Below are positions 1 through 62,034 of a stretch of DNA of 62,034 nucleotides, piece by piece (the stretch's first letter is position 1; each line of letters opens with the position of its first letter). The notes beneath the pieces were generated by a model, which worked only from the letters and a program-made list of their open reading frames with translations, did no database searches and was not told where the DNA came from. A program made the position numbers and the translations under genes. The stretch is from the IMG/VR virus record IMGVR_UViG_3300042988_000114, positions 1 to 62,034 of that record. One strand, written 5' to 3'. The DNA comes from a virus.

Positions 1-304
1 CTTTAAGGTGAGCATAACCAATGTAGTCAATTTCGTTGTGTGCATCAGCATCTTCTTTAAGAAGATTTAGTGTAGGCCATTCCCACTTAGATGCATCACC
101 ATTGACGTGACGCACACGGAATTTGGGTGAAGATTCTAGTAGAGGCAATAAGGGAATCTCCATATTTGCTAGCACACCGTTAAGGCACAAGTTAATCTCA
201 TCAAGCTCGTCAATGAGTCCGCTTGCATTCATCTTTTCTAGCATTTCGGCAAATACAATTTGCCACCCTGCTAATTCGGGCATATGTAAATAAAACTTTT
301 TCAT
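1..304 (-). CDS. Hypothetical protein, N-terminal part, glycosyltransferase-like (partial)
   Basis: The ATG at 304-302 overlaps the TGA of the upstream gene (ATGA junction) and the frame stays open to the left edge, so about 101 N-terminal residues are visible and the rest is outside the window. The protein begins MKKFYLHMPELAGWQIVFAE and carries a WEWPTL segment followed by a YIGYAHLK segment. That pattern reminds me of phage and bacterial glycosyltransferase-like proteins with a 'WEYPTL...YLHTKG' stretch, but this is memory of a pattern only. It is translationally coupled to a 2OG oxygenase and sits in a sugar-modification neighbourhood. Confidence 0.6.
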   Translation of the reverse strand, partial: MKKFYLHMPELAGWQIVFAEMLEKMNASGLIDELDEINLCLNGVLANMEIPLLPLLESSPKFRVRHVNGDASKWEWPTLNLLKEDADAHNEIDYIGYAHLK

Positions 305-1077
305 TTTTTGTATACTCCAGCTGCCTGGTCCACGTTACTACGTTTTTTAATTAGATCCAATACTTCAGGATCCTGTGCTTGTTCTTTGTAAGGAGCGAAC
401 AATGCTTTACCTCTTGGGTCTGCGTTCTCTTCCGGCTTAGTAACATAATACACCGCAAGACTTTGTCGAACTGTTCCAACCGGGCAAGCTAGTTCTACAG
501 GCAACCCGTGCCAAGAATTTTGCGTTGTGTCAAAAATAATAGCACGGTTAAACTTGTTGTCAACTGTTTTAACACACTGGTTGGGTCCGTTAGTTAAATG
601 ATTGTGGTCCCACAACTCTAGGCCGCCGTTCCACTCAGGTTTCCATTCCGGGGTCATGTAGATAATGATATTCAACTTACGCTGTAGCTTAAGTTTAGGG
701 TGGATACTATAATCGAGATGTATGTTATTCTTTCCGCCCTTGGTATGTGCATGCCACCCGCCACCATGGAGTCCTTGGTCCGGTCTAAGATTTTCATCAC
801 GGATCATAAACTTCATTATGGCGTTAAATTCGTTAGTCAGATAGCTAAATGCTTGATACGTTGCAGAAGGAAAACTGTCCCACCTGTTACAGATTTTCTT
901 ATCTTCAATTGCATTGTGGTAGTGGCCGTGCCATGTTGGGTCGTCATACGCAGGAAATTCGCCAGCTAGCTGTTTAGCAAAATCATCTTGCCAGAAGTTG
1001 TCTATAACAACATGGTTAAATGGTCCCGCTGATAAAAACTGGCGCTGTATCTCATCCCAGTTGTGGTTGTTTAACAT
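301..1077 (-). CDS. 2OG-Fe(II) oxygenase
   Basis: This 258-residue protein has the signature of the 2-oxoglutarate/Fe(II) dioxygenase superfamily: an HxD motif (about H120 and D122), a distal His in SWHGLP (about residue 190) and an Arg in RQSLAVYYV (about residue 204) that would bind 2-oxoglutarate. Such enzymes hydroxylate proteins, sugars or small molecules; the substrate cannot be read from the sequence. I start at 1077 because AAGGAA lies six bases upstream and the preceding stop is at 1079; an in-frame start at 1128 would overlap the upstream gene by 50 bases. It lies between a glycosyltransferase-like gene and a partial gene that it overlaps by 4 bases, suggesting one operon for glycan or protein decoration. 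Confidence 0.8.
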   Translation of the reverse strand: MLNNHNWDEIQRQFLSAGPFNHVVIDNFWQDDFAKQLAGEFPAYDDPTWHGHYHNAIEDKKICNRWDSFPSATYQAFSYLTNEFNAIMKFMIRDENLRPDQGLHGGGWHAHTKGGKNNIHLDYSIHPKLKLQRKLNIIIYMTPEWKPEWNGGLELWDHNHLTNGPNQCVKTVDNKFNRAIIFDTTQNSWHGLPVELACPVGTVRQSLAVYYVTKPEENADPRGKALFAPYKEQAQDPEVLDLIKKRSNVDQAAGVYKK

Positions 1078-1078
1078 A

Positions 1079-1786
1079 TTATTCCTTAACTGCTGCACCG
1101 TTTGGTGCAATGGCGCCTTCGAGCCCAATTGGGTACACTTCTGTTACTAAATCAGACGGCAAGTATTTGTACAACATATGCTCAATGTCACAGTATCCGC
1201 CATCAGATACTCTCGATGCAATGTATGTTAGCCCTTTAGCATATACATCAATAATGGTTTCTGTGATGTCGGCAGGCCAGCTCCATAGTCGGCTCATGTA
1301 TTGCAACTCAACACCAGTTACAGTAAGCGGAAACTGGCTTTTGTGTTTTCTTGTAGTCACAATTCGGTTAGATAGTTGATTGTATCTAGATAGATCAAAA
1401 TTATCATTAAGAAGATACCTGCCCGAGATTTTATGCACTCGGTCAACGCCAACTAGATCGCCATCGGCTAAGCACATTTTCAATGCACGAGCAAAACACA
1501 TAACTTCTGTGGTGCTTTTTACTACGTCCCAGTTATCGCTTTGATAAATTGCTTTAACTTCTGCGTCACCAGTGAAGTCAATTAGAATATCGGCGGCTGC
1601 ATCTAATGCAGATTCTTGGTCTGCTGTGAGAGGCTCGCCACAAATTTCTGTAACAATGATTTTAACTCCCGGTACTCTAGAACGCACACTAGCAATTGTT
1701 GCCAATGTTTGTTCTAGACGTTGTGCCGGGGTATATACACCAAATTTGCTATTAATGGCGCTAGTTACTATAAAGGCGTGGTTCAT
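1079..1786 (-). CDS. Glycosyltransferase-like protein
   Basis: About 235 residues. The ATG at 1786-1784 overlaps the TGA of the dehydratase gene (ATGA), which favours it over the TTG twelve bases upstream. The segment VHKISGRYLLNDNFD resembles the 'KLSGRY...F' motif seen in predicted glycosyltransferases of phage and bacterial surface-polysaccharide clusters; no other diagnostic motif is clear. Its N terminus (HAFIVTSAINSKFGVY) and alternating hydrophobic strands fit an alpha/beta nucleotide-diphospho-sugar transferase fold, which is inference. Its place directly behind an RmlB-like dehydratase supports a role in using the modified sugar nucleotide. Confidence 0.55.
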   Translation of the reverse strand: MNHAFIVTSAINSKFGVYTPAQRLEQTLATIASVRSRVPGVKIIVTEICGEPLTADQESALDAAADILIDFTGDAEVKAIYQSDNWDVVKSTTEVMCFARALKMCLADGDLVGVDRVHKISGRYLLNDNFDLSRYNQLSNRIVTTRKHKSQFPLTVTGVELQYMSRLWSWPADITETIIDVYAKGLTYIASRVSDGGYCDIEHMLYKYLPSDLVTEVYPIGLEGAIAPNGAAVKE

Positions 1787-2823
1787 TTGCTCAACCAACG
1801 CTTATTTGCTAGTGTCCAGTCCACTACTTGCTTAACCCGCTCGCTGAACTTAATACGTGGTTCCCATCCCAACGACTTCATGTACTCACCGCTCATTGCA
1901 TAACGCAAGTCGTGACCCGGGCGTTGGCTGTGGAAGTCTACCATTTCGTATTTGAGTTCTTTGCCCTGTGCTGCTGCAACCATACGTGCCAGACTTAGGT
2001 TGTCAACTTCCTCCGGGCCAACAAGATTAAACTTTGGACACTTAGCACCGCCAAAATCTCGTTCAAGATTGCTAACGTCTAGGTCCAAAATAAACATTAA
2101 GCCTTCGGCTACGTCCTTTGCGTGGATGTAGTGGCGGGTGCCTGCTTCAGTTTTTTCCGGGTTAGCGTGGATAGTAATTGTTTCCCCATCACGCACCTTT
2201 TGAATACACATAGGAATAAACTTCTCAGGGTGCTGGCGTTCGCCAAACACGTTCATTGTATGCGTAATAACGATGGGCAGCTTATAAGTGTTTTCAAAAG
2301 CAATACACATCTCTTCACCAGCGGCCTTTGACGCACTGTACGGGTTTGTGGCATTATAACGATCTCGTTCTGTGTAATTTACGCCTTTTGGTGCTGGACC
2401 AAAAACTTCGTCTGTGGAGAAGTATACAAAGCGTTCTAGATTTTTTAGAGTACGTGCATAGTTAAGCAAGTTAACCGTACCAACAACGTTATCCATAACA
2501 AATTCCATTGGGAACTCGATACTACGATCAACGTGGCTTCCTGCTGCTAGGTGCAAGACAATATTAATGTCTCCAAGCATGTCTTGGATCATTGGGTTCA
2601 ATTCTGCTTTAAGGTCGTGGTAGACCACTTGCACCCGACGGCGTTGCTCTACCTCAAAGTCCTGCATGACATCACTCAAGCGGTTTAGGTTGCCGCTGAA
2701 ATCCAAGCGGTCAAGGCAGACAATGTTCCAGTCTGTGGTTTTGATAATGTTTTCAATTACGTGATGAGCAATGAAACCGGCGCCGCCGGTAATTAATACG
2801 TTCTTAGACAAGTGTTTCTCCAA
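1783..2823 (-). CDS. NAD-dependent sugar-nucleotide dehydratase, RmlB-like
   Basis: A 346-residue extended short-chain dehydrogenase. Visible motifs are the Rossmann glycine motif GGAGFIAHHV near residue 12, the catalytic segment STDEVFG and the YSASK Tyr-Lys pair. The Ser-Thr-Asp-Glu arrangement is typical of dTDP-glucose 4,6-dehydratase and its close relatives, which make 4-keto-6-deoxy sugars. The exact nucleotide sugar is not certain. It heads a minus-strand operon with a glycosyltransferase-like gene and a 2OG oxygenase, starting downstream of an AATAAATAC late-promoter motif. The first codon may be the ATT/ATG region at 2823-2811, since a non-ATG start precedes a MEKHLSKNVL-like beginning; the annotated end uses the longer form. 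Confidence 0.8.
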   Translation of the reverse strand: MEKHLSKNVLITGGAGFIAHHVIENIIKTTDWNIVCLDRLDFSGNLNRLSDVMQDFEVEQRRRVQVVYHDLKAELNPMIQDMLGDINIVLHLAAGSHVDRSIEFPMEFVMDNVVGTVNLLNYARTLKNLERFVYFSTDEVFGPAPKGVNYTERDRYNATNPYSASKAAGEEMCIAFENTYKLPIVITHTMNVFGERQHPEKFIPMCIQKVRDGETITIHANPEKTEAGTRHYIHAKDVAEGLMFILDLDVSNLERDFGGAKCPKFNLVGPEEVDNLSLARMVAAAQGKELKYEMVDFHSQRPGHDLRYAMSGEYMKSLGWEPRIKFSERVKQVVDWTLANKRWLSK

Positions 2824-2837
2824 TGTTGTTTGATAGA

Positions 2838-2846
2838 GTATTTATT
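2838..2846 (-). promoter_or_regulatory. T4-type late promoter motif
   Basis: Reads AATAAATAC on the minus strand, about 20 bases before the RmlB-like gene. It is one half of a divergent promoter region, with a matching plus-strand motif at 2894-2906 and a small GCGGTT/AACCGC hairpin between them. Confidence 0.55.
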
Positions 2847-2893
2847 TGCTAATTTTACAGTATTGCGGTTTCTATTTTCAACCGCAGTGTTAC

Positions 2894-2906
2894 CTAAATA
2901 AATACC
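2894..2906 (+). promoter_or_regulatory. T4-type late promoter motif
   Basis: CTAAATAAATACC lies just upstream of the ATG at 2909. The same TAAATA core recurs a few bases before many plus- and minus-strand genes in this window and matches the T4 late consensus TATAAATA. Confidence 0.6.
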
Positions 2907-2908
2907 TT

Positions 2909-3469
2909 ATGAAAGATATCAACGAATTACGCAGTGCCTGGAAAGGCCATAGAGAATTTGCCAATTGGTTAGTTAACCATTTGCAACCCACAACCATAGT
3001 TGACCTAGGAGTTGATTATGGATTTAGCTTGTTCTGCTTTGCTGAGCCTAACATAGGCCGTGTAGTCGGAATTGATAGCTTTGAAGGCGATATACATGCA
3101 GGATCGCACACTGATGCACACGATACAGTGCTAGATTACATCCAAGAGAACCAGTACACAAACATAGAACTAATCAAGGGCATGTTTGATGATGTTGTTG
3201 TAAATTGGAACAAGAATATTGATATCCTACACATAGACGGACTACATACATACGAAGCTGCATTAAACGACTACCAGAAATGGAGTAAGTTTGTTCCAGA
3301 TAATGGTATTATCCTAATGCACGATACTGTGGCTTTTCCAGCAGGAGTAGGCAGAGTGTTTGCAGAAATCACATTACCAAAATTAAACTTTCCGCATTCA
3401 GCAGGACTAGGTGTTGTTAGTAAAAATGCAGAACTAATCAACCAAATAAAAGAAAAATTTAATCAATGA
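2909..3469 (+). CDS. Class I SAM-dependent methyltransferase (Methyltransf_24-like)
   Basis: A 186-residue protein. The SAM-binding strand-loop is TIVDLGVDYGFSLF, followed by an acidic VVGIDSFEG, and the late segment DILHIDGLHTYEAALNDYQK plus ILMHDT matches the family of small O-methyltransferases found in sugar and antibiotic clusters. The first upstream in-frame Met at 2846 would begin inside the promoter region; the ATG at 2909 directly follows a late-promoter motif and fits better. It overlaps the nucleotidyltransferase-cupin gene by an ATGA junction, so the two are coupled. The likely job is methylating a sugar or glycan intermediate; the substrate is unknown. Confidence 0.75.
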   Translation: MKDINELRSAWKGHREFANWLVNHLQPTTIVDLGVDYGFSLFCFAEPNIGRVVGIDSFEGDIHAGSHTDAHDTVLDYIQENQYTNIELIKGMFDDVVVNWNKNIDILHIDGLHTYEAALNDYQKWSKFVPDNGIILMHDTVAFPAGVGRVFAEITLPKLNFPHSAGLGVVSKNAELINQIKEKFNQ

Positions 3470-4221
3470 AGATTGTAGTTATTACCGGTGGGTTTGATCC
3501 CATCCACAGTGGCCATATTGCTTACATCAAAGAAGCTGCAAAGCTAGGTGACAGATTGATGATCGGCCTAAACAGTGACGCATGGCTAGAACGTAAAAAA
3601 GGTCGTGCCTTTATGCCTTGGAACGAACGCAGTGAAATTCTAAAGAATATCAAAGGTGTAGACAATGTATTGGCGTGGGACGACAGTGATGGGTCTGCTT
3701 GTGCATTGCTAGAAGAACTTAAATTCAACTACATCTATGCAGATATTATTTTTGCAAACGGTGGAGACCGCACAAAGGAAAACATTCCAGAGATGCAGGT
3801 ACACGGAATCAACTTTGCGTTTGGCGTGGGCGGCGATGACAAGAAAAACTCAAGTAGTTGGATCTTGCAAGAGTGGAAAGAGCCCAAGACTGAACGTCAA
3901 TGGGGATATTATCGCACAGTGTACGATCAACCTGGCACAAAGGTTAAAGAGCTAACTGTGGAGCCCGGTAAGAGTTTAAGCCTACAAAAGCATGCACATC
4001 GTTCAGAGTATTGGCATGTGGTATCTGGGCGTTGTGTAGTAGAACAACAAATGCCAAACGGGTATCAAATACCGCCACGCACTTTAGAAGCACACAGCAA
4101 TATTGCAATACCCGTTGGTGAATGGCATAAGTTAGTTAATCCGTTTGACGAGCCTTGTCGCATTGTAGAAATACAATACGGCACAAGCTGCACAGAATCG
4201 GATATTACCAGGAAAGATTAA
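3466..4221 (+). CDS. Cytidylyltransferase-like domain fused to a cupin (mannose-6-P isomerase type)
   Basis: 251 residues in two domains. Residues 1 to about 130 form a nucleotidyltransferase of the HIGH superfamily: GGFDPIHSGHI near the start is the HxGH active-site motif, and LNSDAWLERKKG with SSSWIL resemble the ADP-heptose synthase (HldE/RfaE C-terminal) and glycerol-3-phosphate cytidylyltransferase group. Residues about 150-251 form a cupin (QKHAHRSEYWHVVSGR ... GEWHKLVNP) like the C-terminal domain of type II mannose-6-phosphate isomerase. The fusion suggests one polypeptide that activates a sugar phosphate and binds or isomerises a related sugar. It is translationally coupled to the methyltransferase in front of it. 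Confidence 0.75.
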   Translation: MKIVVITGGFDPIHSGHIAYIKEAAKLGDRLMIGLNSDAWLERKKGRAFMPWNERSEILKNIKGVDNVLAWDDSDGSACALLEELKFNYIYADIIFANGGDRTKENIPEMQVHGINFAFGVGGDDKKNSSSWILQEWKEPKTERQWGYYRTVYDQPGTKVKELTVEPGKSLSLQKHAHRSEYWHVVSGRCVVEQQMPNGYQIPPRTLEAHSNIAIPVGEWHKLVNPFDEPCRIVEIQYGTSCTESDITRKD

Positions 4222-4379
4222 TCCTGGTCATCTGCGGTAATCTTCTGGCCCAAGTGGCTTTTGATTACCCGCATGAGTTTACGCTCTGTATCGTAAACAT
4301 ATTCCTTGGTGTCATCTTCTGTATGCACAATAAGGATAAAGCCGTTCGCTGCTTTGCGAATTTCAATTGATTCAAACAT
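4218..4379 (-). CDS. Small acidic early protein (53 aa)
   Basis: A short open frame beginning MFESIEIRKAANGFILIV and ending TADDQD. It converges on and overlaps the end of the nucleotidyltransferase-cupin gene by four bases. A perfect-spacing sigma-70 promoter (TTGACT, 17 nt, TATAAT at 4434-4406) lies directly upstream, which is the main reason to accept it as a gene. The IEIRK...NGFIL...YVY pattern resembles short conserved proteins of unknown function in T4-like cyanophages (pattern memory). No function is assigned. Confidence 0.6.
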   Translation of the reverse strand: MFESIEIRKAANGFILIVHTEDDTKEYVYDTERKLMRVIKSHLGQKITADDQD

Positions 4380-4405
4380 AGTTGCCTATTAGTAGTTGAA
4401 CTATG

Positions 4406-4434
4406 ATTATAACAGATTAAGAAATTTTAGTCAA
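4406..4434 (-). promoter_or_regulatory. Sigma-70 promoter
   Basis: On the minus strand TTGACT (4434-4429), 17-nt spacer, TATAAT (4411-4406). It points at the 53-aa gene starting at 4379. Confidence 0.7.
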
Positions 4435-4435
4435 T

Positions 4436-4466
4436 AAAAAAGCCCAATCTGTTTCCAGATTAGGCT
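4436..4466 (-). terminator. Rho-independent terminator
   Basis: On the minus strand AGCCTAATCTG, GAAA loop, CAGATTGGGCT, then a T run. It overlaps the stop codon of the 2OG oxygenase gene ending at 4460. Confidence 0.75.
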
Positions 4467-5059
4467 GTGTAGTTTATTGTAATAACAAAACGTTTATCAT
4501 GCTCTCTAGGGTGCGAACTAGAATGAAAACGTAAACCATCAAAAATACAAACCCTGTTCTTCTTAGGTGTAGACCTATAGGCTTCTGTGAACGTTGTATT
4601 CTTTGTGTAATGACTGATTACTTCGTCTGTGATATTGGTATCGGGTGGCACAAGTTCATTTAACTTTTCATTGAACAACACTGTATCACCATCAGAGTCA
4701 CTTGCATAGTAGCATGCAGTGTAATGATTGGTTGTAAAGTCAACGTGTGGAGTATTGTAAATCTCTGCAGGCTTCGACGATGTTAGCAATAGACCAACTC
4801 TAATACGGAGAAGGTCTCTAATCTTTACACCATGTGCTGCTTCGATACTGTAGATAATTGGCTTGAAAAATGCATAGTACTGACTTGGCTCGCTGCCAAA
4901 GTTGTAAACAAGGTGTGCCAATCCACCGTTGTTATTGTAACCTTGATATGTTACATCATTTGCATAGTACCATGGAAATTGAAATTGAGTGATGTCTTGC
5001 TCAATTTGATCTGCGTACCCTTGCGGTAGCACGTTATCGATTATTTTTATGTCTGTCAT
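4460..5059 (-). CDS. 2OG-Fe(II) oxygenase (prolyl-4-hydroxylase-like)
   Basis: 199 residues. The double-stranded beta-helix Fe(II) site is visible as HVD (H105, D107), a distal His in RFHSSSHP (H179) and a 2OG-binding Arg in KRFVITIN (R190). Length and order match small phage dioxygenases of the prolyl-hydroxylase group common in T4-like cyanophages. The product is likely a hydroxylated protein or peptide side chain, target unknown. The gene is followed by a strong terminator that starts at its stop codon and preceded by the first tRNA of the array, so it may be read from the end of the tRNA transcript. Confidence 0.8.
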   Translation of the reverse strand: MTDIKIIDNVLPQGYADQIEQDITQFQFPWYYANDVTYQGYNNNGGLAHLVYNFGSEPSQYYAFFKPIIYSIEAAHGVKIRDLLRIRVGLLLTSSKPAEIYNTPHVDFTTNHYTACYYASDSDGDTVLFNEKLNELVPPDTNITDEVISHYTKNTTFTEAYRSTPKKNRVCIFDGLRFHSSSHPREHDKRFVITINYTA

Positions 5060-5063
5060 AAAT

Positions 5064-5137
5064 TGGAGCGGGATAGCGGAATCGAACCGCTGACTTGAAC
5101 TTGGAAGGATCTCGTTTTACCATTAAACTAATCCCGC
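5064..5137 (-). tRNA. tRNA-Gly(UCC)
   Basis: Acceptor GCGGGAT/ATCCCGC, U73 and encoded CCA, T-arm with TTCGATT loop. The anticodon loop CTTCCAA gives UCC; the anticodon stem has mismatches. Confidence 0.8.
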
Positions 5138-5142
5138 TAATT

Positions 5143-5217
5143 TGGTGGGTGATGAGAGGATCGAACTCCCGACAAACTGCGTGTAAGGCAGCGACTCTAC
5201 CGCTGAGCTAATCACCC
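5143..5217 (-). tRNA. tRNA-Val(UAC)
   Basis: Acceptor GGGTGAT/ATCACCC, A73 with CCA, D-arm AGCTCAGCGGTAGAG, anticodon loop CTTACAC between CTGC/GCAG, T-loop TTCGATC. Confidence 0.9.
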
Positions 5218-5221
5218 ATAT

Positions 5222-5300
5222 TGGTTGCAAAGGCAGGATTTGAACCTGCGATCTCCAGCTTATGAGACTGGCGAGGACGTCCGGACTCCTCTACTCTGCT
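5222..5300 (-). tRNA. tRNA-fMet(CAU), initiator-like
   Basis: Acceptor of six pairs with an unpaired A1/A72, A73 and encoded CCA; D-arm with CC-GG layout, loop CTCATAA, T-loop TTCAAAT. The 1-72 mismatch and the 3' end GCAACCA match bacterial initiator tRNA, though the three G-C pairs of the initiator anticodon stem are not complete (CCAGT/GCTGG). Confidence 0.75.
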
Positions 5301-5307
5301 TCAATAT

Positions 5308-5874
5308 TTATACCAGTTGCTCTGCCTGTAGCAAAGAAACTGTATCTGCATCCAATTCAATCTCAGTGCGAACGTTAAGTTCCAACACCTTGTCATTGAT
5401 GCTTTGTTTTTGTTTCTTCAGGTTACGCATTTCTGCCTTGTAACCCTCGAGCTGACTTGCTTCAAGCACGCCAGTGTCAACTGTGTCGTTGTAACCGTAA
5501 ATACGGCTATTCTTGTCTTGGCCGCGAAGCTTCTCTAGCTTGCCTTCAATGACTGCTGTATCCTCGACAACCTTGCTTTCAGTTAGGCCTTTCAAGTGAC
5601 CCAGGCGCTTGTCGATGAATGCTGCGTCTGTTAACAGATCTGCAACACCAGCTTCTGTGTTAGCACGACCAACCTTTGCACGGATGCTGTACAAGGCCTT
5701 GGTCAACTGTGTACGCTTGGCATCGTTGCGGATCAGAGCCTCACGTGCTGTAGTCAGTACTGAAGTGGTGCTTTGAAACTCGTTAAGGGAAACTGTCAAT
5801 GCGATATCGATCGTCTTGATGTGTTCCTGGATTGTGTTTTGTAGGGCGTTTGCTTTGCGAAGTGTTAGTTTCAT
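5308..5874 (-). CDS. Conserved coiled-coil phage protein of unknown function
   Basis: 188 residues, highly charged and rich in Lys, Glu and Leu heptads across residues 1-60 and 110-170 (for example LEASQLEGYKAEMRNLKKQK), so probably an extended coiled coil. I do not recognise a catalytic motif, signal peptide or membrane segment. The start ATG at 5874 is preceded by GGAAC within usual Shine-Dalgarno distance. It lies inside the tRNA array, between tRNA-fMet and the large non-coding block, and is transcribed in the same direction. Confidence 0.65.
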   Translation of the reverse strand: MKLTLRKANALQNTIQEHIKTIDIALTVSLNEFQSTTSVLTTAREALIRNDAKRTQLTKALYSIRAKVGRANTEAGVADLLTDAAFIDKRLGHLKGLTESKVVEDTAVIEGKLEKLRGQDKNSRIYGYNDTVDTGVLEASQLEGYKAEMRNLKKQKQSINDKVLELNVRTEIELDADTVSLLQAEQLV

Positions 5875-6171
5875 AATCGAGTTCCTTTCTGTTTGATTTT
5901 AATAGGGGTGCAACGTATGGCAAGTCAATTGCGGGACAATGTGCAATGTACATTAGATTGAGTTGATTTTCAGGGCAACCTTTTTCTAAAGCAAAATACA
6001 ACAAGCAGAGGATACCAATATCGCCGAGCATCAACAAACAAGCAACTCAATGCCAATTCATCTCGGAGCACTGGATCACGATTGTTATTCCAATATAGCT
6101 TTCAAGGCTGTATTGAATGTGCAATCTCTCATCTCCATACGCTACAGCTAGTTTTAAGAAACTAGCAAAAA

Positions 6172-6247
6172 TGGAGGACGGTGTAGGAGTTTAACCTACC
6201 TTATACCGAGTTTGCAATCCGGCGCATAAACGCTCTGCCAACCGTCC
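6172..6247 (-). tRNA. tRNA-Cys(GCA)
   Basis: Acceptor GGACGGT/ACCGTCC, U73 and CCA, anticodon loop TTGCAAA. The T-arm GTAGG/CCTAC has an unusual TTAAACT loop (C56 replaced). Confidence 0.75.
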
Positions 6248-6256
6248 ATATTAGTC

Positions 6257-6337
6257 TGGTGGTTGAACCTATTTCAAGTTCAACGCTCTCGTCGTGCTTC
6301 ATAGTCCAGCGAATCGCCTTAGCTCCACACAATCACC
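6257..6337 (-). tRNA. tRNA-like element, type II shape, anticodon unresolved
   Basis: A six-of-seven acceptor stem (GGTGATT/AACCACC) and a T-arm-like hairpin (GAACT/GGTTC, loop TGAAATA) are visible, with a possible Ser-like CTGGACT loop. The anticodon segment 6304-6314 is perfectly complementary over 11 bases to 6358-6368 just outside the element, so it may fold with its neighbour instead of as a tRNA. Confidence 0.35.
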
Positions 6338-6342
6338 AAATT

Positions 6343-6416
6343 CTTATTTAGAAACACATTCGCTGGACCCATCCAAACCGTAAAATCTTTCAGGAACAAA
6401 TGTGCTTTCAAATAAG
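6343..6416 (-). repeat. Inverted-repeat hairpin element E1
   Basis: Plus-strand arms CTTATTTAGAAACACATT and AATGTGCTTTCAAATAAG enclose about 38 nt. It is the most divergent member of the CATATGTAAACACACT family. Its insert pairs with 6304-6314, giving a pseudoknot arrangement. Confidence 0.65.
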
Positions 6417-6504
6417 TTGCTTCTACCGTTTGGGTTGCTGTGGACTTGCTACTATGATTTCACAAGCTACCCACTACCTATCCAACTTTAACCATCAAAG
6501 CATA

Positions 6505-6610
6505 CTTATATGTAAACACACTGTAGTACATAACACCTTGCTGTCATGCTAACCTGGAATACGGCTCCAATTAAGTATACCGAAATAACATCAATGTGTT
6601 TGCATATAAG
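6505..6610 (-). repeat. Inverted-repeat hairpin element E2
   Basis: Arms CTTATATGTAAACACACT (6505-6522) and AATGTGTTTGCATATAAG (6593-6610) enclose about 70 nt of unrelated sequence. The outer CTTA/TAAG ends covary relative to the CACC/GGTG ends of later copies. Confidence 0.75.
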
Positions 6611-6939
6611 TGGAGGACTGAGAATACATCTCTCCCAACAACACCTCGAGCATTATTACAAACCTTGCGAGTCTGCTTTCTCTCGACTTCCACTAAACCC
6701 ATATTGCTATGTAGCCTAGTCTGCTGTCAGCATCGCCGTTTTTAAAGCCAGGCAGTAGGCTTGTCGTCACATGCTATTCTATGCTTTCTATCCCGTTGAC
6801 CTTGCGAGCCATTAAGTCTTGCGAACTACGAAACTTCCTGCATAAACAGATTTCACCTTGCGAGTTACGTCTGACTAGATTCACTTGCGTGTCTAGTATT
6901 AGATGCTTTTCACATATGACCGAGTCAGTCTTTGCGTTT

Positions 6940-7011
6940 TAATGATAGTGAGAATCGAACCCACCGCATTCTGTTTAAGAGACAGATGTTCTACCAATGA
7001 ACTATATCAAC
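6940..7011 (-). tRNA. tRNA-Lys(CUU), nested in a larger stem
   Basis: D-arm GTTC/GAAC, anticodon stem TCTGT/ACAGA with loop CTCTTAA, T-arm GTGGG/CTCAC with TTCGATT, A73 but no encoded CCA. It is enclosed by GAGTCAG (6922-6928) and CTGACTC (7025-7031), a perfect 7-bp outer stem. Confidence 0.7.
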
Positions 7012-7676
7012 CTACTGCGATGTGCTGACTCAGTTGCTGCGTAAAGTTTTGGCTCTACACAATACAACACACCACGTACCTTTCCTCTTGCGGAGTAATC
7101 AGTCGTCTTTCGCGACCAGCGTCTGCATTACTACAGCCACCACCCACTAAAACTGCATACGAGCTCTTAGGTGCAACCCTTCGAACCAATACACTACCCT
7201 TTCTCATACCAATTAACAAAGTTGGTTTCGCATAGAAGTCAGCACCACCTGTTACTTTCCATCTACTCAAGTTCCCCTTGATGCAATCTCAGGCTTGTAA
7301 GCAAACGTTCTTCCCTATGCACTTTGCGTCACTGTTACATCCACCCGTCGCTGAGTGAACGCTCCCTCACAGGAGTGAGCAGGCTTGTCTAAATGAACTA
7401 TTGCTAGCGGAGTTATGTAGGCATACCTCCTTTGGCTGTGTCACCACAGTTATTCTTCGCATCAAGCTGGGCGAACCATACTCTTTGCAGGACATTAAAC
7501 TGCCCTTTAATTCTTAACATTGCGAAACATACTGGTGGACTACCGCGTTACTCTACGCCAAATAGTAAACTTAATCCAACTGCGTCCAGTTGCGATCAAA
7601 TGCGTCTACTACTCCAGTTCGTTAGTCTGGCTGTGCATGAACTCAAAATCCAGTTCTGCTTCGCAATGTTAAGTAA

Positions 7677-7830
7677 GTTCTTATACAATTGCACACACGC
7701 AGGAATCGAAACCTGCTGCACTTATTTTAAGAAAGTGCATGTTGCCTTATAGCAAACAGTTTCGAACCTGCTTACTACTACATCAGCTCTGTTTTCGACG
7801 CAGAACCTCTGTGTGCATGTGTATAAGAAC
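7677..7830 (-). repeat. Inverted repeat enclosing T-arm-like hairpins
   Basis: Arms GTTCTTATACAATTGCACAC and GTGTGCATGTGTATAAGAAC enclose about 115 nt. Inside on the minus strand are a T-arm-like hairpin GCAGG-TTTCGATT-CCTGC with an eight-base loop and an adjacent 6-bp stem GCACTT/AAGTGC carrying TCTTAAAAT, so a degenerate tRNA module is likely. Confidence 0.5.
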
Positions 7831-7891
7831 TCTTATACGTTATCTATTTTAAAGAACTCGGTTAGTTAGCACAATGTCTAACTAAGCTTCT

Positions 7892-7920
7892 ATTGTAGCA
7901 AACATTTCATTTGCTGTCAA
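7892..7920 (-). promoter_or_regulatory. Sigma-70 promoter
   Basis: Minus strand TTGACA (7920-7915), 17-nt spacer, TACAAT (7897-7892). It reads into the structured block below 7885. Confidence 0.7.
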
Positions 7921-8257
7921 CAGTTATTTAGAAATTTATTTTGATGCCTCTTTTTACCTGCTTACAAGGTTACGGGTAAGACTTGCGTCTTTCAGTTGAC
8001 CCTCATGCAACCAGTAGAGTGTTACTCTACCCTATTGCAATCCTGGTTCCTGCGTATTGCTACGTGGAACAGATCGTTTCTAACTCATAGGTGTTAGACG
8101 CCACTGTAGTCTCTTACAAACTACACAAGAGTGCCCAGCTTTCTATCTGGACCGGATTTTCGGCAAGAGTCACGCAACCTATTAGCGTGGTACGCCTGCT
8201 TACTTTACATCAAAACAAATTTTTAAAGAACGTTTGTTAATTGCTTAACATGTGTGT

Positions 8258-8285
8258 ATTGTAACACATTTTTCTTTATTGTCAA
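8258..8285 (-). promoter_or_regulatory. Sigma-70 promoter of the large structured block
   Basis: Minus strand TTGACA (8285-8280), 16-nt spacer, TACAAT (8263-8258), just 20 bases below tRNA-Leu. The expected transcript begins near 8250 with no coding sequence for over 2 kb. Confidence 0.7.
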
Positions 8286-8304
8286 CTACTGTTGAAAATA
8301 AACT

Positions 8305-8389
8305 TGGTGCGGATGGTCGGACTCGAACCGACACGCCTTTCGGCGCTAGAACCTAAATCTAGTGCGGCTACCAATTACGCCACATCCGC
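8305..8389 (-). tRNA. tRNA-Leu(UAG)
   Basis: Acceptor GCGGATG/CATCCGC, A73 and CCA, long variable arm CGCC-GAAA-GGCG, anticodon loop TTTAGGT, T-loop TTCGAGT. Confidence 0.9.
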
Positions 8390-8397
8390 TTAGATAA

Positions 8398-9564
8398 TTA
8401 CTTATCGTTTAAGCTAGTATTATATGCGAAGTTGATTTTACTGTCAACATGTTTTTGCATGATTTTAGTGAAATCTTCAAACTTCTCTGCTTTTGGAGCA
8501 CAGTAGCCGCATATGCATCTAACTTGCTTGCATTGTATAACAGGAACGGTATTCCCGTCAAGTAGTTTTTGTTGATCGTCTAGAATTTTTTTGGTGTTGC
8601 TTAGATTCCCAATTGGTCCTATGCCGCCTTCGAAGTTCATTTGACAATCTTTGTTTACGTAAACATCACCATTGTGCTGTCTAATGTATAAGAAGTACCA
8701 GTTTACGCTGCAATACCAATCTTTAAAATCCGCATGTGGCACAAAGCCCATTGGATGTTTTAAGTCTTGGTTAGTACACAATCCTCTGCCGCCGCAGCAG
8801 CTACGACCAATCTTGCCCATACCCACCGTATCATCTGTTACTTCTTTTAACATGATGATCTTGTTACGGCTCTTTTCGGGCGTCTTGCTTTCGTAATAGT
8901 CTGCAAAGAACTTGAACTGATCTTTATTGTATTGCCACTTAGGTGTAGGTGTGTCGTTGGCTTTAACTACATGCTTGATATCATGCTGTTTGCAAAACTC
9001 CACAGCTTGCATGCTTATATCCCACATTTGAGGATCGTTATGCATCACAAACACTACTTTTTGCTTCCTGCTGATGGACTTATTGTAGAGAATGTTGTCT
9101 AGCACTTGCTGGCGCTGCTTAGGCAGTGCTTCGCTGTGAAAACTAACTGTAAACTCATCTACGTGCTTAGTGACCTCGGTCCACAGATTTTTTCCTGCTA
9201 CACCGTTAGTGGTTACTGTAACTGTTAATGTCCAGTCATCCTTGAATGCTTCGTGGCGCTTTCTAAGCTCTTGCAGAATCTCTACAATGTTAGGATGATA
9301 GATAGCTTCGCCGCCATATAAATTTAGAACCACGATGCGTTGCCACTTAGGCTTGAGCATCATGTAACGGTGAACATAATCAAACATAAAGTCGATTGTG
9401 TTTAAGCATTCATCTAGCGGAGGGTGCGAGCTATGGTTATCATGCCACTGTGGTCCACAATAGCTGCAATCAAGATTACAGCGTAGAGTTAACTCCCAAT
9501 CCAACAGCAGAATTGGCCTATTAGATGGATCAATTGCTGGCTCAACGCTTACAATCTTATCCAT
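8398..9564 (-). CDS. Radical SAM protein with C-terminal Cys-rich (SPASM/twitch-like) region
   Basis: 388 residues. CNLDCSYC at 29-36 is the CX3CX2C motif that holds the radical-SAM [4Fe-4S] cluster. NLYGGEA follows as the GGE SAM-binding motif, and the C-terminal third carries many Cys (CCGGRGLC, NKDCQM, CKQVRCICGYC) typical of auxiliary Fe-S clusters in SPASM enzymes such as sulfatase maturases and peptide modifiers. It overlaps a 2OG oxygenase gene by 8 bases, so the two are co-translated and may act on the same protein or peptide target. The substrate is unknown. Confidence 0.8.
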   Translation of the reverse strand: MDKIVSVEPAIDPSNRPILLLDWELTLRCNLDCSYCGPQWHDNHSSHPPLDECLNTIDFMFDYVHRYMMLKPKWQRIVVLNLYGGEAIYHPNIVEILQELRKRHEAFKDDWTLTVTVTTNGVAGKNLWTEVTKHVDEFTVSFHSEALPKQRQQVLDNILYNKSISRKQKVVFVMHNDPQMWDISMQAVEFCKQHDIKHVVKANDTPTPKWQYNKDQFKFFADYYESKTPEKSRNKIIMLKEVTDDTVGMGKIGRSCCGGRGLCTNQDLKHPMGFVPHADFKDWYCSVNWYFLYIRQHNGDVYVNKDCQMNFEGGIGPIGNLSNTKKILDDQQKLLDGNTVPVIQCKQVRCICGYCAPKAEKFEDFTKIMQKHVDSKINFAYNTSLNDK

Positions 9565-10135
9565 ATACCATTACCAGTTGTTGTTCAAACCATTCTTTGC
9601 ATTCTGCAAAGGGTTTAGCAAATCGCAAGTTAAACCAAACTCGAGATCCTGTATTGTTGATGCCATGCATCTTTTGAATGTCCAGTAACCAACCTTCGTT
9701 AGCATTACTCGGATACACTTCTATGTAGTCTTGGTCCTTTACATAGGTAAGACTGTCTGTGGTGTTAATGAAATAGTTAAACCCAGTATTCTGGCCGGGT
9801 TGGTCTTTGTGCTCTGCACCATTGCCCACTAGTTTGTTCACGGACACTATGGTAGGCTCTAGCTCACTTAAACTTGCTAACATTAGCGGAAGAAAGGGCA
9901 TTGACTTTTCGATCAATGGGCCTGTCATATTATACCAGTAACTGCTACCGTTAGTAACGTGGCTAATTGTGCCAGCAGATCCTAGTTCGTAGTGGTATCC
10001 ATACTCACTATACTTGTATTGCTTTGTGATTTTATCACAGTTTGAGGTAACTAGACCAATGCCATGCTCTAATACTGCAATGGTATTTTTCCAATTATGA
10101 TCAATTCTGATCGGGGTTTTGTATGTTAGTAACAT
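9557..10135 (-). CDS. 2OG-Fe(II) oxygenase-like protein
   Basis: 192 residues. An H-x-D pair (H109, D111 in AEHKDQ), a distal His in KMHGINN (H157) and a following Arg (R165) in SRVWFNLRF match the aspartyl/asparaginyl hydroxylase-like beta-helix fold. It is the third such enzyme in the window and is coupled to a radical SAM gene by an 8-base overlap. No Shine-Dalgarno sequence precedes the ATG; instead the start lies 3 bases behind the 3' arm of a perfect 21-bp stem (10139-10159), whose CCACCT stretch is complementary to an AGGTGG in the other arm. Translation may depend on processing of that RNA. Confidence 0.65.
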   Translation of the reverse strand: MLLTYKTPIRIDHNWKNTIAVLEHGIGLVTSNCDKITKQYKYSEYGYHYELGSAGTISHVTNGSSYWYNMTGPLIEKSMPFLPLMLASLSELEPTIVSVNKLVGNGAEHKDQPGQNTGFNYFINTTDSLTYVKDQDYIEVYPSNANEGWLLDIQKMHGINNTGSRVWFNLRFAKPFAECKEWFEQQLVMVYG

Positions 10136-10138
10136 GTA

Positions 10139-10419
10139 TCTATAAAGAGGTGGAGCATATAAAACTTATTTTTCAACCGTGGACTGATGCACGGCCGGTA
10201 GCTATCCGGCTCGCTTCGTAAGCTCAAACGGGTAATTGCCATGCCCTAACTTACACATCTTCTCAGAGTCTCAATAATTCGCGATTTTAAAATCCATTTG
10301 TTGCCTCGGAGGTTTCCGATATTTGATCACGGGCCACTATTCTCAGGCAAGAAAGATCGCTACTAAATCTACCACAGGTAATAAGTCACTGCCTTGTGTA
10401 TGCTCCACCTCTTTATAGA
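10139..10419 (-). ncRNA. 281-nt structured RNA closed by a perfect 21-bp stem
   Basis: The ends 10139-10159 and 10399-10419 are exact inverted repeats of 21 bases. Inside on the minus strand are hairpins GCCGG-ATAGCTA-CCGGC, CCGTG/CACGG, CGGA-AACC-TCCG and GATTTT/AAAATC. A consensus sigma-70 promoter (10434-10461) would start transcription at about the first base of the closing stem, which argues for a dedicated RNA or structured leader of the downstream 2OG gene. I recognise no known family (not 6S, RNase P, tmRNA or a group I intron by their core motifs). Confidence 0.7.
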
Positions 10420-10433
10420 CAAATTGTTGAGTT

Positions 10434-10461
10434 ATTATAACAAAATTTGAATTTAAGTCAA
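10434..10461 (-). promoter_or_regulatory. Sigma-70 promoter
   Basis: Minus strand TTGACT (10461-10456), 16-nt spacer, TATAAT (10439-10434), about 15 bases before the 281-nt structured RNA. Confidence 0.75.
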
Positions 10462-10468
10462 CTGGAAT

Positions 10469-11662
10469 TTACGTAGTTAGGTCCAGTAAGTGGAACAATG
10501 GAGTAGAATTCAGCTTTAATCCAAATCCATAAGTTCCTTCTACTAGGCTCATTGGGCTTACTCCACTTGTAAATTCTTTTGATCCATGGTAGAACGCTTT
10601 CCGCAATGAATCTAGCTCAGGGAGTTCATGCAGCCAAAAATACCAATCGCTTCGTTCTTTGTTCGGCTTCACAACTTGAAATTTATTATTATCCCACGTA
10701 TCTTTATACAACACTGAATTAAAAATTCGACGCTGAGCAGCATCATAGTGAGACTTGTTGTGATTATTAGTTAAAAACCAAATTGGGCTTTCTAATAAAG
10801 GTCTTGCTGCTTTGTTATGATTAAAATACAGTGCAATTTGATAAGCCTGCTCCACTGGCAACAGAGGCAGGTCCGCAGACCAATAAAATAGTTCAACTCT
10901 GTCCTCTCCCATTGCTTCAACCATGCTTGCATTAGTGTGAAAGCTGTCTAGGAACTTAAAGTATACCTTTCCATCAACTGCTGTAACATACGGTTTGTCA
11001 GTTCCAATTACATGACCAACTTTTCTACTTGTTGGCGATACCAACGATAACTTAGTCTCACAGTTGGGATCAAGACGAATAACCGTACTGCCCAGACTTA
11101 AGTGACCGATATTGATTTGGGACAATCTATTTGTAAGTTGATCCACTCCCAAGGACTGGTTTCCTAAATACTCTGCATAATCAACAATGTTGATTTTTAT
11201 TTCAGGATTGGATATTTTTAATCTATCAAGAGTTGGCTTAATGGAATAGTTCCATTCGCTTGCTGCATTCCTTGCAGAAGTATCCTTGGTGTTAGGAGTG
11301 TAACCATTTCCATCAATAAGATGTTTTGGCCAACGCACCATTACTTCGTCAAGTTTAATATTGTTTGTTAAAAACGTTTCCAATATGTTATGACTATCGG
11401 CGCCGCCCGAATAATGCAATACTACATAATCGTATTTGTCTCTAATTTGTAAAGCACGTTCCTTGTACAAAGTTGTTAGTGGGATTTTTCCCAACAACGA
11501 TTTGTCAAACTTTTCCCAAACTTGATTGTGAAAATAAAAAGAAACTGGGCCGGATCTGTTTGCATACGCATGTCGATATGCATCAATTTTTGCAGTGAAT
11601 GGCACTGAGTTAGAAACCCAACATCCATATTTACTACTGAGTGTTTTTGAGATATTAACCAT
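10469..11662 (-). CDS. PP-loop ATP pyrophosphatase paralogue A
   Basis: 397 residues. HYSGGADS at about 83-90 is the SGGxDS PP-loop motif that binds ATP in the N-type ATP-pyrophosphatase superfamily (TilS, TtcA, asparagine synthetase, QueC and others). It is preceded by ALQIRDKYDYVVL, a segment shared nearly verbatim with three other proteins in this window. A later FYWSADLPLLPVEQAYQI segment is also shared. The family normally adenylates a tRNA base, carboxylate or amide; the substrate here is unknown. It sits inside the tRNA array beside tRNA-Thr, which makes tRNA modification a reasonable but untested idea. Confidence 0.75.
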   Translation of the reverse strand: MVNISKTLSSKYGCWVSNSVPFTAKIDAYRHAYANRSGPVSFYFHNQVWEKFDKSLLGKIPLTTLYKERALQIRDKYDYVVLHYSGGADSHNILETFLTNNIKLDEVMVRWPKHLIDGNGYTPNTKDTSARNAASEWNYSIKPTLDRLKISNPEIKINIVDYAEYLGNQSLGVDQLTNRLSQINIGHLSLGSTVIRLDPNCETKLSLVSPTSRKVGHVIGTDKPYVTAVDGKVYFKFLDSFHTNASMVEAMGEDRVELFYWSADLPLLPVEQAYQIALYFNHNKAARPLLESPIWFLTNNHNKSHYDAAQRRIFNSVLYKDTWDNNKFQVVKPNKERSDWYFWLHELPELDSLRKAFYHGSKEFTSGVSPMSLVEGTYGFGLKLNSTPLFHLLDLTT

Positions 11663-11689
11663 TAGTTGTTGACGTTAACACTATTTATA

Positions 11690-11763
11690 TGGTGCTCCTA
11701 CAAAGAATCGAACTTTGGATTACGCTATACCACAGCGTCGGTATGCCATTTACCTATAAGAGC
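11690..11763 (-). tRNA. tRNA-Thr(GGU)
   Basis: Acceptor GCTCTTA/TAGGAGC, A73 and CCA, D-stem GGTA/TACC, anticodon stem ACGCT/AGCGT with loop GTGGTAT, T-loop TTCGATT. Confidence 0.85.
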
Positions 11764-11764
11764 T

Positions 11765-11841
11765 TGGTGCCCCGGGCGAGACTCGAACTCGCAAAATTTG
11801 GATTTTGAATCCAACACGTATACCAATTCCGTCACCGGGGC
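11765..11841 (-). tRNA. tRNA-Leu(CAA) with short variable loop
   Basis: Acceptor GCCCCGG/CCGGGGC, A73 and CCA, Leu-like D-arm GGAATTGGTA, anticodon loop TTCAAAA between TTGGA/TCCAA. The variable region is only about five bases, unlike normal class II tRNA-Leu. Confidence 0.75.
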
Positions 11842-11845
11842 AGGA

Positions 11846-13054
11846 TTAGTTGGTGCGTACTGCAAATACTTCTTGAAAGGACTCTCCCCTAATCACATCA
11901 TATTTTTTTGTATAATCAAAAAATGCTATTGGATCATGCGGGGTTGATTCAATTAACCCCTTCTTTACATTTAACAACTCCGTACGCAATACTAGATAAT
12001 TTGGCGCAGTTAAAATCTCTACCGATTTATCAATTTCAGTGATTGCTTTACTTCGTAGCTGCTTTGGTAAATTGTTAAAATGCATGCCAGGCGGCGAAGT
12101 CACATTGTAACATTTTATACCAATTGATGCATTTTCATTGTATAGTTTCATTAGAAAAGAGGCAAGTGCAGAAAAGTCCATTAAACTATATGCAGATATA
12201 GCAGTGGTCACTTCTAAATTAAATGGAGCAGGCAACTGATTTAATTTAAGAACATTACTTTCGACTTTAGGCCAATCAGTGCCGCTGCGAATATATTCCG
12301 CAGATTTTCCTACTGCGTCAATGCTCATTACTAACTCTACTTTTTTAAACTCACTAAGTCGAGTAATAAAAAGTGGATTATACACACTACAATTGGTATA
12401 TAACTCTAACTCCATATTCCTACTAAACCCATTGCTAATTAAGTAGTCTAGATAGTCGTAATATTCTTTTATCAAAAATGGTTCGCCACCGGTTAAACAT
12501 ACCTTTCGAACTGACGCCAACAACGACTTGTCCTTGAGACTTTCAATTACCGCAGGGTCTGCTTTAGTTATTGGAATTATACTGTACTCGAGATGACTTC
12601 CGGCTTTATCCGGCTTGATCTTATGTTCAATTTTTTCTGCTGCAAAGCTGGAACTAGATGTTTCATCGCACATCCTGCATTTCATATTACATAGATTGCT
12701 AAATCTAAGTTCAATTCTTGTTGGTACTGTTGGACTGTCAGCAGTAAACTTGTTTGCAAACCACTGGTCTTCATACTCGGGCTCGGGTCCTACATTGTAG
12801 TAATTCCAAATTGCTCCGCGTGTGCTTTTTAGTCCATGTCTTTCACGCTCTTTGCAACCAGAACATGCAGCAGGAACGATCCCTTGCTGCATTTCTTGTT
12901 TTATATTCTTGAGCCATTCGCTATTAAAATAATCAGACGGGGTTGCTTCCATCTCTAAATTTTTAATCATGTGACACGGACTAGGCGAGTTAGCATGGTA
13001 ATACAACAATGACCACGGGGCAGGACAGAAAAACTTCTCCGAAAACTTTGCCAT
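11846..13054 (-). CDS. Radical SAM protein with N-terminal Cys segment
   Basis: About 402 residues from the ATG at 13054, which has AGGAGT at good spacing; an upstream in-frame start at 13114 would run into tRNA-Phe. LCNMKCRMC at 122-129 is the radical-SAM CX3CX2C motif, followed by LTGGEPFL as the GGE motif. N-terminal CPAPW and PCHM cysteines (about 10 and 27) and CSGC (about 64-67) suggest an additional cluster. The order resembles 'twitch domain' radical SAM proteins that modify peptides or act in sugar biosynthesis. The gene is flanked by tRNA-Leu and tRNA-Phe. Confidence 0.8.
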   Translation of the reverse strand: MAKFSEKFFCPAPWSLLYYHANSPSPCHMIKNLEMEATPSDYFNSEWLKNIKQEMQQGIVPAACSGCKERERHGLKSTRGAIWNYYNVGPEPEYEDQWFANKFTADSPTVPTRIELRFSNLCNMKCRMCDETSSSSFAAEKIEHKIKPDKAGSHLEYSIIPITKADPAVIESLKDKSLLASVRKVCLTGGEPFLIKEYYDYLDYLISNGFSRNMELELYTNCSVYNPLFITRLSEFKKVELVMSIDAVGKSAEYIRSGTDWPKVESNVLKLNQLPAPFNLEVTTAISAYSLMDFSALASFLMKLYNENASIGIKCYNVTSPPGMHFNNLPKQLRSKAITEIDKSVEILTAPNYLVLRTELLNVKKGLIESTPHDPIAFFDYTKKYDVIRGESFQEVFAVRTN

Positions 13055-13069
13055 ACTACTCCTATAATT

Positions 13070-13145
13070 TGGTGCCTCTAACCGGAGTCGAACCAGTGAC
13101 ACATGGATTTTCAATCCACTGCTCTACCAACTGAGCTATAGAGGC
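13070..13145 (-). tRNA. tRNA-Phe(GAA)
   Basis: Acceptor GCCTCTA/TAGAGGC, A73 and CCA, D-arm AGCTCAGTTGGTAGAGC, anticodon loop TTGAAAA between GTGGA/TCCAT, T-loop TTCGACT. Confidence 0.9.
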
Positions 13146-13243
13146 AAATTTTAAATGGTTGTGGGTTTTTACCACTCCTGAACCTTGTTCCACCGCTCTT
13201 TCGAAGACTTATGTGGCGATCCCGTGCAGCTCGCATTACACTA

Positions 13244-13366
13244 TACCATATAGAAGCACTCTCAAATGCAGGCCTAGGAGGAGTCAAGCTCTGAAACCGT
13301 TGCGTATGCATCCACTAAGGTCTCTTCTCCCGCTTTGACTTATGCCAAGAATACTTCTATATGATA
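13244..13366 (-). repeat. Inverted-repeat hairpin element E3
   Basis: Arms TACCATATAGAAGCACT and ATACTTCTATATGATA enclose about 90 nt, within which GTCAAGC/GCTTTGAC forms a further stem. Confidence 0.65.
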
Positions 13367-13508
13367 GCGTTCGGTGGGACTCGAACCCACAGTCACAATT
13401 TTTCAATCGTGTAATTTCAACGGGTTTATCAATTTCTTGAGGAGGCGGTTTAAGAGTCCACCCTAGCCCGTCGCGTATACCAATTCCTGCTACGATAATT
13501 TCATCGCT
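13364..13508 (-). tRNA. tRNA-Leu-like element with interrupted acceptor and anticodon arms
   Basis: The outer stem pairs AGCG...TCG with CGA-A-CGCT, the 5' strand being broken by an inserted hairpin CGAT-GAAATT-ATCG. A Leu-type D-loop (GGAATTGGTA) is followed by an anticodon stem ACGGG/CCCGT whose loop is 42 nt and holds its own GGTGG/CCGCC hairpin. A variable-arm hairpin CACGAT/ATTGTG and a normal T-arm GTGGG-TTCGAGT-CCCAC complete it. It could be a tRNA with two insertions or a decayed tRNA. Confidence 0.35.
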
Positions 13509-13614
13509 ACCATATAGAAACACACTAACGAACCTGGCTGCGGGGATCGAACCCACTTAATTCCCGTAGCACCAGCAGTACTGCTACGATACTGGTTAAT
13601 GTGTTTGCATATGG
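13509..13614 (-). repeat. Inverted-repeat hairpin element E4 with T-arm inside
   Basis: Arms ACCATATAGAAACACACT and AATGTGTTTGCATATGG. The insert contains a perfect-looking T-arm (GTGGG-TTCGATC-CCCGC) and a 7-bp stem CGTAGCA/TGCTACG but no D-arm or matching acceptor strand. Confidence 0.65.
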
Positions 13615-13714
13615 CGGTGCATAAGTTAACCTAAAACTAGTCTAATATCGCGGCCGCAATATTTCATCTATGTCTTAGGATATACACGTTGGTACCTTGC
13701 GTACCTTACGCACC
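13612..13714 (-). tRNA. tRNA-like element with ten-pair acceptor stem and CCA
   Basis: GGTGCGTAAG pairs with CTTATGCACC, followed by G and CCA. Internal hairpins GGTAC/GTACC and AATAT/ATATT do not match standard D and anticodon arms; the T-arm position holds AGTT-TTAGGTT-AACT. Its ends coincide with the arms of E4 and E5. Confidence 0.35.
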
Positions 13715-13816
13715 ATATAAAAACACACTGACAACGTGCTCAGTTACGCTGCTCTTACTGCCGGCCGGACAGGGCGTTCGTCTATTGCTAGACTACCAAT
13801 GTGTTTTTATATGGTG
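13711..13816 (-). repeat. Inverted-repeat hairpin element E5
   Basis: Arms CACCATATAAAAACACACT and AATGTGTTTTTATATGGTG. The insert begins with CAACGTG, complementary to CACGTTG at 13685-13691 upstream, a pseudoknot layout. Internal stems GTCTA-GCAA-TAGAC and CTGTC/GGCAG are present. Confidence 0.75.
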
Positions 13817-13922
13817 ACAGTTTAGTCCGATAACTGTCAAAGAGTTGTTGTAGTTTGCTCTAGAAACAACATACATTTGGTCGTCATGACCGGGCACTCC
13901 ACGTTTGAGCCTTCTGGTTAGA

Positions 13923-14000
13923 TACCATATAGAAGCACACTAACCATCATTGGTACTGTTTGCAACCAGTACGGATTTGAAAATGTGTTTCTATATAGGC
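13923..14000 (-). repeat. Inverted-repeat hairpin element E6 with anticodon-arm-like insert
   Basis: Arms TACCATATAGAAGCACACT and AATGTGTTTCTATATAGG. The 40-nt insert holds GTACTG-GTTGCAAA-CAGTAC, which looks like a Cys-type anticodon hairpin with an enlarged loop. Confidence 0.7.
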
Positions 14001-14084
14001 TCCACCGTTAACGACAGCATTCGTCCTGGCTTTATTTTATGTCGGTTAATGCACGGTGGACACACATGCCGACGGGGTTACAGT

Positions 14085-14222
14085 TTCAATGATGGGATTC
14101 GAACCCACTAACTACCCGTGCGATGCGGGTTGTGCTACGCTCGCCATACATTCAGTTTACTCCGTTACGTACCGGACCAATTGTATGACTTTGCACTATC
14201 TTTCCATGTCGTCTTCATTGTT
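14085..14222 (-). tRNA. tRNA-like element with canonical T-arm and interrupted D-arm
   Basis: A T-arm GTGGG-TTCGAAT-CCCAT is followed by CATTGAA, which pairs over five bases with AACAATG 130 nt upstream. A five-pair anticodon-like stem ACCCG/CGGGT carries CATCGCA, which lacks the universal U33. A D-stem GTGC/GCAC encloses a long inserted hairpin CATACA/TGTATG. No encoded CCA. Confidence 0.35.
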
Positions 14223-14308
14223 ACCATATAAAAACATACTGCTGGCTATGCCCCTGGCGTCCCAGAAGCTATCAGAGTCTAACTGAATGCAATATGTTTT
14301 TATATGGT
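14222..14308 (-). repeat. Inverted-repeat hairpin element E7
   Basis: Arms TACCATATAAAAACATACT and AATATGTTTTTATATGGT; both arms share the change CACACT to CATACT, a compensatory pair. The insert ends with AACTGAATG (14281-14289), complementary to CATTCAGTT at 14149-14157 in the neighbouring tRNA-like unit. Confidence 0.75.
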
Positions 14309-14405
14309 CGGTGCAGGTGAAATCGCATCACCGAGCCAAGTTATGTCTTTTGTACATTATGCACAGAACTCGCTGAGGCTTCCTCAGTACCTAGGATATG
14401 CACCA
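14305..14405 (-). tRNA. tRNA-like element with acceptor, D- and T-arms but abnormal middle
   Basis: Acceptor TGGTGCA/TGCACCG, A73 and CCA; D-arm TCCT-AGGTACTG-AGGA; T-arm GGTGA-TGCGATT-TCACC. The 47 nt between D- and T-arms form nested stems (CGAGTT/AACTTG, TGTGCAT/ATGTACA) and show no normal 7-nt anticodon loop. Length about 101 nt. Confidence 0.4.
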
Positions 14406-14483
14406 TATGTAAACACACTATTAGTTTCTCCATCATCCGACTTTAAAATCAGCTGCGGTTTAAATAATGTGTTTGCATATGGT
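14401..14483 (-). repeat. Inverted-repeat hairpin element E8
   Basis: Arms CACCATATGTAAACACACT and AATGTGTTTGCATATGGTG. On the minus strand it begins exactly at the CCA end of tRNA-Lys(UUU), so the hairpin is the linker after a normal tRNA. Confidence 0.8.
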
Positions 14484-14555
14484 GGGACTGTTCGGGCTCG
14501 AACCGAAAACCTACCGGTTAAAAGCCGGTTGCTCTAACCATTGAGCTACAATCCC
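14480..14555 (-). tRNA. tRNA-Lys(UUU)
   Basis: Acceptor GGGATTG/CAGTCCC, A73 and CCA, D-arm AGCTCAATGGTTAGAGC, anticodon stem ACCGG/CCGGT with CTTTTAA, T-loop TTCGAGC. Confidence 0.9.
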
Positions 14556-14558
14556 GTA

Positions 14559-14632
14559 TGGTCCTCCGCCTAGGTATCGATCCTAGTTTTACTGGTTAAG
14601 AGCCAGTTACATCACCTTAATGTTTGCGAAGG
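14559..14632 (-). tRNA. tRNA-Lys(CUU), second copy, unusual T-loop
   Basis: Acceptor CCTTCGC/GCGGAGG, A73 and CCA, anticodon stem ACTGG/CCAGT with CTCTTAA, short D-arm CAT/ATG, T-arm CTAGG/CCTAG with loop ATCGATA in place of TTCGATT. Confidence 0.65.
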
Positions 14633-14716
14633 TTGGTGTATTAATTTTAGTTTAACGTGCCAACCTTAGACCAATACGGGATCTAAAGTTGACACTAACG
14701 TTTACCACGTTTCATG

Positions 14717-14848
14717 TCATTCACCTTTGTCAAATTTTCTACCACTCTTCTTACTCTTCACACCTATTGTGAATAGTATCTTCTTACCAAACCCTGCACG
14801 ATATACTCGACAGTCATGGTATGTACGCTTAGAACCAAATGCTCGCAT
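14717..14848 (-). CDS. Small basic protein (43 aa)
   Basis: Begins MRAFGSKRTYHDCRVYR and is rich in Lys and Arg, so it could bind nucleic acid; no family recognised. AGGAG lies at good distance before the ATG, which is the main support. It sits directly downstream of the dual-specificity phosphatase gene on the same strand, ten bases behind its stop, and ahead of tRNA-Lys. Confidence 0.55.
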   Translation of the reverse strand: MRAFGSKRTYHDCRVYRAGFGKKILFTIGVKSKKSGRKFDKGE

Positions 14849-14857
14849 TGCCTGCTC

Positions 14858-15328
14858 CTACATGTTTCTAAATTGAATTGTACGCCAGGCTTCAGGATCG
14901 GGTTGTTCATTCTCATCGTATGTCCAACCTAGTGCCTTCATCATCTTGTGCTTAACACGCAAGTTAGGTATACGTGTACGTTCAGTATCACTGAACCCCA
15001 TCATGATTCCAACTTCTGCTACTGCACCACTGCGACATAAGCCAGCCATACAGTGTACTACAACATTCATTTTATTGTCAAGTGCATGTTGAAGTAGTTT
15101 CACTATTTCATTTGCTTGTTCGTCTGTAATTTTAGCTTCGTCCGGAAACCCATCTTTATCTTCGGCATCTAAAAACTCGAAACGATGTGCTTCCTTAAAA
15201 GTGTGTGCAGGTGTTGGCCACCAACTCGGACACGGATCCATAATTTGAATCAACATAGAATTGTCCCCAGCATCGTGATGCAATTTCATTGGTACATCGG
15301 CCGCTGCTACGTTTTCAATCCAAGGCAT
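14858..15328 (-). CDS. Dual-specificity / tyrosine phosphatase-like protein
   Basis: About 156 residues. VVHCMAGLCRSG is the HCX5R(S/T) P-loop of Cys-dependent protein phosphatases, with the catalytic Cys and Arg intact. Upstream DxxD-like acidic residues could include the general acid. I choose the second ATG (15328) because GGAG lies eight bases upstream; the first is four codons earlier. A cytoplasmic phosphatase could dephosphorylate host proteins or nucleotides or act on RNA 5' ends; the substrate is unknown. It is next to a metallophosphoesterase gene, both within the tRNA array. Confidence 0.8.
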   Translation of the reverse strand: MPWIENVAAADVPMKLHHDAGDNSMLIQIMDPCPSWWPTPAHTFKEAHRFEFLDAEDKDGFPDEAKITDEQANEIVKLLQHALDNKMNVVVHCMAGLCRSGAVAEVGIMMGFSDTERTRIPNLRVKHKMMKALGWTYDENEQPDPEAWRTIQFRNM

Positions 15329-15380
15329 TTTATTCTCCATTCTGCATTATAACATCGATTCTATTATAACGCAAGAGTAT

Positions 15381-15457
15381 TGGTCGGTCCTGAGGGACTC
15401 GAACCCCCAACCTACGATTTCGAAGACCGGAACTCTATCCAGTTGAGCTAAGGACCG
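15381..15457 (-). tRNA. tRNA-Arg(UCG)
   Basis: Acceptor CGGTCCT/AGGACCG, A73 and CCA, D-arm AGCTCAACTGGATAGAG, anticodon loop CTTCGAA, T-arm GGGGG-TTCGAGT-CCCTC. Confidence 0.85.
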
Positions 15458-15572
15458 AGGTGAAGGTTTTAATGGTGCCGGGATTACCTTCAACCCCGTG
15501 TACACAGCCCATCCCACGTTTCGTGTACAGCGGACGCTGATATCTTCTCTTGCGAGTTAGTGGGTCAGCGGA

Positions 15573-16172
15573 TTACATTGGTGCAGGGCCATTACCGTAA
15601 ACTTCATCACGGCTTTTCATGCCAACTGTACCACCTTCTGCTTCGATACGTTTGATAACGTCTTCAAACAAGATAGGAGTAAAGTTAGTGTGCTCTACAC
15701 ATACACAATGGTATCGTGGATCGATAATTTCACCACCGTAGCCATTTGATTTCATTACACGACGATCATGTAAGTGACCGTGAATGTTAACACCAAAGCG
15801 ACCTAACGACGATTCATGTAAAGGGATATGACTCAAGATCATTCCGTTCAATACATGATACCCACGCACATCACGAAAGTGTTCGGTATATTCCTCTAAG
15901 CGAAAAATATCGTGGTTGCCTTTGATTAACACCTTGTCGCCATTTAGGCGGCGCATGATGCCTAATGCTTTACGGTTAATAACAACGTCACCTAAGTGAT
16001 ATACTTTGTCATTTGGGCGCACTGTGTCATTCCAACGGCGCACCATTTCTTCGTCCATTTCGTCAGGATTGTCCCACGGACGCAATTTTACGTTAGGGTC
16101 ATCTTTACTCATAAACTTGCAGACACCCATGTGCCCGAAGTGAGTATCACTGACTAAAAAACTTGCCGGCAT
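15573..16172 (-). CDS. Metallophosphoesterase
   Basis: 199 residues with the calcineurin-like metallophosphatase motifs in order: SDTHFGH (about 8-14), LGDVV, KGNHD and, near residue 131, HGHLH. These residues bind two metal ions. The small size fits phage and bacterial enzymes that hydrolyse phosphodiesters such as cyclic nucleotides or that act as phosphatases. It is separated from tRNA-Arg by about 115 nt containing a CTC-GCAA-GAG hairpin. Confidence 0.85.
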   Translation of the reverse strand: MPASFLVSDTHFGHMGVCKFMSKDDPNVKLRPWDNPDEMDEEMVRRWNDTVRPNDKVYHLGDVVINRKALGIMRRLNGDKVLIKGNHDIFRLEEYTEHFRDVRGYHVLNGMILSHIPLHESSLGRFGVNIHGHLHDRRVMKSNGYGGEIIDPRYHCVCVEHTNFTPILFEDVIKRIEAEGGTVGMKSRDEVYGNGPAPM

Positions 16173-16252
16173 TACAGCCTCCTTATTACTCTATAAAGTA
16201 CATACATTATAACACCAATTACAATTAAAGCCATTGCATGTACTCCCAATTT

Positions 16253-16329
16253 TGGTGCCCTGGGAGAGACTCGAACTCTCAGCTTACGGCTTCTTAGACC
16301 GCTGCGTTTACCAATTTCGCCACCGGGGC
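16253..16329 (-). tRNA. tRNA-Leu(AAG) with short variable loop
   Basis: Acceptor GCCCCGG/CCAGGGC with one mismatch, A73 and CCA, Leu-like D-arm, anticodon stem GCGGT/GCCGT with CTAAGAA, T-loop TTCGAGT. A34 would need conversion to inosine; the variable loop is only about five bases. Confidence 0.7.
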
Positions 16330-16332
16330 CTG

Positions 16333-16340
16333 ATAAATAA
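16333..16340 (+). promoter_or_regulatory. T4-type late promoter motif
   Basis: ATAAATAA, five bases before the ATG at 16345. Confidence 0.5.
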
Positions 16341-16344
16341 ACTT

Positions 16345-16899
16345 ATGAACTACGATAAATTCCGCCAACTCTTAAGTCTGTTTGAAGCCCGCAATCCTGA
16401 TCTTGAATACCAGGAAACCGAGAAGCAAGTTATTGCTATCCTTAGAGGATCTAACAGCCAAGTATTCACCAAGCTAGCACAAAAAGTTGAACGCATTAGT
16501 CAACTTGAAGCAGAACTAAAAATCCTCAAAGAAGAAGTTAAGCAAAGCACTAGAGACGATGTAGCTGCATTGTTTAATGCAGAAGATGGCGCTAAAACTC
16601 GTATTATTCAAACTCTAAGTTTTATCTTGCAACTAAGCAAAGATCCAGAAGAAACTAAATCTCCAAAGTACAAGGACATCCTTGCTGTACTCGAAACCAA
16701 GTTAACTCCAGAGCTAATCAAAGTTCTTGAAGAGCTTAAAAAGACTATGGTTACTGTTACACAAAAAGAAGCAGGTCTTAAAATCAAGCCACTCGACGAA
16801 GGACAAGACGCAATGCTGTTCAATCGTTTAAACGAGTTAGTTCAAGACTGGGGTCAACGTTATGACCAAAAGCTAAACGCATTAATGCAACAGGTATAA
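16345..16899 (+). CDS. Coiled-coil protein of unknown function
   Basis: 184 residues starting MNYDKFRQLLSLFEA. Residues 45-75 (QLEAELKILKEEVK) and the C-terminal half are predicted coiled coil by heptads of Leu/Ile with Lys/Glu. No enzyme motif is seen. The upstream frame stays open through tRNA-Leu, but the ATG at 16345 follows a late-promoter motif and is the better start. It is followed after two bases by the ClpS-like gene, so the two form a plus-strand pair against the surrounding minus-strand array. Confidence 0.7.
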   Translation: MNYDKFRQLLSLFEARNPDLEYQETEKQVIAILRGSNSQVFTKLAQKVERISQLEAELKILKEEVKQSTRDDVAALFNAEDGAKTRIIQTLSFILQLSKDPEETKSPKYKDILAVLETKLTPELIKVLEELKKTMVTVTQKEAGLKIKPLDEGQDAMLFNRLNELVQDWGQRYDQKLNALMQQV

Positions 16900-16901
16900 T
16901 C

Positions 16902-17321
16902 ATGAAGATCAAACCATTAAAAGAATATATCCGCGAAGCAGAAGTTGCGGATCGCCCACCAGAACTAGCAAAGCCTCCTGTGGGGCAGCAACAAGAAAAG
17001 CCAGCCGATAAACCAGGTGGTTTTACTGTTATGATTCTTAACGATGGTATGACGCCAGCTGAAGTAGTTATTGAAGCTATTGTTAGCGTAACTGGAATGA
17101 GCTCAGACGCTGCATTCACTAAAATGATGCGAGCACACCAAGGCGGATGGGCGCCAATTAAATCATATGCCAGCAAAGACGTTGCCGAGACTATTGCACA
17201 TGGCATTATGCGTCATGCACAACAAAATGATCGCTACGATCATTATCGTCAACACCCACACTTCCGTAACTTTAGAGGCCCCTGGCCTCTTACTGCTGAA
17301 GTAATGGATGCTGCTCAGTAA
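16902..17321 (+). CDS. clpS: ClpS-like N-degron adaptor
   Basis: 139 residues. After a Pro-rich, Lys-rich N-terminal tail of about 38 residues comes a ClpS-type domain: FTVMILNDGMTPAEVVIEAI aligns with the 'VVLLNDDYTPMEFV' strand-helix of ClpS, and KMMRAHQGG places a His where ClpS uses H66 to bind the N-degron amino group. ClpS delivers substrates with bulky N-terminal residues to ClpAP. A phage copy could redirect host proteolysis. The C-terminal 40 residues are His/Arg-rich and not part of the canonical fold. It ends at the tRNA-His gene. Confidence 0.7.
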   Translation: MKIKPLKEYIREAEVADRPPELAKPPVGQQQEKPADKPGGFTVMILNDGMTPAEVVIEAIVSVTGMSSDAAFTKMMRAHQGGWAPIKSYASKDVAETIAHGIMRHAQQNDRYDHYRQHPHFRNFRGPWPLTAEVMDAAQ

Positions 17322-17323
17322 TT

Positions 17324-17397
17324 TGGGGTGAAGCCGGGAATCGAACCCTGGTCCCTTGTTTCACAGACAAGTATTCTACCACTGAACTAGCGACACC
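17324..17397 (-). tRNA. tRNA-His(GUG)
   Basis: Anticodon loop CTGTGAA, an extra G at position -1 opposite C73 as in all tRNA-His, encoded CCA, T-loop TTCGATT. The acceptor has two mid-stem mismatches. Confidence 0.8.
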
Positions 17398-17658
17398 ATA
17401 ACGGCACTAAGGGCTTTCCTCTCAAGCGTGTGCCACACATATAACAGTAAACTATTTCTCATCTGTTATACATCCCAGTTGACTGCTGGTTCAGTGAAAA
17501 TAGTTTTGAGCTAATGCGATGGGATTCGAACCCAACCATCCCGCCCGGTTTCGCTAGTTACTTGCCCTGCAAGGCTTTCCCTAGGTACTCGGGGCCGGTA
17601 TGCCAGCCAGTACATCTCACAACCTGTCGTTCAGTCTTGCAGGACCTCCCGAGCAGTC
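17398..17658 (-). ncRNA. Structured gap with tRNA-like T-arm and pseudoknotted hairpin
   Basis: About 260 nt without a gene. AAACTATTT (17449-17457) pairs with AAATAGTTT (17498-17506); the enclosed GTTATA (17465-17470) is complementary to TATAAC (17440-17445) upstream, so the pairs interlock. A T-arm-like GGG-TTCGAAT-CCC lies near 17525 on the minus strand without a matching 5' half. Confidence 0.4.
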
Positions 17659-18087
17659 TCAAAAGTCTTCTGTGATTTGACGTAGATCTTCTATGTTTTC
17701 TACGCTGCCGTCTTCGTTATATTTCACTGATCCGCCGTAGTATCCATTGTGGCTATTACGCACTTCAATGTCAATGTACCCACGATCAGTTTTGATAGTC
17801 CAGAACGCATCCTGGACCACTTCGTATCCTTCTTCTTCGTGATCCTCACCCCAACCTTTGTCTTCAACACCGGTTACTAGTGCCCCACGTAATAGATCAA
17901 AGCTGTTGCCTTCACCCAAGATAGTAACGCCGTTAATGTGGTTGAACCACACGCTGTTGCAGCAATCATTTTCGGTATCATAGCGATGAAACTTACCATC
18001 GATGGTTCTAACCACCAACGCCCAGCTATCATTACCCAGGAAAATACCGTTAATACGTTGTCCAACTAAATTTTTAAAAACGCTCAT
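17659..18087 (-). CDS. DUF7448-like phage protein
   Basis: 142 residues, acidic, with a beta-rich pattern. The segment HRYDTENDCCNSVWFNHINGV resembles the 'Y...DCC..(T/V)W' core of small phage and bacterial proteins of unknown function (DUF7448-like); this is pattern memory. No catalytic motif. It overlaps the upstream zinc-ribbon gene by four bases, so both are translated together. Confidence 0.6.
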   Translation of the reverse strand: MSVFKNLVGQRINGIFLGNDSWALVVRTIDGKFHRYDTENDCCNSVWFNHINGVTILGEGNSFDLLRGALVTGVEDKGWGEDHEEEGYEVVQDAFWTIKTDRGYIDIEVRNSHNGYYGGSVKYNEDGSVENIEDLRQITEDF

Positions 18088-18302
18088 TGCTGCTCCTTTG
18101 CGTTATTATACTGCTTTATTCTTTTTGAGTTGTTGTACAACTCCAGATTGTAGTCAAGTAATTCCCCTGGAATCGATTCACTTGTACACACGTTACAGAC
18201 GTTCTTTTTAAAGCCTTTAACATATGGGCCTGTTTCGGTCCGAAAGGTGTAGGTAACTACTTTAGTATCCTCAGACCCACAATATGCACATGAATGTTTC
18301 AT
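18084..18302 (-). CDS. Small zinc-ribbon protein
   Basis: 72 residues with two CxxC knuckles, CAYC (5-8) and CNVC (about 36-39), that would bind one zinc. The remaining C-terminal half is charged and probably helical. Such small proteins often bind nucleic acid or inhibit a host enzyme; function unknown. Coupled to the downstream DUF7448-like gene by an ATGA overlap. Confidence 0.65.
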   Translation of the reverse strand: MKHSCAYCGSEDTKVVTYTFRTETGPYVKGFKKNVCNVCTSESIPGELLDYNLELYNNSKRIKQYNNAKEQQ

Positions 18303-18313
18303 AAAGTCCTTAA

Positions 18314-18391
18314 TGGTATCTCTGGCAGGAGTCGAACCTGCTACCCCTAAGTTCGTAGCCTAGTGCTCTATCCAGATGAGCTACAGAGATA
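18314..18391 (-). tRNA. tRNA-Arg(ACG)
   Basis: Acceptor TATCTCT/AGAGATA, A73-CCA, D-arm AGCTCATCTGGATAGAGC, anticodon loop CTACGAA between CTAGG/CTTAG, T-arm GCAGG-TTCGACT-CCTGC. Confidence 0.9.
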
Positions 18392-18395
18392 AATA
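18389..18395 (+). promoter_or_regulatory. T4-type late promoter motif
   Basis: ATAAATA overlapping the 5' end of tRNA-Arg on the opposite strand, eight bases before the ATG at 18403. Confidence 0.5.
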
Positions 18396-18402
18396 TTTTA
18401 CT

Positions 18403-18945
18403 ATGACACAACTATTCACCGAAACCGCAAGACACCATTCAAACAGCATAAGTCGTGCTAATCCAAATTGGCGCAACGACTCAGTTTACGCTTTCTATAA
18501 AAGCGACGGAGAAGTGCTAACTTTAGCTGAGTTAGTAAATAGTTTAAACCCGCAATCTGTTCTTGATTTTGGGTGCGGCAACGGGTTGGCATTACCTTCA
18601 ATTGCAGGAGTTAATGCAAAAGGGTACGATCCATTTGTAGACGAATTTTCTACTTGGGAACCTGCTGTGTATGATTTAATAGTGTCGCATTTTGCAATTT
18701 TGCACGTCGAAGATCAATTCTTCAGCGACACAATTAAAATGTTACGTAATGCATGTGGTAAAAATTTTGTTGCCACGTTTGCTCTTACTAAACATATACC
18801 ACATCGCGATACTGAATGGTATATTAATCATCTTAAATCCCACTTTACCATTGACGACCAATACACTAGTGCGCCAATAGAATGGACTGATTCCAACAAT
18901 GTTACTACTACAAAGCAAATAGTAACCATATGGTGTTCAGTTTAA
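18403..18945 (+). CDS. Class I SAM-dependent methyltransferase
   Basis: 180 residues. VLDFGCGNGLALPSI near residue 50 is the SAM-binding motif I; YDPFVDEF gives the acidic ribose-binding residue and YDLIVSHFAILHVED is motif IV. The ATG at 18403 follows a late-promoter motif; an earlier in-frame start lies inside tRNA-Arg. The substrate is unknown. As it is embedded in the tRNA array a tRNA target is conceivable, but nothing in the protein shows an RNA-binding domain. Confidence 0.7.
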   Translation: MTQLFTETARHHSNSISRANPNWRNDSVYAFYKSDGEVLTLAELVNSLNPQSVLDFGCGNGLALPSIAGVNAKGYDPFVDEFSTWEPAVYDLIVSHFAILHVEDQFFSDTIKMLRNACGKNFVATFALTKHIPHRDTEWYINHLKSHFTIDDQYTSAPIEWTDSNNVTTTKQIVTIWCSV

Positions 18946-18950
18946 GTTAT

Positions 18951-19027
18951 TGGTCCGTGTGACACGATTCGAACATGCGACCACCTGGTCCCAAACCAGG
19001 AGCTCTACCAGGCTGAGCTACACACGG
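18951..19027 (-). tRNA. tRNA-Pro(UGG)
   Basis: Acceptor CCGTGTG/CACACGG, A73 and CCA, anticodon stem CCTGG/CCAGG with loop TTTGGGA, T-loop TTCGAAT. Confidence 0.9.
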
Positions 19028-19034
19028 ATAATTT

Positions 19035-19110
19035 TGGTGGAGGTAAGGAGGATCGAACTCCTGACCTTTAGCTTGCAAAGCTACTGCTCTCCCAGCTGAG
19101 CTATACCCCC
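19035..19110 (-). tRNA. tRNA-Ala(UGC)
   Basis: Acceptor GGGGGTA/TACCTCC, A73 and CCA, anticodon loop TTTGCAA, T-loop TTCGATC. Confidence 0.9.
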
Positions 19111-19117
19111 ACTATGC

Positions 19118-19192
19118 TGGTGCCCCAGGATGGAATCGAACCACCACACCCTGCTTACAAAACAGGACCTCTACCACTAAGGATACAAGGGC
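19118..19192 (-). tRNA. tRNA-Thr(UGU)
   Basis: Acceptor GCCCTTG/CTGGGGC, A73 and CCA, anticodon stem CCTGT/GCAGG with TTTGTAA, T-loop TTCGATT. Confidence 0.85.
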
Positions 19193-19279
19193 AAAATTCT
19201 TCCAACTGTGACCTTACGCTCTCTCCGTTGGCGATTGAGCAGCCGACATTCTTAAAGTCATCTCGGAACTGACTTAAAT

Positions 19280-19355
19280 TGGCTCCCCAGCGTGGGATCG
19301 AACCACGGACACCTTGATTAACAGTCAAGTGCAACTACCGCTGTGCTACTGGGGA
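19280..19355 (-). tRNA. tRNA-Asn(GUU)
   Basis: Acceptor TCCCCAG/CTGGGGA, G73 and CCA, D-arm AGCACAGCGGTAGTGC-like, anticodon loop CTGTTAA, T-arm CGTGG-TTCGATC-CCACG. Directly behind a consensus promoter. Confidence 0.9.
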
Positions 19356-19363
19356 ATGATACA

Positions 19364-19392
19364 ATTATATATGACAAACATTACCTTGTCAA
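19364..19392 (-). promoter_or_regulatory. Consensus sigma-70 promoter
   Basis: Minus strand TTGACA (19392-19387), 17-nt spacer, TATAAT (19369-19364), eight bases upstream of tRNA-Asn. Confidence 0.8.
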
Positions 19393-19399
19393 TAAATTT

Positions 19400-19474
19400 T
19401 GGTAGCCATGGACAATTTCGAAATGTCGACCTAACGCTTATCAAGCGTTTGCTCTTCCTCTGAGCTACACGGCT
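19400..19474 (-). tRNA. tRNA-Ile(GAU)
   Basis: Acceptor AGCCGTG/CATGGCT, A73 and CCA, anticodon stem ACGCT/AGCGT with TTGATAA, T-loop TTCGAAA. Confidence 0.9.
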
Positions 19475-19478
19475 AAAA

Positions 19479-19485
19479 ATAAATA
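19479..19485 (+). promoter_or_regulatory. T4-type late promoter motif
   Basis: ATAAATA, four bases before the ATG at 19490. Confidence 0.5.
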
Positions 19486-19489
19486 CAGT

Positions 19490-19693
19490 ATGAGTAAACC
19501 CAATCCAGGATTTGAAGAATTACAACAGCTCGGTTACGGAACATACCGCAACACTGTGAGCCATTCGTGCATCAAAGATTTCACTCTTACATATGCTAAA
19601 AAGACTAACGAGCTTTTTGTCCCCGACGGTCTTCCTAAACAAATTGGCAGGGGTAATCGGATTCGAACCGATGATACTAATTTCAAAGACTAG
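19490..19693 (+). CDS. Small protein overlapping tRNA-Gln (67 aa)
   Basis: Begins MSKPNPGFEELQQLGYGTYR. A late-promoter motif precedes the ATG, and the first 50 residues look coding; the last 17 are translated from the antisense strand of tRNA-Gln. No family recognised. It may be a recently truncated or read-through gene. Confidence 0.45.
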   Translation: MSKPNPGFEELQQLGYGTYRNTVSHSCIKDFTLTYAKKTNELFVPDGLPKQIGRGNRIRTDDTNFKD

Positions 19694-19722
19694 TGCTTTA
19701 GGCCAGACTAAGCTATACCCCA
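19645..19722 (-). tRNA. tRNA-Gln(UUG)
   Basis: Acceptor TGGGGTA/TACCCCT with a U1-U72 mismatch, G73 and CCA; the body TGGGGTA...TACCCC closely matches bacterial tRNA-Gln, which has a weak U1-A72. Anticodon loop CTTTGAA, T-loop TTCGAAT. Confidence 0.85.
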
Positions 19723-19736
19723 ACAAAAATTAACCT

Positions 19737-19811
19737 TGGTACTGAGTACGGGAATCGAACCCGTCTTTGCGACTTGAAAGGCCACCGTCCTTACCGATAG
19801 ACGAACCCAGT
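19737..19811 (-). tRNA. tRNA-Glu(UUC), copy 1
   Basis: Acceptor ACTGGGT/ACTCAGT, A73 and CCA, Glu-type TCGTCTA D-arm, anticodon loop CTTTCAA, T-arm ACGGG-TTCGATT-CCCGT. Confidence 0.85.
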
Positions 19812-19819
19812 ACAAAAAT

Positions 19820-19895
19820 TGGCGCCTCGTAGGGGTTTCGATCCCCTTACCTCTACAGTGACAGTGTAGTGCTCTCCCGATTGAGCTAACGAAGC
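19820..19895 (-). tRNA. tRNA-Asp(GUC)
   Basis: Acceptor GCTTCGT/ACGAGGC, G73 and CCA, anticodon stem CTACA/TGTAG with CTGTCAC. T-loop ATCGAAA carries A54. Confidence 0.85.
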
Positions 19896-20162
19896 ATATA
19901 AAAGCAATAGCGTTACTGCAAACAGAATGAACTGAGTGGCTCGCACTATCGCGGATGTTTGTGTTAAGTTGTTTGCCGCACAACCATAACAAAGCGGGGG
20001 TCTGTGTTTGTCAACAATTTATCTCATTATACGCCGCTGACAAGGGCGAGGCTCAGTAGCAGCATTAAACAATACTGCAAAATTTGTGGAAGTTCCGATA
20101 GCACCCATCGTCACTTACAACCGTTGAGTAACCATGCATCAAAACAAGATTACTATTTGCTC

Positions 20163-20248
20163 TGGTGGAGGCGACTGGAGTTGAACCAGTAGTGTCATAA
20201 GACGGCGGATTTACAGTCCACTGGGGTTACCAATTTTCCTACACCTCC
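20163..20248 (-). tRNA. tRNA-Tyr(GUA)
   Basis: Acceptor GGAGGTG/CGCCTCC, A73 and CCA, class II variable arm, anticodon loop CTGTAAA, T-loop TTCAACT. The 267 nt upstream (19896-20162) hold no clear gene, only short hairpins and a weak CxxC-containing frame. Confidence 0.85.
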
Positions 20249-20257
20249 AAAAACTTT

Positions 20258-20350
20258 ACCATATGTAAACACACTGAGCAAACAGCTCCTATTACAGAGT
20301 CAGTTGCTTCGTCCTTTTACAGACTTTTACTAATGTGTTTGCATATGGTG
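20258..20350 (-). repeat. Inverted-repeat hairpin element E9
   Basis: Arms ACCATATGTAAACACACT and AATGTGTTTGCATATGGTG, the same sequence as E8 although 5.8 kb away; the insert is unrelated. On the minus strand it starts at the CCA end of the next tRNA-like element. Confidence 0.8.
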
Positions 20351-20447
20351 TAGTAACTGAGAGTTGAACTCAGAACGAATACTGTCATTTTACAATGGGT
20401 AATATTACCTCCCACCGCTGTATGCCCCTCGGATAATTACTTCCTAC
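20346..20447 (-). tRNA. tRNA-like element with normal 3' half
   Basis: T-arm CTGAG-TTCAACT-CTCAG, acceptor 3' strand TTACTAC, A73 and CCA are normal. The 5' strand GTAG-GAA-GTAA carries a three-base insertion, and the middle holds the palindrome GGTAATATTACC in place of a standard anticodon arm. Confidence 0.4.
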
Positions 20448-20488
20448 TCACATACAGGCACAGCCGTTACGCCTGTTTACCACAAACT

Positions 20489-20564
20489 TGGTACTGCGTA
20501 TGGGAATCGAACCCATCTTACTAACGTGAAAGGCTAGTGTCCTAAACCGATAGACGAACGCAGC
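20489..20564 (-). tRNA. tRNA-Glu(UUC), copy 2
   Basis: Acceptor GCTGCGT/ACGCAGT, A73 and CCA, TCGTCTA D-arm, anticodon stem CTAGC/GTTAG with CTTTCAC, T-loop TTCGATT. Confidence 0.85.
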
Positions 20565-20610
20565 ATTATTTCTAACATGTGTGTATTGTAACACACTTCT
20601 TCTTTTATTT

Positions 20611-20687
20611 TGGCGACCCCGAAAGGATTTGAACCTCTGACATTTGGTTTTGGAGACCAACGTTCTGCCGGACTGAACTACGGAGCC
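20611..20687 (-). tRNA. tRNA-Trp(CCA)
   Basis: Acceptor GGCTCCG/CGGGGTC, G73 and CCA, anticodon stem TTGGT/ACCAA with CTCCAAA, T-loop TTCAAAT. Confidence 0.9.
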
Positions 20688-20695
20688 ACTAAACA

Positions 20696-20771
<76 letters not shown>

Positions 20772-20781
20772 ATTTGATTCT

Positions 20782-20872
20782 TGGCGGAGACCGTGGGAAT
20801 CGAACCCACTCACCTGCTCATCACAAGTGTACACCTTAGCAGGGTGCTGCATTACCGGCCTGCCCGGTCTCC
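20782..20872 (-). tRNA. tRNA-Ser(GCU)
   Basis: Acceptor GGAGACC/GGTCTCC, G73 and CCA, anticodon stem GCACC/GGTGT with CTGCTAA, long variable arm, T-arm GTGGG-TTCGATT-CCCAC. Confidence 0.9.
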
Positions 20873-20927
20873 AATGTTCTATTGTTACATACATTTAGAT
20901 ATGTGTCAACAGATATTTTTAAAAATT

Positions 20928-21019
20928 TGGCGGAAAGCAGAGGAGTCGAACCCCATCCCCGTTAAGAGAACCTGGTTTTCAAGGCCAGTCGCAGGACCAT
21001 CCCCGCTGCATTACTTTCC
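20928..21019 (-). tRNA. tRNA-Ser(UGA)
   Basis: Acceptor GGAAAGT/GCTTTCC, G73 and CCA, anticodon stem CTGG/CCAG with CTTGAAA, long variable arm, T-loop TTCGACT. Confidence 0.9.
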
Positions 21020-21024
21020 ATATT

Positions 21025-21100
21025 TGGTGCCACGAACTGGAGTTGAACCAGTGACGCATAACTTTTCAGGCTATCGCTCTACCAACTGAGCTACCGCGGC
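21025..21100 (-). tRNA. tRNA-Phe(GAA), copy 2
   Basis: Acceptor GCCGCGG/TCGTGGC, A73 and CCA, anticodon stem ATAGC/GTTAT with CTGAAAA, T-loop TTCAACT. Confidence 0.85.
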
Positions 21101-21611
21101 ATATTGTTTGGTGGAGTTTGTCAGGGCTTTCACCTGATACTGCCCACGTGAGTTACACGCAGTTTCGTCCTATATGTTACGTATTCAAACCCCAAATAGG
21201 TTTTTGAGAGCCCAACTATCCTTCGGCAGGACTCACTGGATTGTCTCGTATGGGCAAGTTTAAACTACCATAGCTGCAATGTGGCTTTGTCACATACCAG
21301 ACGATATGCTATGCACTATGGGACTCAAACCCTACGTCTATCTCAAAACTTGGCTTCGTTAGCAGGACTCGAACCTGCGATAAGGGGCTTAAAATCGCGT
21401 ATGCTGGGTGCCCCCCGTGTTTCCCAAAGTTACCCTCACATCCCCTCAATGCCTTATCTTACGTTCAAATAGTTGGACCTGTTCCGCACTTCCCGGACTC
21501 ACAGTGTTTGGTTTTAAAGCCTACGCGATTGTTATCCATCTATCATACTAGCACATTATCTCATCTACTCAATGCTACTCTACCTTCCTCTACACTATAA
21601 CGAAATAAACT
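21101..21611 (-). ncRNA. Structured block with interrupted tRNA-like units
   Basis: About 510 nt with no credible gene. Its lower end shows a tRNA 3' end (ACTCCACCA after a TCAGG-TGAAAGC-CCTGA hairpin) whose possible 5' strand GGTAGTTT lies about 160 nt upstream. The upper part contains the interrupted tRNA at 21351-21604. Confidence 0.4.
21351..21604 (-). tRNA. Interrupted tRNA-like gene, 254 nt
   Basis: A normal T-arm GCAGG-TTCGAGT-CCTGC, acceptor TAACGAA, G73 and CCA at the 3' end match a 5' strand TTCGTTA followed by TA 245 nt upstream. GGGGC/GCCCC could close an anticodon arm with a 21-nt loop. The segments 21393-21404 and 21529-21540 are complementary (11 of 12), as expected if an insertion folds back on itself. 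The amino-acid identity is unclear. Confidence 0.35.
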
Positions 21612-21687
21612 TGGTGGAAATAAGAGGGGTTGAACCTCTGACCGTCAACGTATGAAGCTGCTGCTCTACCAACTGAGCTATATTTCC
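21612..21687 (-). tRNA. tRNA with CAU anticodon (Met or lysidine-type Ile)
   Basis: Acceptor GGAAATA/TATTTCC, A73 and CCA, D-arm AGCTCAGTTGGTAGAGC, loop TTCATAC, T-loop TTCAACC. Identity between elongator Met and Ile2 cannot be fixed from sequence alone. Confidence 0.8.
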
Positions 21688-22008
21688 AAATAAAACCCTT
21701 AAGGTTTCCGGCACTGGGCTCGGACATACGATAGAATCAGTATCTATATATGATCGTCATCCTTAAGGTATTCATAAACAAACTAGTGGGACGCTGCCAA
21801 AATTATATAACATATACTGATTCGTCTAGTTTGTTTGTGAATACCCTGTATTTCTACAGGATATGTTAGGGTCGATACCCTAACCAGTTATTTGTACTCT
21901 GCTGTTACCGCCAGCATTTCATCCAACTGTCCGCCCGTTTAAAGATTATTATAGTGTTCTTTCAGGTCCTCGTTACCTGGCCATATAGGTCTTATTAACA
22001 CTGTTAAA
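21688..22008 (-). ncRNA. Structured gap with pseudoknotted hairpin
   Basis: About 320 nt. Arms 21767-21786 and 21826-21845 match over 20 bases with one wobble (GGTATTCAYAAACAAACTAG); the enclosed ATACTGATT (21814-21822) is complementary to AATCAGTAT (21735-21743) outside. Further perfect hairpins are CCTGTA-GAAA-TACAGG and GTTAGGG-TATCGA-CCCTAAC on the minus strand. No gene seen. Confidence 0.5.
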
Positions 22009-22167
22009 CTATGCGTAAGTTCGATTCAACTGTTTGCGTTTGTCAAATTCGATTTGAGCACGTTCCAACTTGTCCTGAATCAACTGTTTACGTTGTTCTG
22101 GGGTTAGTTCATTTTCAGTTACAAACCTTACCTCACGCATACGTTTTCTTAAATCAATCTTCTTCAT
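22009..22167 (-). CDS. Small charged helical protein (52 aa)
   Basis: Begins MKKIDLRKRMREVRFVTENE and contains LTPEQRKQLIQDKLERAQIE. Lys/Arg/Glu-rich and probably all helical. AAGGAATT precedes the ATG at good spacing. No family recognised. It lies just downstream of a terminator that follows the 49-aa gene. Confidence 0.6.
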   Translation of the reverse strand: MKKIDLRKRMREVRFVTENELTPEQRKQLIQDKLERAQIEFDKRKQLNRTYA

Positions 22168-22180
22168 AATTCCTTTTTAC

Positions 22181-22214
22181 AAAACAAAAAACCCTGGGTG
22201 TTTAGTCCAGGGTT
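22181..22214 (-). terminator. Rho-independent terminator
   Basis: Minus strand AACCCTGG, nine-base loop, CCAGGGTT, then TTTTTGTTTT. It ends the transcript of the 49-aa gene. Confidence 0.75.
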
Positions 22215-22238
22215 CTTAAGTTTGTAAGTTACTTGTTA

Positions 22239-22388
22239 TTAACAGTAACCATCTCCCTCTCGAACCCCAATTCCAAATCCCTCTGAACTGCGATCACTTT
22301 TATTAATTGCAATCGTAGACCACAAGGCTGGCATGCCTAGTGTGGGCTGTTGTTGTTTGCAATAATGATTAAAAGTGTTGTTCATCAT
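22239..22388 (-). CDS. Small protein (49 aa)
   Basis: Begins MMNNTFNHYCKQQQPTLGMP and ends VREGDGYC. No family recognised. It is bracketed by a sigma-70 promoter (22396-22424) that also contains a TAAATAAATA late-type motif, and by a downstream terminator, so it forms its own short transcription unit. An upstream in-frame start exists inside the promoter and is unlikely. Confidence 0.5.
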   Translation of the reverse strand: MMNNTFNHYCKQQQPTLGMPALWSTIAINKSDRSSEGFGIGVREGDGYC

Positions 22389-22395
22389 AGTACCT

Positions 22396-22424
22396 ATTGT
22401 ATATTTATTTACCTTTCGTGTCAA
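22396..22424 (-). promoter_or_regulatory. Sigma-70 promoter with overlapping late motif
   Basis: Minus strand TTGACA (22424-22419), 17-nt spacer, TACAAT (22401-22396); the spacer contains TAAATAAATA, so early and late transcription could share this site. Confidence 0.65.
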
Positions 22425-22463
22425 CCACGAACTGTAATTTATTTACCTTTTTCTTAAATTTAT

Positions 22464-23600
22464 TTATGATCCGAGATCATAAAACTTACTTGACAAGCGT
22501 TTAACGTTAGCATTTCCGGCCCACGTACCCAATTTGTGTTGTTGCGGCAATGTGTTCCAAAGATGCTCTATTCCAACTTTCCACGCATGCTTTGCAGCAT
22601 CGCTATCTGGTAGTTTAAAAAACCACTGATCTCTCGGAGAGTGTATCAGTGACATCGGTTTAACCTGAAAGTCAACTGGTTTCCACCCCGGGTAAACAAT
22701 GCTGTTTAATAGCTCTATTGTAAGCCATTTAACTTTTTTGTCAACCACTGTGCTGTTCATAAAGATTCTTTCTTTATCCTGGCTCAGCCCTTCTGCTTTC
22801 TTTAAAAAGTTTTTAACTGCATGTCCTTGCTTGGTCAGCAACTTAACGCAGCTTGGATCCCAATAAAATAATTCATTGTGATCCCACTCATCATTCTTTG
22901 ATTGTACAGCACTACTTACTGCATTGTCAACCGAGTCTGTGAATTTAAAGTAATAATTTTTTCCAAACCCGTGTACCATTGGTTTTTCGAGCCCGTAAAT
23001 GAATCCTACCCGTTTTCCACTTTCTATTAAACGCATCCAGTGCGGAACTGTTTGTTTAATTACTTGTTTTACTGCCGAGTTAGGGTTAACAAAATTGTTT
23101 AACCCGTATACCCATTCACTTGCGGATTGCTTACTAAAATAATCTACAGTAGGCTGAGCAATGTCAACTAATGTGTGCTGCATCCACGGCTGCTGCTGCT
23201 TTGCTACAGAAACCTTTGGTACCGCTACATTGTAAATCTCACCATTTAACCAATCTTCTTTGCTTCCAGTGGCAGCAAAGTTCACTAGACTTGCACATTC
23301 GTCTAGCCTAATGTTGTTGGTTACGAACGTATGTAGTATGTTGTCTGAGTCGCTACCACCGCTGTACCACAAAACCAAATAATCGTATTTGTCTCGAAGC
23401 TGTTGGGCTCGTTCGCGATACAACTCTTCTAAACTCTCAATTGGTTCCACGGACCAGTCATGCAGCCCGAACTCCACATCATTAAAATGCCAACTAACTT
23501 TTTGATTAGTCCGGATACTAAATTCGATTGCTTCTAGCTTACTGTAGAACTTTACTGACCCTACTAGATAGTACCCAAATTTATCCTGCCTATTATTCAT
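22464..23600 (-). CDS. PP-loop ATP pyrophosphatase paralogue B
   Basis: 378 residues. LWYSGGSDSDNIL at 77-89 is the SGGxDS PP-loop motif. It shares with its upstream neighbour the whole N-terminal layout (FYSK..A, W.FND..F...W..EP..SL.ELYRERAQQLRDKYDYLVLWYSGG) and several C-terminal segments (FYWDPSCVKLL.KQGH), so the two are tandem duplicates. It overlaps paralogue C by four bases. It lacks the tRNA-binding C-terminal domains typical of TilS or TtcA as far as I can judge, so the substrate remains open. Confidence 0.75.
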   Translation of the reverse strand: MNNRQDKFGYYLVGSVKFYSKLEAIEFSIRTNQKVSWHFNDVEFGLHDWSVEPIESLEELYRERAQQLRDKYDYLVLWYSGGSDSDNILHTFVTNNIRLDECASLVNFAATGSKEDWLNGEIYNVAVPKVSVAKQQQPWMQHTLVDIAQPTVDYFSKQSASEWVYGLNNFVNPNSAVKQVIKQTVPHWMRLIESGKRVGFIYGLEKPMVHGFGKNYYFKFTDSVDNAVSSAVQSKNDEWDHNELFYWDPSCVKLLTKQGHAVKNFLKKAEGLSQDKERIFMNSTVVDKKVKWLTIELLNSIVYPGWKPVDFQVKPMSLIHSPRDQWFFKLPDSDAAKHAWKVGIEHLWNTLPQQHKLGTWAGNANVKRLSSKFYDLGS

Positions 23601-24754
23601 AGCCCAATGTTATATACTTTTTCAAAATTCTTAAGCCCATAAGACAAGACTTTGTTACGTTTGTACTCATCTGGTACTACTGCCCACATATGCTCTAATC
23701 CAGTACGCCAGTTTGCAATCTCGGCAGAATGTTCCGACATACCATAAAACCAATCGTCCCTGTAGGTAAAAACAATAGATATCGCTTTGAACTGATAGGG
23801 TTCAAGTTTCCACTTAGGATACACAAGTTTATTAACCATATTTAAATCAAGCCATCGAACTTTTTTGTTAATAACTGTGAAGTTCCCAAACGCCTTGTCG
23901 ACCCTGTTGTCGGTTAACCATTCCTCGTCGCCTGTGGCTAATTTTAAAAAATTTTTAATCACATGAGCCTGTTTAATCATTAACGGCACACAATCCGGGC
24001 TCCAATAAAACAACTCAACGTTTTCTCGAGGATCGTTATTACGCTGCACTTGCGGGCTTACTACGCGGTCAAACATATCAAAGAATCGCACCTGATAACC
24101 AGACGACGACCAAGCAATACAAGGTTTATCAATTCCGTATATAAATCCAACTTTTTTACCACTGTCCATTAACTTTACCCATTCAGGGACTTTAAGTCTC
24201 GAGTCTTGACTAGTCATGCTGTAGGGATTAAAGAATGCGTTCATATTATACGCCCAGTCTATGGATTTTTTATCTTTAAAGAAATCCATGGTATATGCCG
24301 GGACATCAACTAAGCGGTGTATTAACCAAGGTTGTTTAACCTTGACTTCTTCAATTTTCGGAACTGTTACTTTGTAAATTTCCGCATTTAATCTATTTGT
24401 TTGGTTGCCAGTTGCTTCGTAATTAACTGCTCCAACTACTTCGTCTAGTTTGATATTGTTATCAACGAACGTATCCAGAATATTTGTGCTGTCGGCGCCA
24501 CCGCTGTACCACAAAACCAAATAATCGTATTTGTCACGAAGCTGTTGGGCTCGCTCGCGATACAACTCATTCAATGACTGTGTAGGTTCTACCTTCCAGT
24601 TGTATGCACTAAATGCCTGGTCGTTAAAGTTCCAATAAACTTTTGATTGGGTCTTTGCTGCAACCTCTAATGCTTCGACTTTGCTGTAGAATTTTAAATT
24701 ATCAACAGTATAAAATCCGTAAGCATCTTGTCTTGATGTAGGTGTAAAGGACAT
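23597..24754 (-). CDS. PP-loop ATP pyrophosphatase paralogue C
   Basis: 385 residues from the ATG at 24754; a longer start would enter tRNA-Ile(UAU). LWYSGGADSTNIL at 81-93 is the PP-loop motif. It is the closest relative of paralogue B, with an almost identical stretch ELYRERAQQLRDKYDYLVL, and is co-translated with it. The C-terminal part VELFYWSPDCVPLMIKQAHV is shared by the family. It is the first gene downstream of tRNA-Ile(UAU). Confidence 0.75.
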   Translation of the reverse strand: MSFTPTSRQDAYGFYTVDNLKFYSKVEALEVAAKTQSKVYWNFNDQAFSAYNWKVEPTQSLNELYRERAQQLRDKYDYLVLWYSGGADSTNILDTFVDNNIKLDEVVGAVNYEATGNQTNRLNAEIYKVTVPKIEEVKVKQPWLIHRLVDVPAYTMDFFKDKKSIDWAYNMNAFFNPYSMTSQDSRLKVPEWVKLMDSGKKVGFIYGIDKPCIAWSSSGYQVRFFDMFDRVVSPQVQRNNDPRENVELFYWSPDCVPLMIKQAHVIKNFLKLATGDEEWLTDNRVDKAFGNFTVINKKVRWLDLNMVNKLVYPKWKLEPYQFKAISIVFTYRDDWFYGMSEHSAEIANWRTGLEHMWAVVPDEYKRNKVLSYGLKNFEKVYNIGL

Positions 24755-24757
24755 TGT

Positions 24758-24849
24758 TGGTAGGAGTGGCCGGAATCGAACCGACATTGGCCAATTATCT
24801 GTTGCACACGGGATATAAATCCGCTGTTTTACCGTTAAACTACACTCCC
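24758..24849 (-). tRNA. tRNA-Ile(UAU) with long variable region
   Basis: Acceptor GGGAGTG/CACTCCT, A73 and CCA, D-arm TAGTTTAACGGTAAAAC, anticodon loop TTTATAT, T-arm GTCGG-TTCGATT-CCGGC. The variable region is about 20 nt, which is unusual for tRNA-Ile. Confidence 0.7.
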
Positions 24850-24909
24850 ACTAAATCAGTGAGTTATATGTATTCGTTTAAAAGTAAAATGATTCATATC
24901 TTTAAAATT

Positions 24910-24995
24910 TGGTGCGACTGGCCGGAATCGAACCGGCACGCCATTACAGCGTCAGATTTTAAGTCTGATGTGGCTACCAATTACACCACAGTCGC
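24910..24995 (-). tRNA. tRNA-Leu(UAA)
   Basis: Acceptor GCGACTG/CAGTCGC, A73 and CCA, anticodon stem TCAGA/TCTGA with CTTAAAA, class II variable arm, T-loop TTCGATT. Confidence 0.9.
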
Positions 24996-25006
24996 ATAAG
25001 TTTTCT

Positions 25007-25035
25007 ATTATAGCTGGTAAGTTTATTTATGTCAA
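25007..25035 (-). promoter_or_regulatory. Consensus sigma-70 promoter
   Basis: Minus strand TTGACA (25035-25030), 17-nt spacer, TATAAT (25012-25007), eleven bases before tRNA-Leu(UAA). Confidence 0.8.
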
Positions 25036-25055
25036 CTTGCCTAGCATTTTTATTT

Positions 25056-25133
25056 TGGTGCGACTGGAGGGACTCGAACCCCCGACCTACTGGGTAGAAG
25101 CCAGCTGCTCTAATTCCACTGAGCTACAGTCGC
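25056..25133 (-). tRNA. tRNA-Arg(UCU)
   Basis: Acceptor GCGACTG/CAGTCGC, A73 and CCA, anticodon stem CTGG/CCAG with CTTCTAC, T-arm GGGGG-TTCGAGT-CCCTC. Confidence 0.9.
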
Positions 25134-25138
25134 ATGTT

Positions 25139-25214
25139 TGGTGCGCCCACTTGGATTTGAACCAAGGGCCAAAGGATTATGAGTCCTCTGCTCTTACCGC
25201 TGAGCTATAGGCGC
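25139..25214 (-). tRNA. tRNA-Met(CAU), elongator-type
   Basis: Acceptor GCGCCTA/TGGGCGC, A73 and CCA, anticodon stem AGGA/TCCT with CTCATAA, T-loop TTCAAAT. First tRNA of the array in transcription order. Confidence 0.85.
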
Positions 25215-25232
25215 GAATACTTATTTACACAA

Positions 25233-25260
25233 ATTGTAGCATAAAAATCTATTAGGTCAA
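25233..25260 (-). promoter_or_regulatory. Sigma-70 promoter at the head of the tRNA array
   Basis: Minus strand TTGACC (25260-25255), 16-nt spacer, TACAAT (25238-25233). It overlaps the last codons of the lipoprotein hydrolase gene and reads into tRNA-Met. Confidence 0.7.
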
Positions 25261-26001
25261 GTTCTCTTTTAGAAATTTTTTAACTCTCTCTTTTGACCTG
25301 TTAGCAGCATCGCCGTTGGGTTCATATCGGCAGGTTGCCCCAAAGTAACAACGGGCCGCGCCAGTGAGATGACCATCGAACATGTGATGTGCATTTTGGT
25401 AAAAGTAAAACTCTACTTTACTAAAGTTTTTTGATTGGGCCAAATCCTGGCACTGCGAAACAGGGGCCCACTCATCTGCTGTTCCAATATGCACTTGTAT
25501 TGGCACAGGCACCGGAGCATTATCTTTAATAAAAATACAATTAGGATAGTAGGATATCGCTCCATTGAATACCGGGCGATCATTTACTGTGTTTGCTAGC
25601 AGTGCCGTTAGCCCACCCACCGAAAACCCAATAACTACTATTTTTCCATTGCTCCACTGTTGTTGTTTTACCCAGGTCCCGGCACTTTGAACGTCTGATA
25701 CAGCATCAAACGAATATCGTGCGGTTTTGTTGGTCCCGCATATTGATGAATACCCACGAGAAGAAAAAGAATCTACAATAATTGTATTGTATCCTAGATC
25801 TGCGATGTAGGATGCCCAGTTGCGATAGTGTTGCCCTTGCGGACCATCGCACCCATTTAGAACTAGCACGGTGCCACGCTTTACATCTTCGTTGACATTT
25901 AGTGTTAGATGCGCCGTGTGACCGTTATTTGGCACTGGTACTGATACTGTAGAGCAGCCAGCAAGTAATGCACTTAACAGTAACCCAAAAAGTTTTGTCA
26001 T
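25252..26001 (-). CDS. Secreted lipoprotein of the dienelactone-hydrolase family
   Basis: 249 residues. The N terminus MTKLFGLLLSALLAGC is a lipoprotein signal peptide with lipobox LLAGC, so the mature protein would be lipid-anchored. An alpha/beta-hydrolase core follows: VIGFSVGGL holds the nucleophile Ser, TADEWAP the Asp and NAHHMFDG the His of the triad. A phage carrying an exported hydrolase may alter host envelope polymers or scavenge substrates. Its 3' end contains the promoter of the tRNA array. Confidence 0.75.
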   Translation of the reverse strand: MTKLFGLLLSALLAGCSTVSVPVPNNGHTAHLTLNVNEDVKRGTVLVLNGCDGPQGQHYRNWASYIADLGYNTIIVDSFSSRGYSSICGTNKTARYSFDAVSDVQSAGTWVKQQQWSNGKIVVIGFSVGGLTALLANTVNDRPVFNGAISYYPNCIFIKDNAPVPVPIQVHIGTADEWAPVSQCQDLAQSKNFSKVEFYFYQNAHHMFDGHLTGAARCYFGATCRYEPNGDAANRSKERVKKFLKENLT

Positions 26002-26041
26002 ACTCTACTGTAGCACAACTTTGATTTTTACTGTTGTATGA

Positions 26042-26791
26042 TCACAACACTCTATGGAAATCTTTGTCAAGCCACAGTGTAACTAAATCTGTTTGCTTTA
26101 CATAATTGTGTACGTTTAGGCTTTCTTTTGCACGATCGCTAATAACATTAAGTTCCGCTAGCGTATGCCACGTTGTTGTTTTAGGGTCCAGTGGTTCACT
26201 TGCTTTGTAGACTGCTGCATATATCCACGGCTCATTTTGCGGCCTATAAAAATATGCATCTCTGCAATCAAACCCATTTGCACCTAACATGTACATGAGA
26301 TTCACAATGTCGTAATTATGATATGCCCCATTATGGCTGTTGACTTGTATTTTGTTGTACTGATAGAATGTAGATACCGGAATACTTAATACCAACATAC
26401 CATTGAGGTTCATTTGTTGATTCCAATACTTGAGTGTTTGCATTGGATTTACAGCATACTGAAAACTATCGTGACTCCACAGCAAATCGCATTTACGTGG
26501 AATTACAATGTCGTCTTCAAAGTCTTTTTGAAATAGATGCACGTTTGGTAGTGCAGCAACATCAGCGTCAACTTGTGCTATGTTTGTATCAACTCCATAG
26601 ACAAGATAGTTACGTGGTTCAGGAGGATCTTCTCTTGAAGCAAGTGTTGCCCACCACTTTACATCTAGGCCAGAGCCGCACCCAAAGTCTGCTACAACGT
26701 TTATACTGTCAAGAAAACTATCATACTCGTATAGTAGGTTTAAAACGTTTTGACTATGGGCGTGACTATCATGTGGATTCTTAAACGCCAT
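26042..26791 (-). CDS. Class I SAM-dependent methyltransferase
   Basis: 249 residues. VVADFGCGSGLDVKWW is motif I, VYGVDTNIAQVD supplies the acidic residue, and CDLLWSHDSFQYAVNP with GMLVLSIP are later class I methyltransferase motifs. The layout resembles UbiE-like or cyclopropane-like small-molecule methyltransferases; the substrate is not evident. The gene overlaps the downstream end of the small gene behind UvsY, so it belongs to the recombination operon's 3' end. Confidence 0.7.
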   Translation of the reverse strand: MAFKNPHDSHAHSQNVLNLLYEYDSFLDSINVVADFGCGSGLDVKWWATLASREDPPEPRNYLVYGVDTNIAQVDADVAALPNVHLFQKDFEDDIVIPRKCDLLWSHDSFQYAVNPMQTLKYWNQQMNLNGMLVLSIPVSTFYQYNKIQVNSHNGAYHNYDIVNLMYMLGANGFDCRDAYFYRPQNEPWIYAAVYKASEPLDPKTTTWHTLAELNVISDRAKESLNVHNYVKQTDLVTLWLDKDFHRVL

Positions 26792-27029
26792 GTTTTAATA
26801 CTTCGAATATAAGTTTTTCTTGTAGTCTGTTTAGCTTAGGGGCGAGTATTTTGCAAGTTTCTGCAATCTCTTCTTCTGTGCCCCATGCAATTAGATTGTT
26901 TAGCTTCCCTGCTATTATTTCACACTGGTCTTTTTCCAGTCTAAAATCTACTGCATTGTGTTTTGGGCGGGCCCGCATACACAAATAAAATTCGTTTAAT
27001 AAATCTATTGCGTGTGCTCTAATGTCCAT
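26781..27029 (-). CDS. Hypothetical protein downstream of uvsY
   Basis: 82 residues from the ATG at 27029, which overlaps the TAA of uvsY (TAATG). Begins MDIRAHAIDLLNEFYLCM. Predicted helical and mildly acidic; no recognised motif. An upstream in-frame start would lie well inside uvsY and is unlikely. Its 3' end overlaps the methyltransferase gene by 11 bases. Confidence 0.6.
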   Translation of the reverse strand: MDIRAHAIDLLNEFYLCMRARPKHNAVDFRLEKDQCEIIAGKLNNLIAWGTEEEIAETCKILAPKLNRLQEKLIFEVLKHGV

Positions 27030-27487
27030 TATTGACTGATGACAATATCTTCCATGCCCGCGGTTCTTAATCGCACAACATGGCCCATCATGAAGTTTTT
27101 GCTTTCTAGGCCTTTCATGACGCCTAGCCATTTATTTCTGAGTAATGCTACTTCGTTAATAATGGTTTCAAAATCAACTACTTCATCTTCGCCATCTACG
27201 TACTTTTCAGCATCTCTTGAAGTTAGTGCCCTTTGATACGCTTCAAGATACTTTTGAAAGTGTTTGCGTCGAATCTTGCGTAGTTGTATATTGAGGTAGT
27301 TTAGCACTGCCTCAATCTCTTGTAGTTGATTGAAGCGATGCTCAGTAATACCCGGAAGATTACTAGCAGCACGTTCTACATTACCGCGAATGTTTATTTC
27401 TCCCTTTGCGGTGAGAAGCTCACGTTCGTAATAATCGATGAACCCAGGAATCTCGCCCAGGTTAGCCACTATCTTGTTATACCACAT
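27029..27487 (-). CDS. uvsY: Recombination mediator UvsY
   Basis: 152 residues. WYNKIVANLGEIPGFIDYYE, LPGITEHRFNQLQEIEAVL, YLEAYQRALTSRDAEKYVDG and LLRNKWLGVMKGLESKNF match my recollection of UvsY proteins of T4-like cyanophages, which are longer and distinct from T4 UvsY. UvsY loads UvsX recombinase onto gp32-coated single-stranded DNA. The position three genes from uvsX and four from gp32 supports the call. It is co-translated with neighbours on both sides. Confidence 0.75.
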   Translation of the reverse strand: MWYNKIVANLGEIPGFIDYYERELLTAKGEINIRGNVERAASNLPGITEHRFNQLQEIEAVLNYLNIQLRKIRRKHFQKYLEAYQRALTSRDAEKYVDGEDEVVDFETIINEVALLRNKWLGVMKGLESKNFMMGHVVRLRTAGMEDIVISQ

Positions 27488-27489
27488 GC

Positions 27490-27720
27490 TTAGTTTTCGT
27501 AGTCAGTGTAATCTTCGTCTTCGTCGTACTCACTTGAGTACTCTTTGAATGCTCTGCTTAATGCAGCATCCGTGCTTGCAAATTCTTTAAGGTCTAGATC
27601 GTTTAAAACGTCGACCATAATACTCATCAAGTTGTCAGCAACCTCTTGCCTGTCCTTTTGTGAGATGTACTGTTTCATGGTAGTGTACACTTCACTTAGT
27701 ACTTCAACTTCAATACTCAT
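27490..27720 (-). CDS. Small acidic protein in the recombination cluster
   Basis: 76 residues, ending in a strongly acidic tail (EYDEDEDYTDYEN). No motif recognised. Such acidic tails on phage replication proteins often contact gp32-like or other DNA-metabolism proteins, but this is a guess. The gene lies two bases upstream of uvsY and overlaps the radical SAM gene by 11 bases. Confidence 0.6.
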   Translation of the reverse strand: MSIEVEVLSEVYTTMKQYISQKDRQEVADNLMSIMVDVLNDLDLKEFASTDAALSRAFKEYSSEYDEDEDYTDYEN

Positions 27721-28648
27721 TTGATTTCCTTAACCTTGTTAATTGAACTATTTTTCGTTCCATCTTTAGCCCGGCGCATGCAAATACACATAACGGCCTT
27801 GGCTGGGTATTTATTTCGTTTGCAATGTCTAGTTGTTCAGTTTCTTGTATAGTATCAAACCCAATTGGCTCAAATCTATCATCAAACGGATCAAAATGAC
27901 AGCACAACGTATACTTGCCACTTGCTGTAATATATAGTCCTGGCGCCTCTAGGTGGGCACAATTCTTTGTTGTTAGTTTTCGTTCAGGCGTTACTCTAAA
28001 GTTAAAGGTACTATCTTTACTCCAGGGCTCTAACATATATTGCTCGCCTGTTTGATAATTGTACGCTGTTTCAACGTTACGCACACCCTCGATTAGTTCA
28101 AAATCATCGAATCCCAATTCTTTAGCCATTTTAATGCAGGCATTGAGTTGATGTTCGTTATGCTTAAAGGGGATAAACTGCCAAACTGCGTGACCACCAG
28201 CTTGAATAAAGGCTGTGGCGTTTGCAATTATTTTGTTAAAGTCTGTGCCTTGGCGGTATATCTCATGCACACCTGCTAGCCCGTCGATACCAAACCACAC
28301 TTTGTGATTTACGTTTGCTAACTTTTGTCCCATCTCGGTCCACCATTCAGTGTTACGTAAACTACCGTTAGTGTGTATCTGGATGTACTGAACTTTAGGT
28401 GCTACCCACTCTAATATTTCATTTAGTTCAGGATGAATTGCAGGATCGCCGTAGCGACCACAGAACTGAATGTCACGTAAGTTTGGCAACGCTTCAACTG
28501 CTGCCTTTAACTTGTTTACATCTAGATTCTGTGGTACTAGGTTATCTTTGAGACCGTAACCGTTTTTGTTCCGAGCACAGCTAGGACACCAAGCATTACA
28601 TTTTGAGCTTAACTCAACGTGTAAGCTCTTGATGTCCTTTAACAGCAT
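27710..28648 (-). CDS. Radical SAM/SPASM-like protein
   Basis: 312 residues. CNAWCPSC at 17-24 is the CX3CX2C motif. IQFCGRYGDPAIHP takes the place of the GGEP motif, and the C-terminal part (YTLCCHFDPF, PLCVFACAGLKMER) offers further Cys for an auxiliary cluster. Similar proteins with 'FCGxxGDP' occur beside uvsX in T4-like cyanophages. The reaction is unknown. It shares one base with uvsX and overlaps the acidic-protein gene, so it is in the recombination operon. Confidence 0.75.
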   Translation of the reverse strand: MLLKDIKSLHVELSSKCNAWCPSCARNKNGYGLKDNLVPQNLDVNKLKAAVEALPNLRDIQFCGRYGDPAIHPELNEILEWVAPKVQYIQIHTNGSLRNTEWWTEMGQKLANVNHKVWFGIDGLAGVHEIYRQGTDFNKIIANATAFIQAGGHAVWQFIPFKHNEHQLNACIKMAKELGFDDFELIEGVRNVETAYNYQTGEQYMLEPWSKDSTFNFRVTPERKLTTKNCAHLEAPGLYITASGKYTLCCHFDPFDDRFEPIGFDTIQETEQLDIANEINTQPRPLCVFACAGLKMERKIVQLTRLRKSNEY

Positions 28649-29736
28649 TACTCAGCGGCTACAGAATCTTCTTCAGGTGCATCTTCAGCAGATGACTTTT
28701 TATCGAAGATATGTGGATTAGCAGTAATGTCTTTCATCACTGTGTCTAAACAACCGTCATCATTACGTTCCCATGCTTTGCGGAACTTCTTGATAATCTC
28801 GCCTTCGGTTGTTGTGTAAACAAGACTATTGCCTTCTTTCTTCAACAGCTCTTTGGCTTCAATCAAATCAGTTAGGCCCGAGTATGGGTTCATACCTGTT
28901 TCGTATGGAATCTTAACTTGAACTGATTCAAAAGGTTTAGCATAACGTGTTTTCATGATCTTACATGCAGCACGAATACCTTTTACTTCTGAAATCTTGT
29001 TACCGTCTTCATCTTCTTTCAGCTTGAGCTTACGCATAGCAACTACAATAGAGCTAGCGTAGATAAAGCCTTGACCACCAGAGATCTTGTCATCGGGGTC
29101 AAACATGTCTTGACTTGCGTAGGTGTGGTTAGTTGCCACTAAGCCAATGTTTAGATCGCCAAACATGTTTACACAGTTACGAACAAGTGCTGTAAGTGCT
29201 TTAGGCTTACGACCCAAGTCACCTTTCAAATCACCAGCAGTAAACTGGTTAACGTCTGTTGGAGTTAGCAACATGCCTAGCGAGTCAAGTACAAACAAGA
29301 CCTTTGGTCGTTGATCTTCTGGTAGTGTTTTGTATTCTTTAACGAACTCGCTAATCATTTTAGCAACGTCATCAATCATTGCCATGTTTAGCTTTAGTAG
29401 CTTGTCATCACTAGTATCTACGCCGAGGGCGTGGAGCCATGCTTCGTCAAGTGCGTTCTCAGTATCAATGAGAATAGGATAAATGCCCTGTTCCTGTGCA
29501 TTCTTGACCAAGTTACCCGAACATATGTAGGACTTACCAGCGCCTGACTCTCCAGCAAACACTGTAACCTTTCCCATCGGTATACCACGGTTAAAATCCC
29601 CGCTAATAAGGTAGTTAAGAGCGAAGTTGTTTGTCGAGATCCAGTCCGTTGGATCGTTAAATCCAATGCTGATCCCATCAATGCTTTTTGTAATGCTTTT
29701 ACGAAATTTACTTACGTCGAATGGTTTTGTTGCCAT
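28648..29736 (-). CDS. uvsX: RecA-like recombinase UvsX
   Basis: 362 residues. GESGAGKS at 62-69 is the Walker A motif, PKVLFVLDSLGMLL is the Walker B strand, and GLVATNHTY/KISGGQGFIYASS are the RecA L1/L2-side motifs. UvsX forms filaments on single-stranded DNA and drives strand exchange and recombination-dependent replication. Length and order (gp32, uvsX, radical SAM, uvsY) fit T4-like phages of the cyanophage type. A 63-nt hairpin separates it from gp32. Confidence 0.95.
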   Translation of the reverse strand: MATKPFDVSKFRKSITKSIDGISIGFNDPTDWISTNNFALNYLISGDFNRGIPMGKVTVFAGESGAGKSYICSGNLVKNAQEQGIYPILIDTENALDEAWLHALGVDTSDDKLLKLNMAMIDDVAKMISEFVKEYKTLPEDQRPKVLFVLDSLGMLLTPTDVNQFTAGDLKGDLGRKPKALTALVRNCVNMFGDLNIGLVATNHTYASQDMFDPDDKISGGQGFIYASSIVVAMRKLKLKEDEDGNKISEVKGIRAACKIMKTRYAKPFESVQVKIPYETGMNPYSGLTDLIEAKELLKKEGNSLVYTTTEGEIIKKFRKAWERNDDGCLDTVMKDITANPHIFDKKSSAEDAPEEDSVAAE

Positions 29737-29757
29737 ATTTTGTTCCTTGAAATAGAA

Positions 29758-29820
29758 AAGCCAAGTACGGGGCCTGACGCAGTTTATCTATCTGCCGGCT
29801 TTTATCTTCGTACTTGGCTT
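29758..29820 (-). promoter_or_regulatory. Intergenic hairpin between gp32 and uvsX
   Basis: AAGCCAAGTACG at 29758-29769 pairs perfectly with CGTACTTGGCTT at 29809-29820, enclosing 39 nt that contain GCAG/CTGC and GGC/GCC stems. There is no T run, so it is more likely an mRNA processing or translational control element than a terminator. Confidence 0.6.
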
Positions 29821-29828
29821 AATGCAGA

Positions 29829-30833
29829 TTACTGCTTACGGTTGCGAATCATCGCTAGGATGTCTTCCGCACGTTGGCTGCTTGGCTTTGCTGCTGCCGG
29901 AGCAACAGGTTCATCTGCTGCTGGTGCATCGGCTTCCCAAGGCTCAGGTTCTGCTGCTGCTGGCGCTGCTGGTGCTGCCACTGCTGGACGAGCTTGTGCA
30001 ACAGGTTTAGCTGCTGCTTCGTCGCCAGTAGAACCAGTGCCTGCTTGCAAGCCTGCTGGCTTGAAGTAGTTGGCCCAACGATCTGCATCGTATGGTTGAC
30101 CATCAACAGATGCTTCGAACATCTCTTTGATAACCTTCAACGCAGTTTCATCTGGCTTCTTAGGCAAGAAGTCGCTCAAGTTGTACAGACCATGCTGTTC
30201 AATTGCTGCTGCTTCGTCTGCTGTAAGAGCAGATTCTTTACGGCTCCAGCTAGATGTGCTGTAATCAGCGTAACCACCTTTGCTAGTTTTCTTGACAGAG
30301 AAGTCAAGACCAGCTTGGTAGTCAGTTGGCATACTATCCATTTCAGGATCCAACAATGCATTACGCACCAAGTTGAAAATCTGTGGGCTGATGATGAATC
30401 GACGGATCGGGTTCTCTGGATTCTTGTCATCGTTTAGTGGATTGTCGCGAACGAAACCTTGGAACAAGTAGCTTTTCTTTTTCCAGTACTTGCGACCCAT
30501 TTCTTCCAAGTTAGGGTCCTTAAACCAAGTGCGAACTTCTGCAAGGATCGGGCAAGCGTCACCGTACATTTCAACGCAAGGTACTTGCACGATAACTGGT
30601 TTGCTATCTGCTTGACCTTTGATGCCAGCAAAAGGCAACTTGATCATAAGTCTTTCGACCCAGAAGAAGTCATTTTTTGTGTTTGCATCAGGAAGGAATC
30701 TTACGCGAGCTGTAGTGTTTTCTGGAATGTTCCAGTGAGCGTAAACGGCGCTGTCGCCTTGTGGTCGATTACCGCCAGTGCGGTTCTCTTGAGCTTGTAG
30801 TTTTGCACGAATTTCTGCTAATGTCATTGCCAT
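29829..30833 (-). CDS. 32: Single-stranded DNA-binding protein gp32
   Basis: 334 residues. The N terminus MAMTLAEIRAKLQAQ resembles the cooperative-binding LAST-type basic start of gp32; the core contains RVRFLPD, and CVEMYGDACPI supplies Cys of the zinc-binding site; FVRDNPLNDDKNPENP and the FIISPQIFN strand fit the OB-fold of cyanophage gp32. The C-terminal third is Ala/Pro/Glu-rich and acidic, the usual partner-binding tail. GGAAATAC precedes the start. It is the promoter-proximal gene of the recombination cluster. Confidence 0.9.
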   Translation of the reverse strand: MAMTLAEIRAKLQAQENRTGGNRPQGDSAVYAHWNIPENTTARVRFLPDANTKNDFFWVERLMIKLPFAGIKGQADSKPVIVQVPCVEMYGDACPILAEVRTWFKDPNLEEMGRKYWKKKSYLFQGFVRDNPLNDDKNPENPIRRFIISPQIFNLVRNALLDPEMDSMPTDYQAGLDFSVKKTSKGGYADYSTSSWSRKESALTADEAAAIEQHGLYNLSDFLPKKPDETALKVIKEMFEASVDGQPYDADRWANYFKPAGLQAGTGSTGDEAAAKPVAQARPAVAAPAAPAAAEPEPWEADAPAADEPVAPAAAKPSSQRAEDILAMIRNRKQ

Positions 30834-30936
30834 GATGTATTTCCTTTATTAATAATTTAAGATGGTCTTTATATGTGCCTAATCATATAACAGCACAGTG
30901 GCTAGTATATGATAAAGTATTTACCTAAGTCAAAAG

Positions 30937-30961
30937 AAAAGGCACAAATTTTTGTGCCTTT
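30937..30961 (-). terminator. Rho-independent terminator
   Basis: AAAGGCACAAA/TTTTTGTGCCTTT: a strong symmetric stem ending the transcript of the 488-aa gene on the minus strand. Confidence 0.75.
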
Positions 30962-30980
30962 GGTGAAACGTTTTTTGGCG

Positions 30981-32447
30981 TTATCTTACTAAGCCTGCTA
31001 GGCGTTTCATAAAGTCTAACGGATCCGTAGACTCAGCTACAGGCGGCTGCACTTGTTGGTCTGTGCCAGGTGCCGCCACTTGCTGTTGCGGCTGTTGGGT
31101 TGGTACCGGGCTTTGTGTTGCTGGTGTTGGTTGGGCAGGAGCTTGCGACTGAGCCAATTTTGCTTCAATGCGGCTAGCAACAATCTTCATACCATTTTGT
31201 TTCATCCAGCTCAGTACTAGTTGACGAGCATCAGCATCCGGTCCTTGCTCTTGCGAAAACTTTGTTAATTCTTGATCTAATTCGTCATCGTTAAACAAAC
31301 GAATTAGAGCATGTCTTGCATCCACCCCGTCTTGGCCTACACGCAATGCAGTTGCCATAATTTTTTCTAACTCGGCGTACTCTTGATCTTGTGTCTCAAA
31401 CGCATCTTCGGAGATTTCGTTTGCCCAGTTTTCAAAGTCTTCGCCCATCGGAGTATGAATACGTTCTTGACGATTCTTGTAGGCTTTGTACACATATGGC
31501 AACGCATCAGTGAAACGATCATCATAGATCTTCTTAACAAAGCGTTCACGTAGTGCATCAACATCCACTTCTTCTTCAATATCGTGCGATGGTACATATT
31601 CTTGTTTATATGTGCCGTATCCTCTGCGGCCACCTAAGTGCTTTAGCTTGTTCTTTAGTTCGCCGTAACGCTCAACTGCACTCTTTGCCATTTCGTCTGT
31701 TTCGGCGTCTTCGAATTGGCGGCGTTTAGCTTCACGAACAAAGTGAGCCATGGCTCCCATCTCTTTGCCCATTTCCATAATACCACAGCCCAACTCATCA
31801 TCAACTGTGCCACCTTCGCTAACGTGGCGTGCCATTGCACGGGCAACGTGTAGGTTTTTAGTGTCTAGTAAGCGGCGTTCGCCTACATGGTTTTCAATAA
31901 ACACGGATTCAATCTTGCGGCTACGATCGCCACGTTTCTCATCACTTACATTGTCACTGTGACGTACAATAATACGTGCAGGGCCCATTTCTTGATAGCT
32001 GCTGCGAGTTGTGCCCCACATACGGCTTTCAGTAACGGCTGCGGTAACATCAGTGTCAACAAACGTACCATCTGCTTTACTTTGTTGCTTGATATCGCGA
32101 ATGTCCAAATTGCTCTTGTTAATATCACGTACATCAAACTTCATAAGGTTGCCACGGGCAAACTTACGGATGTTCTTTAAGAATTCAAACCATTGTTCTT
32201 GTTGAGCATCATCAAGTTGGTCTGTGATGTTCTTGCTAAAGTAAACTTTAAGACCATCATCGTCAACAATACTCATAGTAACGTTGCCGTAGTTTTTACC
32301 ATTTGAATCAATGTAATCAAAGTTGAAAAAACGGGCCTTAGATGGATCGTTTGTACGTTTGGCGTTTTCGTCGCCTAAGTTCACGTTCTCAAAACGAGTA
32401 CGGATCTTGTCAAATAAATTTTCTGCAATTTTGTCTAATTCACGCAT
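30981..32447 (-). CDS. Conserved T4-like phage protein of unknown function (488 aa)
   Basis: The first 350 residues are mixed alpha/beta and charged (MRELDKIAENLFDKIRTRF, GNVTMSIVDDDGLKVYF, GPARIIVRHSD), and the last 80 are a Pro/Gln-rich low-complexity linker followed by a short LDFMKRLAGLV helix. I do not recognise an enzyme motif. A TAAATATA late-promoter motif lies 15-25 bases upstream, so it is probably expressed late with the packaging genes next to it; a virion or prohead role is possible. Confidence 0.65.
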   Translation of the reverse strand: MRELDKIAENLFDKIRTRFENVNLGDENAKRTNDPSKARFFNFDYIDSNGKNYGNVTMSIVDDDGLKVYFSKNITDQLDDAQQEQWFEFLKNIRKFARGNLMKFDVRDINKSNLDIRDIKQQSKADGTFVDTDVTAAVTESRMWGTTRSSYQEMGPARIIVRHSDNVSDEKRGDRSRKIESVFIENHVGERRLLDTKNLHVARAMARHVSEGGTVDDELGCGIMEMGKEMGAMAHFVREAKRRQFEDAETDEMAKSAVERYGELKNKLKHLGGRRGYGTYKQEYVPSHDIEEEVDVDALRERFVKKIYDDRFTDALPYVYKAYKNRQERIHTPMGEDFENWANEISEDAFETQDQEYAELEKIMATALRVGQDGVDARHALIRLFNDDELDQELTKFSQEQGPDADARQLVLSWMKQNGMKIVASRIEAKLAQSQAPAQPTPATQSPVPTQQPQQQVAAPGTDQQVQPPVAESTDPLDFMKRLAGLVR

Positions 32448-32472
32448 GGGTTAAACCTGTCTATTTGTATAT

Positions 32473-34044
32473 TTAGCTGAAGCTAGCCAGGAACGGCATA
32501 GGTTGTACATAATCCTCTGCTTTGTCCTTCATAGTTTCGTCTAAGTTGCTATCATAGCTTTGTAGTGCTTGAATAATACGTACAGCCAACATCAAGCTCA
32601 TAACCAAATCGTCTGTTTCGCCCATTTTAGCTTCAAAGCTGCTGCCCGCTGCTACAAAGGTCTTAAGCTCAGATATTAGGTTTTTACTTGCAATGGTTAG
32701 CTTTTTGGATTCAATTAACGCCTTAACTTTTGCACACACTGCTAGCTTGGTTTTGTTGGTTGTAGTAAACCCTTTGCGATACGAACGTCCTTTACCCATT
32801 GTGCGTGGTTCACTAATAAACACACCCTTGATGTTTTCTTCGCCCATTTCGCTGATACTAATTAGTGCCGCTTCACCTAAGGTGTTGTTTTCAACACTGT
32901 AGTAAATTTCGGTTTCAGTTCCAATTTGGTCGTATATATGTTGTGTAATTTCTTTAAGAATAACAATCTGCCGCTGGATTGGTGTTTTGTTATGCTGCCA
33001 TTCGCCCACTTGCATTAAGCTAGGAACTTCAATAACTTGTATTGCAGCAGGGTCGCCACCTGTTCCCAAGCTAGGGTCTAGTGCAACTACGTAAGTGTTA
33101 CCCTTGGTTGGACGTTTATACCAACGCACCTGCCCTTGGCGCTCAATTGGGTCAACGCCTGCCATTTCAATTAAGGTAGCAGCATTAATAAGAGTTTCGT
33201 CATAAATCAAGAACTCGCAACCGTGTTCACGACGGAAACGTTCTTCACCGATGCGTCCAATTTCATCTGCTTTCCATGCTTCGTCCCGGTCCGGATGTTC
33301 CCACCAGTTAGCTTGGTAAGCACGGAAACCGTTTTGTCCAAGTGCTGTTTCGTTACCAAACTCATCAATGCACTTGTTGGCACCTTTCCAAATCAACGCA
33401 AATTGGTCTTCGTCACTGTTTGGTGTTGATGTAATAATCGCTTTACCACCAGTAGATAGTGTAGGCGAAATGGAAGTCCAGAATTCTGTAGCAATAGTAG
33501 GTCTAACGAATGCAAACTCGTCACAATATAGTAGCGAAATAGACATACCACGACCAGTTGTTTCAGTTGTGGTTTGCGAAACAATACGTGACCCGTTTTC
33601 AAATTCTAAGCTACCTTTGTTGTAGCTGGTACAACCTGCTCTAATATGATCGGGGCATAGTTCGTATGCATAACGGATACGCTGCATAATTTCCTGGGCA
33701 CCAGTGTACTTGTGTGCAGCAATAAGAATTGTGCTGTCCGGAACAAACATAGCGTACCAAAGTAAGTACCCTGCTGCACTTGTAGATTTACCCGTTTGAC
33801 GTGGCATCAAGCTAATTGAGAAACGATAGTTGTGATACGAGTCAATTAGTTTCTTTTGGTAATCAAACGGGTGATACAACATCTTACCTTTTGTGGGATG
33901 TTGAATGTAGAAGTAGTTGTCCATGAAATACTCTGGACCAGTAATCGGATCTGCACATCTTGCAAACTCAATGATTTGCTTTTCGGTGTAGCTGTCTTTT
34001 TTATGCGGCGTCTTTACGATCGTCGTTTCTAATGGTTTACTCAT
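32473..34044 (-). CDS. 17: Terminase large subunit gp17
   Basis: 523 residues from the ATG at 34044. SLMPRQTGKST at about 78-88 is the Walker A of the packaging ATPase; SLLYCDEFAFV is Walker B with the catalytic Glu; VVALDPSLGTGGDPAAIQ is the first Asp motif of the RNase H-like nuclease, and AKMGETDDLVMSLM a later acidic motif. The protein cuts concatemers and pumps DNA into the prohead. An upstream in-frame start would cross the GTAAATAC late-promoter motif at 34049-34056 and is less likely. The small subunit is about 4 kb upstream. Confidence 0.95.
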   Translation of the reverse strand: MSKPLETTIVKTPHKKDSYTEKQIIEFARCADPITGPEYFMDNYFYIQHPTKGKMLYHPFDYQKKLIDSYHNYRFSISLMPRQTGKSTSAAGYLLWYAMFVPDSTILIAAHKYTGAQEIMQRIRYAYELCPDHIRAGCTSYNKGSLEFENGSRIVSQTTTETTGRGMSISLLYCDEFAFVRPTIATEFWTSISPTLSTGGKAIITSTPNSDEDQFALIWKGANKCIDEFGNETALGQNGFRAYQANWWEHPDRDEAWKADEIGRIGEERFRREHGCEFLIYDETLINAATLIEMAGVDPIERQGQVRWYKRPTKGNTYVVALDPSLGTGGDPAAIQVIEVPSLMQVGEWQHNKTPIQRQIVILKEITQHIYDQIGTETEIYYSVENNTLGEAALISISEMGEENIKGVFISEPRTMGKGRSYRKGFTTTNKTKLAVCAKVKALIESKKLTIASKNLISELKTFVAAGSSFEAKMGETDDLVMSLMLAVRIIQALQSYDSNLDETMKDKAEDYVQPMPFLASFS

Positions 34045-34084
34045 ACATGTATTTACATAATATGTGCCGTTTATGTTAATTTGA

Positions 34085-34113
34085 TTGACAAAAAAGGGCA
34101 TTTCTGCTAAACT
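34085..34113 (+). promoter_or_regulatory. Sigma-70-like promoter
   Basis: TTGACA (34085-34090), 17-nt spacer, TAAACT (34108-34113), about 50 bases before the HNH endonuclease gene. Confidence 0.55.
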
Positions 34114-34161
34114 GAACAGGTTAAATACATTGGGTCTTTAACTTTTCGAAATGAGAACAAT

Positions 34162-34695
34162 ATGGCAGATACATTACTACTTAATGCAGACCACCAACCA
34201 ATTAGCATTCTACCGCTAAGTGTTATCGGGTGGCAGCATGCTTTAAAATTGTACTTCTTGGATCGTATTACGGTTCTAGAATCCTACGAAGACCGCGTTA
34301 TTCGCAGCGAACATATGAGTATCAATGTTCCAGCGGTTGCGGTTACAAAGGAATATTACAATTTTAAAAAGGGTGTGAAGTTCAGTCGCCATAACTTGTA
34401 TTTGCGTGACCTATATCAGTGCCAATACTGCGGCGACACCTTTCACACTAGCGAACTAACTATTGACCACGTAATTCCACGTGCAATGGGCGGCGGAACA
34501 AGCTGGGAAAACTGTGTAACAAGCTGCAAGGCATGTAACAGCAAAAAGGGCCATAAGTTGCAGAAACCTCTGCGTATGCCTTTTATCCCAAGCTACCACA
34601 GCCTAATTAAAACCTGGAAGGATCGTCCATTCCACGTAGGCCACGAAAGCTGGTTGCGTTATTTGGGTGTTGACCGTAAAGTAGTCAACGGTTAA
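34162..34695 (+). CDS. HNH endonuclease
   Basis: 177 residues. CQYCGDTFHTSELTIDHVIPR contains the first zinc CxxC and the HNH catalytic DHV; GGTSWENCVTSCKACNSKKG provides the Asn and second CxxC. This is the McrA/HNH_5 type common in phages and cyanobacteria. It stands alone on the plus strand with its own promoter, which suits a homing or nicking enzyme; its tail overlaps the convergent gene by four bases. Confidence 0.85.
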   Translation: MADTLLLNADHQPISILPLSVIGWQHALKLYFLDRITVLESYEDRVIRSEHMSINVPAVAVTKEYYNFKKGVKFSRHNLYLRDLYQCQYCGDTFHTSELTIDHVIPRAMGGGTSWENCVTSCKACNSKKGHKLQKPLRMPFIPSYHSLIKTWKDRPFHVGHESWLRYLGVDRKVVNG

Positions 34696-35075
34696 TTACT
34701 ACTAGGTTTAGAGAAAAGCGTATTGCCAGTGGGTGCAGTTTTGCCCACTGGCTTTTCGCCTGTTAGGTACGGTCTAGAGAACCACAACTGGAACCATTCT
34801 GGGCTACCAGGCTTGATGTGATGTTCGTGCTCTAACTGTTTCTTTTCCATCGCTGTGTCGCTAATGTTGCTGCCCACAGGACTCATTTTTCCACTAGGAT
34901 TGTGGTTGCCAGCATGTGCAGCTTTATCACGAGTTTCTGTGATTCCTGCCAATTCCTGCATACGTGCCAAGTCGTGCATACCAACTGCGGCAGGATCATG
35001 TAACACTGCATCAGGAATTAATGACTCTTCTGCAGATGGTACATAATCAGCTGACGTAATTCGGTACTGTTTCAT
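34692..35075 (-). CDS. Conserved virion-associated hypothetical protein
   Basis: 127 residues. The C-terminal segment KPGSPEWFQLWFSRPYLTGEKP is a pattern I recall from several T4-like cyanophage hypothetical proteins. KMSPVGSN repeats a motif found in the protein encoded at 37014-37607 (DSPVGSK), hinting that both belong to the same assembly. No catalytic motif is visible. Shares one base with the upstream gene. Confidence 0.6.
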   Translation of the reverse strand: MKQYRITSADYVPSAEESLIPDAVLHDPAAVGMHDLARMQELAGITETRDKAAHAGNHNPSGKMSPVGSNISDTAMEKKQLEHEHHIKPGSPEWFQLWFSRPYLTGEKPVGKTAPTGNTLFSKPSSN

Positions 35076-35455
35076 TAAACGCCGTACTTGTTTTTCTTTA
35101 CTTTCGGTACAGCACTTAATTTATTAGTATCAGATAATTCCATACTGTTAAGGTTGCCACCGTTTAAGTCGTCCACGTTAGCCCCGGCAATTTTATATGC
35201 TTGAGCCAACATGTCTGCTTCTTCCTGTGTATATGGATGAGCAGTGTGTTTTTTTCCATAAAAGGACTTTGGATCCATGTCCACTAATGGAGTTTTACCG
35301 TCGCAGCTAGCAAGAGCTAACCCTAGTCTATAATGCGTATAGTCAGTGTTGTTATGCTCTTTGTCGCTAAACGTATGAATACCAGTGCTGGCTTCTTTAT
35401 ACCCTTTTGGTATTTTGCCAGCCCTGGCTTCAACGATAATTTCGTTTATTTTCAT
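35075..35455 (-). CDS. Hypothetical protein (126 aa)
   Basis: The protein begins MKINEIIVEARAGKIPKGYKEAS, a start shared by many late cyanophage proteins, then HTFSDKEHNNTDYTHYRLGLALASCDGK and a Tyr-rich middle (KSFYGKKHTAHPYTQEEADMLAQAYKIAG). No recognised family. It overlaps the 521-aa gene by four bases and is probably expressed with it. Confidence 0.6.
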   Translation of the reverse strand: MKINEIIVEARAGKIPKGYKEASTGIHTFSDKEHNNTDYTHYRLGLALASCDGKTPLVDMDPKSFYGKKHTAHPYTQEEADMLAQAYKIAGANVDDLNGGNLNSMELSDTNKLSAVPKVKKNKYGV

Positions 35456-37017
35456 TTACGTAACTTCAAAGACTGGTAATCACGCATTAGTCGACGCCCC
35501 ATGTCATCCATTGGATCCATACTTTCCAATGTTTGCAATGTAGGAGTTGCCATTGGGTTGTCACCAGGATATTCACGCTTGAACTGCTTCTTCTCACGGT
35601 TCATGTCATCGCCTTGATGTGTAATAACATCTTGGCCTTGATAACATTCTTCAGGAGTGTTAGCATACTGCTCTTCAGCTTCGTCCATTTCAATTTCAAT
35701 TGCTTCTGGCTCTGCGGTTGCTAAACGAGCGTGGGCATCACTGTCGCCCATGCCTGCCATTTTTAGCATAGACATTAATTGGTCTGCTGCATCGCCGTCT
35801 GCTGTGATAGTAACGTTCTTGTTGCCATCTGTGCTAGCGTTTGTGCTGATGTTAACACGGCCTTGCTTTTGTTCCATGCCCAATGCTTCTTGCCCAATAG
35901 ACATTTCGCAGTTCTCAGTTAAGCCAGCTAAACGTGCCAACTCATTTAACTCAGCATCTTCGAAGGTGCTCTTGTTACGCAAATCGGCTAGCAATTCGTC
36001 ATCGCTGCCGTGACCAATTGCTTTATTAATACCGCTAGCAACAGAACCAACTGCGTCCTTGGCACGATCTAAAATAGATGGCTTGCCTTGTACACGGCTT
36101 GGTTCAAATGGTGCAGTAGGTTTAGCTAGTGCCATTGCATCTTGTGGAGCAAAGCTAGGACCTTTTGGCACTGCTTCGCCCATTAAACGCTTGCCATGGT
36201 TATGAATCTTTAGGAACGCTTCTAGCTTGTCGCTGCAATGTCCTGTTTTCTTAAAGGAATCAATGTCGGCTTGGATTTCGCTTAACATTTCTGCAATGCC
36301 AGAATCAGTTTCCTTCATCATTTCAGCAAAGTTAATGCCTTCGGCGATTTTACGCTTACGGCTTTCTTCTACTTTACCAGCATTGTGTGCTTTCCATGCT
36401 GTAGCATAAGCAATGCCTTTTTCTTTGTCTGTTAGTTTGCCGTCATTGGCGTAGCCGGCTTTAATGGACTTAACCATTTTTTCAGCTTTCTTGCCAGGAG
36501 GGGCAACTTCATTCTTAACGTTGTCGTACTTGTTAGTTGGCTTGTCTAAACGTTTAACGTGTCCAGGCTTGTTAGCTGGATTGTAAACAGACTTAGCTTT
36601 CTTTTCAGTGCCCTTGATCGTTGGGTTCTCTTCACGCTCTTCATCTAGGCCAGCAGCTTTACGACGACTACCAATAACTTCATCCTTTTCGGACTCAATC
36701 TTGCCGTCTTTGTCGTAGTCTTTGCTGGCTTTCTTAGAGGCTTCATCTAGTCCGGCTGCTTTACGACGACTACCAATGACTTCGTCTTTTTCAGTTTCAA
36801 CTTTACCGTCTTTGTCGTAGTCTTTGTCGGCCTTCTTAGACTTTTCAAATTGCTCACGCAATTTTTGCTCAACGCCTTTTACGCCTTCAAGGATAGATCC
36901 TTTGGCTTCAACACTTTCATAAATTGATTGTGCTTCTGCTTTAACTTGTTGTTCTTGTGTAGGTTCTAATTTTTTAAAAATGTTTAGAACGTTGTACATT
37001 CCGTTACTGTTGCTCAT
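35452..37017 (-). CDS. Virion-associated protein with tandem EF-hand-like repeats
   Basis: 521 residues. Residues about 66-91 and 100-125 are near-identical repeats containing DYDKDGK(V/I)E, a calcium-binding EF-hand/dockerin-type loop (DxDxDG). Flanking sequence is Lys/Glu-rich and likely helical; the C-terminal half has a DGDAADQLMSMLKMAGMGDSD segment also suggestive of acidic binding. A role as a prohead core or capsid-associated protein is possible from position, not shown by sequence. The coding DNA also repeats, so the duplication is recent. Confidence 0.65.
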   Translation of the reverse strand: MSNSNGMYNVLNIFKKLEPTQEQQVKAEAQSIYESVEAKGSILEGVKGVEQKLREQFEKSKKADKDYDKDGKVETEKDEVIGSRRKAAGLDEASKKASKDYDKDGKIESEKDEVIGSRRKAAGLDEEREENPTIKGTEKKAKSVYNPANKPGHVKRLDKPTNKYDNVKNEVAPPGKKAEKMVKSIKAGYANDGKLTDKEKGIAYATAWKAHNAGKVEESRKRKIAEGINFAEMMKETDSGIAEMLSEIQADIDSFKKTGHCSDKLEAFLKIHNHGKRLMGEAVPKGPSFAPQDAMALAKPTAPFEPSRVQGKPSILDRAKDAVGSVASGINKAIGHGSDDELLADLRNKSTFEDAELNELARLAGLTENCEMSIGQEALGMEQKQGRVNISTNASTDGNKNVTITADGDAADQLMSMLKMAGMGDSDAHARLATAEPEAIEIEMDEAEEQYANTPEECYQGQDVITHQGDDMNREKKQFKREYPGDNPMATPTLQTLESMDPMDDMGRRLMRDYQSLKLRK

Positions 37018-37607
37018 CGTACTGATCCTTTTGGTGGTGTCGGTAATTTAACTTGTTTGCTGCCAACAGGACTATCAGTACCTGCAGGTGATGCGTCCAT
37101 TGTTTTTCCGTCTGCTTCGCTCTTGGCTGCAAACTCATATGAACGTGAAGATAGCTCTTTTAGCATACTATCGCGGCGTGCCTGACCGACTAGCTCTTGA
37201 CCACCAGCATCTGCTTTTAGTTCAGGTTGATCTAGTAATGCACCTTCGTGATCTTTGCCGTGAGCTTCAAACTCTTCATTGAAGTCGCGTTGGTTCTTGG
37301 GCCAAACGCACACGCACTCAGGGTTAATGCCAGCACGTTCTTTAATAAGTTGGCGTAATTGTTCTGGAGTGGTTGGGTACTTAATTGTTACCTCAAAAAT
37401 CCAGCACTCGCATGCACCCATTTTAGGAAACTCTCTATGTTCCTGAATAGGCATGCTCTTAGGGCTGGATACGCTCTCCAATTCGTGAGCATTTAAAGCG
37501 TTTTTGATACGCTCCATAACGTCACCTTGTGGGTTAGTGCCTGCAATCTTAACCGTGTAGTCATACGACTTATTAAGATCAAACACATACTGTTGGTATG
37601 ATTTCAT
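37014..37607 (-). CDS. Conserved hypothetical protein near terminase small subunit
   Basis: 197 residues. The N-terminal half is a mixed alpha/beta domain (YDYTVKIAGTNPQGDVMERIKNAL ... CECWIFEVTIKYPTTPEQLRQLI), the rest is polar and ends in a basic KLPTPPKGSVR tail. AGAGGAATT and an AATAAATAT late motif (37625-37633) lie upstream of the ATG, supporting late expression. It overlaps the EF-hand-like gene by an ATGA junction. No function is recognised. Confidence 0.65.
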   Translation of the reverse strand: MKSYQQYVFDLNKSYDYTVKIAGTNPQGDVMERIKNALNAHELESVSSPKSMPIQEHREFPKMGACECWIFEVTIKYPTTPEQLRQLIKERAGINPECVCVWPKNQRDFNEEFEAHGKDHEGALLDQPELKADAGGQELVGQARRDSMLKELSSRSYEFAAKSEADGKTMDASPAGTDSPVGSKQVKLPTPPKGSVR

Positions 37608-37624
37608 TGCGAATTCCTCTATTG

Positions 37625-37633
37625 TATATTTAT
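37625..37633 (-). promoter_or_regulatory. T4-type late promoter motif
   Basis: Minus strand AATAAATAT, about 20 bases before the gene starting at 37607. Confidence 0.5.
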
Positions 37634-38124
37634 TGTTTCTTAGACTTTTCCAGGATAGACGCTAGTAAAGCATTACGATCTAGTAACATTCCCTTACCAT
37701 CTTCTGGTTCTTCCTCAACTTTGCCAGAATCCTTTTGAACTTGGTGATCAAATTTGGCTTTTTGTAACTGTAACTGTATTTGCTTCAGCTTCTTATCCAT
37801 TTTAGCTGTTTTAGCTGTGATGCTATGCCCTAGTAGCTGGCTTGCAGTTTGAAAAATAACCCCACCAAAGCGTGGGTCTACATTCATGCCTAAGTCTAGT
37901 AGGTCTTCTGCTTTGTCCTTTGCTAGCTTTGCTAACTCGTCAAGGTCTGCATCAATGGAATCCAAGTCTGTGATTCCCGGCAGGGCGGCATCAATTTTAT
38001 CAATGGCTTCATCAACTTGTGTAATAATGTCGCGATTTTCTTCAATTACTTGTTTAACTTCGGCGCTAGTTGCACCTTCGCCAACTTCTGGTAAATTGAA
38101 TAAGGATTCTAATTTTTTAGTCAT
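37630..38124 (-). CDS. 16: Terminase small subunit gp16-like
   Basis: About 164 residues from the ATG at 38124, directly behind GTTAAATACATT, a late-promoter motif. The core NVDPRFGGVIFQTASQLLGH followed by a Lys-rich helix resembles the 'PRHMEVFATLMGQM...KLHKDMKDI' coiled-coil core of T4 gp16; flanking regions are acidic and flexible, as in gp16. gp16 forms a ring that recognises DNA and stimulates gp17. It is several genes from gp17, so the call rests on the core pattern. Confidence 0.6.
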   Translation of the reverse strand: MTKKLESLFNLPEVGEGATSAEVKQVIEENRDIITQVDEAIDKIDAALPGITDLDSIDADLDELAKLAKDKAEDLLDLGMNVDPRFGGVIFQTASQLLGHSITAKTAKMDKKLKQIQLQLQKAKFDHQVQKDSGKVEEEPEDGKGMLLDRNALLASILEKSKKQ

Positions 38125-38131
38125 AATGTAT

Positions 38132-38833
38132 TTAACCAATATTTTCAGAGTGTATTTCGTCTTTGAACCATTTATGTATATTGGCGAAAACTTCTGCTTC
38201 TTGCCCGGTGTAAAAATGTGGGCCTGGCTCGGTTCCCGGATTTCCTAAATGCGGAAATCCGTTTCTAACTGTAATACTTGGTAGTGCTTGCATATGTTGC
38301 TTTGCTGCATTGTACGGGCACTGCTCAGTTTGATCATTTACATGATGCAATATTAATGTCGGAGTAGAAATTTTATCCGATTCAAAGTGTTGAACATATG
38401 CATCTTTATACATAATATCAGTTTCTTTAGTTGGCACCCAGGTTCCGTTGCTGATTACAATTTTTTGTATCACTGGGTCCTCACGCATTGCCAGGTAAGC
38501 AGCTTCCAATGCGCCGAAACTATGCCCAAAACACATAATCGGGATACCGGGATATTGAGTTGCTAGATAATCTATTGCTTTAGATAGCATCAACTGTCGA
38601 TCTTTGCTTAGACGGAATTTAGCAGGCATTCCAGTTGTTTCAAAGTTTTTAGTTAACTCAAACACTGCCACTGATACATTCATTTTTAAGCACCAGGGTA
38701 TTAGATAAAACGGAAGAGAGTATCTCTTAACTCCGCCTGGGATAAACAATAGTATGTATTCAGGGCGATCCACGGTATGCAACGTTAAATCTGTTTCGTA
38801 GTTCCCGGATAACAGGGGTATTCTTTTAAGCAT
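38132..38833 (-). CDS. Alpha/beta hydrolase
   Basis: About 233 residues starting MLKRIPLLSG. MCFGHSFGALEAAY is the nucleophile elbow (GHSFG), HHVNDQTEQC places the acid residue and PGPHFYTG the His. No signal peptide, so cytoplasmic. The family acts on esters, thioesters or peptides; the substrate is unknown. TAAATATGTG before the ATG suggests late expression. It overlaps the frame of the terminase small subunit gene only in the longer, unlikely start. Confidence 0.7.
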   Translation of the reverse strand: MLKRIPLLSGNYETDLTLHTVDRPEYILLFIPGGVKRYSLPFYLIPWCLKMNVSVAVFELTKNFETTGMPAKFRLSKDRQLMLSKAIDYLATQYPGIPIMCFGHSFGALEAAYLAMREDPVIQKIVISNGTWVPTKETDIMYKDAYVQHFESDKISTPTLILHHVNDQTEQCPYNAAKQHMQALPSITVRNGFPHLGNPGTEPGPHFYTGQEAEVFANIHKWFKDEIHSENIG

Positions 38834-38846
38834 CACATATTTAAAG

Positions 38847-38872
38847 AAAAAAGGCACCTAGGTGCCTTTTTT
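38847..38872 (-). terminator. Bidirectional Rho-independent terminator
   Basis: AAAAAAGGCACCTAGGTGCCTTTTTT, a palindromic stem with A and T runs on both sides, between the DctP-like gene and the hydrolase gene. Confidence 0.8.
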
Positions 38873-38886
38873 GGGGTAGTTAACGT

Positions 38887-39834
38887 TTATTGTTTTTTGA
38901 TGCTATCTACTAGACCAGCAGTAAAGTAGTCTTGGTACTTGGCATAAACACCTTGTGTTGCTTCAGCAAAGCGAGCTTGTTCAGCTTCACTCATTTTAAC
39001 AACTTCAATGCCGTCTGCTGCTGCACGATCTTGGACCAATGCGATGTCAGCAATGCTCAACTCACGTTCGTGGCGTGCTGCAACTAATGCTGCGTCAGCA
39101 ACTACTTGTTGCAAGTCTGCATCTAGTGTAGCCCAGAAGTCGCTACCAACTAAGATGCTTGTCAAGAACAAGCTGTGCTCAGTGTGGTTAATAACTTTAG
39201 ACACTTTATCTTGACCTAGTGCATAAACACGTGGGTAAGTGCTTTCGCCGATTGTGACATCAGCTTGCTCTAAACCAGTAGTTAGTTCTTCAAGTTCCAT
39301 TGGAACTACGTCTGCACCAACTGCTTTGAATGTATCAATAGCAACTGGGCTGTGACTTGTGCGAACTCGCATACCACGTAGATCTTCAATCTTAGCAACT
39401 GCTTCGTTACCAGGAATGATGCGGAAACCACCTGAGTATGTGAACGCTAGTCCTTTGATCTTCTTGCTTTCTTGTAGGCTGTCTAGTAGTTGCTTACCAA
39501 CTGCGCCTTCAAATACACGACCAGCGTGTGCGTGATCTTTGAACAAGAACGGTAGGTCTAATGCGAAGAAGTCCTTATTAACATTACCCAATGTGATTGT
39601 GTAAGTTTGGCTCATTTCGATTCGACCCGAATCTAGTAGGTCCACTAGTTCGTGTTTGGTAACTAGGACGCCGTCGTTATACTTCTCTGAGTATTCACTC
39701 ATAGTCATAACTTCAATATCTAACTTACCTGGTGCCTTAGCTTCTACCTCTGCGGCAAATACCTTAGCCGCACGGATGAATAATTCGATAGGTTCGTGTG
39801 CAAGAACCCAGCGTACTTTAATTGCTTGTGTCAT
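38887..39834 (-). CDS. TRAP-type (DctP-like) substrate-binding protein, no signal peptide
   Basis: 315 residues. The order of segments (KVRWVLAHEPIELFI..A..FA..VE, YTITLGNVNKDFFALDLPFLFKDHAHAGRVFEG, GFRIIPGNEAVAKIEDLRGMRVRTS, YPRVYALGQDKVSKVINHTEHSL) matches the DctP family of periplasmic receptors for TRAP transporters, including the conserved Arg in RVRTS that binds carboxylates. Unlike family members it starts without a signal peptide, so in the cell it would be cytoplasmic, or it may be a virion protein. It is transcribed alone, ending at a terminator. Confidence 0.8.
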   Translation of the reverse strand: MTQAIKVRWVLAHEPIELFIRAAKVFAAEVEAKAPGKLDIEVMTMSEYSEKYNDGVLVTKHELVDLLDSGRIEMSQTYTITLGNVNKDFFALDLPFLFKDHAHAGRVFEGAVGKQLLDSLQESKKIKGLAFTYSGGFRIIPGNEAVAKIEDLRGMRVRTSHSPVAIDTFKAVGADVVPMELEELTTGLEQADVTIGESTYPRVYALGQDKVSKVINHTEHSLFLTSILVGSDFWATLDADLQQVVADAALVAARHERELSIADIALVQDRAAADGIEVVKMSEAEQARFAEATQGVYAKYQDYFTAGLVDSIKKQ

Positions 39835-39909
39835 TTCATTTTCCTTTGTTTAAATTTAGCCACTTGAGTTTGCAGTGAGTTTAGATTGCTGTGGCCGGAG
39901 TGTGTAGTA

Positions 39910-40791
39910 TTATTTAGCTATTTTATAATCAAACTTAGTTTGCATTTTTTTAACTTGTGACACAGATTGGTGATAGAACTGCTCCGCTGTTACACCATCA
40001 AATATCGGCGGGTGCATTGCCGATAATCTATATATTTCATGCAACCCAACTTGAATAGTTGCATCATTTAAAATTTTCGAGATTGCAATACGTCGAGCCA
40101 ATGGCATATCTTTATGTGCAATTGTGATATTAAAAATGTAAGGTGCATCAATGCCCATCTCTTTTAATGTTTTAACCTGAGGAGCTTGGGGTAAACGGAC
40201 CGGGCAACTTGCTGCAACCATTCTCAATTTATTGTTTTTAGTATGCAACGACTCGTAGGATTCGTACTTGTCAATCACAAATTCAACACCATTATTGCCG
40301 GCCATATTTACTAATCCATCAAAATTTGATTTAAAAATAATGTATCTAACATCAAAATTAAACTTTTCCCCCAATGCAAGTGCTGTCAGATGTGTTGCAT
40401 TACCTAACCCAACTCCACCAACAACAAATTCAGATTGTTGAGCAAGGGGTTTGTTTGTTATCACTGCCCAGCATGCATTTCCGAATGCATGGACTGGGAT
40501 ATAGTCCCTCTCGTCTAGCTTGCCAGACAATACATTCTCAACATATGCTGGTGCAATAATTGCAAGACTATTTGCATCTAATGCCTTAACTGCAATAATC
40601 TGGTTACCCCCTGGCTTAAATTCCGGAACAAATTTATAAATGTTTTGATTTTCGTTTGCTGCCTCTATTACCCGAAACAATGCAGGTGTGCCCGAATGCC
40701 CGGGACTGTATGGTGAGTAAATTTTAATAGTCTCAGCGGCTTGAGCCGAAACTGCTATTAGTGCTGTTAAGATGTAAAATATATATTTCAT
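39910..40791 (-). CDS. TctC/Bug-type tricarboxylate-binding receptor
   Basis: 293 residues with an N-terminal signal peptide (MKYIFYILTALIAVSAQA). The mature part follows the Bug family: IKIYSPYSPGHSGTPALFRV replaces the usual 'PGG..D..AR' start, then IFKSNFDGLVNMAGNNGVEFVID and ASCPVRLPQAPQVKTLKEMG, which is the 'P..PTL.E.G' signature. Bug receptors are hugely expanded in betaproteobacteria, which hints at the host. It would be exported to the periplasm. It is 4 bases from a PP-loop paralogue. Confidence 0.75.
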   Translation of the reverse strand: MKYIFYILTALIAVSAQAAETIKIYSPYSPGHSGTPALFRVIEAANENQNIYKFVPEFKPGGNQIIAVKALDANSLAIIAPAYVENVLSGKLDERDYIPVHAFGNACWAVITNKPLAQQSEFVVGGVGLGNATHLTALALGEKFNFDVRYIIFKSNFDGLVNMAGNNGVEFVIDKYESYESLHTKNNKLRMVAASCPVRLPQAPQVKTLKEMGIDAPYIFNITIAHKDMPLARRIAISKILNDATIQVGLHEIYRLSAMHPPIFDGVTAEQFYHQSVSQVKKMQTKFDYKIAK

Positions 40792-40795
40792 AATA

Positions 40796-42031
40796 TTAAG
40801 TTAGAACAATACTTTCTCGCATATCACCTATGCAATATGCATTACTGACACAAATTTTATATTCCCAGGACATTCCTGAAATTTCATTGTGTACTCCTGA
40901 TAGTCCGGTTGCATTTAAGGTTAAAAATTTGTAGTCAATATTTTTGTAAAGATGCAGCATCCCTCGCATGAATGTCTTGTATCCTTTGCTGTCCTTAAAA
41001 TTGTTAATCCAGTAGTCCCATTCTTGATAAACCGATCTAATCGGTTTGTCACATTGAAATGTTGATAAATCATAATCTGGGTAAATGATTCCTTTAATTA
41101 ACGATTCATACGCAGTACGGTTACTTGTTCTTCGTAACCAAAATCTATCAAACATAAACCAGAATCGACGATTTTGAGGGACCTCAAGCCATCTCTTTAT
41201 TAAATGACATTGTTTTGCAAGTAATTGCATTGAGTTTGGGTGCCAGTAAAATAGTTCAACCTCGGTGTTTGTGTAACCATTATTTACTGCGGCCGGTGTA
41301 GCGGAGTGAGTAGCCCTATCTACAAACATTAAATGCAATTTGTTATCTTCGATGTACACCCGAGGTTTATCAATACCAAACAAAATGCCAATCCGCTTAC
41401 CCTTGTCGAATACATTTAAACTGTCTTTTTGGCTTGCATGAGTGTATCTTACTACACACCCAGGAGTAACATAATCGCCGCACCAATGTATAAAGTTCTC
41501 GTCCCATGTTAGATTTTCATCAATGATGTCCGCACTGAAATCGTGTACAGTTATTTTTGTATTTGGGCTAGCCGTCTTTAACCATTTTAGCAAAGGTAGT
41601 GCTGCAAATTCAAACTCGCTAAATTCATTACTGGCACTGTAATTTAAATCGTTTGTACCAAAGTTACTGGTACCGGTGGTAGCATGTCTGACAAAAACTT
41701 CATCAACGTGTAGCCCTTGATTAATAAAAGCATACAACATTGTTGTGGAATCTGCGCCGCCGCTACAATTTAAAATAAGGTAATCGTACTTCTCTCTTAG
41801 CTCACGGGCCCGAGCATTATAATATTCTCTTATATCGCCAGGGGGCTCATCAGTCCAATTAAAATTACCGAACTCAGTATCATTGAAATTCCAGTGTAAG
41901 TCATCATGAGATAGCCCCATCTTGGATCCACTAAGCAATGCACTTGCTTTGTCCCAGTATATTTTATTGCCGATTTCGTAAAAGCCGAGAGTCGGATCTC
42001 GTGCCAGAGTTGTGTGATCAATTTTTATCAT
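40796..42031 (-). CDS. PP-loop ATP pyrophosphatase paralogue D
   Basis: 411 residues. LNCSGGADSTTML at 87-99 is the PP-loop motif and REKYDYLIL precedes it as in the three paralogues of the tRNA array. HWNFNDTEFGNFNW and VELFYWHPNSMQLLAKQCHLIK are also shared family segments. It is the most divergent of the four and lies far from the array, next to the TctC-like gene. The substrate is unknown. Confidence 0.75.
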   Translation of the reverse strand: MIKIDHTTLARDPTLGFYEIGNKIYWDKASALLSGSKMGLSHDDLHWNFNDTEFGNFNWTDEPPGDIREYYNARARELREKYDYLILNCSGGADSTTMLYAFINQGLHVDEVFVRHATTGTSNFGTNDLNYSASNEFSEFEFAALPLLKWLKTASPNTKITVHDFSADIIDENLTWDENFIHWCGDYVTPGCVVRYTHASQKDSLNVFDKGKRIGILFGIDKPRVYIEDNKLHLMFVDRATHSATPAAVNNGYTNTEVELFYWHPNSMQLLAKQCHLIKRWLEVPQNRRFWFMFDRFWLRRTSNRTAYESLIKGIIYPDYDLSTFQCDKPIRSVYQEWDYWINNFKDSKGYKTFMRGMLHLYKNIDYKFLTLNATGLSGVHNEISGMSWEYKICVSNAYCIGDMRESIVLT

Positions 42032-42105
42032 TTATGATGAGGTGAATGTAGGTGAGATAGCGAGAGCAGTAAGGTTGCCTTACTTGTGGTAAAGTATTTA
42101 CTGAT

Positions 42106-42537
42106 TTATTTTCCTTGATGGAAAATTTCTTGTTCAGTAACTACCCTAAAAACAAGCCCTTGGTTTTTACACCATGCTCGAGCGGCCTCCCACTTGGCCA
42201 TATTTACAATAGCTGCGGCTTGTGCTTTAGTACTCCGGCCAGCAGCTTCAAGGGTTGTTTCCTTAGTGGGTTTTACTTCAATGACTTCTGCATGCTTTTG
42301 TCCTGTCTTATCTGTATAGATAATCAAAAAGTCAGGAACATAAATTGTGTTTCTGTTAGTCAATGGGTTTCTATAATTGATATGTATAGCTTCGCTAGCC
42401 CACTGTAGAATTGCAGGATTGTTGTCACAAAACTGCATGAATACAAATTCCCATCCGGATCGGTAAGTCGGCGTTTTATTGCCCACATACTTTTCAGGGT
42501 TCTTCATTTGGAACTTGCCATTTGCATACTTACTCAT
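42106..42537 (-). CDS. 4: Head completion protein gp4
   Basis: 143 residues. NPEKYVGNKTPTYRSGWEFVFMQFCDNNPAILQWASE and VPDFLIIYTDKTGQKHAEVIEVKP match gp4/gp50-65-type head completion proteins of T4-like phages, which contain a nuclease-like (PD-(D/E)xK) core with E, D and ExK visible. gp4 acts after packaging to make filled heads competent for tail joining. It overlaps the next gene by an ATGA. Confidence 0.85.
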   Translation of the reverse strand: MSKYANGKFQMKNPEKYVGNKTPTYRSGWEFVFMQFCDNNPAILQWASEAIHINYRNPLTNRNTIYVPDFLIIYTDKTGQKHAEVIEVKPTKETTLEAAGRSTKAQAAAIVNMAKWEAARAWCKNQGLVFRVVTEQEIFHQGK

Positions 42538-42917
42538 GGTAAAATTGATCGGTTAATATATTTATTTGTAATTGGCTGATTAGTAATACCTAGATAACTA
42601 GTGCCTTTTCTTTGCATGTTTAGGAACATAACTAGGTAGGCATTAAGCTCGCCTTTTGGCAGCTTAGTAAACTCTTGCAAAGTTTGCATAGGGTTAACGC
42701 CTTGGCTTTTGCTTGTGTAGATAACCGCACTGGCCAATGCCTTGGCTGCTTCTGAGTTAAATGATACAGATTCAAAGTACGACAAGATTGCTGCATCAAC
42801 GTTTGAGCTTACCACAAACGTTGGATCAAAATAGTTGTTAAAATATCTATTAGGGTCAGTGTTATCGTTAACTGATTGATCCACTGCCCCTAAGTTTGTC
42901 ATTGTTCCGTTTGCCAT
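42534..42917 (-). CDS. Conserved T4-like structural gene product (gp53-like candidate)
   Basis: 127 residues from the ATG at 42917, which overlaps the stop of the upstream gene (TAATG). The FDPTFVVSSNVDAAILSYFE and SKSQGVNPMQTLQEFTKL segments resemble short conserved proteins between gp4 and tube-related genes in cyanophages. A baseplate-wedge gp53 or other assembly role is possible from position only. No catalytic motif. Confidence 0.6.
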   Translation of the reverse strand: MANGTMTNLGAVDQSVNDNTDPNRYFNNYFDPTFVVSSNVDAAILSYFESVSFNSEAAKALASAVIYTSKSQGVNPMQTLQEFTKLPKGELNAYLVMFLNMQRKGTSYLGITNQPITNKYINRSILP

Positions 42918-44563
42918 TAAAAGTCCCAATTCTCAGAATCATTTTGATTTGTTGCACTGTCGGTATTATCTTCGCCCATCGATAGATTATTTTCTTGTGC
43001 TCTAGCTTCAGCATCGTTTGCAATCTGTGCAGCAATATCTGCAGGTGTTTCTATCGGTTTATTAAGTTGATCAGCTGTAAATACCGGGACGTTGCTAGAT
43101 AGCAATGCTGGGTTAGTTGGCATGTCTGCATCTGCATATTCATTTGCAGCATTCTTGTCATTTAATGCAACATTAGAAGCACCTGACACAGCATCAGGGT
43201 TGTCTAAATAGCTATCCATGTATGTGTTTGCTGCACGATTTGGCATGTTGCTTATTTGCGTTTCGGCTGCGGTTTTGCTCGGGAGAGTGGATACTGATTC
43301 AACTGCTCCTGTTTTTGGATCAACTTTCAGCAATTTATTCAACGCACCAGCACCAGCAACAAGACCCCCGACTGTTGCTAATGCACCTAGCCCGCCACCT
43401 TTACCAAGTAACACACTTGCACCTAGCCCGCCGAGTACTGTTCCTGCAACGCCTAGCCCAATAGACGAACCAACTTTTTCCCCGTTGCTGGTTGCACCGT
43501 TTGCTCCGTTACCTGCACTACCGTTACCAGCTTTGCTGTTTTTGTTGTATTGATAAATCGGACTACCGTCTGCTAGATTGCCGCTGTTTGGCACAAACAA
43601 TCTATTCAAAGGGTTGTTACCACGTAACATATCTGTGCCCATTTGCGTAAGTTCTGCTTTAGCCACCGCAGCTAAGTTTGTATTCTTAAGATTTTGATAT
43701 CCACGGAACGCTTTAAAGAATGCACTTGCACTGCCGCCTTCTTTGCCAAGGTCGCTTACCACATCGTTTGCTGTATCCAACAAGCCGCCCGGGCCAATGA
43801 TACTCTTTGTACCACCACCAGCAGGGGTCAACGGGCTCGGGCTGTTGTCATAATGAATATCAGCAAAACCTTGTACTGTATTTTTACTTACCCAACCTGC
43901 ACCGTATAACACAGTTTCAAACGACAATGTCATTTCGTGTTGCAATGCGTCACTAGAACCGGCTGTATGCTGCCCGTGTTTAAAGCTGGTAATAATTGGA
44001 TTGATTAGTGTGTATTCCGCAAAACGCTTTTGACTCATGCTATAGATGCGTACTGCGTTAATTGGATGTGTGTTTGGCGTTTTAGGTGAATAACCCCAGT
44101 TGTTATTTTCTCGTGGAGTATACTTTGTATTTTGTCTGTACCCCGGGTTAATAACACCATCGGGTCCTTGGTATCCTAAATCGGTGTCACGGTAGAAGTG
44201 GCTAAAATACTGGAACCATAATCCACGAACAACGTCTGCATGATCGTCATGGAACTGAATGTTGATTGGGTCGTACTTGATTTTTGTTTGTACAATATTT
44301 GGTTTGTTGTAGCTGTTAAGAGTTTTAGCATCAATTGTAAACTTTGGCAAGTCTACCATTTTTACTAGCATGCCAGCTTCGACTTGTTGGTTGCGACCAA
44401 ACTTAGCTGAAAACTCAGGTGCTAAGTCAAAGAACACATGATACAAAAATCCCTGGCGAGGTGCCAGCTTGAAGTTGTCCCCAACAAACAACTTACTAGC
44501 GTGTTGGAAATCCTTAATTTGGTCGCCTTTTCCAACTTCTTGTAAAAACTGATTAATGCTCAT
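42917..44563 (-). CDS. Baseplate tail-tube-like protein (gp48/gp54-like)
   Basis: 548 residues. The N-terminal 240 residues have a tail-tube-fold pattern (FLYHVFFDLAPEFSA, LVKMVDLPKFTIDAKTLNSYN, VQTKIKYDPINIQFHDD, RFAEYTLINPIITSFKHGQH, LSFETVLYGAGWVS) as in tube initiator and cap proteins of T4-like phages. The remaining 300 residues are Gly/Ala/Asn-rich, with a hydrophobic Gly segment (GLGVAGTVLGGLGASVLLG). It would connect the baseplate hub to the gp19 tube. Which of gp48 or gp54 it represents I cannot decide. Confidence 0.7.
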   Translation of the reverse strand: MSINQFLQEVGKGDQIKDFQHASKLFVGDNFKLAPRQGFLYHVFFDLAPEFSAKFGRNQQVEAGMLVKMVDLPKFTIDAKTLNSYNKPNIVQTKIKYDPINIQFHDDHADVVRGLWFQYFSHFYRDTDLGYQGPDGVINPGYRQNTKYTPRENNNWGYSPKTPNTHPINAVRIYSMSQKRFAEYTLINPIITSFKHGQHTAGSSDALQHEMTLSFETVLYGAGWVSKNTVQGFADIHYDNSPSPLTPAGGGTKSIIGPGGLLDTANDVVSDLGKEGGSASAFFKAFRGYQNLKNTNLAAVAKAELTQMGTDMLRGNNPLNRLFVPNSGNLADGSPIYQYNKNSKAGNGSAGNGANGATSNGEKVGSSIGLGVAGTVLGGLGASVLLGKGGGLGALATVGGLVAGAGALNKLLKVDPKTGAVESVSTLPSKTAAETQISNMPNRAANTYMDSYLDNPDAVSGASNVALNDKNAANEYADADMPTNPALLSSNVPVFTADQLNKPIETPADIAAQIANDAEARAQENNLSMGEDNTDSATNQNDSENWDF

Positions 44564-44591
44564 AGTATCCTCTTATAAACTATTTAGCCAT

Positions 44592-44617
44592 AAAAAAGCC
44601 CGGTCGAAACCGGGCTT
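44592..44617 (-). terminator. Rho-independent terminator
   Basis: Minus strand AAGCCCGGT, TTCG-type loop, ACCGGGCTT, then T run, downstream of the gp19 gene. Confidence 0.85.
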
Positions 44618-44634
44618 GAGTTTGTCATCTGGTA

Positions 44635-45255
44635 TTAACCAGTTACCATTGTTCCCAATGTACGTCCGACTAGTGTACCAACACCAGTACCAGTTGGGGT
44701 TTGCACGGCATTGTCAAAACGCAATGTTAATGCAATCTGTACAGGATCATTGGAGCTGTATGCCATATCGCCGTAATCAACTTGACTGATCATGCAACCA
44801 TACAATTCCCATGTCTCTAATACATTCGGTTCATTAGCGCCGTTGCCGCCGTCTAATACTTCATAACGTAACAAGAACTTATAGTCGATACCGGAAGCTG
44901 CTGAACTTTGTTCTGCAAAGTCGAATTGCTTTTGAATCTGCTCGCCAACCATTCTGCTAACGTTGCCTGCGGCATCGTCACGTAAGTTAACTGTAGTTTC
45001 TTGCCATTCTGGCTTGCCTTGCAAATAAACTTTACTGTTATAAACATCCAATGTGATTGGGTTAAAGTTTACGCTTGGACGCTTAATATCCACGACTTGT
45101 TTTGTTAATTCTACTCGTTTGTCAGCACTTACACCAAAGCCTTCGAATGTCGCACGGAAGCGATATTTTAGTTTTGGCATCAGCAAACCTTGTGCAGATG
45201 CACTTTGGTTAGTTGCTAATGGTACTGTTAATCTTGTTAGTGACGATACTGCCAT
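44635..45255 (-). CDS. 19: Tail tube protein gp19
   Basis: 206 residues. KLKYRFRATFEGFG, VELTKQVVDIKRPSVNFNPI, YLQGKPEWQETTVNLRDDA and WELYGCMISQVDYGDMAYSSNDPVQIALTLRFDNA are the strand pattern of T4-like gp19 tube subunits. Hexameric rings of it form the inner tube through which DNA passes. A GTAAATAC late motif and AGGAG lie upstream of the ATG. It is just downstream of the sheath gene and followed by a terminator. Confidence 0.85.
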   Translation of the reverse strand: MAVSSLTRLTVPLATNQSASAQGLLMPKLKYRFRATFEGFGVSADKRVELTKQVVDIKRPSVNFNPITLDVYNSKVYLQGKPEWQETTVNLRDDAAGNVSRMVGEQIQKQFDFAEQSSAASGIDYKFLLRYEVLDGGNGANEPNVLETWELYGCMISQVDYGDMAYSSNDPVQIALTLRFDNAVQTPTGTGVGTLVGRTLGTMVTG

Positions 45256-45272
45256 CTTATTCTCCTGTTAAG

Positions 45273-45280
45273 GTATTTAC
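45273..45280 (-). promoter_or_regulatory. T4-type late promoter motif
   Basis: Minus strand GTAAATAC, about 18 bases before the gp19 start. Confidence 0.55.
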
Positions 45281-45331
45281 CTAATTTTTGGTAAGTTAAC
45301 GGGACCGTTATGGCCCCGTTATATACCTACT

Positions 45332-48300
45332 TTATGCGCCTAATTTAGCGACTTCGCCTGGGTTGTATAAGCGAATTGGAATGTAGATAAATTCAACATC
45401 CTTCATTGGCTCAATAGCAATATCCACATACAACTCATTGCGAGCAATACGCTCTGGTGTGTTGTTGCTTTCGTCGCAAACTACCAAGTAGTCGTATACG
45501 CCACGCTTGCTTACCAAGTCGTTAACAGCACCGCTGATGATAGTCTTTAATTGATCACGAGTGATCTTGTCGTTTGGTTCAAACAAGAAGCCGTTACCAA
45601 CGCTAGCAAGGATAGTACGAATGTAGTTCACTAAACGAGCTACGTTTACACGATCCATTGCACTTGCAAATGGGTTACGAGTCTTTTGGCCCCATACAAC
45701 TAAACCTACGCCTGGCAAGTTAGTGATTGGGTTAATCTTGTTTTCATACAAGCTGTCACGTAGACCTTGGTTAACACCAATTGGGTTATACTCGCCGCTT
45801 GTAGAGTCAATATATCCAACGCTTGTAGCATTGTCTACCATACCACGACGTGTACCAGCTGGAGCAAACCATGGATAGCTCAAGTTGTCACTGTGTAAGA
45901 ATGTACGCAATGCAATATGGCTCGGTGGCACTACAATAGTGTTACCTTGCACATCGTTAGTTTGTGCAGCACCTGGGTAGTAAACACCTAGGTACGGATC
46001 GTTAGTTGTTAAACCCGTTGCATTATCAGTGTTGTTGCTCCAGTTCACTAAGTCAATAGTGTTAGGTGCTAAACGGAATGGTGTGTCACCGATAATGAAT
46101 GCTGTGTTAGCACGATCATTGTTCAATGCAACCATGTTGCTGATCAACTCTGGATAACCAGGAGCTGCAATCAAGTTAAATCCATATTGGTCTTCACGTA
46201 CTGCTGAGTTTCCATCAACTGCTGCCTTCAATGCACTAACAACCATATGGCGTTGTGCTTGACGACCTGCATACATGCTGCCATTGTCTTTTAGACCACT
46301 TGCACTTACCCATGCACTTGGTACTGATGGTAACGAAGCATTTGCAAAGTTAGCTTCAGTGAAGTACTCGTTAACAAAACGCTTAACGTTATAACCGCTG
46401 CGACGAGTGTTAAACAACATTGTACCACGTGGGTATAAACGATAGTCTGGAGCATCTAAGTCAATGTTATCGCTTGTTAGCAATTCAACAACAGATGGCA
46501 TGCTGTCGCTGATCGGGTCAACGTTGCCGTCTGTGCCCCAACGTGCATCAGCAAATACAATACCGTTCTGGCCAATTTGGTCAGTGTTGTCAATCTTGGC
46601 CCATGTTGTGCCAGTATAACGGCTCAATGCTGGCCAGTTCTCTAAGTCGCTTGTGTCTAACCACAAGTCACCAGCTACTAGAGCTGAACTGTCTGTTTGA
46701 GTAGTTGGCTTGCTTGCACTAACAATAACACCCAATGGGTCTGTTAAGCTCAAATCGTATCCACGAGCATCGCTTAATTCATTTTGGTAACCTTTCCAAC
46801 CTGTGGTTGTGTTAACCATAATGTCAACTTCTGTTGCAGAACCATAATACCACAATGTACCATCGACTGGGTCTTGTGTTGGCTCAACTACGCTGAATGT
46901 ATATGTTAGAGGTTCCCATGTGCTTAACTCTAATTCGCTTGCTGCGTTACTTTGTACACCTGTTACTGCCAATGTAAAGCCTGCATCTGCTACTGGGCTA
47001 CCAGTTACGTTAGCTAAACGGATTACGCCACCGTACTTGTGTGTTAAGCTGATTGCACCTGTAGTTTCAACTGCTGCTGTAACTTCAGGGATGTTTGCTG
47101 CCAATACAGCAGAAACAAACGCTGCACGGCTTGTACCACTTAATGTAACAGTGTATGCAGTATATGTAGACTCACCAATGGATGTAGTATACAAAGTGAA
47201 TGCATTGTTTAATGTAAATGGGTTTGCAGTATCTGTTACTTCTGCAACGATTTTAGTTGCGCCAGATACACGGCGAACGTATGGCTTAAATGTTACTGTA
47301 CCGTCTGCACTTGTGTCAAAACGTGTATAGATTGTACCAGCAGCAATGTTAAAGCCGCCTGCACTTGGATCCATACCATAGATTGCATCAGATGGTGTGT
47401 TGTACAACGGAGCAGCTTGGGCAGTCCAAGTATCTGTTCCTGCACTATATTTCTTAATAACAACATCTGCGCCGCTACCAATTGCACTAGTCTTAATGTA
47501 TACGCTACCTGTTGGACGTGGTGCTGTGTCTGTGCTTCTCCATGCTGGAATAGCAACATAAGAACCATAGCTAACTGTTGGACGATAGTAAGTACCGGCA
47601 GCAATACCTAGGTTGCTCAATGGAGTCTGTGTTGTGTTTGCAATGATAACCTTACCGTCTGCAGATGCAGATGGGCCACCACTCTTAGCTAAATCAGTTG
47701 CTAAAATTTGCAACTTACCGTTAACTCCGCGGGCTGTAACACCAGTGATAGCTGCTGTGTTAATAGCAGTAACAATGTCGCTTAGACTCTTGTCAACACC
47801 AGTAGCACCTACAGTAACGTCAACACCGTTAATACGCAATACAGCGGCTGGTGTGGACATCGGAACTTCAACTGGACTAGATACAGAACCGTTAGCACCA
47901 ATAATAGTTGCTTGGTCTACCATCCATGTGCGGTCACCAACTTTAGCCCAAGAGTTATCAGATAACTTCTTGAAGATATTCCAAACGTGACCAGTATATG
48001 CGCCGCTGTTAGCAGGGCTTAGAGCTGCTGCATATGAACCAATGTCGCCTACGCTTGATGTTGGGTAATTAACACCACTAACGTTAGTCAAGTTAGAAGC
48101 GTCAGTGATAACTAATAGAGATTTCTTAACGAATGCACTTGCTGTTGCATCCCATTCGTTTAGACCCCAATCTGTGTCTAACAAATCAACCCAGTATGTG
48201 CCATCGGCGACAATACCTGTTGGACGGTTAGAAGTTGCATTTAGTTGAGCTAGGTCAATGTCTGCACGGATAGCGTACACACGATTGCTAATGCCTAGTG

Positions 48301-48601
48301 CAGAGTATGCAGCCATTAAACCAAATTCGTTACGTTCATCACCGTGTAGAGCTGTTCCAGCACTACTTTGTTGGAATACAGGATAACCAAAAGCACTTAC
48401 CAACTCACGTTGGCTAGCATATGCTTGTAATTTACCGGCATTTGCCTTTGTAGTACCTGCGGCTACTGCGCCTGCAGGATTTGTTTTGTCTTGAGCTGTT
48501 GCCAAAACAACCAATGGTACAGAACCAACTGCGCCTGGTACGTATTGACTTTCGTCGGTTACACTTAACTGTAAACCTGGAGATACTAGTGCCATAATCA
48601 T
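45332..48601 (-). CDS. 18: Tail sheath protein gp18, enlarged
   Basis: 1089 residues, well above T4 gp18 (659). The N terminus SPGLQLSVTDESQYVPGAVG and the C-terminal domain (GVGLVVWGQKTRNPFASAMDRVNVARLVNYI ... FEPNDKITRDQLKTIISGAVNDLV ... PMKDVEFIYIPIRLYNPGE) are typical of contractile sheaths. The excess lies in the middle (roughly residues 230-680), which is beta-rich, Thr/Ser-rich and contains repeated short segments such as GTYWVD/GTLWYYG/GDLWLD, so it is probably a set of surface-exposed Ig-like insertions. The Met two codons in (48595) is an alternative start. Confidence 0.85.
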   Translation of the reverse strand: MIMALVSPGLQLSVTDESQYVPGAVGSVPLVVLATAQDKTNPAGAVAAGTTKANAGKLQAYASQRELVSAFGYPVFQQSSAGTALHGDERNEFGLMAAYSALGISNRVYAIRADIDLAQLNATSNRPTGIVADGTYWVDLLDTDWGLNEWDATASAFVKKSLLVITDASNLTNVSGVNYPTSSVGDIGSYAAALSPANSGAYTGHVWNIFKKLSDNSWAKVGDRTWMVDQATIIGANGSVSSPVEVPMSTPAAVLRINGVDVTVGATGVDKSLSDIVTAINTAAITGVTARGVNGKLQILATDLAKSGGPSASADGKVIIANTTQTPLSNLGIAAGTYYRPTVSYGSYVAIPAWRSTDTAPRPTGSVYIKTSAIGSGADVVIKKYSAGTDTWTAQAAPLYNTPSDAIYGMDPSAGGFNIAAGTIYTRFDTSADGTVTFKPYVRRVSGATKIVAEVTDTANPFTLNNAFTLYTTSIGESTYTAYTVTLSGTSRAAFVSAVLAANIPEVTAAVETTGAISLTHKYGGVIRLANVTGSPVADAGFTLAVTGVQSNAASELELSTWEPLTYTFSVVEPTQDPVDGTLWYYGSATEVDIMVNTTTGWKGYQNELSDARGYDLSLTDPLGVIVSASKPTTQTDSSALVAGDLWLDTSDLENWPALSRYTGTTWAKIDNTDQIGQNGIVFADARWGTDGNVDPISDSMPSVVELLTSDNIDLDAPDYRLYPRGTMLFNTRRSGYNVKRFVNEYFTEANFANASLPSVPSAWVSASGLKDNGSMYAGRQAQRHMVVSALKAAVDGNSAVREDQYGFNLIAAPGYPELISNMVALNNDRANTAFIIGDTPFRLAPNTIDLVNWSNNTDNATGLTTNDPYLGVYYPGAAQTNDVQGNTIVVPPSHIALRTFLHSDNLSYPWFAPAGTRRGMVDNATSVGYIDSTSGEYNPIGVNQGLRDSLYENKINPITNLPGVGLVVWGQKTRNPFASAMDRVNVARLVNYIRTILASVGNGFLFEPNDKITRDQLKTIISGAVNDLVSKRGVYDYLVVCDESNNTPERIARNELYVDIAIEPMKDVEFIYIPIRLYNPGEVAKLGA

Positions 48602-48626
48602 TTTTCCTTTATGTTACACGATATCA

Positions 48627-48635
48627 ATATTTACC
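48627..48635 (-). promoter_or_regulatory. T4-type late promoter motif
   Basis: Minus strand GGTAAATATT, about 27 bases before the sheath gene. Confidence 0.5.
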
Positions 48636-48685
48636 AGGGTTTGGATAAAATGGGCCGTTATGGTGCCCTTAATTAAGGTTTACCC

Positions 48686-48692
48686 ATAAATA
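48686..48692 (+). promoter_or_regulatory. T4-type late promoter motif
   Basis: ATAAATA, four bases before the ATG at 48697. Confidence 0.5.
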
Positions 48693-48696
48693 CAGC

Positions 48697-49047
48697 ATGA
48701 CTCAACGCCCTATGTGCCCTGTATGTAACGCTAGACCCGTTGCTATCAACTGCAAGAAGAACGACATTACGTATTATCGCAAACTGTGTGATAGCTGTCT
48801 GCGTAAAGGTAAAAGGCTTGCACCCAAAAGGCCAGCATGGGCATTAAGTGGATACAAGAAAAAGCCGCACTGTGAGAAATGCGGCTTTGTTGCTAAACAT
48901 TCGGAACAGTTAAACGTGTTCCATGTCGACGGTAACTTAAAGAATAACGATTGGGTTAATCTAAAAACAATTTGCTTAAACTGCTCAACGGAAATATCCA
49001 AGAGCAAGTTACGTTGGAAAGCAAGTCTTACTCCACCTGAGCTTTGA
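48697..49047 (+). CDS. HNH/zinc-finger endonuclease-like protein
   Basis: 116 residues with three or four zinc knuckles: CPVC (8-11), CDSC, CEKCGF and CLNC. The segment NVFHVDGNLKNNDWVNLKTICLNC resembles the HNH core ('HH.DGN..NN...NL..LC..CH'), as in phage HNH proteins. It may be a free-standing endonuclease or a DNA-binding protein. It stands alone on the plus strand behind a late-type motif and overlaps the convergent dNMP kinase gene by 20 bases. Confidence 0.65.
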   Translation: MTQRPMCPVCNARPVAINCKKNDITYYRKLCDSCLRKGKRLAPKRPAWALSGYKKKPHCEKCGFVAKHSEQLNVFHVDGNLKNNDWVNLKTICLNCSTEISKSKLRWKASLTPPEL

Positions 49048-49639
49048 GCTGTGTGTATAAGTGATCAATTGAACTGTTGTTGTCAATGATTGCATCAAAG
49101 TTGGTTCCTGCCCAGCTATACTCGCTTGCATGAATTCCATTAAGTCCTAACCACTCACGTGCTTTGTTGTCACCGCGGTTAGCAGATTCTGCAATGCTGT
49201 ACCAGTGCGGGATAATGCCACGCTGCACCCATAGCATTTTTGCACCTTGTGCTTTTAGCCCTGTAATTTCGTTAGGAAAGCGGCAATCTGTGATAACAAT
49301 GTTGTCTTTGCTGTTACGCAATTTGTTCTCTAAGCTAGCAATCCAGATGTCATCATGGAAGTGTGCTCTAAGAACGTTTGTGCCCCAGTTTTGTAAAACC
49401 CAACGTGGAGTAATTGGCATGCCCAGTCGTTGAGTCCACCATAGATCAGTTTCTTCCCGCCACAATCTACTTTGATCTGTTCGGCCTTCTAGCATATCTC
49501 TGTCCCAGCCAAATATCTTAGCAACAGCATCCTTTAATGTTGCTGCAAATGACTCTCGCTTAAATCCGTGAAAGTTAACTAAGTAGTCTGCTGCTGTATC
49601 TTTGCCCGACCCTATTAAACCTGTAATACCTATAATCAT
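49028..49639 (-). CDS. 1: Deoxynucleoside monophosphate kinase (T4 gp1-like)
   Basis: About 203 residues starting MIIGITGLIGSGKDT, whose GLIGSGKDT is the P-loop. ESFAATLKDAVAKIFGWDRD and RWVLQNWGTNVLRAHFHDDIW with ITDCRFPNEI match the gp1 dNMP kinase family that phosphorylates dNMPs, including modified ones, for phage DNA synthesis. A longer start upstream would pass through the terminator at 49640-49667. It lies between structural genes, as in other T4-like phages where gene 1 neighbours gene 3. Confidence 0.8.
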   Translation of the reverse strand: MIIGITGLIGSGKDTAADYLVNFHGFKRESFAATLKDAVAKIFGWDRDMLEGRTDQSRLWREETDLWWTQRLGMPITPRWVLQNWGTNVLRAHFHDDIWIASLENKLRNSKDNIVITDCRFPNEITGLKAQGAKMLWVQRGIIPHWYSIAESANRGDNKAREWLGLNGIHASEYSWAGTNFDAIIDNNSSIDHLYTQLKAQVE

Positions 49640-49667
49640 AAAAAATGCCCCAATAAGGAGCATTTTT
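49640..49667 (-). terminator. Rho-independent terminator ahead of the dNMP kinase gene
   Basis: Minus strand AAATGCTCC-TTATT-GGGGCATTT followed by a T run that abuts the kinase ATG. Read-through would be needed to express the kinase from upstream. Confidence 0.65.
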
Positions 49668-49690
49668 ACATACTGCATTAGCAAAGTCAA

Positions 49691-50869
49691 TTACATTAGG
49701 AAGATTTGACCATTGCACATACTCAAAACATCACCAAACAATAGTTGCATATCGTAGCCCAATGTTTCAGCAGCTTGCTTTAAGTCTTCTTCACCACGTG
49801 CTTTCATTTGACTTTGGTGACCAAATGTATACTTGCCGTAACCTATCTGTGCAGGGAATGGATTTAGGGTAACGGTGCCTGTTTGAATATACTGTGCAAA
49901 CATCTCGTATATGAATTCGTATGGACGTTTGATTTGATTTTCACGGCTGCTACGCTGTGTCCCAATGGCATTAAACAATGCATTGTATAAATCAGACCGC
50001 ATGTAATCTAAGTCGCTACCAAATGTATCTCGACGAGACGGTTTACCATATACTGCTGCTAGCTTTTGGTTTATGACGTTAACAAAATGATGTTCAACTG
50101 TGCGCCACTGTTCCATACTAGACGCTTGGATGGCATGCCCAATTCGATGCGCCATAATCCATGGCGTTATCATTACTTTTTGTGCGCCATAGTTGCCCAA
50201 GAATACTACAGTAATAGCATCTTCACTGCCAGCAATAACTTGTTCAGCAGCATCCCCAAGTACGTTACGAACTTGATCATGGCTTGCTGCGCCTAGTTCT
50301 GCACTTTTTCCTGTTCCCGGAATGTTAGAGAAGAACAAGCGGAAGTCGTATGGAGTTTTTTCAAAGAACTTTGCAGTCTTTAACTGAGCAGTTGGGTGCA
50401 TGACTAGCTTCTTGTCAACTTTACTTCTAAACGGACCAGGCTTGTCAAAATTTCCGAGCGGAACGTAATCAGTTAACGGAGCTTCAGATAACTCATCTTC
50501 CCAAATTCTTGCATCCTCGCCGCGGTGCTTATCCCAAAATCCTGCGCCTGCATCTGTTTGCTGTCCACTGCGGCAAATTCTATAACCTTTGCTCTTTACG
50601 TAGTCATACATTGTTTTAGCAATGCCCTGGCCACGGAATCTCTCTTCTACTTCTAAATCTTGTGGCACTAGAACCCGGCCCCGGGAATCCTGCTCTATTG
50701 AGAATATTACATATCCTAGATCTTTTCCGTTGGCAGTGGCTTTTACAAATACAACTTGATTTTCAGTATCTTCATCATCAACATACTCGTCGTCTTTTTG
50801 TACTTCAAGCGACAGGTTTATGCCATTGAAGTGCTCTTTATATTCTGTAATAAATTCACTTGCTCTCAT
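49691..50869 (-). CDS. GNAT-like domain fused to a putative metallopeptidase-like region
   Basis: About 392 residues from the ATG at 50869. Residues 1-105 contain VPQDLEVEERFRGQGIAKTMYDYVKSKGYRI, the acetyl-CoA-binding motif (RGQGIA) of GNAT acetyltransferases. The C-terminal part includes WIMAHRIGHAIQAS, which resembles a degenerate HExxH helix, and YEFIYEMFAQYIQTGTVTLNP. This combination in a late-gene cluster suggests a virion-associated modifier or injected protein, but function is not established. It overlaps gp13 by one base. Confidence 0.6.
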   Translation of the reverse strand: MRASEFITEYKEHFNGINLSLEVQKDDEYVDDEDTENQVVFVKATANGKDLGYVIFSIEQDSRGRVLVPQDLEVEERFRGQGIAKTMYDYVKSKGYRICRSGQQTDAGAGFWDKHRGEDARIWEDELSEAPLTDYVPLGNFDKPGPFRSKVDKKLVMHPTAQLKTAKFFEKTPYDFRLFFSNIPGTGKSAELGAASHDQVRNVLGDAAEQVIAGSEDAITVVFLGNYGAQKVMITPWIMAHRIGHAIQASSMEQWRTVEHHFVNVINQKLAAVYGKPSRRDTFGSDLDYMRSDLYNALFNAIGTQRSSRENQIKRPYEFIYEMFAQYIQTGTVTLNPFPAQIGYGKYTFGHQSQMKARGEEDLKQAAETLGYDMQLLFGDVLSMCNGQIFLM

Positions 50870-51765
50870 TAGCCAGTAATCCATGTCATTGGCATACCGC
50901 CGTCTTGGAAGCGTTTCAATTCTTCTTCAAGTGCCGCCATTTCTTCTTTGGCTTCTGCAATCAATGCAGGGCCGTTAAGTGTTGTTCCGCCTTGTGGGCC
51001 AGCAACAGTACTAAACTTGCCGCGACCTTCACCTAAGATTCGTTTGGCAAAGCTGTAGGCGTATTCTTGTAACCACGGAAATACCATGTAATCGTTAAAC
51101 AGTTGCCAGTCTGGTTTGTAGTTGTAGCACCATAGCAAGCATGATTCTGCATCATCAATATTAGATTGCCCAGTGCCCTGGAATGGCATTTTACGCATAA
51201 TTGTTAGCTTGCGAGTGGTACGGTTCCACGAAAAGTTCATAAAGCCGCCAAACATCTTCATTGCTAACTCTTGATATTGGGTAAACAACTCGTAGTTTAC
51301 TAGGCCGCCTACACGCCCTGCTACCAACATATATGTGTTCAGGTAGCCTGATGCAAATGGTTCAAACTGACTTGCAGTTGTACCGCTTACGCTACCGATA
51401 CCGCGGCGGTTAACTTGGCGAACTTCAATGATTTCTTTTGGAAGGATGTATTCTTGGGTTTCCGGCAATAGCTGTAAGAATGCATAAGATTCTTCAACTG
51501 CGTTGCTGCTACGTTGGCGGTACTTAATTAACGCTTGGTTAATCGCCATTTCATAATGTTCTTTGTCTAGTTCAACGTCTACAATACCGTCTGCTAAACG
51601 CATACGAATGTAGTCGGTGATTTCTGCACGTTTGGCGTTGGCGCTAGTGTAATCGTCTGTATTGTAGGCAATGTGCCCGGATCCTGTTCCTGTGTTTGCT
51701 TGGAACAATGAATCTGTTATTAAATTGCCTTTTGCATCATAGATGCTGGTATCTTGTGTGGCCAT
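50869..51765 (-). CDS. 13: Neck protein gp13
   Basis: 298 residues. DYIRMRLADGIVDVELDKEHYEMAINQALIKYRQRSSNAVEES, LPKEIIEVRQVNRRGIG and WLQEYAYSFAKRILGEGRGKF match gp13-type neck (head completion/connector) proteins of T4-like phages; the first segment is the helical connector core. gp13 and gp14 close the portal vertex and allow tail joining. A consensus AATAAATAC and AGGAC lie upstream of the ATG. Confidence 0.8.
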   Translation of the reverse strand: MATQDTSIYDAKGNLITDSLFQANTGTGSGHIAYNTDDYTSANAKRAEITDYIRMRLADGIVDVELDKEHYEMAINQALIKYRQRSSNAVEESYAFLQLLPETQEYILPKEIIEVRQVNRRGIGSVSGTTASQFEPFASGYLNTYMLVAGRVGGLVNYELFTQYQELAMKMFGGFMNFSWNRTTRKLTIMRKMPFQGTGQSNIDDAESCLLWCYNYKPDWQLFNDYMVFPWLQEYAYSFAKRILGEGRGKFSTVAGPQGGTTLNGPALIAEAKEEMAALEEELKRFQDGGMPMTWITG

Positions 51766-51782
51766 AGAAAAGTCCTGTTACA

Positions 51783-51791
51783 GTATTTATT
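51783..51791 (-). promoter_or_regulatory. T4-type late promoter motif within a short palindrome
   Basis: Minus strand AATAAATAC, flanked by CCTGTCAGTA and TACTGTAACAGG, so the motif sits in an imperfect palindrome just upstream of gp13. Confidence 0.5.
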
Positions 51792-51802
51792 ACTGACAGG
51801 AC

Positions 51803-52051
51803 TTATCTAGTTAGGCTTTCCCATATTCCGTACTTCTCGTACTTGGCCCACTCGGGCCCCTTAAACGTTAATTCAAGCTCTCTATGCCGCAGCTGATATT
51901 CTAGGGTACGAATTTCCTTAACTGCACTGGGCTTCCTGTGCAATTTTGTGGACGTTAACAGTTGTATTCTGTTTTGTGTCCACTCAATTTCACTGTGAAG
52001 CCTAGATAAGAATAGCTGGTTAGTGTTAGGCGGTTCTAAGTAAAACGACAT
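51803..52051 (-). CDS. Small conserved phage protein
   Basis: 82 residues from the ATG at 52051 (MSFYLEPPNTNQLFLSRLHSEIEWTQNR). Basic and mostly helical; C-terminal WAKYEKYGIWESLTR. Its start overlaps the end of the 390-aa gene by 26 bases in another frame. A longer start further upstream would overlap far more and is unlikely. No function recognised. Confidence 0.5.
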   Translation of the reverse strand: MSFYLEPPNTNQLFLSRLHSEIEWTQNRIQLLTSTKLHRKPSAVKEIRTLEYQLRHRELELTFKGPEWAKYEKYGIWESLTR

Positions 52052-53198
52052 CTTCACTGATCCGACCAGTAAGTTTAGTTTCTGTTGCTTTGATATCGTC
52101 CAAGAACTTGCGTAACTGGATTTTACCTGCTTTAGCAAACTCTTTTAGCTTTTCGTCCGGTTTACGTAGAGTCTTGCTGGTCGATTTGTCTGTGTCGAAG
52201 CCTTCAATGCTAGTACCTTTGATGCTGAGCTGCTTATATGCTGCTGCCACGTATTTTCCCAGCTTTCGGGTCTTGGTGTTATAAACCCAGAGTTCACTTG
52301 CGCCAATAATGTCTGCAGGATTAATCGAGACAATTTTAAGCCCTGGATCAGTTTTTGCATACTTGAGTTTTGCCACCAACTTTTCTTTGCTAGGAGCCTT
52401 CTTGACTCGAGCTTTCTTAGTTGCTTTTTTAACACCGCGGTACTGGTCAACTGCTGAGAGGAGATCGTCGATCCAAGCAATAATTCGTTTGAAGTCAGCG
52501 GCTTTAAGATAGCTGTAGCCTTCTCGTACCTGCTCGTCTTTCTTTGACTGTGCAAGTTCAAGCTCCTCTTTCCGCTTGCAAAATAGTCCTTCATATTTTC
52601 CTAACTGGCTTTGCACCACGTTGTTGGCAGTAAGCCAGTCATATGGCTTAAACTTTTCTGCTTTGTTTGCAACCACATCGTCAAACATGCCTTCAAGTTC
52701 ACCAATGAGCTCACTGGTTTTTTCGTTTAGGCGGTCTTGGATCGTAGGCACGTATGCTTTGGGTTTGTCTGTTTCTGCAACTTCTTCAACTTCAGGCTCT
52801 GCGGTGCTGATAGCTTCACGGATAGCCTCCTTGAGAAAGCTAACGTGACGTGGCTTTAGGGGCATGCCTTGTTTATGCGCCATTACCAAGCTGCATGCAG
52901 TCATACTTAACGAACGATCACTGCTGCGAACAAAGGCTTTAACTTCGTCTTTGGTAAATTCGTTCTCAGGCTTTTGTACCCATGCCACTACGTGTTTCTT
53001 ACAATCCTTTTGATTGTAATGATAGTTGTAGTAGTAAAAGCTGCGGCGAAGGTGATGATCAAAGGTTGCATCATCAAACTGTAGAGCTTCTTCAGTATTC
53101 CATTCTGGTTCTCCGCCGGTGTACTTTTCATCGGCGAAGGCAACCCGCTTCTCGCGGGGTGCTTTGGTTTTAATCTTAATACCGGCTACGGTAGCCAT
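52026..53198 (-). CDS. Conserved T4-like phage protein of unknown function (390 aa)
   Basis: The protein begins MATVAGIKIKTKAPREKRVAF. A helical N-terminal region (HLRRSFYYYNYHYNQKDCKKHVVAWV) is followed by an acidic linker (EPEVEEVAETDKPKAY) and a long Lys-rich C-terminal region with coiled-coil segments (GVKKATKKARVKKAPSKEKL). I recall similar proteins as conserved hypotheticals near neck genes of cyanophages. A DNA- or RNA-binding role is suggested only by its basic middle. Confidence 0.6.
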   Translation of the reverse strand: MATVAGIKIKTKAPREKRVAFADEKYTGGEPEWNTEEALQFDDATFDHHLRRSFYYYNYHYNQKDCKKHVVAWVQKPENEFTKDEVKAFVRSSDRSLSMTACSLVMAHKQGMPLKPRHVSFLKEAIREAISTAEPEVEEVAETDKPKAYVPTIQDRLNEKTSELIGELEGMFDDVVANKAEKFKPYDWLTANNVVQSQLGKYEGLFCKRKEELELAQSKKDEQVREGYSYLKAADFKRIIAWIDDLLSAVDQYRGVKKATKKARVKKAPSKEKLVAKLKYAKTDPGLKIVSINPADIIGASELWVYNTKTRKLGKYVAAAYKQLSIKGTSIEGFDTDKSTSKTLRKPDEKLKEFAKAGKIQLRKFLDDIKATETKLTGRISEDVVLLRTA

Positions 53199-53206
53199 AA
53201 TATTCC

Positions 53207-53590
53207 TTAATAAAGTGGTAGATGCCCAGTCACCGCGTTAATTTTATCTTCACGATCTGGGCCAACTCCTACAGCAGTCAAGGTTTTTACACCATTGAAC
53301 TCTGTTAGTCCTGCATCCTCAATGATTGAGCAGATGAGCCCTGCATCCTTCGCTGCATTATACACATCTATCAATTCTTGTTCACTATTTACATAAACAC
53401 AAATCTTCTTAAATCTTCCAGTCACCCACGGTTCTAATCGAGCATCATTTAAGTCAAGAGTTAATTTGTTACCATTCCGTGTCATTTGCCCTAAAATTGC
53501 ACCCATTGATGCATGTGCGCCTTGGGCAACTAACTTGCCCTTACGCATATTTAGGTCCTTACGCATTACAATAACTTGTTTGTGTTCCAT
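53207..53590 (-). CDS. Peptidyl-tRNA hydrolase, PTH2 type
   Basis: 127 residues. KQVIVMRKDLNMRKGKLVAQGAHA is the signature of the PTH2 family, found in archaea, eukaryotes and scattered phages; the Lys, Arg-Lys-Asp and Ala-His residues of the active site are present, and SIIEDAGLTEF..VKTLTAVGVGP is the C-terminal part. It releases peptides from tRNA. In a phage with some 35 tRNAs it probably recycles its own tRNA pool. It shares one base with the small downstream-read gene at 53590. Confidence 0.85.
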   Translation of the reverse strand: MEHKQVIVMRKDLNMRKGKLVAQGAHASMGAILGQMTRNGNKLTLDLNDARLEPWVTGRFKKICVYVNSEQELIDVYNAAKDAGLICSIIEDAGLTEFNGVKTLTAVGVGPDREDKINAVTGHLPLY

Positions 53591-53817
53591 TAAATTCGGC
53601 GCTTCTTCCAGGTATACTCTGATCCATCGGGTAGTATGCCTTCTTTAATATCATCAACTCCCATTTTACCAACTTGGTTTGGGTTTTCTGTTGCAATAAC
53701 AACAAACGAGCCACCAGCATCCCGGGCATCTTTAGCCACATTTAATGCTTCCCCCAAATCGGTGCGGAACAAACTGTACTCTCGTCCTGTTTTATCTGTC
53801 CAATATATTTTATGCAT
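53590..53817 (-). CDS. Small hypothetical protein
   Basis: 75 residues starting MHKIYWTDKTGREYSLFRTD. A mixed alpha/beta pattern (GGSFVVIATENPNQVGKMG) and charged tail, no recognised motif. Lies between the metallopeptidase and PTH2 genes with one- to three-base spacing, so part of the same operon. Confidence 0.55.
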   Translation of the reverse strand: MHKIYWTDKTGREYSLFRTDLGEALNVAKDARDAGGSFVVIATENPNQVGKMGVDDIKEGILPDGSEYTWKKRRI

Positions 53818-53819
53818 CT

Positions 53820-54272
53820 TTATGCCTGTTCAAATTTTGGGTTACCCCAGAGTTTACGCTCAACTGCAATTGATAGCAAGCGTTCTTTTTTCCATGCGTC
53901 AATTTCCCAAGGGCGATCAAAATACTTGTCAGTGTTCTTTTCGCCGCGCCAGTAATATGTAGCAAAGCCGTATTCGTCTGTTTCGATGCGAAGTTGGCCC
54001 AACACAAACTGTTTTACATGTACCATTTCGTGTGCAATCACTTCAACCATTTTAGTTGCAGTGAGTGCAGAATCCACAAACATCACATAGCCGCCATCCG
54101 CATGCGGCTGAACAGCACCATTGTACCCACCGTTTTTAGCAAGCCCAGGGCGAACGCAAACGTCAAGTTCAAAGTTACGTTTATCTAACTTGAGCTCTTT
54201 TGCAAGAATCTCAATCACTTGTTGGATAAATTCACGTTTAACTTTGCTGCGGAAGTGTACTTGTGTGTTCAT
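53820..54272 (-). CDS. Zinc metallopeptidase-like protein
   Basis: 150 residues. VIAHEMVHVKQF is an HExxH zinc-binding helix with catalytic Glu, and FDRPWEIDAWKKE supplies a plausible third ligand Glu, as in WLM/SprT-like phage peptidases. No signal peptide. Targets could be host DNA-protein crosslinks or phage proteins; not determinable. An extended -10 TGCTATAAT lies upstream on the minus strand near 54280. Confidence 0.75.
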   Translation of the reverse strand: MNTQVHFRSKVKREFIQQVIEILAKELKLDKRNFELDVCVRPGLAKNGGYNGAVQPHADGGYVMFVDSALTATKMVEVIAHEMVHVKQFVLGQLRIETDEYGFATYYWRGEKNTDKYFDRPWEIDAWKKERLLSIAVERKLWGNPKFEQA

Positions 54273-54297
54273 GTGTTTATTATAGCACCAATTTAGG

Positions 54298-54579
54298 CTA
54301 TGCGTACATTAGACACGCAATTAGCATGTGTTGATCAAAAACTGTAATACTTTCAGTAAACTTTTCTTCAAGTTCTCGATATCTTGTTGTAAATTTACCA
54401 CGCTTTCTGCATTCAACCATTTCGTTATCCATCTCAGTCCAGTACTTACGCATCACATTGTAGAACTTCCACATTGTGCTTTTGGTGCGGATATCAGTTA
54501 AACGTTGCAATTCAGCAAAACAACGCTCGTACTTAGCTCGATTTTGGTAGTGTGTGAGAGGCATTCCTTGATTGTACAT
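54298..54579 (-). CDS. Hypothetical helical protein
   Basis: 93 residues, basic and helical (LTHYQNRAKYERCFAELQRLTD, VMRKYWTEMDNEMVECRKRGKF). No recognised family. The start is either the ATG at 54579 or the one five codons later; neither has a clear ribosome-binding site. It stands divergent from the gp14 gene. Confidence 0.5.
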   Translation of the reverse strand: MYNQGMPLTHYQNRAKYERCFAELQRLTDIRTKSTMWKFYNVMRKYWTEMDNEMVECRKRGKFTTRYRELEEKFTESITVFDQHMLIACLMYA

Positions 54580-54602
54580 AAAAACGGATTAAACGTCAAA
54601 CC

Positions 54603-54609
54603 ATAAATA
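54603..54609 (+). promoter_or_regulatory. T4-type late promoter motif
   Basis: ATAAATA, about 18 bases before the gp14-like gene, which is preceded by AGGGAC as ribosome-binding site. Confidence 0.55.
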
Positions 54610-54627
54610 CTGCATTAGGGACGAAAC

Positions 54628-55728
54628 ATGGCTAGATTAAGTCTTTGGAAAGACGGCAGACACAGCAACGATTACAAATTTTTGGATAGACGCATATCCG
54701 AAATGTACACCATCGGCGGAACTGGGATTCTGCTGCACAAATACTTGGGCCCAGTTGAACAAACTGGCAGCGACGATGCTACTAAGCCAGTGTATACAAA
54801 TCAAAGTGAAATGAACATCCAGGACTTGTTGTTCTTGGAAAACCGTGATCGCAAGTACGATTCAGATGTCTACACTATGCGTGGCATTTATCAAGTGTCG
54901 GACAATACTTTTGACTTGAGCCAATTTGGTTTGTTCCTTCAAACCGGAACATTGTTCATGACGTTTCATTTAAACGACATGATAGACACAATCGGGCGTA
55001 AGATCATCAACGGTGATGTACTTGAACTACAGCACTTAATTGACTATAACCCATTAGATGTAGAGTTGCCCGTTGCATTAAAGCGTTTCTTTGTTTGTAG
55101 CGATGCCCAATTTGCCAGTGAAGGCTTTACCCCGACATGGTTCCCTCACTTGTGGCGTGTAAAGTTGAACCCACTAACAGATAGCCAAGAGTACAAAGAC
55201 ATTTTGAATACTATCAAAGCAGGTAACAATACCAATTCAAGTATCGCCGATGTGTTAAGCACTATCAGCAAGTACCAAAACATCAATGATGCAATTATTG
55301 CCCAAGCTGAAGTTGCTGTACCGCAAAGCGGGTACGACACCAGTGGCTTATACATTAAGAGCAGCACATTGCCGGACGGCACAGAAACTACTCCAGAAAA
55401 CAAAGTACAAGGTTACTTAACCGGTGACGGTAAAGGACCAAACAGCGTCCCTGTTGCAACCGGTATTAACTTTCCAACACACCCAGACACTGGCGAATAC
55501 TTCCTACGTGTTGACTATGTACCGAATCGTTTGTTCCGCTTTGACGGCAAGCGTTGGATCAAGATCGAAGATGCTGTACGCACTAATTTAACCAATGGTG
55601 CAGCAGATAACCAAACATTACGTAGCAGCTTTGTTAACGATACCAGCACCTACACTGACAACAGTGGTGGTACCCATACTACATTACAGGGTCTAAGCAA
55701 GATCCTAAGACCAACGGCGGATAACTAA
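54628..55728 (+). CDS. 14: Neck protein gp14-like
   Basis: 366 residues. KFLDRRISEMYTIGGTGILLHKYLGP, GDVLELQHLIDYNPLDVELPVALKRFFVCSDAQ and TPTWFPHLWRVKLNPLTDSQEYKDIL match the conserved middle of gp14 proteins ('GDV.ELPHL ... K.FYVV ... W.PHLWRVK..P..D..EY'). The C-terminal third is Thr/Asn-rich and includes a DPNGR-like FPTHPDTGEYFLRVDYVPNRLFRFDGKRW segment. It would form the neck collar with gp13. Its stop overlaps the gp15 start (TAATG). Confidence 0.75.
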   Translation: MARLSLWKDGRHSNDYKFLDRRISEMYTIGGTGILLHKYLGPVEQTGSDDATKPVYTNQSEMNIQDLLFLENRDRKYDSDVYTMRGIYQVSDNTFDLSQFGLFLQTGTLFMTFHLNDMIDTIGRKIINGDVLELQHLIDYNPLDVELPVALKRFFVCSDAQFASEGFTPTWFPHLWRVKLNPLTDSQEYKDILNTIKAGNNTNSSIADVLSTISKYQNINDAIIAQAEVAVPQSGYDTSGLYIKSSTLPDGTETTPENKVQGYLTGDGKGPNSVPVATGINFPTHPDTGEYFLRVDYVPNRLFRFDGKRWIKIEDAVRTNLTNGAADNQTLRSSFVNDTSTYTDNSGGTHTTLQGLSKILRPTADN

Positions 55729-57095
55729 TGGCTCAACAATTTTTTTACGACGGGCAAATCCGTCGATTTCTAACTCAGTTCATTCGCATGATGAGTAACT
55801 TCCAAGTGGAGTTTGGCAAGGACCGTAACGGCAACGTGACCCTACAACGTGTTCCTGTGTACTACGGGGATGCTAGTAGACAAGCTGCAACTATCCTTCG
55901 TGGCAATAGTGAAAGCTCGTTAAACGCTGTACCTGCTATGGCTGTTTATATCAATGGTTTAACATATGATCAAAGTCGTATGCAGGAGCCATTCCACGTT
56001 AGTAAACTAAACCTGCGCCAAAAGAGCTACGATCCAAACACTGGCGAGTATGGCACAACCCAAGATACCGCATACACTGTTGAACGTCTAATGCCTGTGC
56101 CATATAAGCTAACGCTTAAGATGGACATTTGGACCAGCAACACTGAGCAGAAGCTACAACTACTTGAGCAAATACTAGTATTGTTTAATCCTAGTATGGA
56201 AATACAAAGCACTGACAACTATATTGACTGGACAAGTCTAACAGTTGTTACTCGCACTGACATTAACTGGTCTAGTCGCAGCGTACCTGCAGGTGGCGAA
56301 GAGCCCATTGATATTTGTACAATGACTTTTGAGATTCCAATTTGGATTAGCGGTCCTGCTAAAGTTAAACAGCTTGGTGTTATCCAAAAGGTTGTTACAA
56401 GTATTTTTGATGCTAACGGAAACATCAACGAAGATTCATTGTTAGAAAGCAACTTGTTAGCACGTAAGATGTTAACCCCAATGGGCTACGGTGTGGTCTA
56501 TGTCGGCAACACTCTAAAATTAATCAAAGCATCTGAGATCGTTAACGGCGATGAGAAGATTGGTACACCGGATGATTGGCACAATCTAATTGATGTATAC
56601 GGACAGTTACGTGATGGCACAAGCCAGATTAGACTCGAGCTAGCAGCCGAGTATGATGAAACTACCGGTACCACAAGTCGTAACGAAATTATTGGCACAG
56701 TTGCATTCCATCCTTCAGATCCTACTGTAATGTTGTTTACTGTAGACACTGATACCTTACCAGCAAACACCCTTGCACCTATCAACGCTATTATCAACCC
56801 TCAATCAGTTGCTGTAGACAGTGGCATTACTACTCCAGCAAGCGGATCACGTTATCTTATCTTAGACAGCATTGGGGCCGATGTAGCGGTATGGGGAGGG
56901 GTATCTGCTAACGCAAACGATATTATTGAATATAACGGATCCTCGTGGTCCGTTGTACTTGACAGTACTAGCCATTCTCAGTTAGAATACGTAACTAACT
57001 TAACTACCACCGTTCAGTACAAATGGTCAAACGGTGCGTGGACTAAGAGTGTTGAAGGTGTATATCGAGAAGGCGAATGGTCAATCATACTGTAG
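55728..57095 (+). CDS. 15: Tail terminator / sheath stabiliser gp15-like
   Basis: 455 residues. FFYDGQIRRFLTQFIRMMSNFQVEFG, RVPVYYGDASRQAATI, FHVSKLNLRQKSYD and RLMPVPYKLTLKMDIWTSNTEQKLQLLEQIL match T4 gp15 ('FYNSSFRRY..LMGDLFSNI', 'RVPITYAS', 'PSPIKMIYELSIFTRYEDD'). gp15 caps the finished tail and links it to the neck. The C-terminal 200 residues, absent from T4 gp15, hold a GSRYLILDSIG..VAVWGG repeat-like beta domain. It is longer than T4 gp15 (272). Confidence 0.8.
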   Translation: MAQQFFYDGQIRRFLTQFIRMMSNFQVEFGKDRNGNVTLQRVPVYYGDASRQAATILRGNSESSLNAVPAMAVYINGLTYDQSRMQEPFHVSKLNLRQKSYDPNTGEYGTTQDTAYTVERLMPVPYKLTLKMDIWTSNTEQKLQLLEQILVLFNPSMEIQSTDNYIDWTSLTVVTRTDINWSSRSVPAGGEEPIDICTMTFEIPIWISGPAKVKQLGVIQKVVTSIFDANGNINEDSLLESNLLARKMLTPMGYGVVYVGNTLKLIKASEIVNGDEKIGTPDDWHNLIDVYGQLRDGTSQIRLELAAEYDETTGTTSRNEIIGTVAFHPSDPTVMLFTVDTDTLPANTLAPINAIINPQSVAVDSGITTPASGSRYLILDSIGADVAVWGGVSANANDIIEYNGSSWSVVLDSTSHSQLEYVTNLTTTVQYKWSNGAWTKSVEGVYREGEWSIIL

Positions 57096-57499
57096 GCGTA
57101 GGCGTACTATTTTATAGTCAACAAACCAAAAGATACTTGTTCTTGCTGCGTAATGGCAATAAGCACAATGGCCATTGGGGGTTAGTTGGCGGTAAAGTAG
57201 AAGCAAACGAAACAGCTATGCGAGCATTGACTAGAGAGATCACTGAAGAGATCGGGGCTGTTACTTACAGCAAAGTTATCCCGTTAGAACACTTCACTAG
57301 TGATAACTCACACTTTGAATACCACACATACATTATACCTGTACCCAATGAGTTTGTGCCAACTCTCAATCACGAGCACCGTGGCTATGCGTGGACTCAC
57401 ATAGAAGATCACCCGAAGCCATTGCATCCGGGTGTTTGGAGAACTTTTAACTTTGCCAGCGTACTGGACAAGATTAAAACGTTAGAAGGTATTTTATAA
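57077..57499 (+). CDS. Nudix hydrolase
   Basis: 140 residues. GGKVEANETAMRALTREITEEIG is the 23-residue Nudix box region (GX5EX7REUXEEXGU) with all metal-binding Glu present. Nudix enzymes cleave nucleoside diphosphates linked to another group, such as NADH, ADP-ribose or oxidised dNTPs. The start overlaps gp15 by 19 bases. The specific substrate cannot be told. It ends convergent with the MptE-like gene, overlapping by six bases. Confidence 0.85.
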   Translation: MVNHTVGVGVLFYSQQTKRYLFLLRNGNKHNGHWGLVGGKVEANETAMRALTREITEEIGAVTYSKVIPLEHFTSDNSHFEYHTYIIPVPNEFVPTLNHEHRGYAWTHIEDHPKPLHPGVWRTFNFASVLDKIKTLEGIL

Positions 57500-58228
57500 A
57501 TCGGCCTCTAGTACAAATTGATTGTAGTTAATTTGTCTAAAGTTTGAAGCATACTTCCATGCTTCTGGAATTCTATATGATGCTTCAGGCATTACTCTTA
57601 CAAAGTCAACATCTGAGTATGCAGTAAACACTTCAAGCATAGAACGTACCCAATACTCTTCAGAATAAATCTGTGTAGGATATCCGGGTGTTCCTTCATA
57701 TATGTTGTAGCTAGAAGCAGGATCGTCGATTCCATCAAACCCCAACAAGAATACTTTTTTATGCTCGTCAAATGCTGCCAAGTATGTGGCTGCTGCACCA
57801 GCGTTAAACGGAGGGTCCTGTGGAATATTATGAACTTGATTTCCAATGACGCGGCGCTTTAAATGCCTAGATGCAAATACGTTAGTTCTGCTTGCAATAC
57901 TAAGACTTGCAATCTCGTCTATCATGTCGTTGCCTGTCACAACTAAAAAGTCTGGCAGAAAATCTCTATATATCGCATTACATCCGTAGGTACGTAATAT
58001 CTTAGATGGAATAGCATTGAGAGGTCGGTGCCTCAACAAATTAGTATTAAAATTTTTTCTGCTTATCCCATTGCCAAATACCACTGCACACCGCCCATAA
58101 CTAGGGTCGCCAGTTTCAGTAAACTTAATTTGAGTTGTTTCACCAGTCCATTGGCTATTACGATACACTAATTCAGTGACCGCTTCTTCGCTAGCGTAAG
58201 TAGACCGGTGAAATTTGTTAATAGCCAT
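57494..58228 (-). CDS. MptE-like (DUF115) protein, possible transferase
   Basis: 244 residues. AVVFGNGISRKNFN, LRTYGCNAIYRDFLPDFLVVTGNDMI and NAGAAATYLAAFDEHKKVFLLGFDGIDD resemble the 6-hydroxymethylpterin pyrophosphokinase MptE-like/DUF115 fold seen also in flagellin glycosyltransferase-like proteins. Similar proteins occur near halogenase genes of cyanophages in my memory. The activity is not established. It is five bases from the halogenase gene and probably co-transcribed. Confidence 0.55.
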   Translation of the reverse strand: MAINKFHRSTYASEEAVTELVYRNSQWTGETTQIKFTETGDPSYGRCAVVFGNGISRKNFNTNLLRHRPLNAIPSKILRTYGCNAIYRDFLPDFLVVTGNDMIDEIASLSIASRTNVFASRHLKRRVIGNQVHNIPQDPPFNAGAAATYLAAFDEHKKVFLLGFDGIDDPASSYNIYEGTPGYPTQIYSEEYWVRSMLEVFTAYSDVDFVRVMPEASYRIPEAWKYASNFRQINYNQFVLEADL

Positions 58229-58233
58229 ATCTA

Positions 58234-59865
58234 TTATTTATTGTGGATATTGTCCCGCAGAAACTCGTAGTGAGTAGGTAATGTGTCAATATGGGCTAGC
58301 ACCTCTTCTTTGTGTTGTAGCCAGTTATCGTATACTTGCTTACGCATCTCTGGAGTTTCGCCAATTCGAGCATCTTCGTACCGCAGGAAGTTTGGGTCTA
58401 CTGGGTTGTACCCCATGCCTGCTGCGATATAAATAATTCCGCCCATGTTGTTATCAAACCTGCGAATTCTATGCATACGCATGCCTAAGTCTGTAGTTGA
58501 CCTAAGATCGTGGTCCAATGTTGATAGTCCCGACAAACTAGATAAATTAGACATAGTTCTAGAATAACTAACATCCCCAGACACTTCTTTCCAGTACGGT
58601 GTGTCATTGCGGCAGCTCAGGGCATAATGTTGACTGATAAAGTCTTTAAATCCTAGAATCTGCTCCTGGAATCCGTAGTTAAACAAATCCACATCATAAT
58701 TGCTAACAATACCGTTACGCATTGCTAGAGTGCTGCATAGTTTAACAATGCCTTCATGTGTTAGCATCAATCCAGTAGATTCTAGTGGCTCAATGAAACC
58801 ATTAGCAAGGCCGATTCCCACTACGTTCTTAACCCAGGCACGTTCATGAACCCCGTGTTTAATTTTGATGTGTCGAACTTCGCACTTTTCTGCACGCTCT
58901 GCATCTGGAAAAATCATACGATTGCTTTTTAAGTGTTTGCGTAACTGTGCCTCTGCTTCTGCTTCCGTTGCATGTTTGCTACTATAGACATAGCCAGTAC
59001 CAATACGATTCCATAACGGAATGTTCCACACCCAGCCTGCTTCAATTGCAGTGCATGATGTGTAATTCTCCATTTCTTTTTCTTTGTCAATGTACGGAAT
59101 AACTGTTGCAACCGCTCTGTCGTTTAACAAAGTGTCGTTGAAACTAATAAAAGGAACCTTAAGTGTCTGATCCAATAAGATGCTGCGGAATCCCGAACAA
59201 TCAATAAACAAATCAGCGTGGATGTGATTGCCTTCTTTAGTGACTATTTTTTCAATACTCTCGTCTTCTCGTTGAATTATTTTGTCAACTGTTGCGACAA
59301 TATGCTGCATCCCAGTTGGCAAACAAACATGAGTACGCAGATACTCACCAAACAATGCTGCATCCATGTGATACGCAGTATCATGTTTAAAATTAAATCC
59401 CCTAACTTTAAAATCCTCGTTACGAGTCATTTTATTTCGGTCAGTCATTAAAATACTGTCGTGGTAAAATTCTGCAAAGTTTTCATTGGGAATTGTTGGA
59501 TTGTCAGCTTTTGCTAAAAACCAATCCATTGGGCCACGCGGCTTTTCTGTGAAATCCATGACCCCAAATGGATAATGAAATTTATGCGGTTGTTCAGTTG
59601 GGTTTTCTCTAAAGTCAATGAACTTAATACTGGTCTTGTATGTTGCATTGCAATGATGCATCCAATCTTCGTCTTTAAGGCCGATCATTGTTAAGAATTG
59701 GTTAATATGACCAATAGTGCTTTCGCCAACCCCAATTGTAGGCACCGTTGGACTTTCTACTAGAGTTAGTTTAATATTCGGCAGCAATCTAGATATTCCT
59801 GCTGCTGTCATCCATCCACTCGACCCTCCACCTACAATACAAATACTTTTTATATCGTGTCTCAT
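58234..59865 (-). CDS. Flavin-dependent (tryptophan-type) halogenase
   Basis: About 543 residues. GGGSSGWMTAAG (about 12-23) is the FAD-binding motif. CNATYKTSIKF places the catalytic Lys at about residue 77; AGWVWNIP is the GWxWxIP motif characteristic of flavin-dependent halogenases; EPLESTG holds the conserved active-site Glu. All key residues are intact, so it is probably active. These enzymes halogenate tryptophan or other aromatics, free or protein-bound, using reduced FAD from a reductase not seen here. It is coupled to the upstream U32-like gene. Confidence 0.9.
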   Translation of the reverse strand: MRHDIKSICIVGGGSSGWMTAAGISRLLPNIKLTLVESPTVPTIGVGESTIGHINQFLTMIGLKDEDWMHHCNATYKTSIKFIDFRENPTEQPHKFHYPFGVMDFTEKPRGPMDWFLAKADNPTIPNENFAEFYHDSILMTDRNKMTRNEDFKVRGFNFKHDTAYHMDAALFGEYLRTHVCLPTGMQHIVATVDKIIQREDESIEKIVTKEGNHIHADLFIDCSGFRSILLDQTLKVPFISFNDTLLNDRAVATVIPYIDKEKEMENYTSCTAIEAGWVWNIPLWNRIGTGYVYSSKHATEAEAEAQLRKHLKSNRMIFPDAERAEKCEVRHIKIKHGVHERAWVKNVVGIGLANGFIEPLESTGLMLTHEGIVKLCSTLAMRNGIVSNYDVDLFNYGFQEQILGFKDFISQHYALSCRNDTPYWKEVSGDVSYSRTMSNLSSLSGLSTLDHDLRSTTDLGMRMHRIRRFDNNMGGIIYIAAGMGYNPVDPNFLRYEDARIGETPEMRKQVYDNWLQHKEEVLAHIDTLPTHYEFLRDNIHNK

Positions 59866-59867
59866 AA

Positions 59868-61097
59868 TCAATTAACCTTTCTTAATTGTAATGCCGAATC
59901 AATGTCTTGAAATCCAAATGTGCGTTCACATTCGTGACAATCCCAACACTGATTGCGGCAAGTTCGTAAAATCTTTTCTAACCTCTTACCAGGATCTGTT
60001 GCCCATATGCCGGTGTATGGTTTATATGTTTTGCGCCAGTCCTCTTTTGTATAGCGGGTATCAATCCAACCAGGTATCCAGTTATGCACTGGGCCTAAAT
60101 TATTATCAATGACTTCATCAAAATTATCCGCATAAACTGTTTGCCCAACAAACGATACCGATTGTTTAAACTTATTAATGTTATCGTAATACCATACTGC
60201 CTTCATATGTTTTGCATCTTCTGCTTTAAACATAGGGGTAGTTAAGCGCCCCGAATATTTAAAAATGTCTACTAAATCCGCAAACTCCTTAAAGGTGTCC
60301 GCTTGTCCTGCTACTAGGTTAATTCCCGAACGTGGTAACTCTGCAAACTCGCTGTGACCTCTCCAGCCATTACAACTTAGGTCTGCAGGGCCACGGAAGT
60401 ATTCAGTACCAATTACTTCGCCAACGCTGTCATGCTCTTTCTTAAACGGGCAGTGATAGATGCAAGCCTCGGCAACTAACAAACTGGTCATCAACTTCTT
60501 CTGAGGGTTAAGACTGTTTAAATAATCCTGTGCTCGCTTGATACGCTTTAGTTCTCGGATGTTGCGATTCAGGCTACGATCCAATAGAATGGTGTTGTAG
60601 CCCAAGTATGCGTAATCAATAAACTGCTGTGCATCAGAGACAATTTGATTCACTGTGCTTTTCCAACGCATGTCAGGGCAACGTTGTTGAAGGATACCCA
60701 TGCGTAGGATATGTTCGCTGCTCATAGTGCAACTACGCAATCCTCTATCGTAGTACCCACCAATCCATTCTACAAATTGGCCCCTGATTGTGTCGTCCCA
60801 CACTAGCTCATGCGGCACTTCAACAGTGTTAAATGTAAGACTAATTTCTACACCAAGCTCTTCTTGTATTTTAAACAAGTAATCAATTTGCTCGTCGCTG
60901 GCTTCAACACCCATTGGGTTGCCAGCACGTTTCTTTTGACCTTGCCATTCATAATAAAAGTACTTGCCAAAATAAATGTCGTGCAGACTTTCCAGATAAG
61001 CTGGATCTGCATTTTTCATTATTTCGTAATATGTACTAGAAAACTCGCCGTGAAATTGATCGTAGTGTGCGATCGAAAACCGCTTTTTGAAATTCAT
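59868..61097 (-). CDS. U32/UbiU-like TIM-barrel protein with Cys cluster (candidate)
   Basis: 409 residues. The segment SSEHILRMGILQQRCPDMRWKSTVNQIVSDAQQFIDYAYLGYNTILLDRSLNRNIRELKRIK follows the strand order of U32-family proteins, and Cys residues at EACIYHCPF, LSCNGW and CRNQCWDCHEC could bind an Fe-S cluster as in UbiU/UbiV and RlhA. These are hydroxylases or peptidase-like proteins acting on rings or RNA. The match is by pattern only. It overlaps the halogenase gene by a few bases, suggesting a joint modification pathway. Confidence 0.5.
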   Translation of the reverse strand: MNFKKRFSIAHYDQFHGEFSSTYYEIMKNADPAYLESLHDIYFGKYFYYEWQGQKKRAGNPMGVEASDEQIDYLFKIQEELGVEISLTFNTVEVPHELVWDDTIRGQFVEWIGGYYDRGLRSCTMSSEHILRMGILQQRCPDMRWKSTVNQIVSDAQQFIDYAYLGYNTILLDRSLNRNIRELKRIKRAQDYLNSLNPQKKLMTSLLVAEACIYHCPFKKEHDSVGEVIGTEYFRGPADLSCNGWRGHSEFAELPRSGINLVAGQADTFKEFADLVDIFKYSGRLTTPMFKAEDAKHMKAVWYYDNINKFKQSVSFVGQTVYADNFDEVIDNNLGPVHNWIPGWIDTRYTKEDWRKTYKPYTGIWATDPGKRLEKILRTCRNQCWDCHECERTFGFQDIDSALQLRKVN

Positions 61098-61107
61098 GTT
61101 TTACCCT

Positions 61108-61527
61108 TTATTGCGGGGCAACATTCCCTTGCATAGATTGCCAGTATTGCATATTCCATTCGTGAACTGCATACGGATCATCTTTTGGTATTGCAGCTTT
61201 AACGCTAGCAATATGAGTTGCCCATGGCCCAGTATTACTTATCGTTCCTGTGGACTGTATCTCTTTAAAAAGCATATCCAATTGGTCACCCATTGACCCA
61301 TACCCAATTCCCCGTGCAACTTTGTATGCATTTTCTGCAAAGCCCGGTTGTTTTGTGATATCAAATTTAGTAATAGTGCCGTCGTCATTGACTGTGTCGG
61401 CTGTAGTTGTTCCATCTGGAAGATCTATCCATTGGAACGACTCATGTACTTCAAACTCACTACCTGATTCTACAATTTCGCAGATTCGACCAGGTTCAGT
61501 GGTATTAATTAATCCTCTTAACGCCAT
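61108..61527 (-). CDS. Tail-fibre-region protein
   Basis: 139 residues (MALRGLINTTEPGRICEIVESG; WIDLPDGTTTADTVNDDGTI; DPYAVHEWNMQYWQSMQG). The 'EPGRICEIVE....F.VH..F.W.D.P......' pattern is common in small proteins beside tail-fibre genes of T4-like cyanophages. It may assist fibre assembly. It has no catalytic motif and lies directly downstream of the glycine-rich fibre gene. Confidence 0.6.
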   Translation of the reverse strand: MALRGLINTTEPGRICEIVESGSEFEVHESFQWIDLPDGTTTADTVNDDGTITKFDITKQPGFAENAYKVARGIGYGSMGDQLDMLFKEIQSTGTISNTGPWATHIASVKAAIPKDDPYAVHEWNMQYWQSMQGNVAPQ

Positions 61528-61539
61528 ATTTGTTTCTCC

Positions 61540-62034
61540 TTATTTGTATGAATAAATGGTAACCATTCCCTTGGTTCCGTATTCCCCTGCTGAATGGCCA
61601 CGGGGGTGTTGGTATCCCCAGTCTGTAACGTTAGCGGCGCCGCCGGACCCAGGTGCACCGTTTCCGATTCCGTGCTGCACTGCCCATCCGAGATTGCCGT
61701 GATTTCTAATGTGGTTTGCGGGCCCGCCGTAATATCCGCTGCCGCCTACTACACTTGCAGTAGAGTGGCCTACGCTGTTGATATGACCGCATCCTGCGCC
61801 GCCTTGTACTGAAAATTGAGCTCCGCCAAAGCTGTTTCCACCGTGGCCACCGCTGTGACTATAGTTTTGGTTAGCTCCATACCCTCCACTGGCACTTAGA
61901 TAGCCACCAAAACTGCTAGTCCCACCGTTGCCTGCTGCTGCGTAGTAAGAGGCATACCCACCACCGCCGCCCACTGTAACTGCCACAGACCCCACACCAG
62001 TCACATTATAAAATCCCTCAGCATACCCGCCTGC
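61540..62034 (-). CDS. Glycine-rich tail-fibre/adhesin protein, C-terminal part (partial)
   Basis: The frame is open to the right edge and continues through AGGYAEGFYNVTGVGSV, so this is the C-terminal 164 residues. Gly-, Ser- and Ala-rich loops (TVGGGGGYASYY, SGGHGGNSFGG, GGSGYYGGP) resemble polyglycine II-type adhesin tips like T4 gp38/phage S16 gp38. The end TKGMVTIYSYK is a beta-rich cap. It probably contacts the host receptor. Confidence 0.75.
   Translation of the reverse strand, partial: AGGYAEGFYNVTGVGSVAVTVGGGGGYASYYAAAGNGGTSSFGGYLSASGGYGANQNYSHSGGHGGNSFGGAQFSVQGGAGCGHINSVGHSTASVVGGSGYYGGPANHIRNHGNLGWAVQHGIGNGAPGSGGAANVTDWGYQHPRGHSAGEYGTKGMVTIYSYK

Follow-up and report, generated by a model that had tools for sequence, protein, structure and literature searches.

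Candidate RNA cassettes in a common terminal stem abut tRNA ends in phage tRNA arrays

Long terminal stems are known from the rRNA stalks that enclose 16S and 23S rRNA and from the RNase III-processed RNAs of the phage T4 tRNA cluster, and in integrons gene cassettes exchange their content at attC sites, which are constant imperfect inverted repeats. In enterobacteria, transcribed spacers of tRNA operons (3'ETS-leuZ and others) are reportedly able to act as regulatory RNAs. In mitochondria, RNAs situated between tRNAs are excised by RNase P and RNase Z, an arrangement known as tRNA punctuation (e.g. PMC11649783), and the tRNA islands of phages contain the structured RNAs GOLLD and ROOL (RF02032; PMC12286853), to which no function is assigned.

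Here, we analyzed the 62-kb phage contig IMGVR_UViG_3300042988_000114 from IMG/VR over its full 62,034 nucleotides (hereafter the window). It contains tail sheath and terminase genes, the terminase being 55% identical to that of PA5oct-like jumbo phages, and a protein at 58234-59871 (minus strand) that matches the phage tryptophan halogenase family (PHROG 2928, E 3e-154). ARAGORN and Rfam place 34 tRNAs between 5.0 and 25.2 kb, all of them on the minus strand, and this tRNA sense is used below to describe the elements. A weak tRNA-Sec-like match at 20932-21019 (minus strand; 34.9 bits versus a gathering score of 47) lies beside tRNA-Phe and was not called by ARAGORN. The array also includes a GOLLD RNA (3' domain model; 6615-7075, minus strand) with a tRNA-Lys(CUU) inside. 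Only the tRNAs and GOLLD exceeded the Rfam 15 gathering thresholds in the window, where no model matched the hairpin elements described below; with E values of up to 10 admitted for positions 5000-25500, the sole match over an element was a chance microRNA hit (6504-6611, 21.4 bits, cut-off 100).

A single arm sequence occurs twelve times in the window with at most three mismatches (dinucleotide shuffles: mean 1.18, maximum 5), and the paired arms form nine hairpin elements, each a stem around an insert that we call cargo. Three of them lie outside 13244-14483 (6345-6414, 6507-6608 and 20260-20347) and six within it, the six as located in a preliminary description of this sequence, which had also stressed a strictly alternating orientation of the arms; the arms do recur, but their alternation is no more than the look of a series of hairpins. 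Following the minus strand, E8 (14401-14484, arms 14404-14481) consists of the stem and a 46-nt cargo, and its arm 1 starts in the CCA of tRNA-Lys(UUU) (14480-14555, minus strand), the isotype that most often has an element downstream. With ends at 14481 and 14480, respectively, E8 and this tRNA overlap by 2 nt, exactly the start at the CCA end that had been proposed for the arm. E7 (14222-14309, arms 14225-14306) has the stem variant AAAAACAT/ATGTTTTT and a 50-nt cargo with a homologue in locus L044, E6 (13923-14000, arms 13926-13997) a 40-nt cargo that is identical in L052, E5 (13711-13816, arms 13714-13813) a 68-nt cargo, and E4 (13508-13616, arms 13511-13613) a 71-nt cargo with a tRNA-like T-arm, whose family is also present in L001, L042 and L081 of the collected set, with one more similar sequence in L031. 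The arms of E3 (13244-13366) are divergent, CATATAGAAGTATTCT and AGAGTGCTTCTATATG, and enclose an 85-nt cargo found also in L052, L031 and L086. Farther away, E9 (20257-20350, arms 20260-20347; 56-nt cargo) lies between a tRNA-like unit and tRNA-Tyr, and E2 (6504-6611, arms 6507-6608; 70-nt cargo) follows at once on the 3' end of the GOLLD RNA upstream of it, which reads ...CCTCCA, an order of GOLLD and element seen also in L006, L098, L103 and L157. E1 (6345-6414; 38-nt cargo) keeps the stem core, its outer arm being swapped for another complementary sequence (TATTTGAA/TCTAAATA). No cargo of the window was called a tRNA by ARAGORN or RF00005.

The units between the hairpins, likewise on the minus strand, had been regarded as tRNA-like. 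This is true of some, which have a T-arm and an acceptor-like stem, but not of others, and none of the five internal units was called a tRNA by ARAGORN or by Rfam at the gathering score. Between E8 and E7 (14310-14400), an acceptor-like stem, a T-arm-like hairpin and an ACCA end were recognized by inspection. The unit between E7 and E6 (14001-14221) is another undescribed RNA, with a T-arm and an apparent insertion between acceptor and D-arm; over its first ~130 nt it has conserved counterparts in 11 further contigs (identity of 80-98% in the ones shown). The unit between E6 and E5 (13817-13922) ends in TGACAG..CTGTCA-CCA and is conserved in five contigs, that between E5 and E4 (13617-13710) has a terminal stem GGTGCGTAAG/CTTATGCACC followed by GCCA and is 93-95% identical in L042 and L078, and that between E4 and E3 (13368-13507) has a T-arm and a tRNA-like 3' half. 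Upstream of E9, the unit at 20351-20488 (minus strand) is a tRNA-like RNA that is conserved in part in L114 and L084. It has a T-arm, ACCA and a 7-bp acceptor-like stem (GTGGTAA/TTACTAC) with G3.U70, which is the identity pair of alanine tRNAs, but some 100 nt of different sequence take the place of its D and anticodon arms.

A sample of 272 non-redundant copies from 144 IMG/VR contigs was collected with patterns for the arm pair, which are more specific than a covariance model of the nine copies, the cargoes being mutually unalignable; the strand of the nearest tRNA was the sole guide to the orientation of each copy. Read in this sense, the element is 5'-(AC)CATATNNAAACACATT-cargo-AGTGTGTTTNNATATG(GT)-3', with a cargo of about 30-90 nt. 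Its stem has a conserved core, AAACACAUU/AGUGUGUUU, and a nearly fixed inner core, AAACACATT/AGTGTGTTT; pair 15 is a U.G wobble in 82% of the copies and otherwise C-G or U-A, pair 7 departs from Watson-Crick pairing in about 60%, usually as A.C or C.A, and the outer six arm bases are variable yet paired. Since most loci were retrieved with patterns that contain the core, its conservation is overestimated, whereas the covariation and position results are not conditional on this. Near tRNAs, 244 of 275 core pairs have at least seven of eight outer pairs, compared with 2 of 275 in the unreversed control, and the 244 include 27 elements with outer arms unlike CATAT. The strands of arm and tRNA agreed in 229 of 230 cases in a first set that was oriented by the arm itself. 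One-sided changes, read in the tRNA sense with positions 7 and 15 excluded, yielded 103 G-U pairs and 16 A-C mismatches (p = 1e-16); since pairing at the level of double-stranded DNA or of the opposite strand would erase or reverse this G-U bias, the stem is assigned to RNA of the tRNA strand. Swapping arms between elements reduced pairing from 90.1% to 81.7% and the doubly changed cells from 335 to 122. The complementary changes private to each element, to which the preliminary description had drawn attention, are real: for adjacent elements, pairing over all 16 arm positions was 15.4 within an element versus 14.6 across the intervening unit (p = 4e-10, n = 79), and 5.96 versus 5.51 over the six most variable positions. 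Pairing of arm 2 of one element with arm 1 of the next, being the weaker, was rejected. We regard the architecture of the element as near certain, and the sequences show that the hairpins are real RNA-level structures on the tRNA strand, with conserved pairing and with borders at mature tRNA ends, as had been suggested. An intrinsic terminator was rejected as a candidate: the stem is A+T-rich, has a loop of 30-90 nt and is followed directly by a tRNA or GGT, and is not a GC-rich hairpin with a U run.

Among the 125 elements with a tRNA ending no more than 40 nt upstream, 118 start at one offset, at which the arm shares its CA with the CCA of the tRNA. As CCA is encoded by 97% of all tRNAs in the element loci, it is not borrowed from the arm. 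A tRNA starts within 3 nt of the stem end in 67 elements; only 42 of the 272 are exactly flush with tRNAs on both sides, and many others have 1-17 nt or a non-tRNA unit downstream. The borders thus coincide with mature tRNA ends, as in a tRNA-punctuated RNA, on the downstream side only in a subset. Elements also follow GOLLD RNA and non-tRNA units. An element is present behind tRNA-Lys(UUU) in 81 of 114 cases (71%), behind Leu(UAG), Gln(UUG) and Glu(UUC) in 12-15% and behind nearly all other isotypes in 0-3%, and the Lys/Gln/Glu(UUN) preference recalls the tRNAs attacked by anticodon nucleases. A test that ignores the arm sequence detected CCA-flush stems scoring at least 11 behind 222 of 2457 tRNAs (14 in shuffles), and these include unrelated sequences and other RNA families of the same geometry. 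A separate RNA family of ~121 nt with a CCA-flush terminal stem of 16-20 bp lies mostly behind tRNA-Glu(UUC) (L223:4268-4388, L029, L085, L154, L164, L169, L181, L196 and L234), and a second family of ~146 nt has a CCA-flush stem as well (L013:5855-6002, L176 and L191); one member of each was scanned against Rfam and had no significant match.

The cargoes fall into 166 similarity families, 56 with more than one member and 110 singletons, and family richness is unsaturated (Chao1 about 400). They fold better than shuffled sequences (mean z -0.59, p = 1e-16), and several recurring families preserve their secondary structure by compensatory changes, for example at 7 of 13 and 11 of 13 pairs in two families of seven members each. 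The sole motif common among them is the tRNA T-loop GGTTCGA, with a T-arm in 28 of 272 cargoes compared with 1.9 expected by chance; the cargoes of 14 loci had no Rfam match. Anticodon-arm mimics are not enriched (7 of the 166 families, 3.4 expected by chance), and a role of the cargoes as decoys of anticodon nucleases was rejected. In Sinorhizobium phage Phosso, a 20-bp hairpin (L279:4920-4985), the tip of which, GGG-TTGTTAA-CCC, is an apparent copy of the tRNA-Asn(GUU) anticodon stem-loop, is located just after tRNA-Asn, itself enclosed in a 19-bp stem (4805-4910); a decoy function of this one hairpin is possible.

Cargoes turn over and move between sites. Sixteen of the 25 testable families occur behind at least two different tRNA isotypes, 45 of the 56 recurring families are combined with two or more arm variants, and the 81 elements at the Lys(UUU) site by themselves represent 61 families. 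When the tRNA-Lys flanks of two elements are at least 90% identical, a cargo family is shared in 7 of 246 pairs. L052 has most units in common with the window (93-98% identity) in a different order: E6 retains its left neighbour there, but on the right, from a junction that falls within the arm, another unit follows, and after the homologue of unit 13817-13922, where the window has E5, L052 has a different CCA-flush stem, CATATCAATCCGC...GCGGATTGATATG, i.e. the sequence changed and the pairing stayed. Phages with the same units keep the pairing, the opposite of the loss of complementarity among homologues that the preliminary description had named as speaking against it. An empty version, with arms and a 5-nt loop, is present in L150. 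Conserved, structured insert families thus recur behind different tRNAs and in different arm variants, which makes the insert the apparent product and the stem its frame; the cargo appears to be under selection, and the earlier view of the element as just a spacer or processing stem is not supported.

The strict pair pattern has at least 120 matches in viral contigs, none in an exact search of 84,980 prokaryote genomes and none in five cultured relatives. A relaxed core pair was found in two of 11 cultured phages, once in Vibrio phage 2.275.O and once in Phosso, and in none of the rest, six further phages among them. The Vibrio phage copy (189696-189782) starts a few bases after a TATAAT box, so that transcription appears to begin at its 5' end, and extends to tRNA-Arg(UCU); the Phosso copy (431431-431505) starts with the A of the tRNA-Val CCA, and 3-4 nt separate it from tRNA-Arg. 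The arms had no BLAST match among 50,697 phage records, their length of 19 nt being near the detection limit of this method. Two element-bearing contigs encode a tmRNA, of the betaproteobacterial type in L066 (7158-7524) and of the alphaproteobacterial or permuted type in L157 (754-1160), hinting at the hosts. As to known RNA classes, the TROVE domain (PF05731) of the Y RNA/YrlA-Ro60 system was found in none of 21 contigs, which are fragments, and YrlA matches were sub-threshold and over tRNAs only; group I or II introns and self-cleaving ribozymes were rejected, no supporting motif or Rfam match being found. The literature on phage tRNA arrays, GOLLD and tRNA-cluster RNAs, in a coverage mostly outside subscription journals and preprints, yielded no description of the elements.

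We propose, with a probability of about one half, that each element is a mobile cassette in which a shared terminal stem holds a small structured RNA, and that tRNA processing releases it as in tRNA punctuation. The constant stem would frame a cargo RNA of ~30-90 nt, its outer segment tolerating any change that preserves pairing, and the cassette would be co-transcribed with the tRNAs, no spacer being needed. The first two bases of the cassette coincide with the CA in the CCA of the upstream tRNA, and its final base is in many cases the first base of the following tRNA or tRNA-like unit. The 3' maturation of the upstream tRNA would free the 5' end of the cassette and RNase P cleavage of the downstream tRNA its 3' end, the predicted product being a near-blunt, stem-closed RNA that resists exonucleases, and the constant arms would let cargoes swap between sites and phages by recombination. 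Such punctuation would account for the missing spacers, the CCA overlap, the tRNA-like neighbours and the apparent transcription start of the Vibrio phage copy. It would need a precise cut after a base-paired CCA by a putative enzyme. The tRNA-like neighbouring units could be RNase P substrates; at a non-tRNA downstream unit, RNase P would not be expected to act unless the unit is tRNA-like. By itself, tRNA punctuation leaves the invariant core and the copies with non-tRNA neighbours unexplained, and the near-invariant core, which pure punctuation does not require, points to a specific binding protein or nuclease. From the diversity, structure and rapid turnover of the cargoes, the natural guess is a role in trans, with host translation, RNA metabolism or decay, or defence as the probable targets. 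That large phages trade several hundred such trans-acting RNAs on the same stem in their tRNA arrays, by preference behind tRNA-Lys(UUU), released by tRNA maturation during infection, is a tentative proposal to which we give somewhat less than even odds.

The main alternative is a processing stem for a dsRNA-specific nuclease, host RNase III or similar, with cleavage of the arms separating the tRNAs and the cargo being released or discarded. We consider it rather unlikely. The long stem would enclose an RNA transcribed in the tRNA strand and, with 16-20 bp, a conserved mismatch and a wobble, has the size of an RNase III substrate; its core sequence is conserved, although a nearly invariant 9-nt core is not needed by RNase III. 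No RNase III domain was found in 21 long element-bearing contigs, but a host enzyme, expected to be present, could serve, and several elements adjoin non-tRNA units where RNase P may not act. A discarded insert would leave conserved cargo families with compensatory changes unexplained. Quite improbable is a hairpin for the tRNA 3' end itself, in which the stem sequesters the CCA, above all of tRNA-Lys(UUU), until needed or against tRNA-targeting host toxins and the insert is of minor importance: elements also lie after GOLLD RNA and non-tRNA units, the Vibrio phage 2.275.O element precedes its tRNA instead, insert families are conserved and structured, and anticodon-arm mimics are not in excess, even though the strong bias to Lys(UUU) would fit and tRNA-targeting defences and their evasion by phage tRNAs are known (PMC10264068, PMC11555353). 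Cargo turnover, movement between sites and the junction inside the arm next to E6 in L052 might also be the work of MITE-like or attC-like inverted repeats acting in DNA, as a mobile element or recombination site that brings along passenger sequence and has tRNA 3' ends as its target. This is very improbable given the exclusive tRNA orientation (a single exception), the one-sided changes that keep G-U in the RNA sense and not in the antisense, and the conserved cargo structure; transposase and target-site duplication were not seen. By eye, the elements showed no attC-type R'/R'' boxes. Chance inverted repeats or an assembly artefact are refuted by hundreds of independent contigs, covariation and exact positioning.

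If the cassette proposal is true, phage non-coding RNA gains at one stroke a class that comprises hundreds of families, some of the intergenic space of phage tRNA arrays is explained, GOLLD-bearing tRNA islands acquire a common architecture, and a swappable RNA repertoire can be built without extra processing signals; were the cargoes a library, exchange of cargoes at fixed sockets would supply a phage with different RNA effectors. The role of extra stable RNAs in phage tRNA clusters would also become testable, as elements that match the core are present in two cultured phages.

To our knowledge, a constant CCA-flush stem carrying hundreds of exchangeable RNAs, here in tRNA clusters of large aquatic phages, is like no known system; its functional class is deduced from sequence alone. 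As in mitochondrial tRNA punctuation, RNAs lie flush between tRNAs without spacer, so that tRNA maturation would set their ends; unlike there, the phage RNAs are short, non-coding and hypervariable, share a stem and border on an encoded CCA, and their excision is a proposal. The spacer RNAs of the 3'ETS-leuZ type are also transcribed spacers of tRNA transcripts, but they have no common stem, cassette exchange or CCA-flush stem. GOLLD and ROOL occupy the same phage tRNA arrays, and several elements directly follow GOLLD; the elements differ from them in being short, with a constant stem, unrelated inserts and no match to an Rfam model. As in the rRNA stalks and the T4 tRNA-cluster RNAs, a structured RNA is enclosed by a long terminal stem within a transcript that contains tRNAs, whereas the arm of the elements is nearly invariant over hundreds of unrelated cargoes and is CCA-flush. 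Integron cassettes likewise combine constant imperfect inverted repeats with variable content swapped between sites; in the phage elements, by contrast, the constraint is on RNA of one strand, there is no ORF, and the arms enclose the cargo itself.
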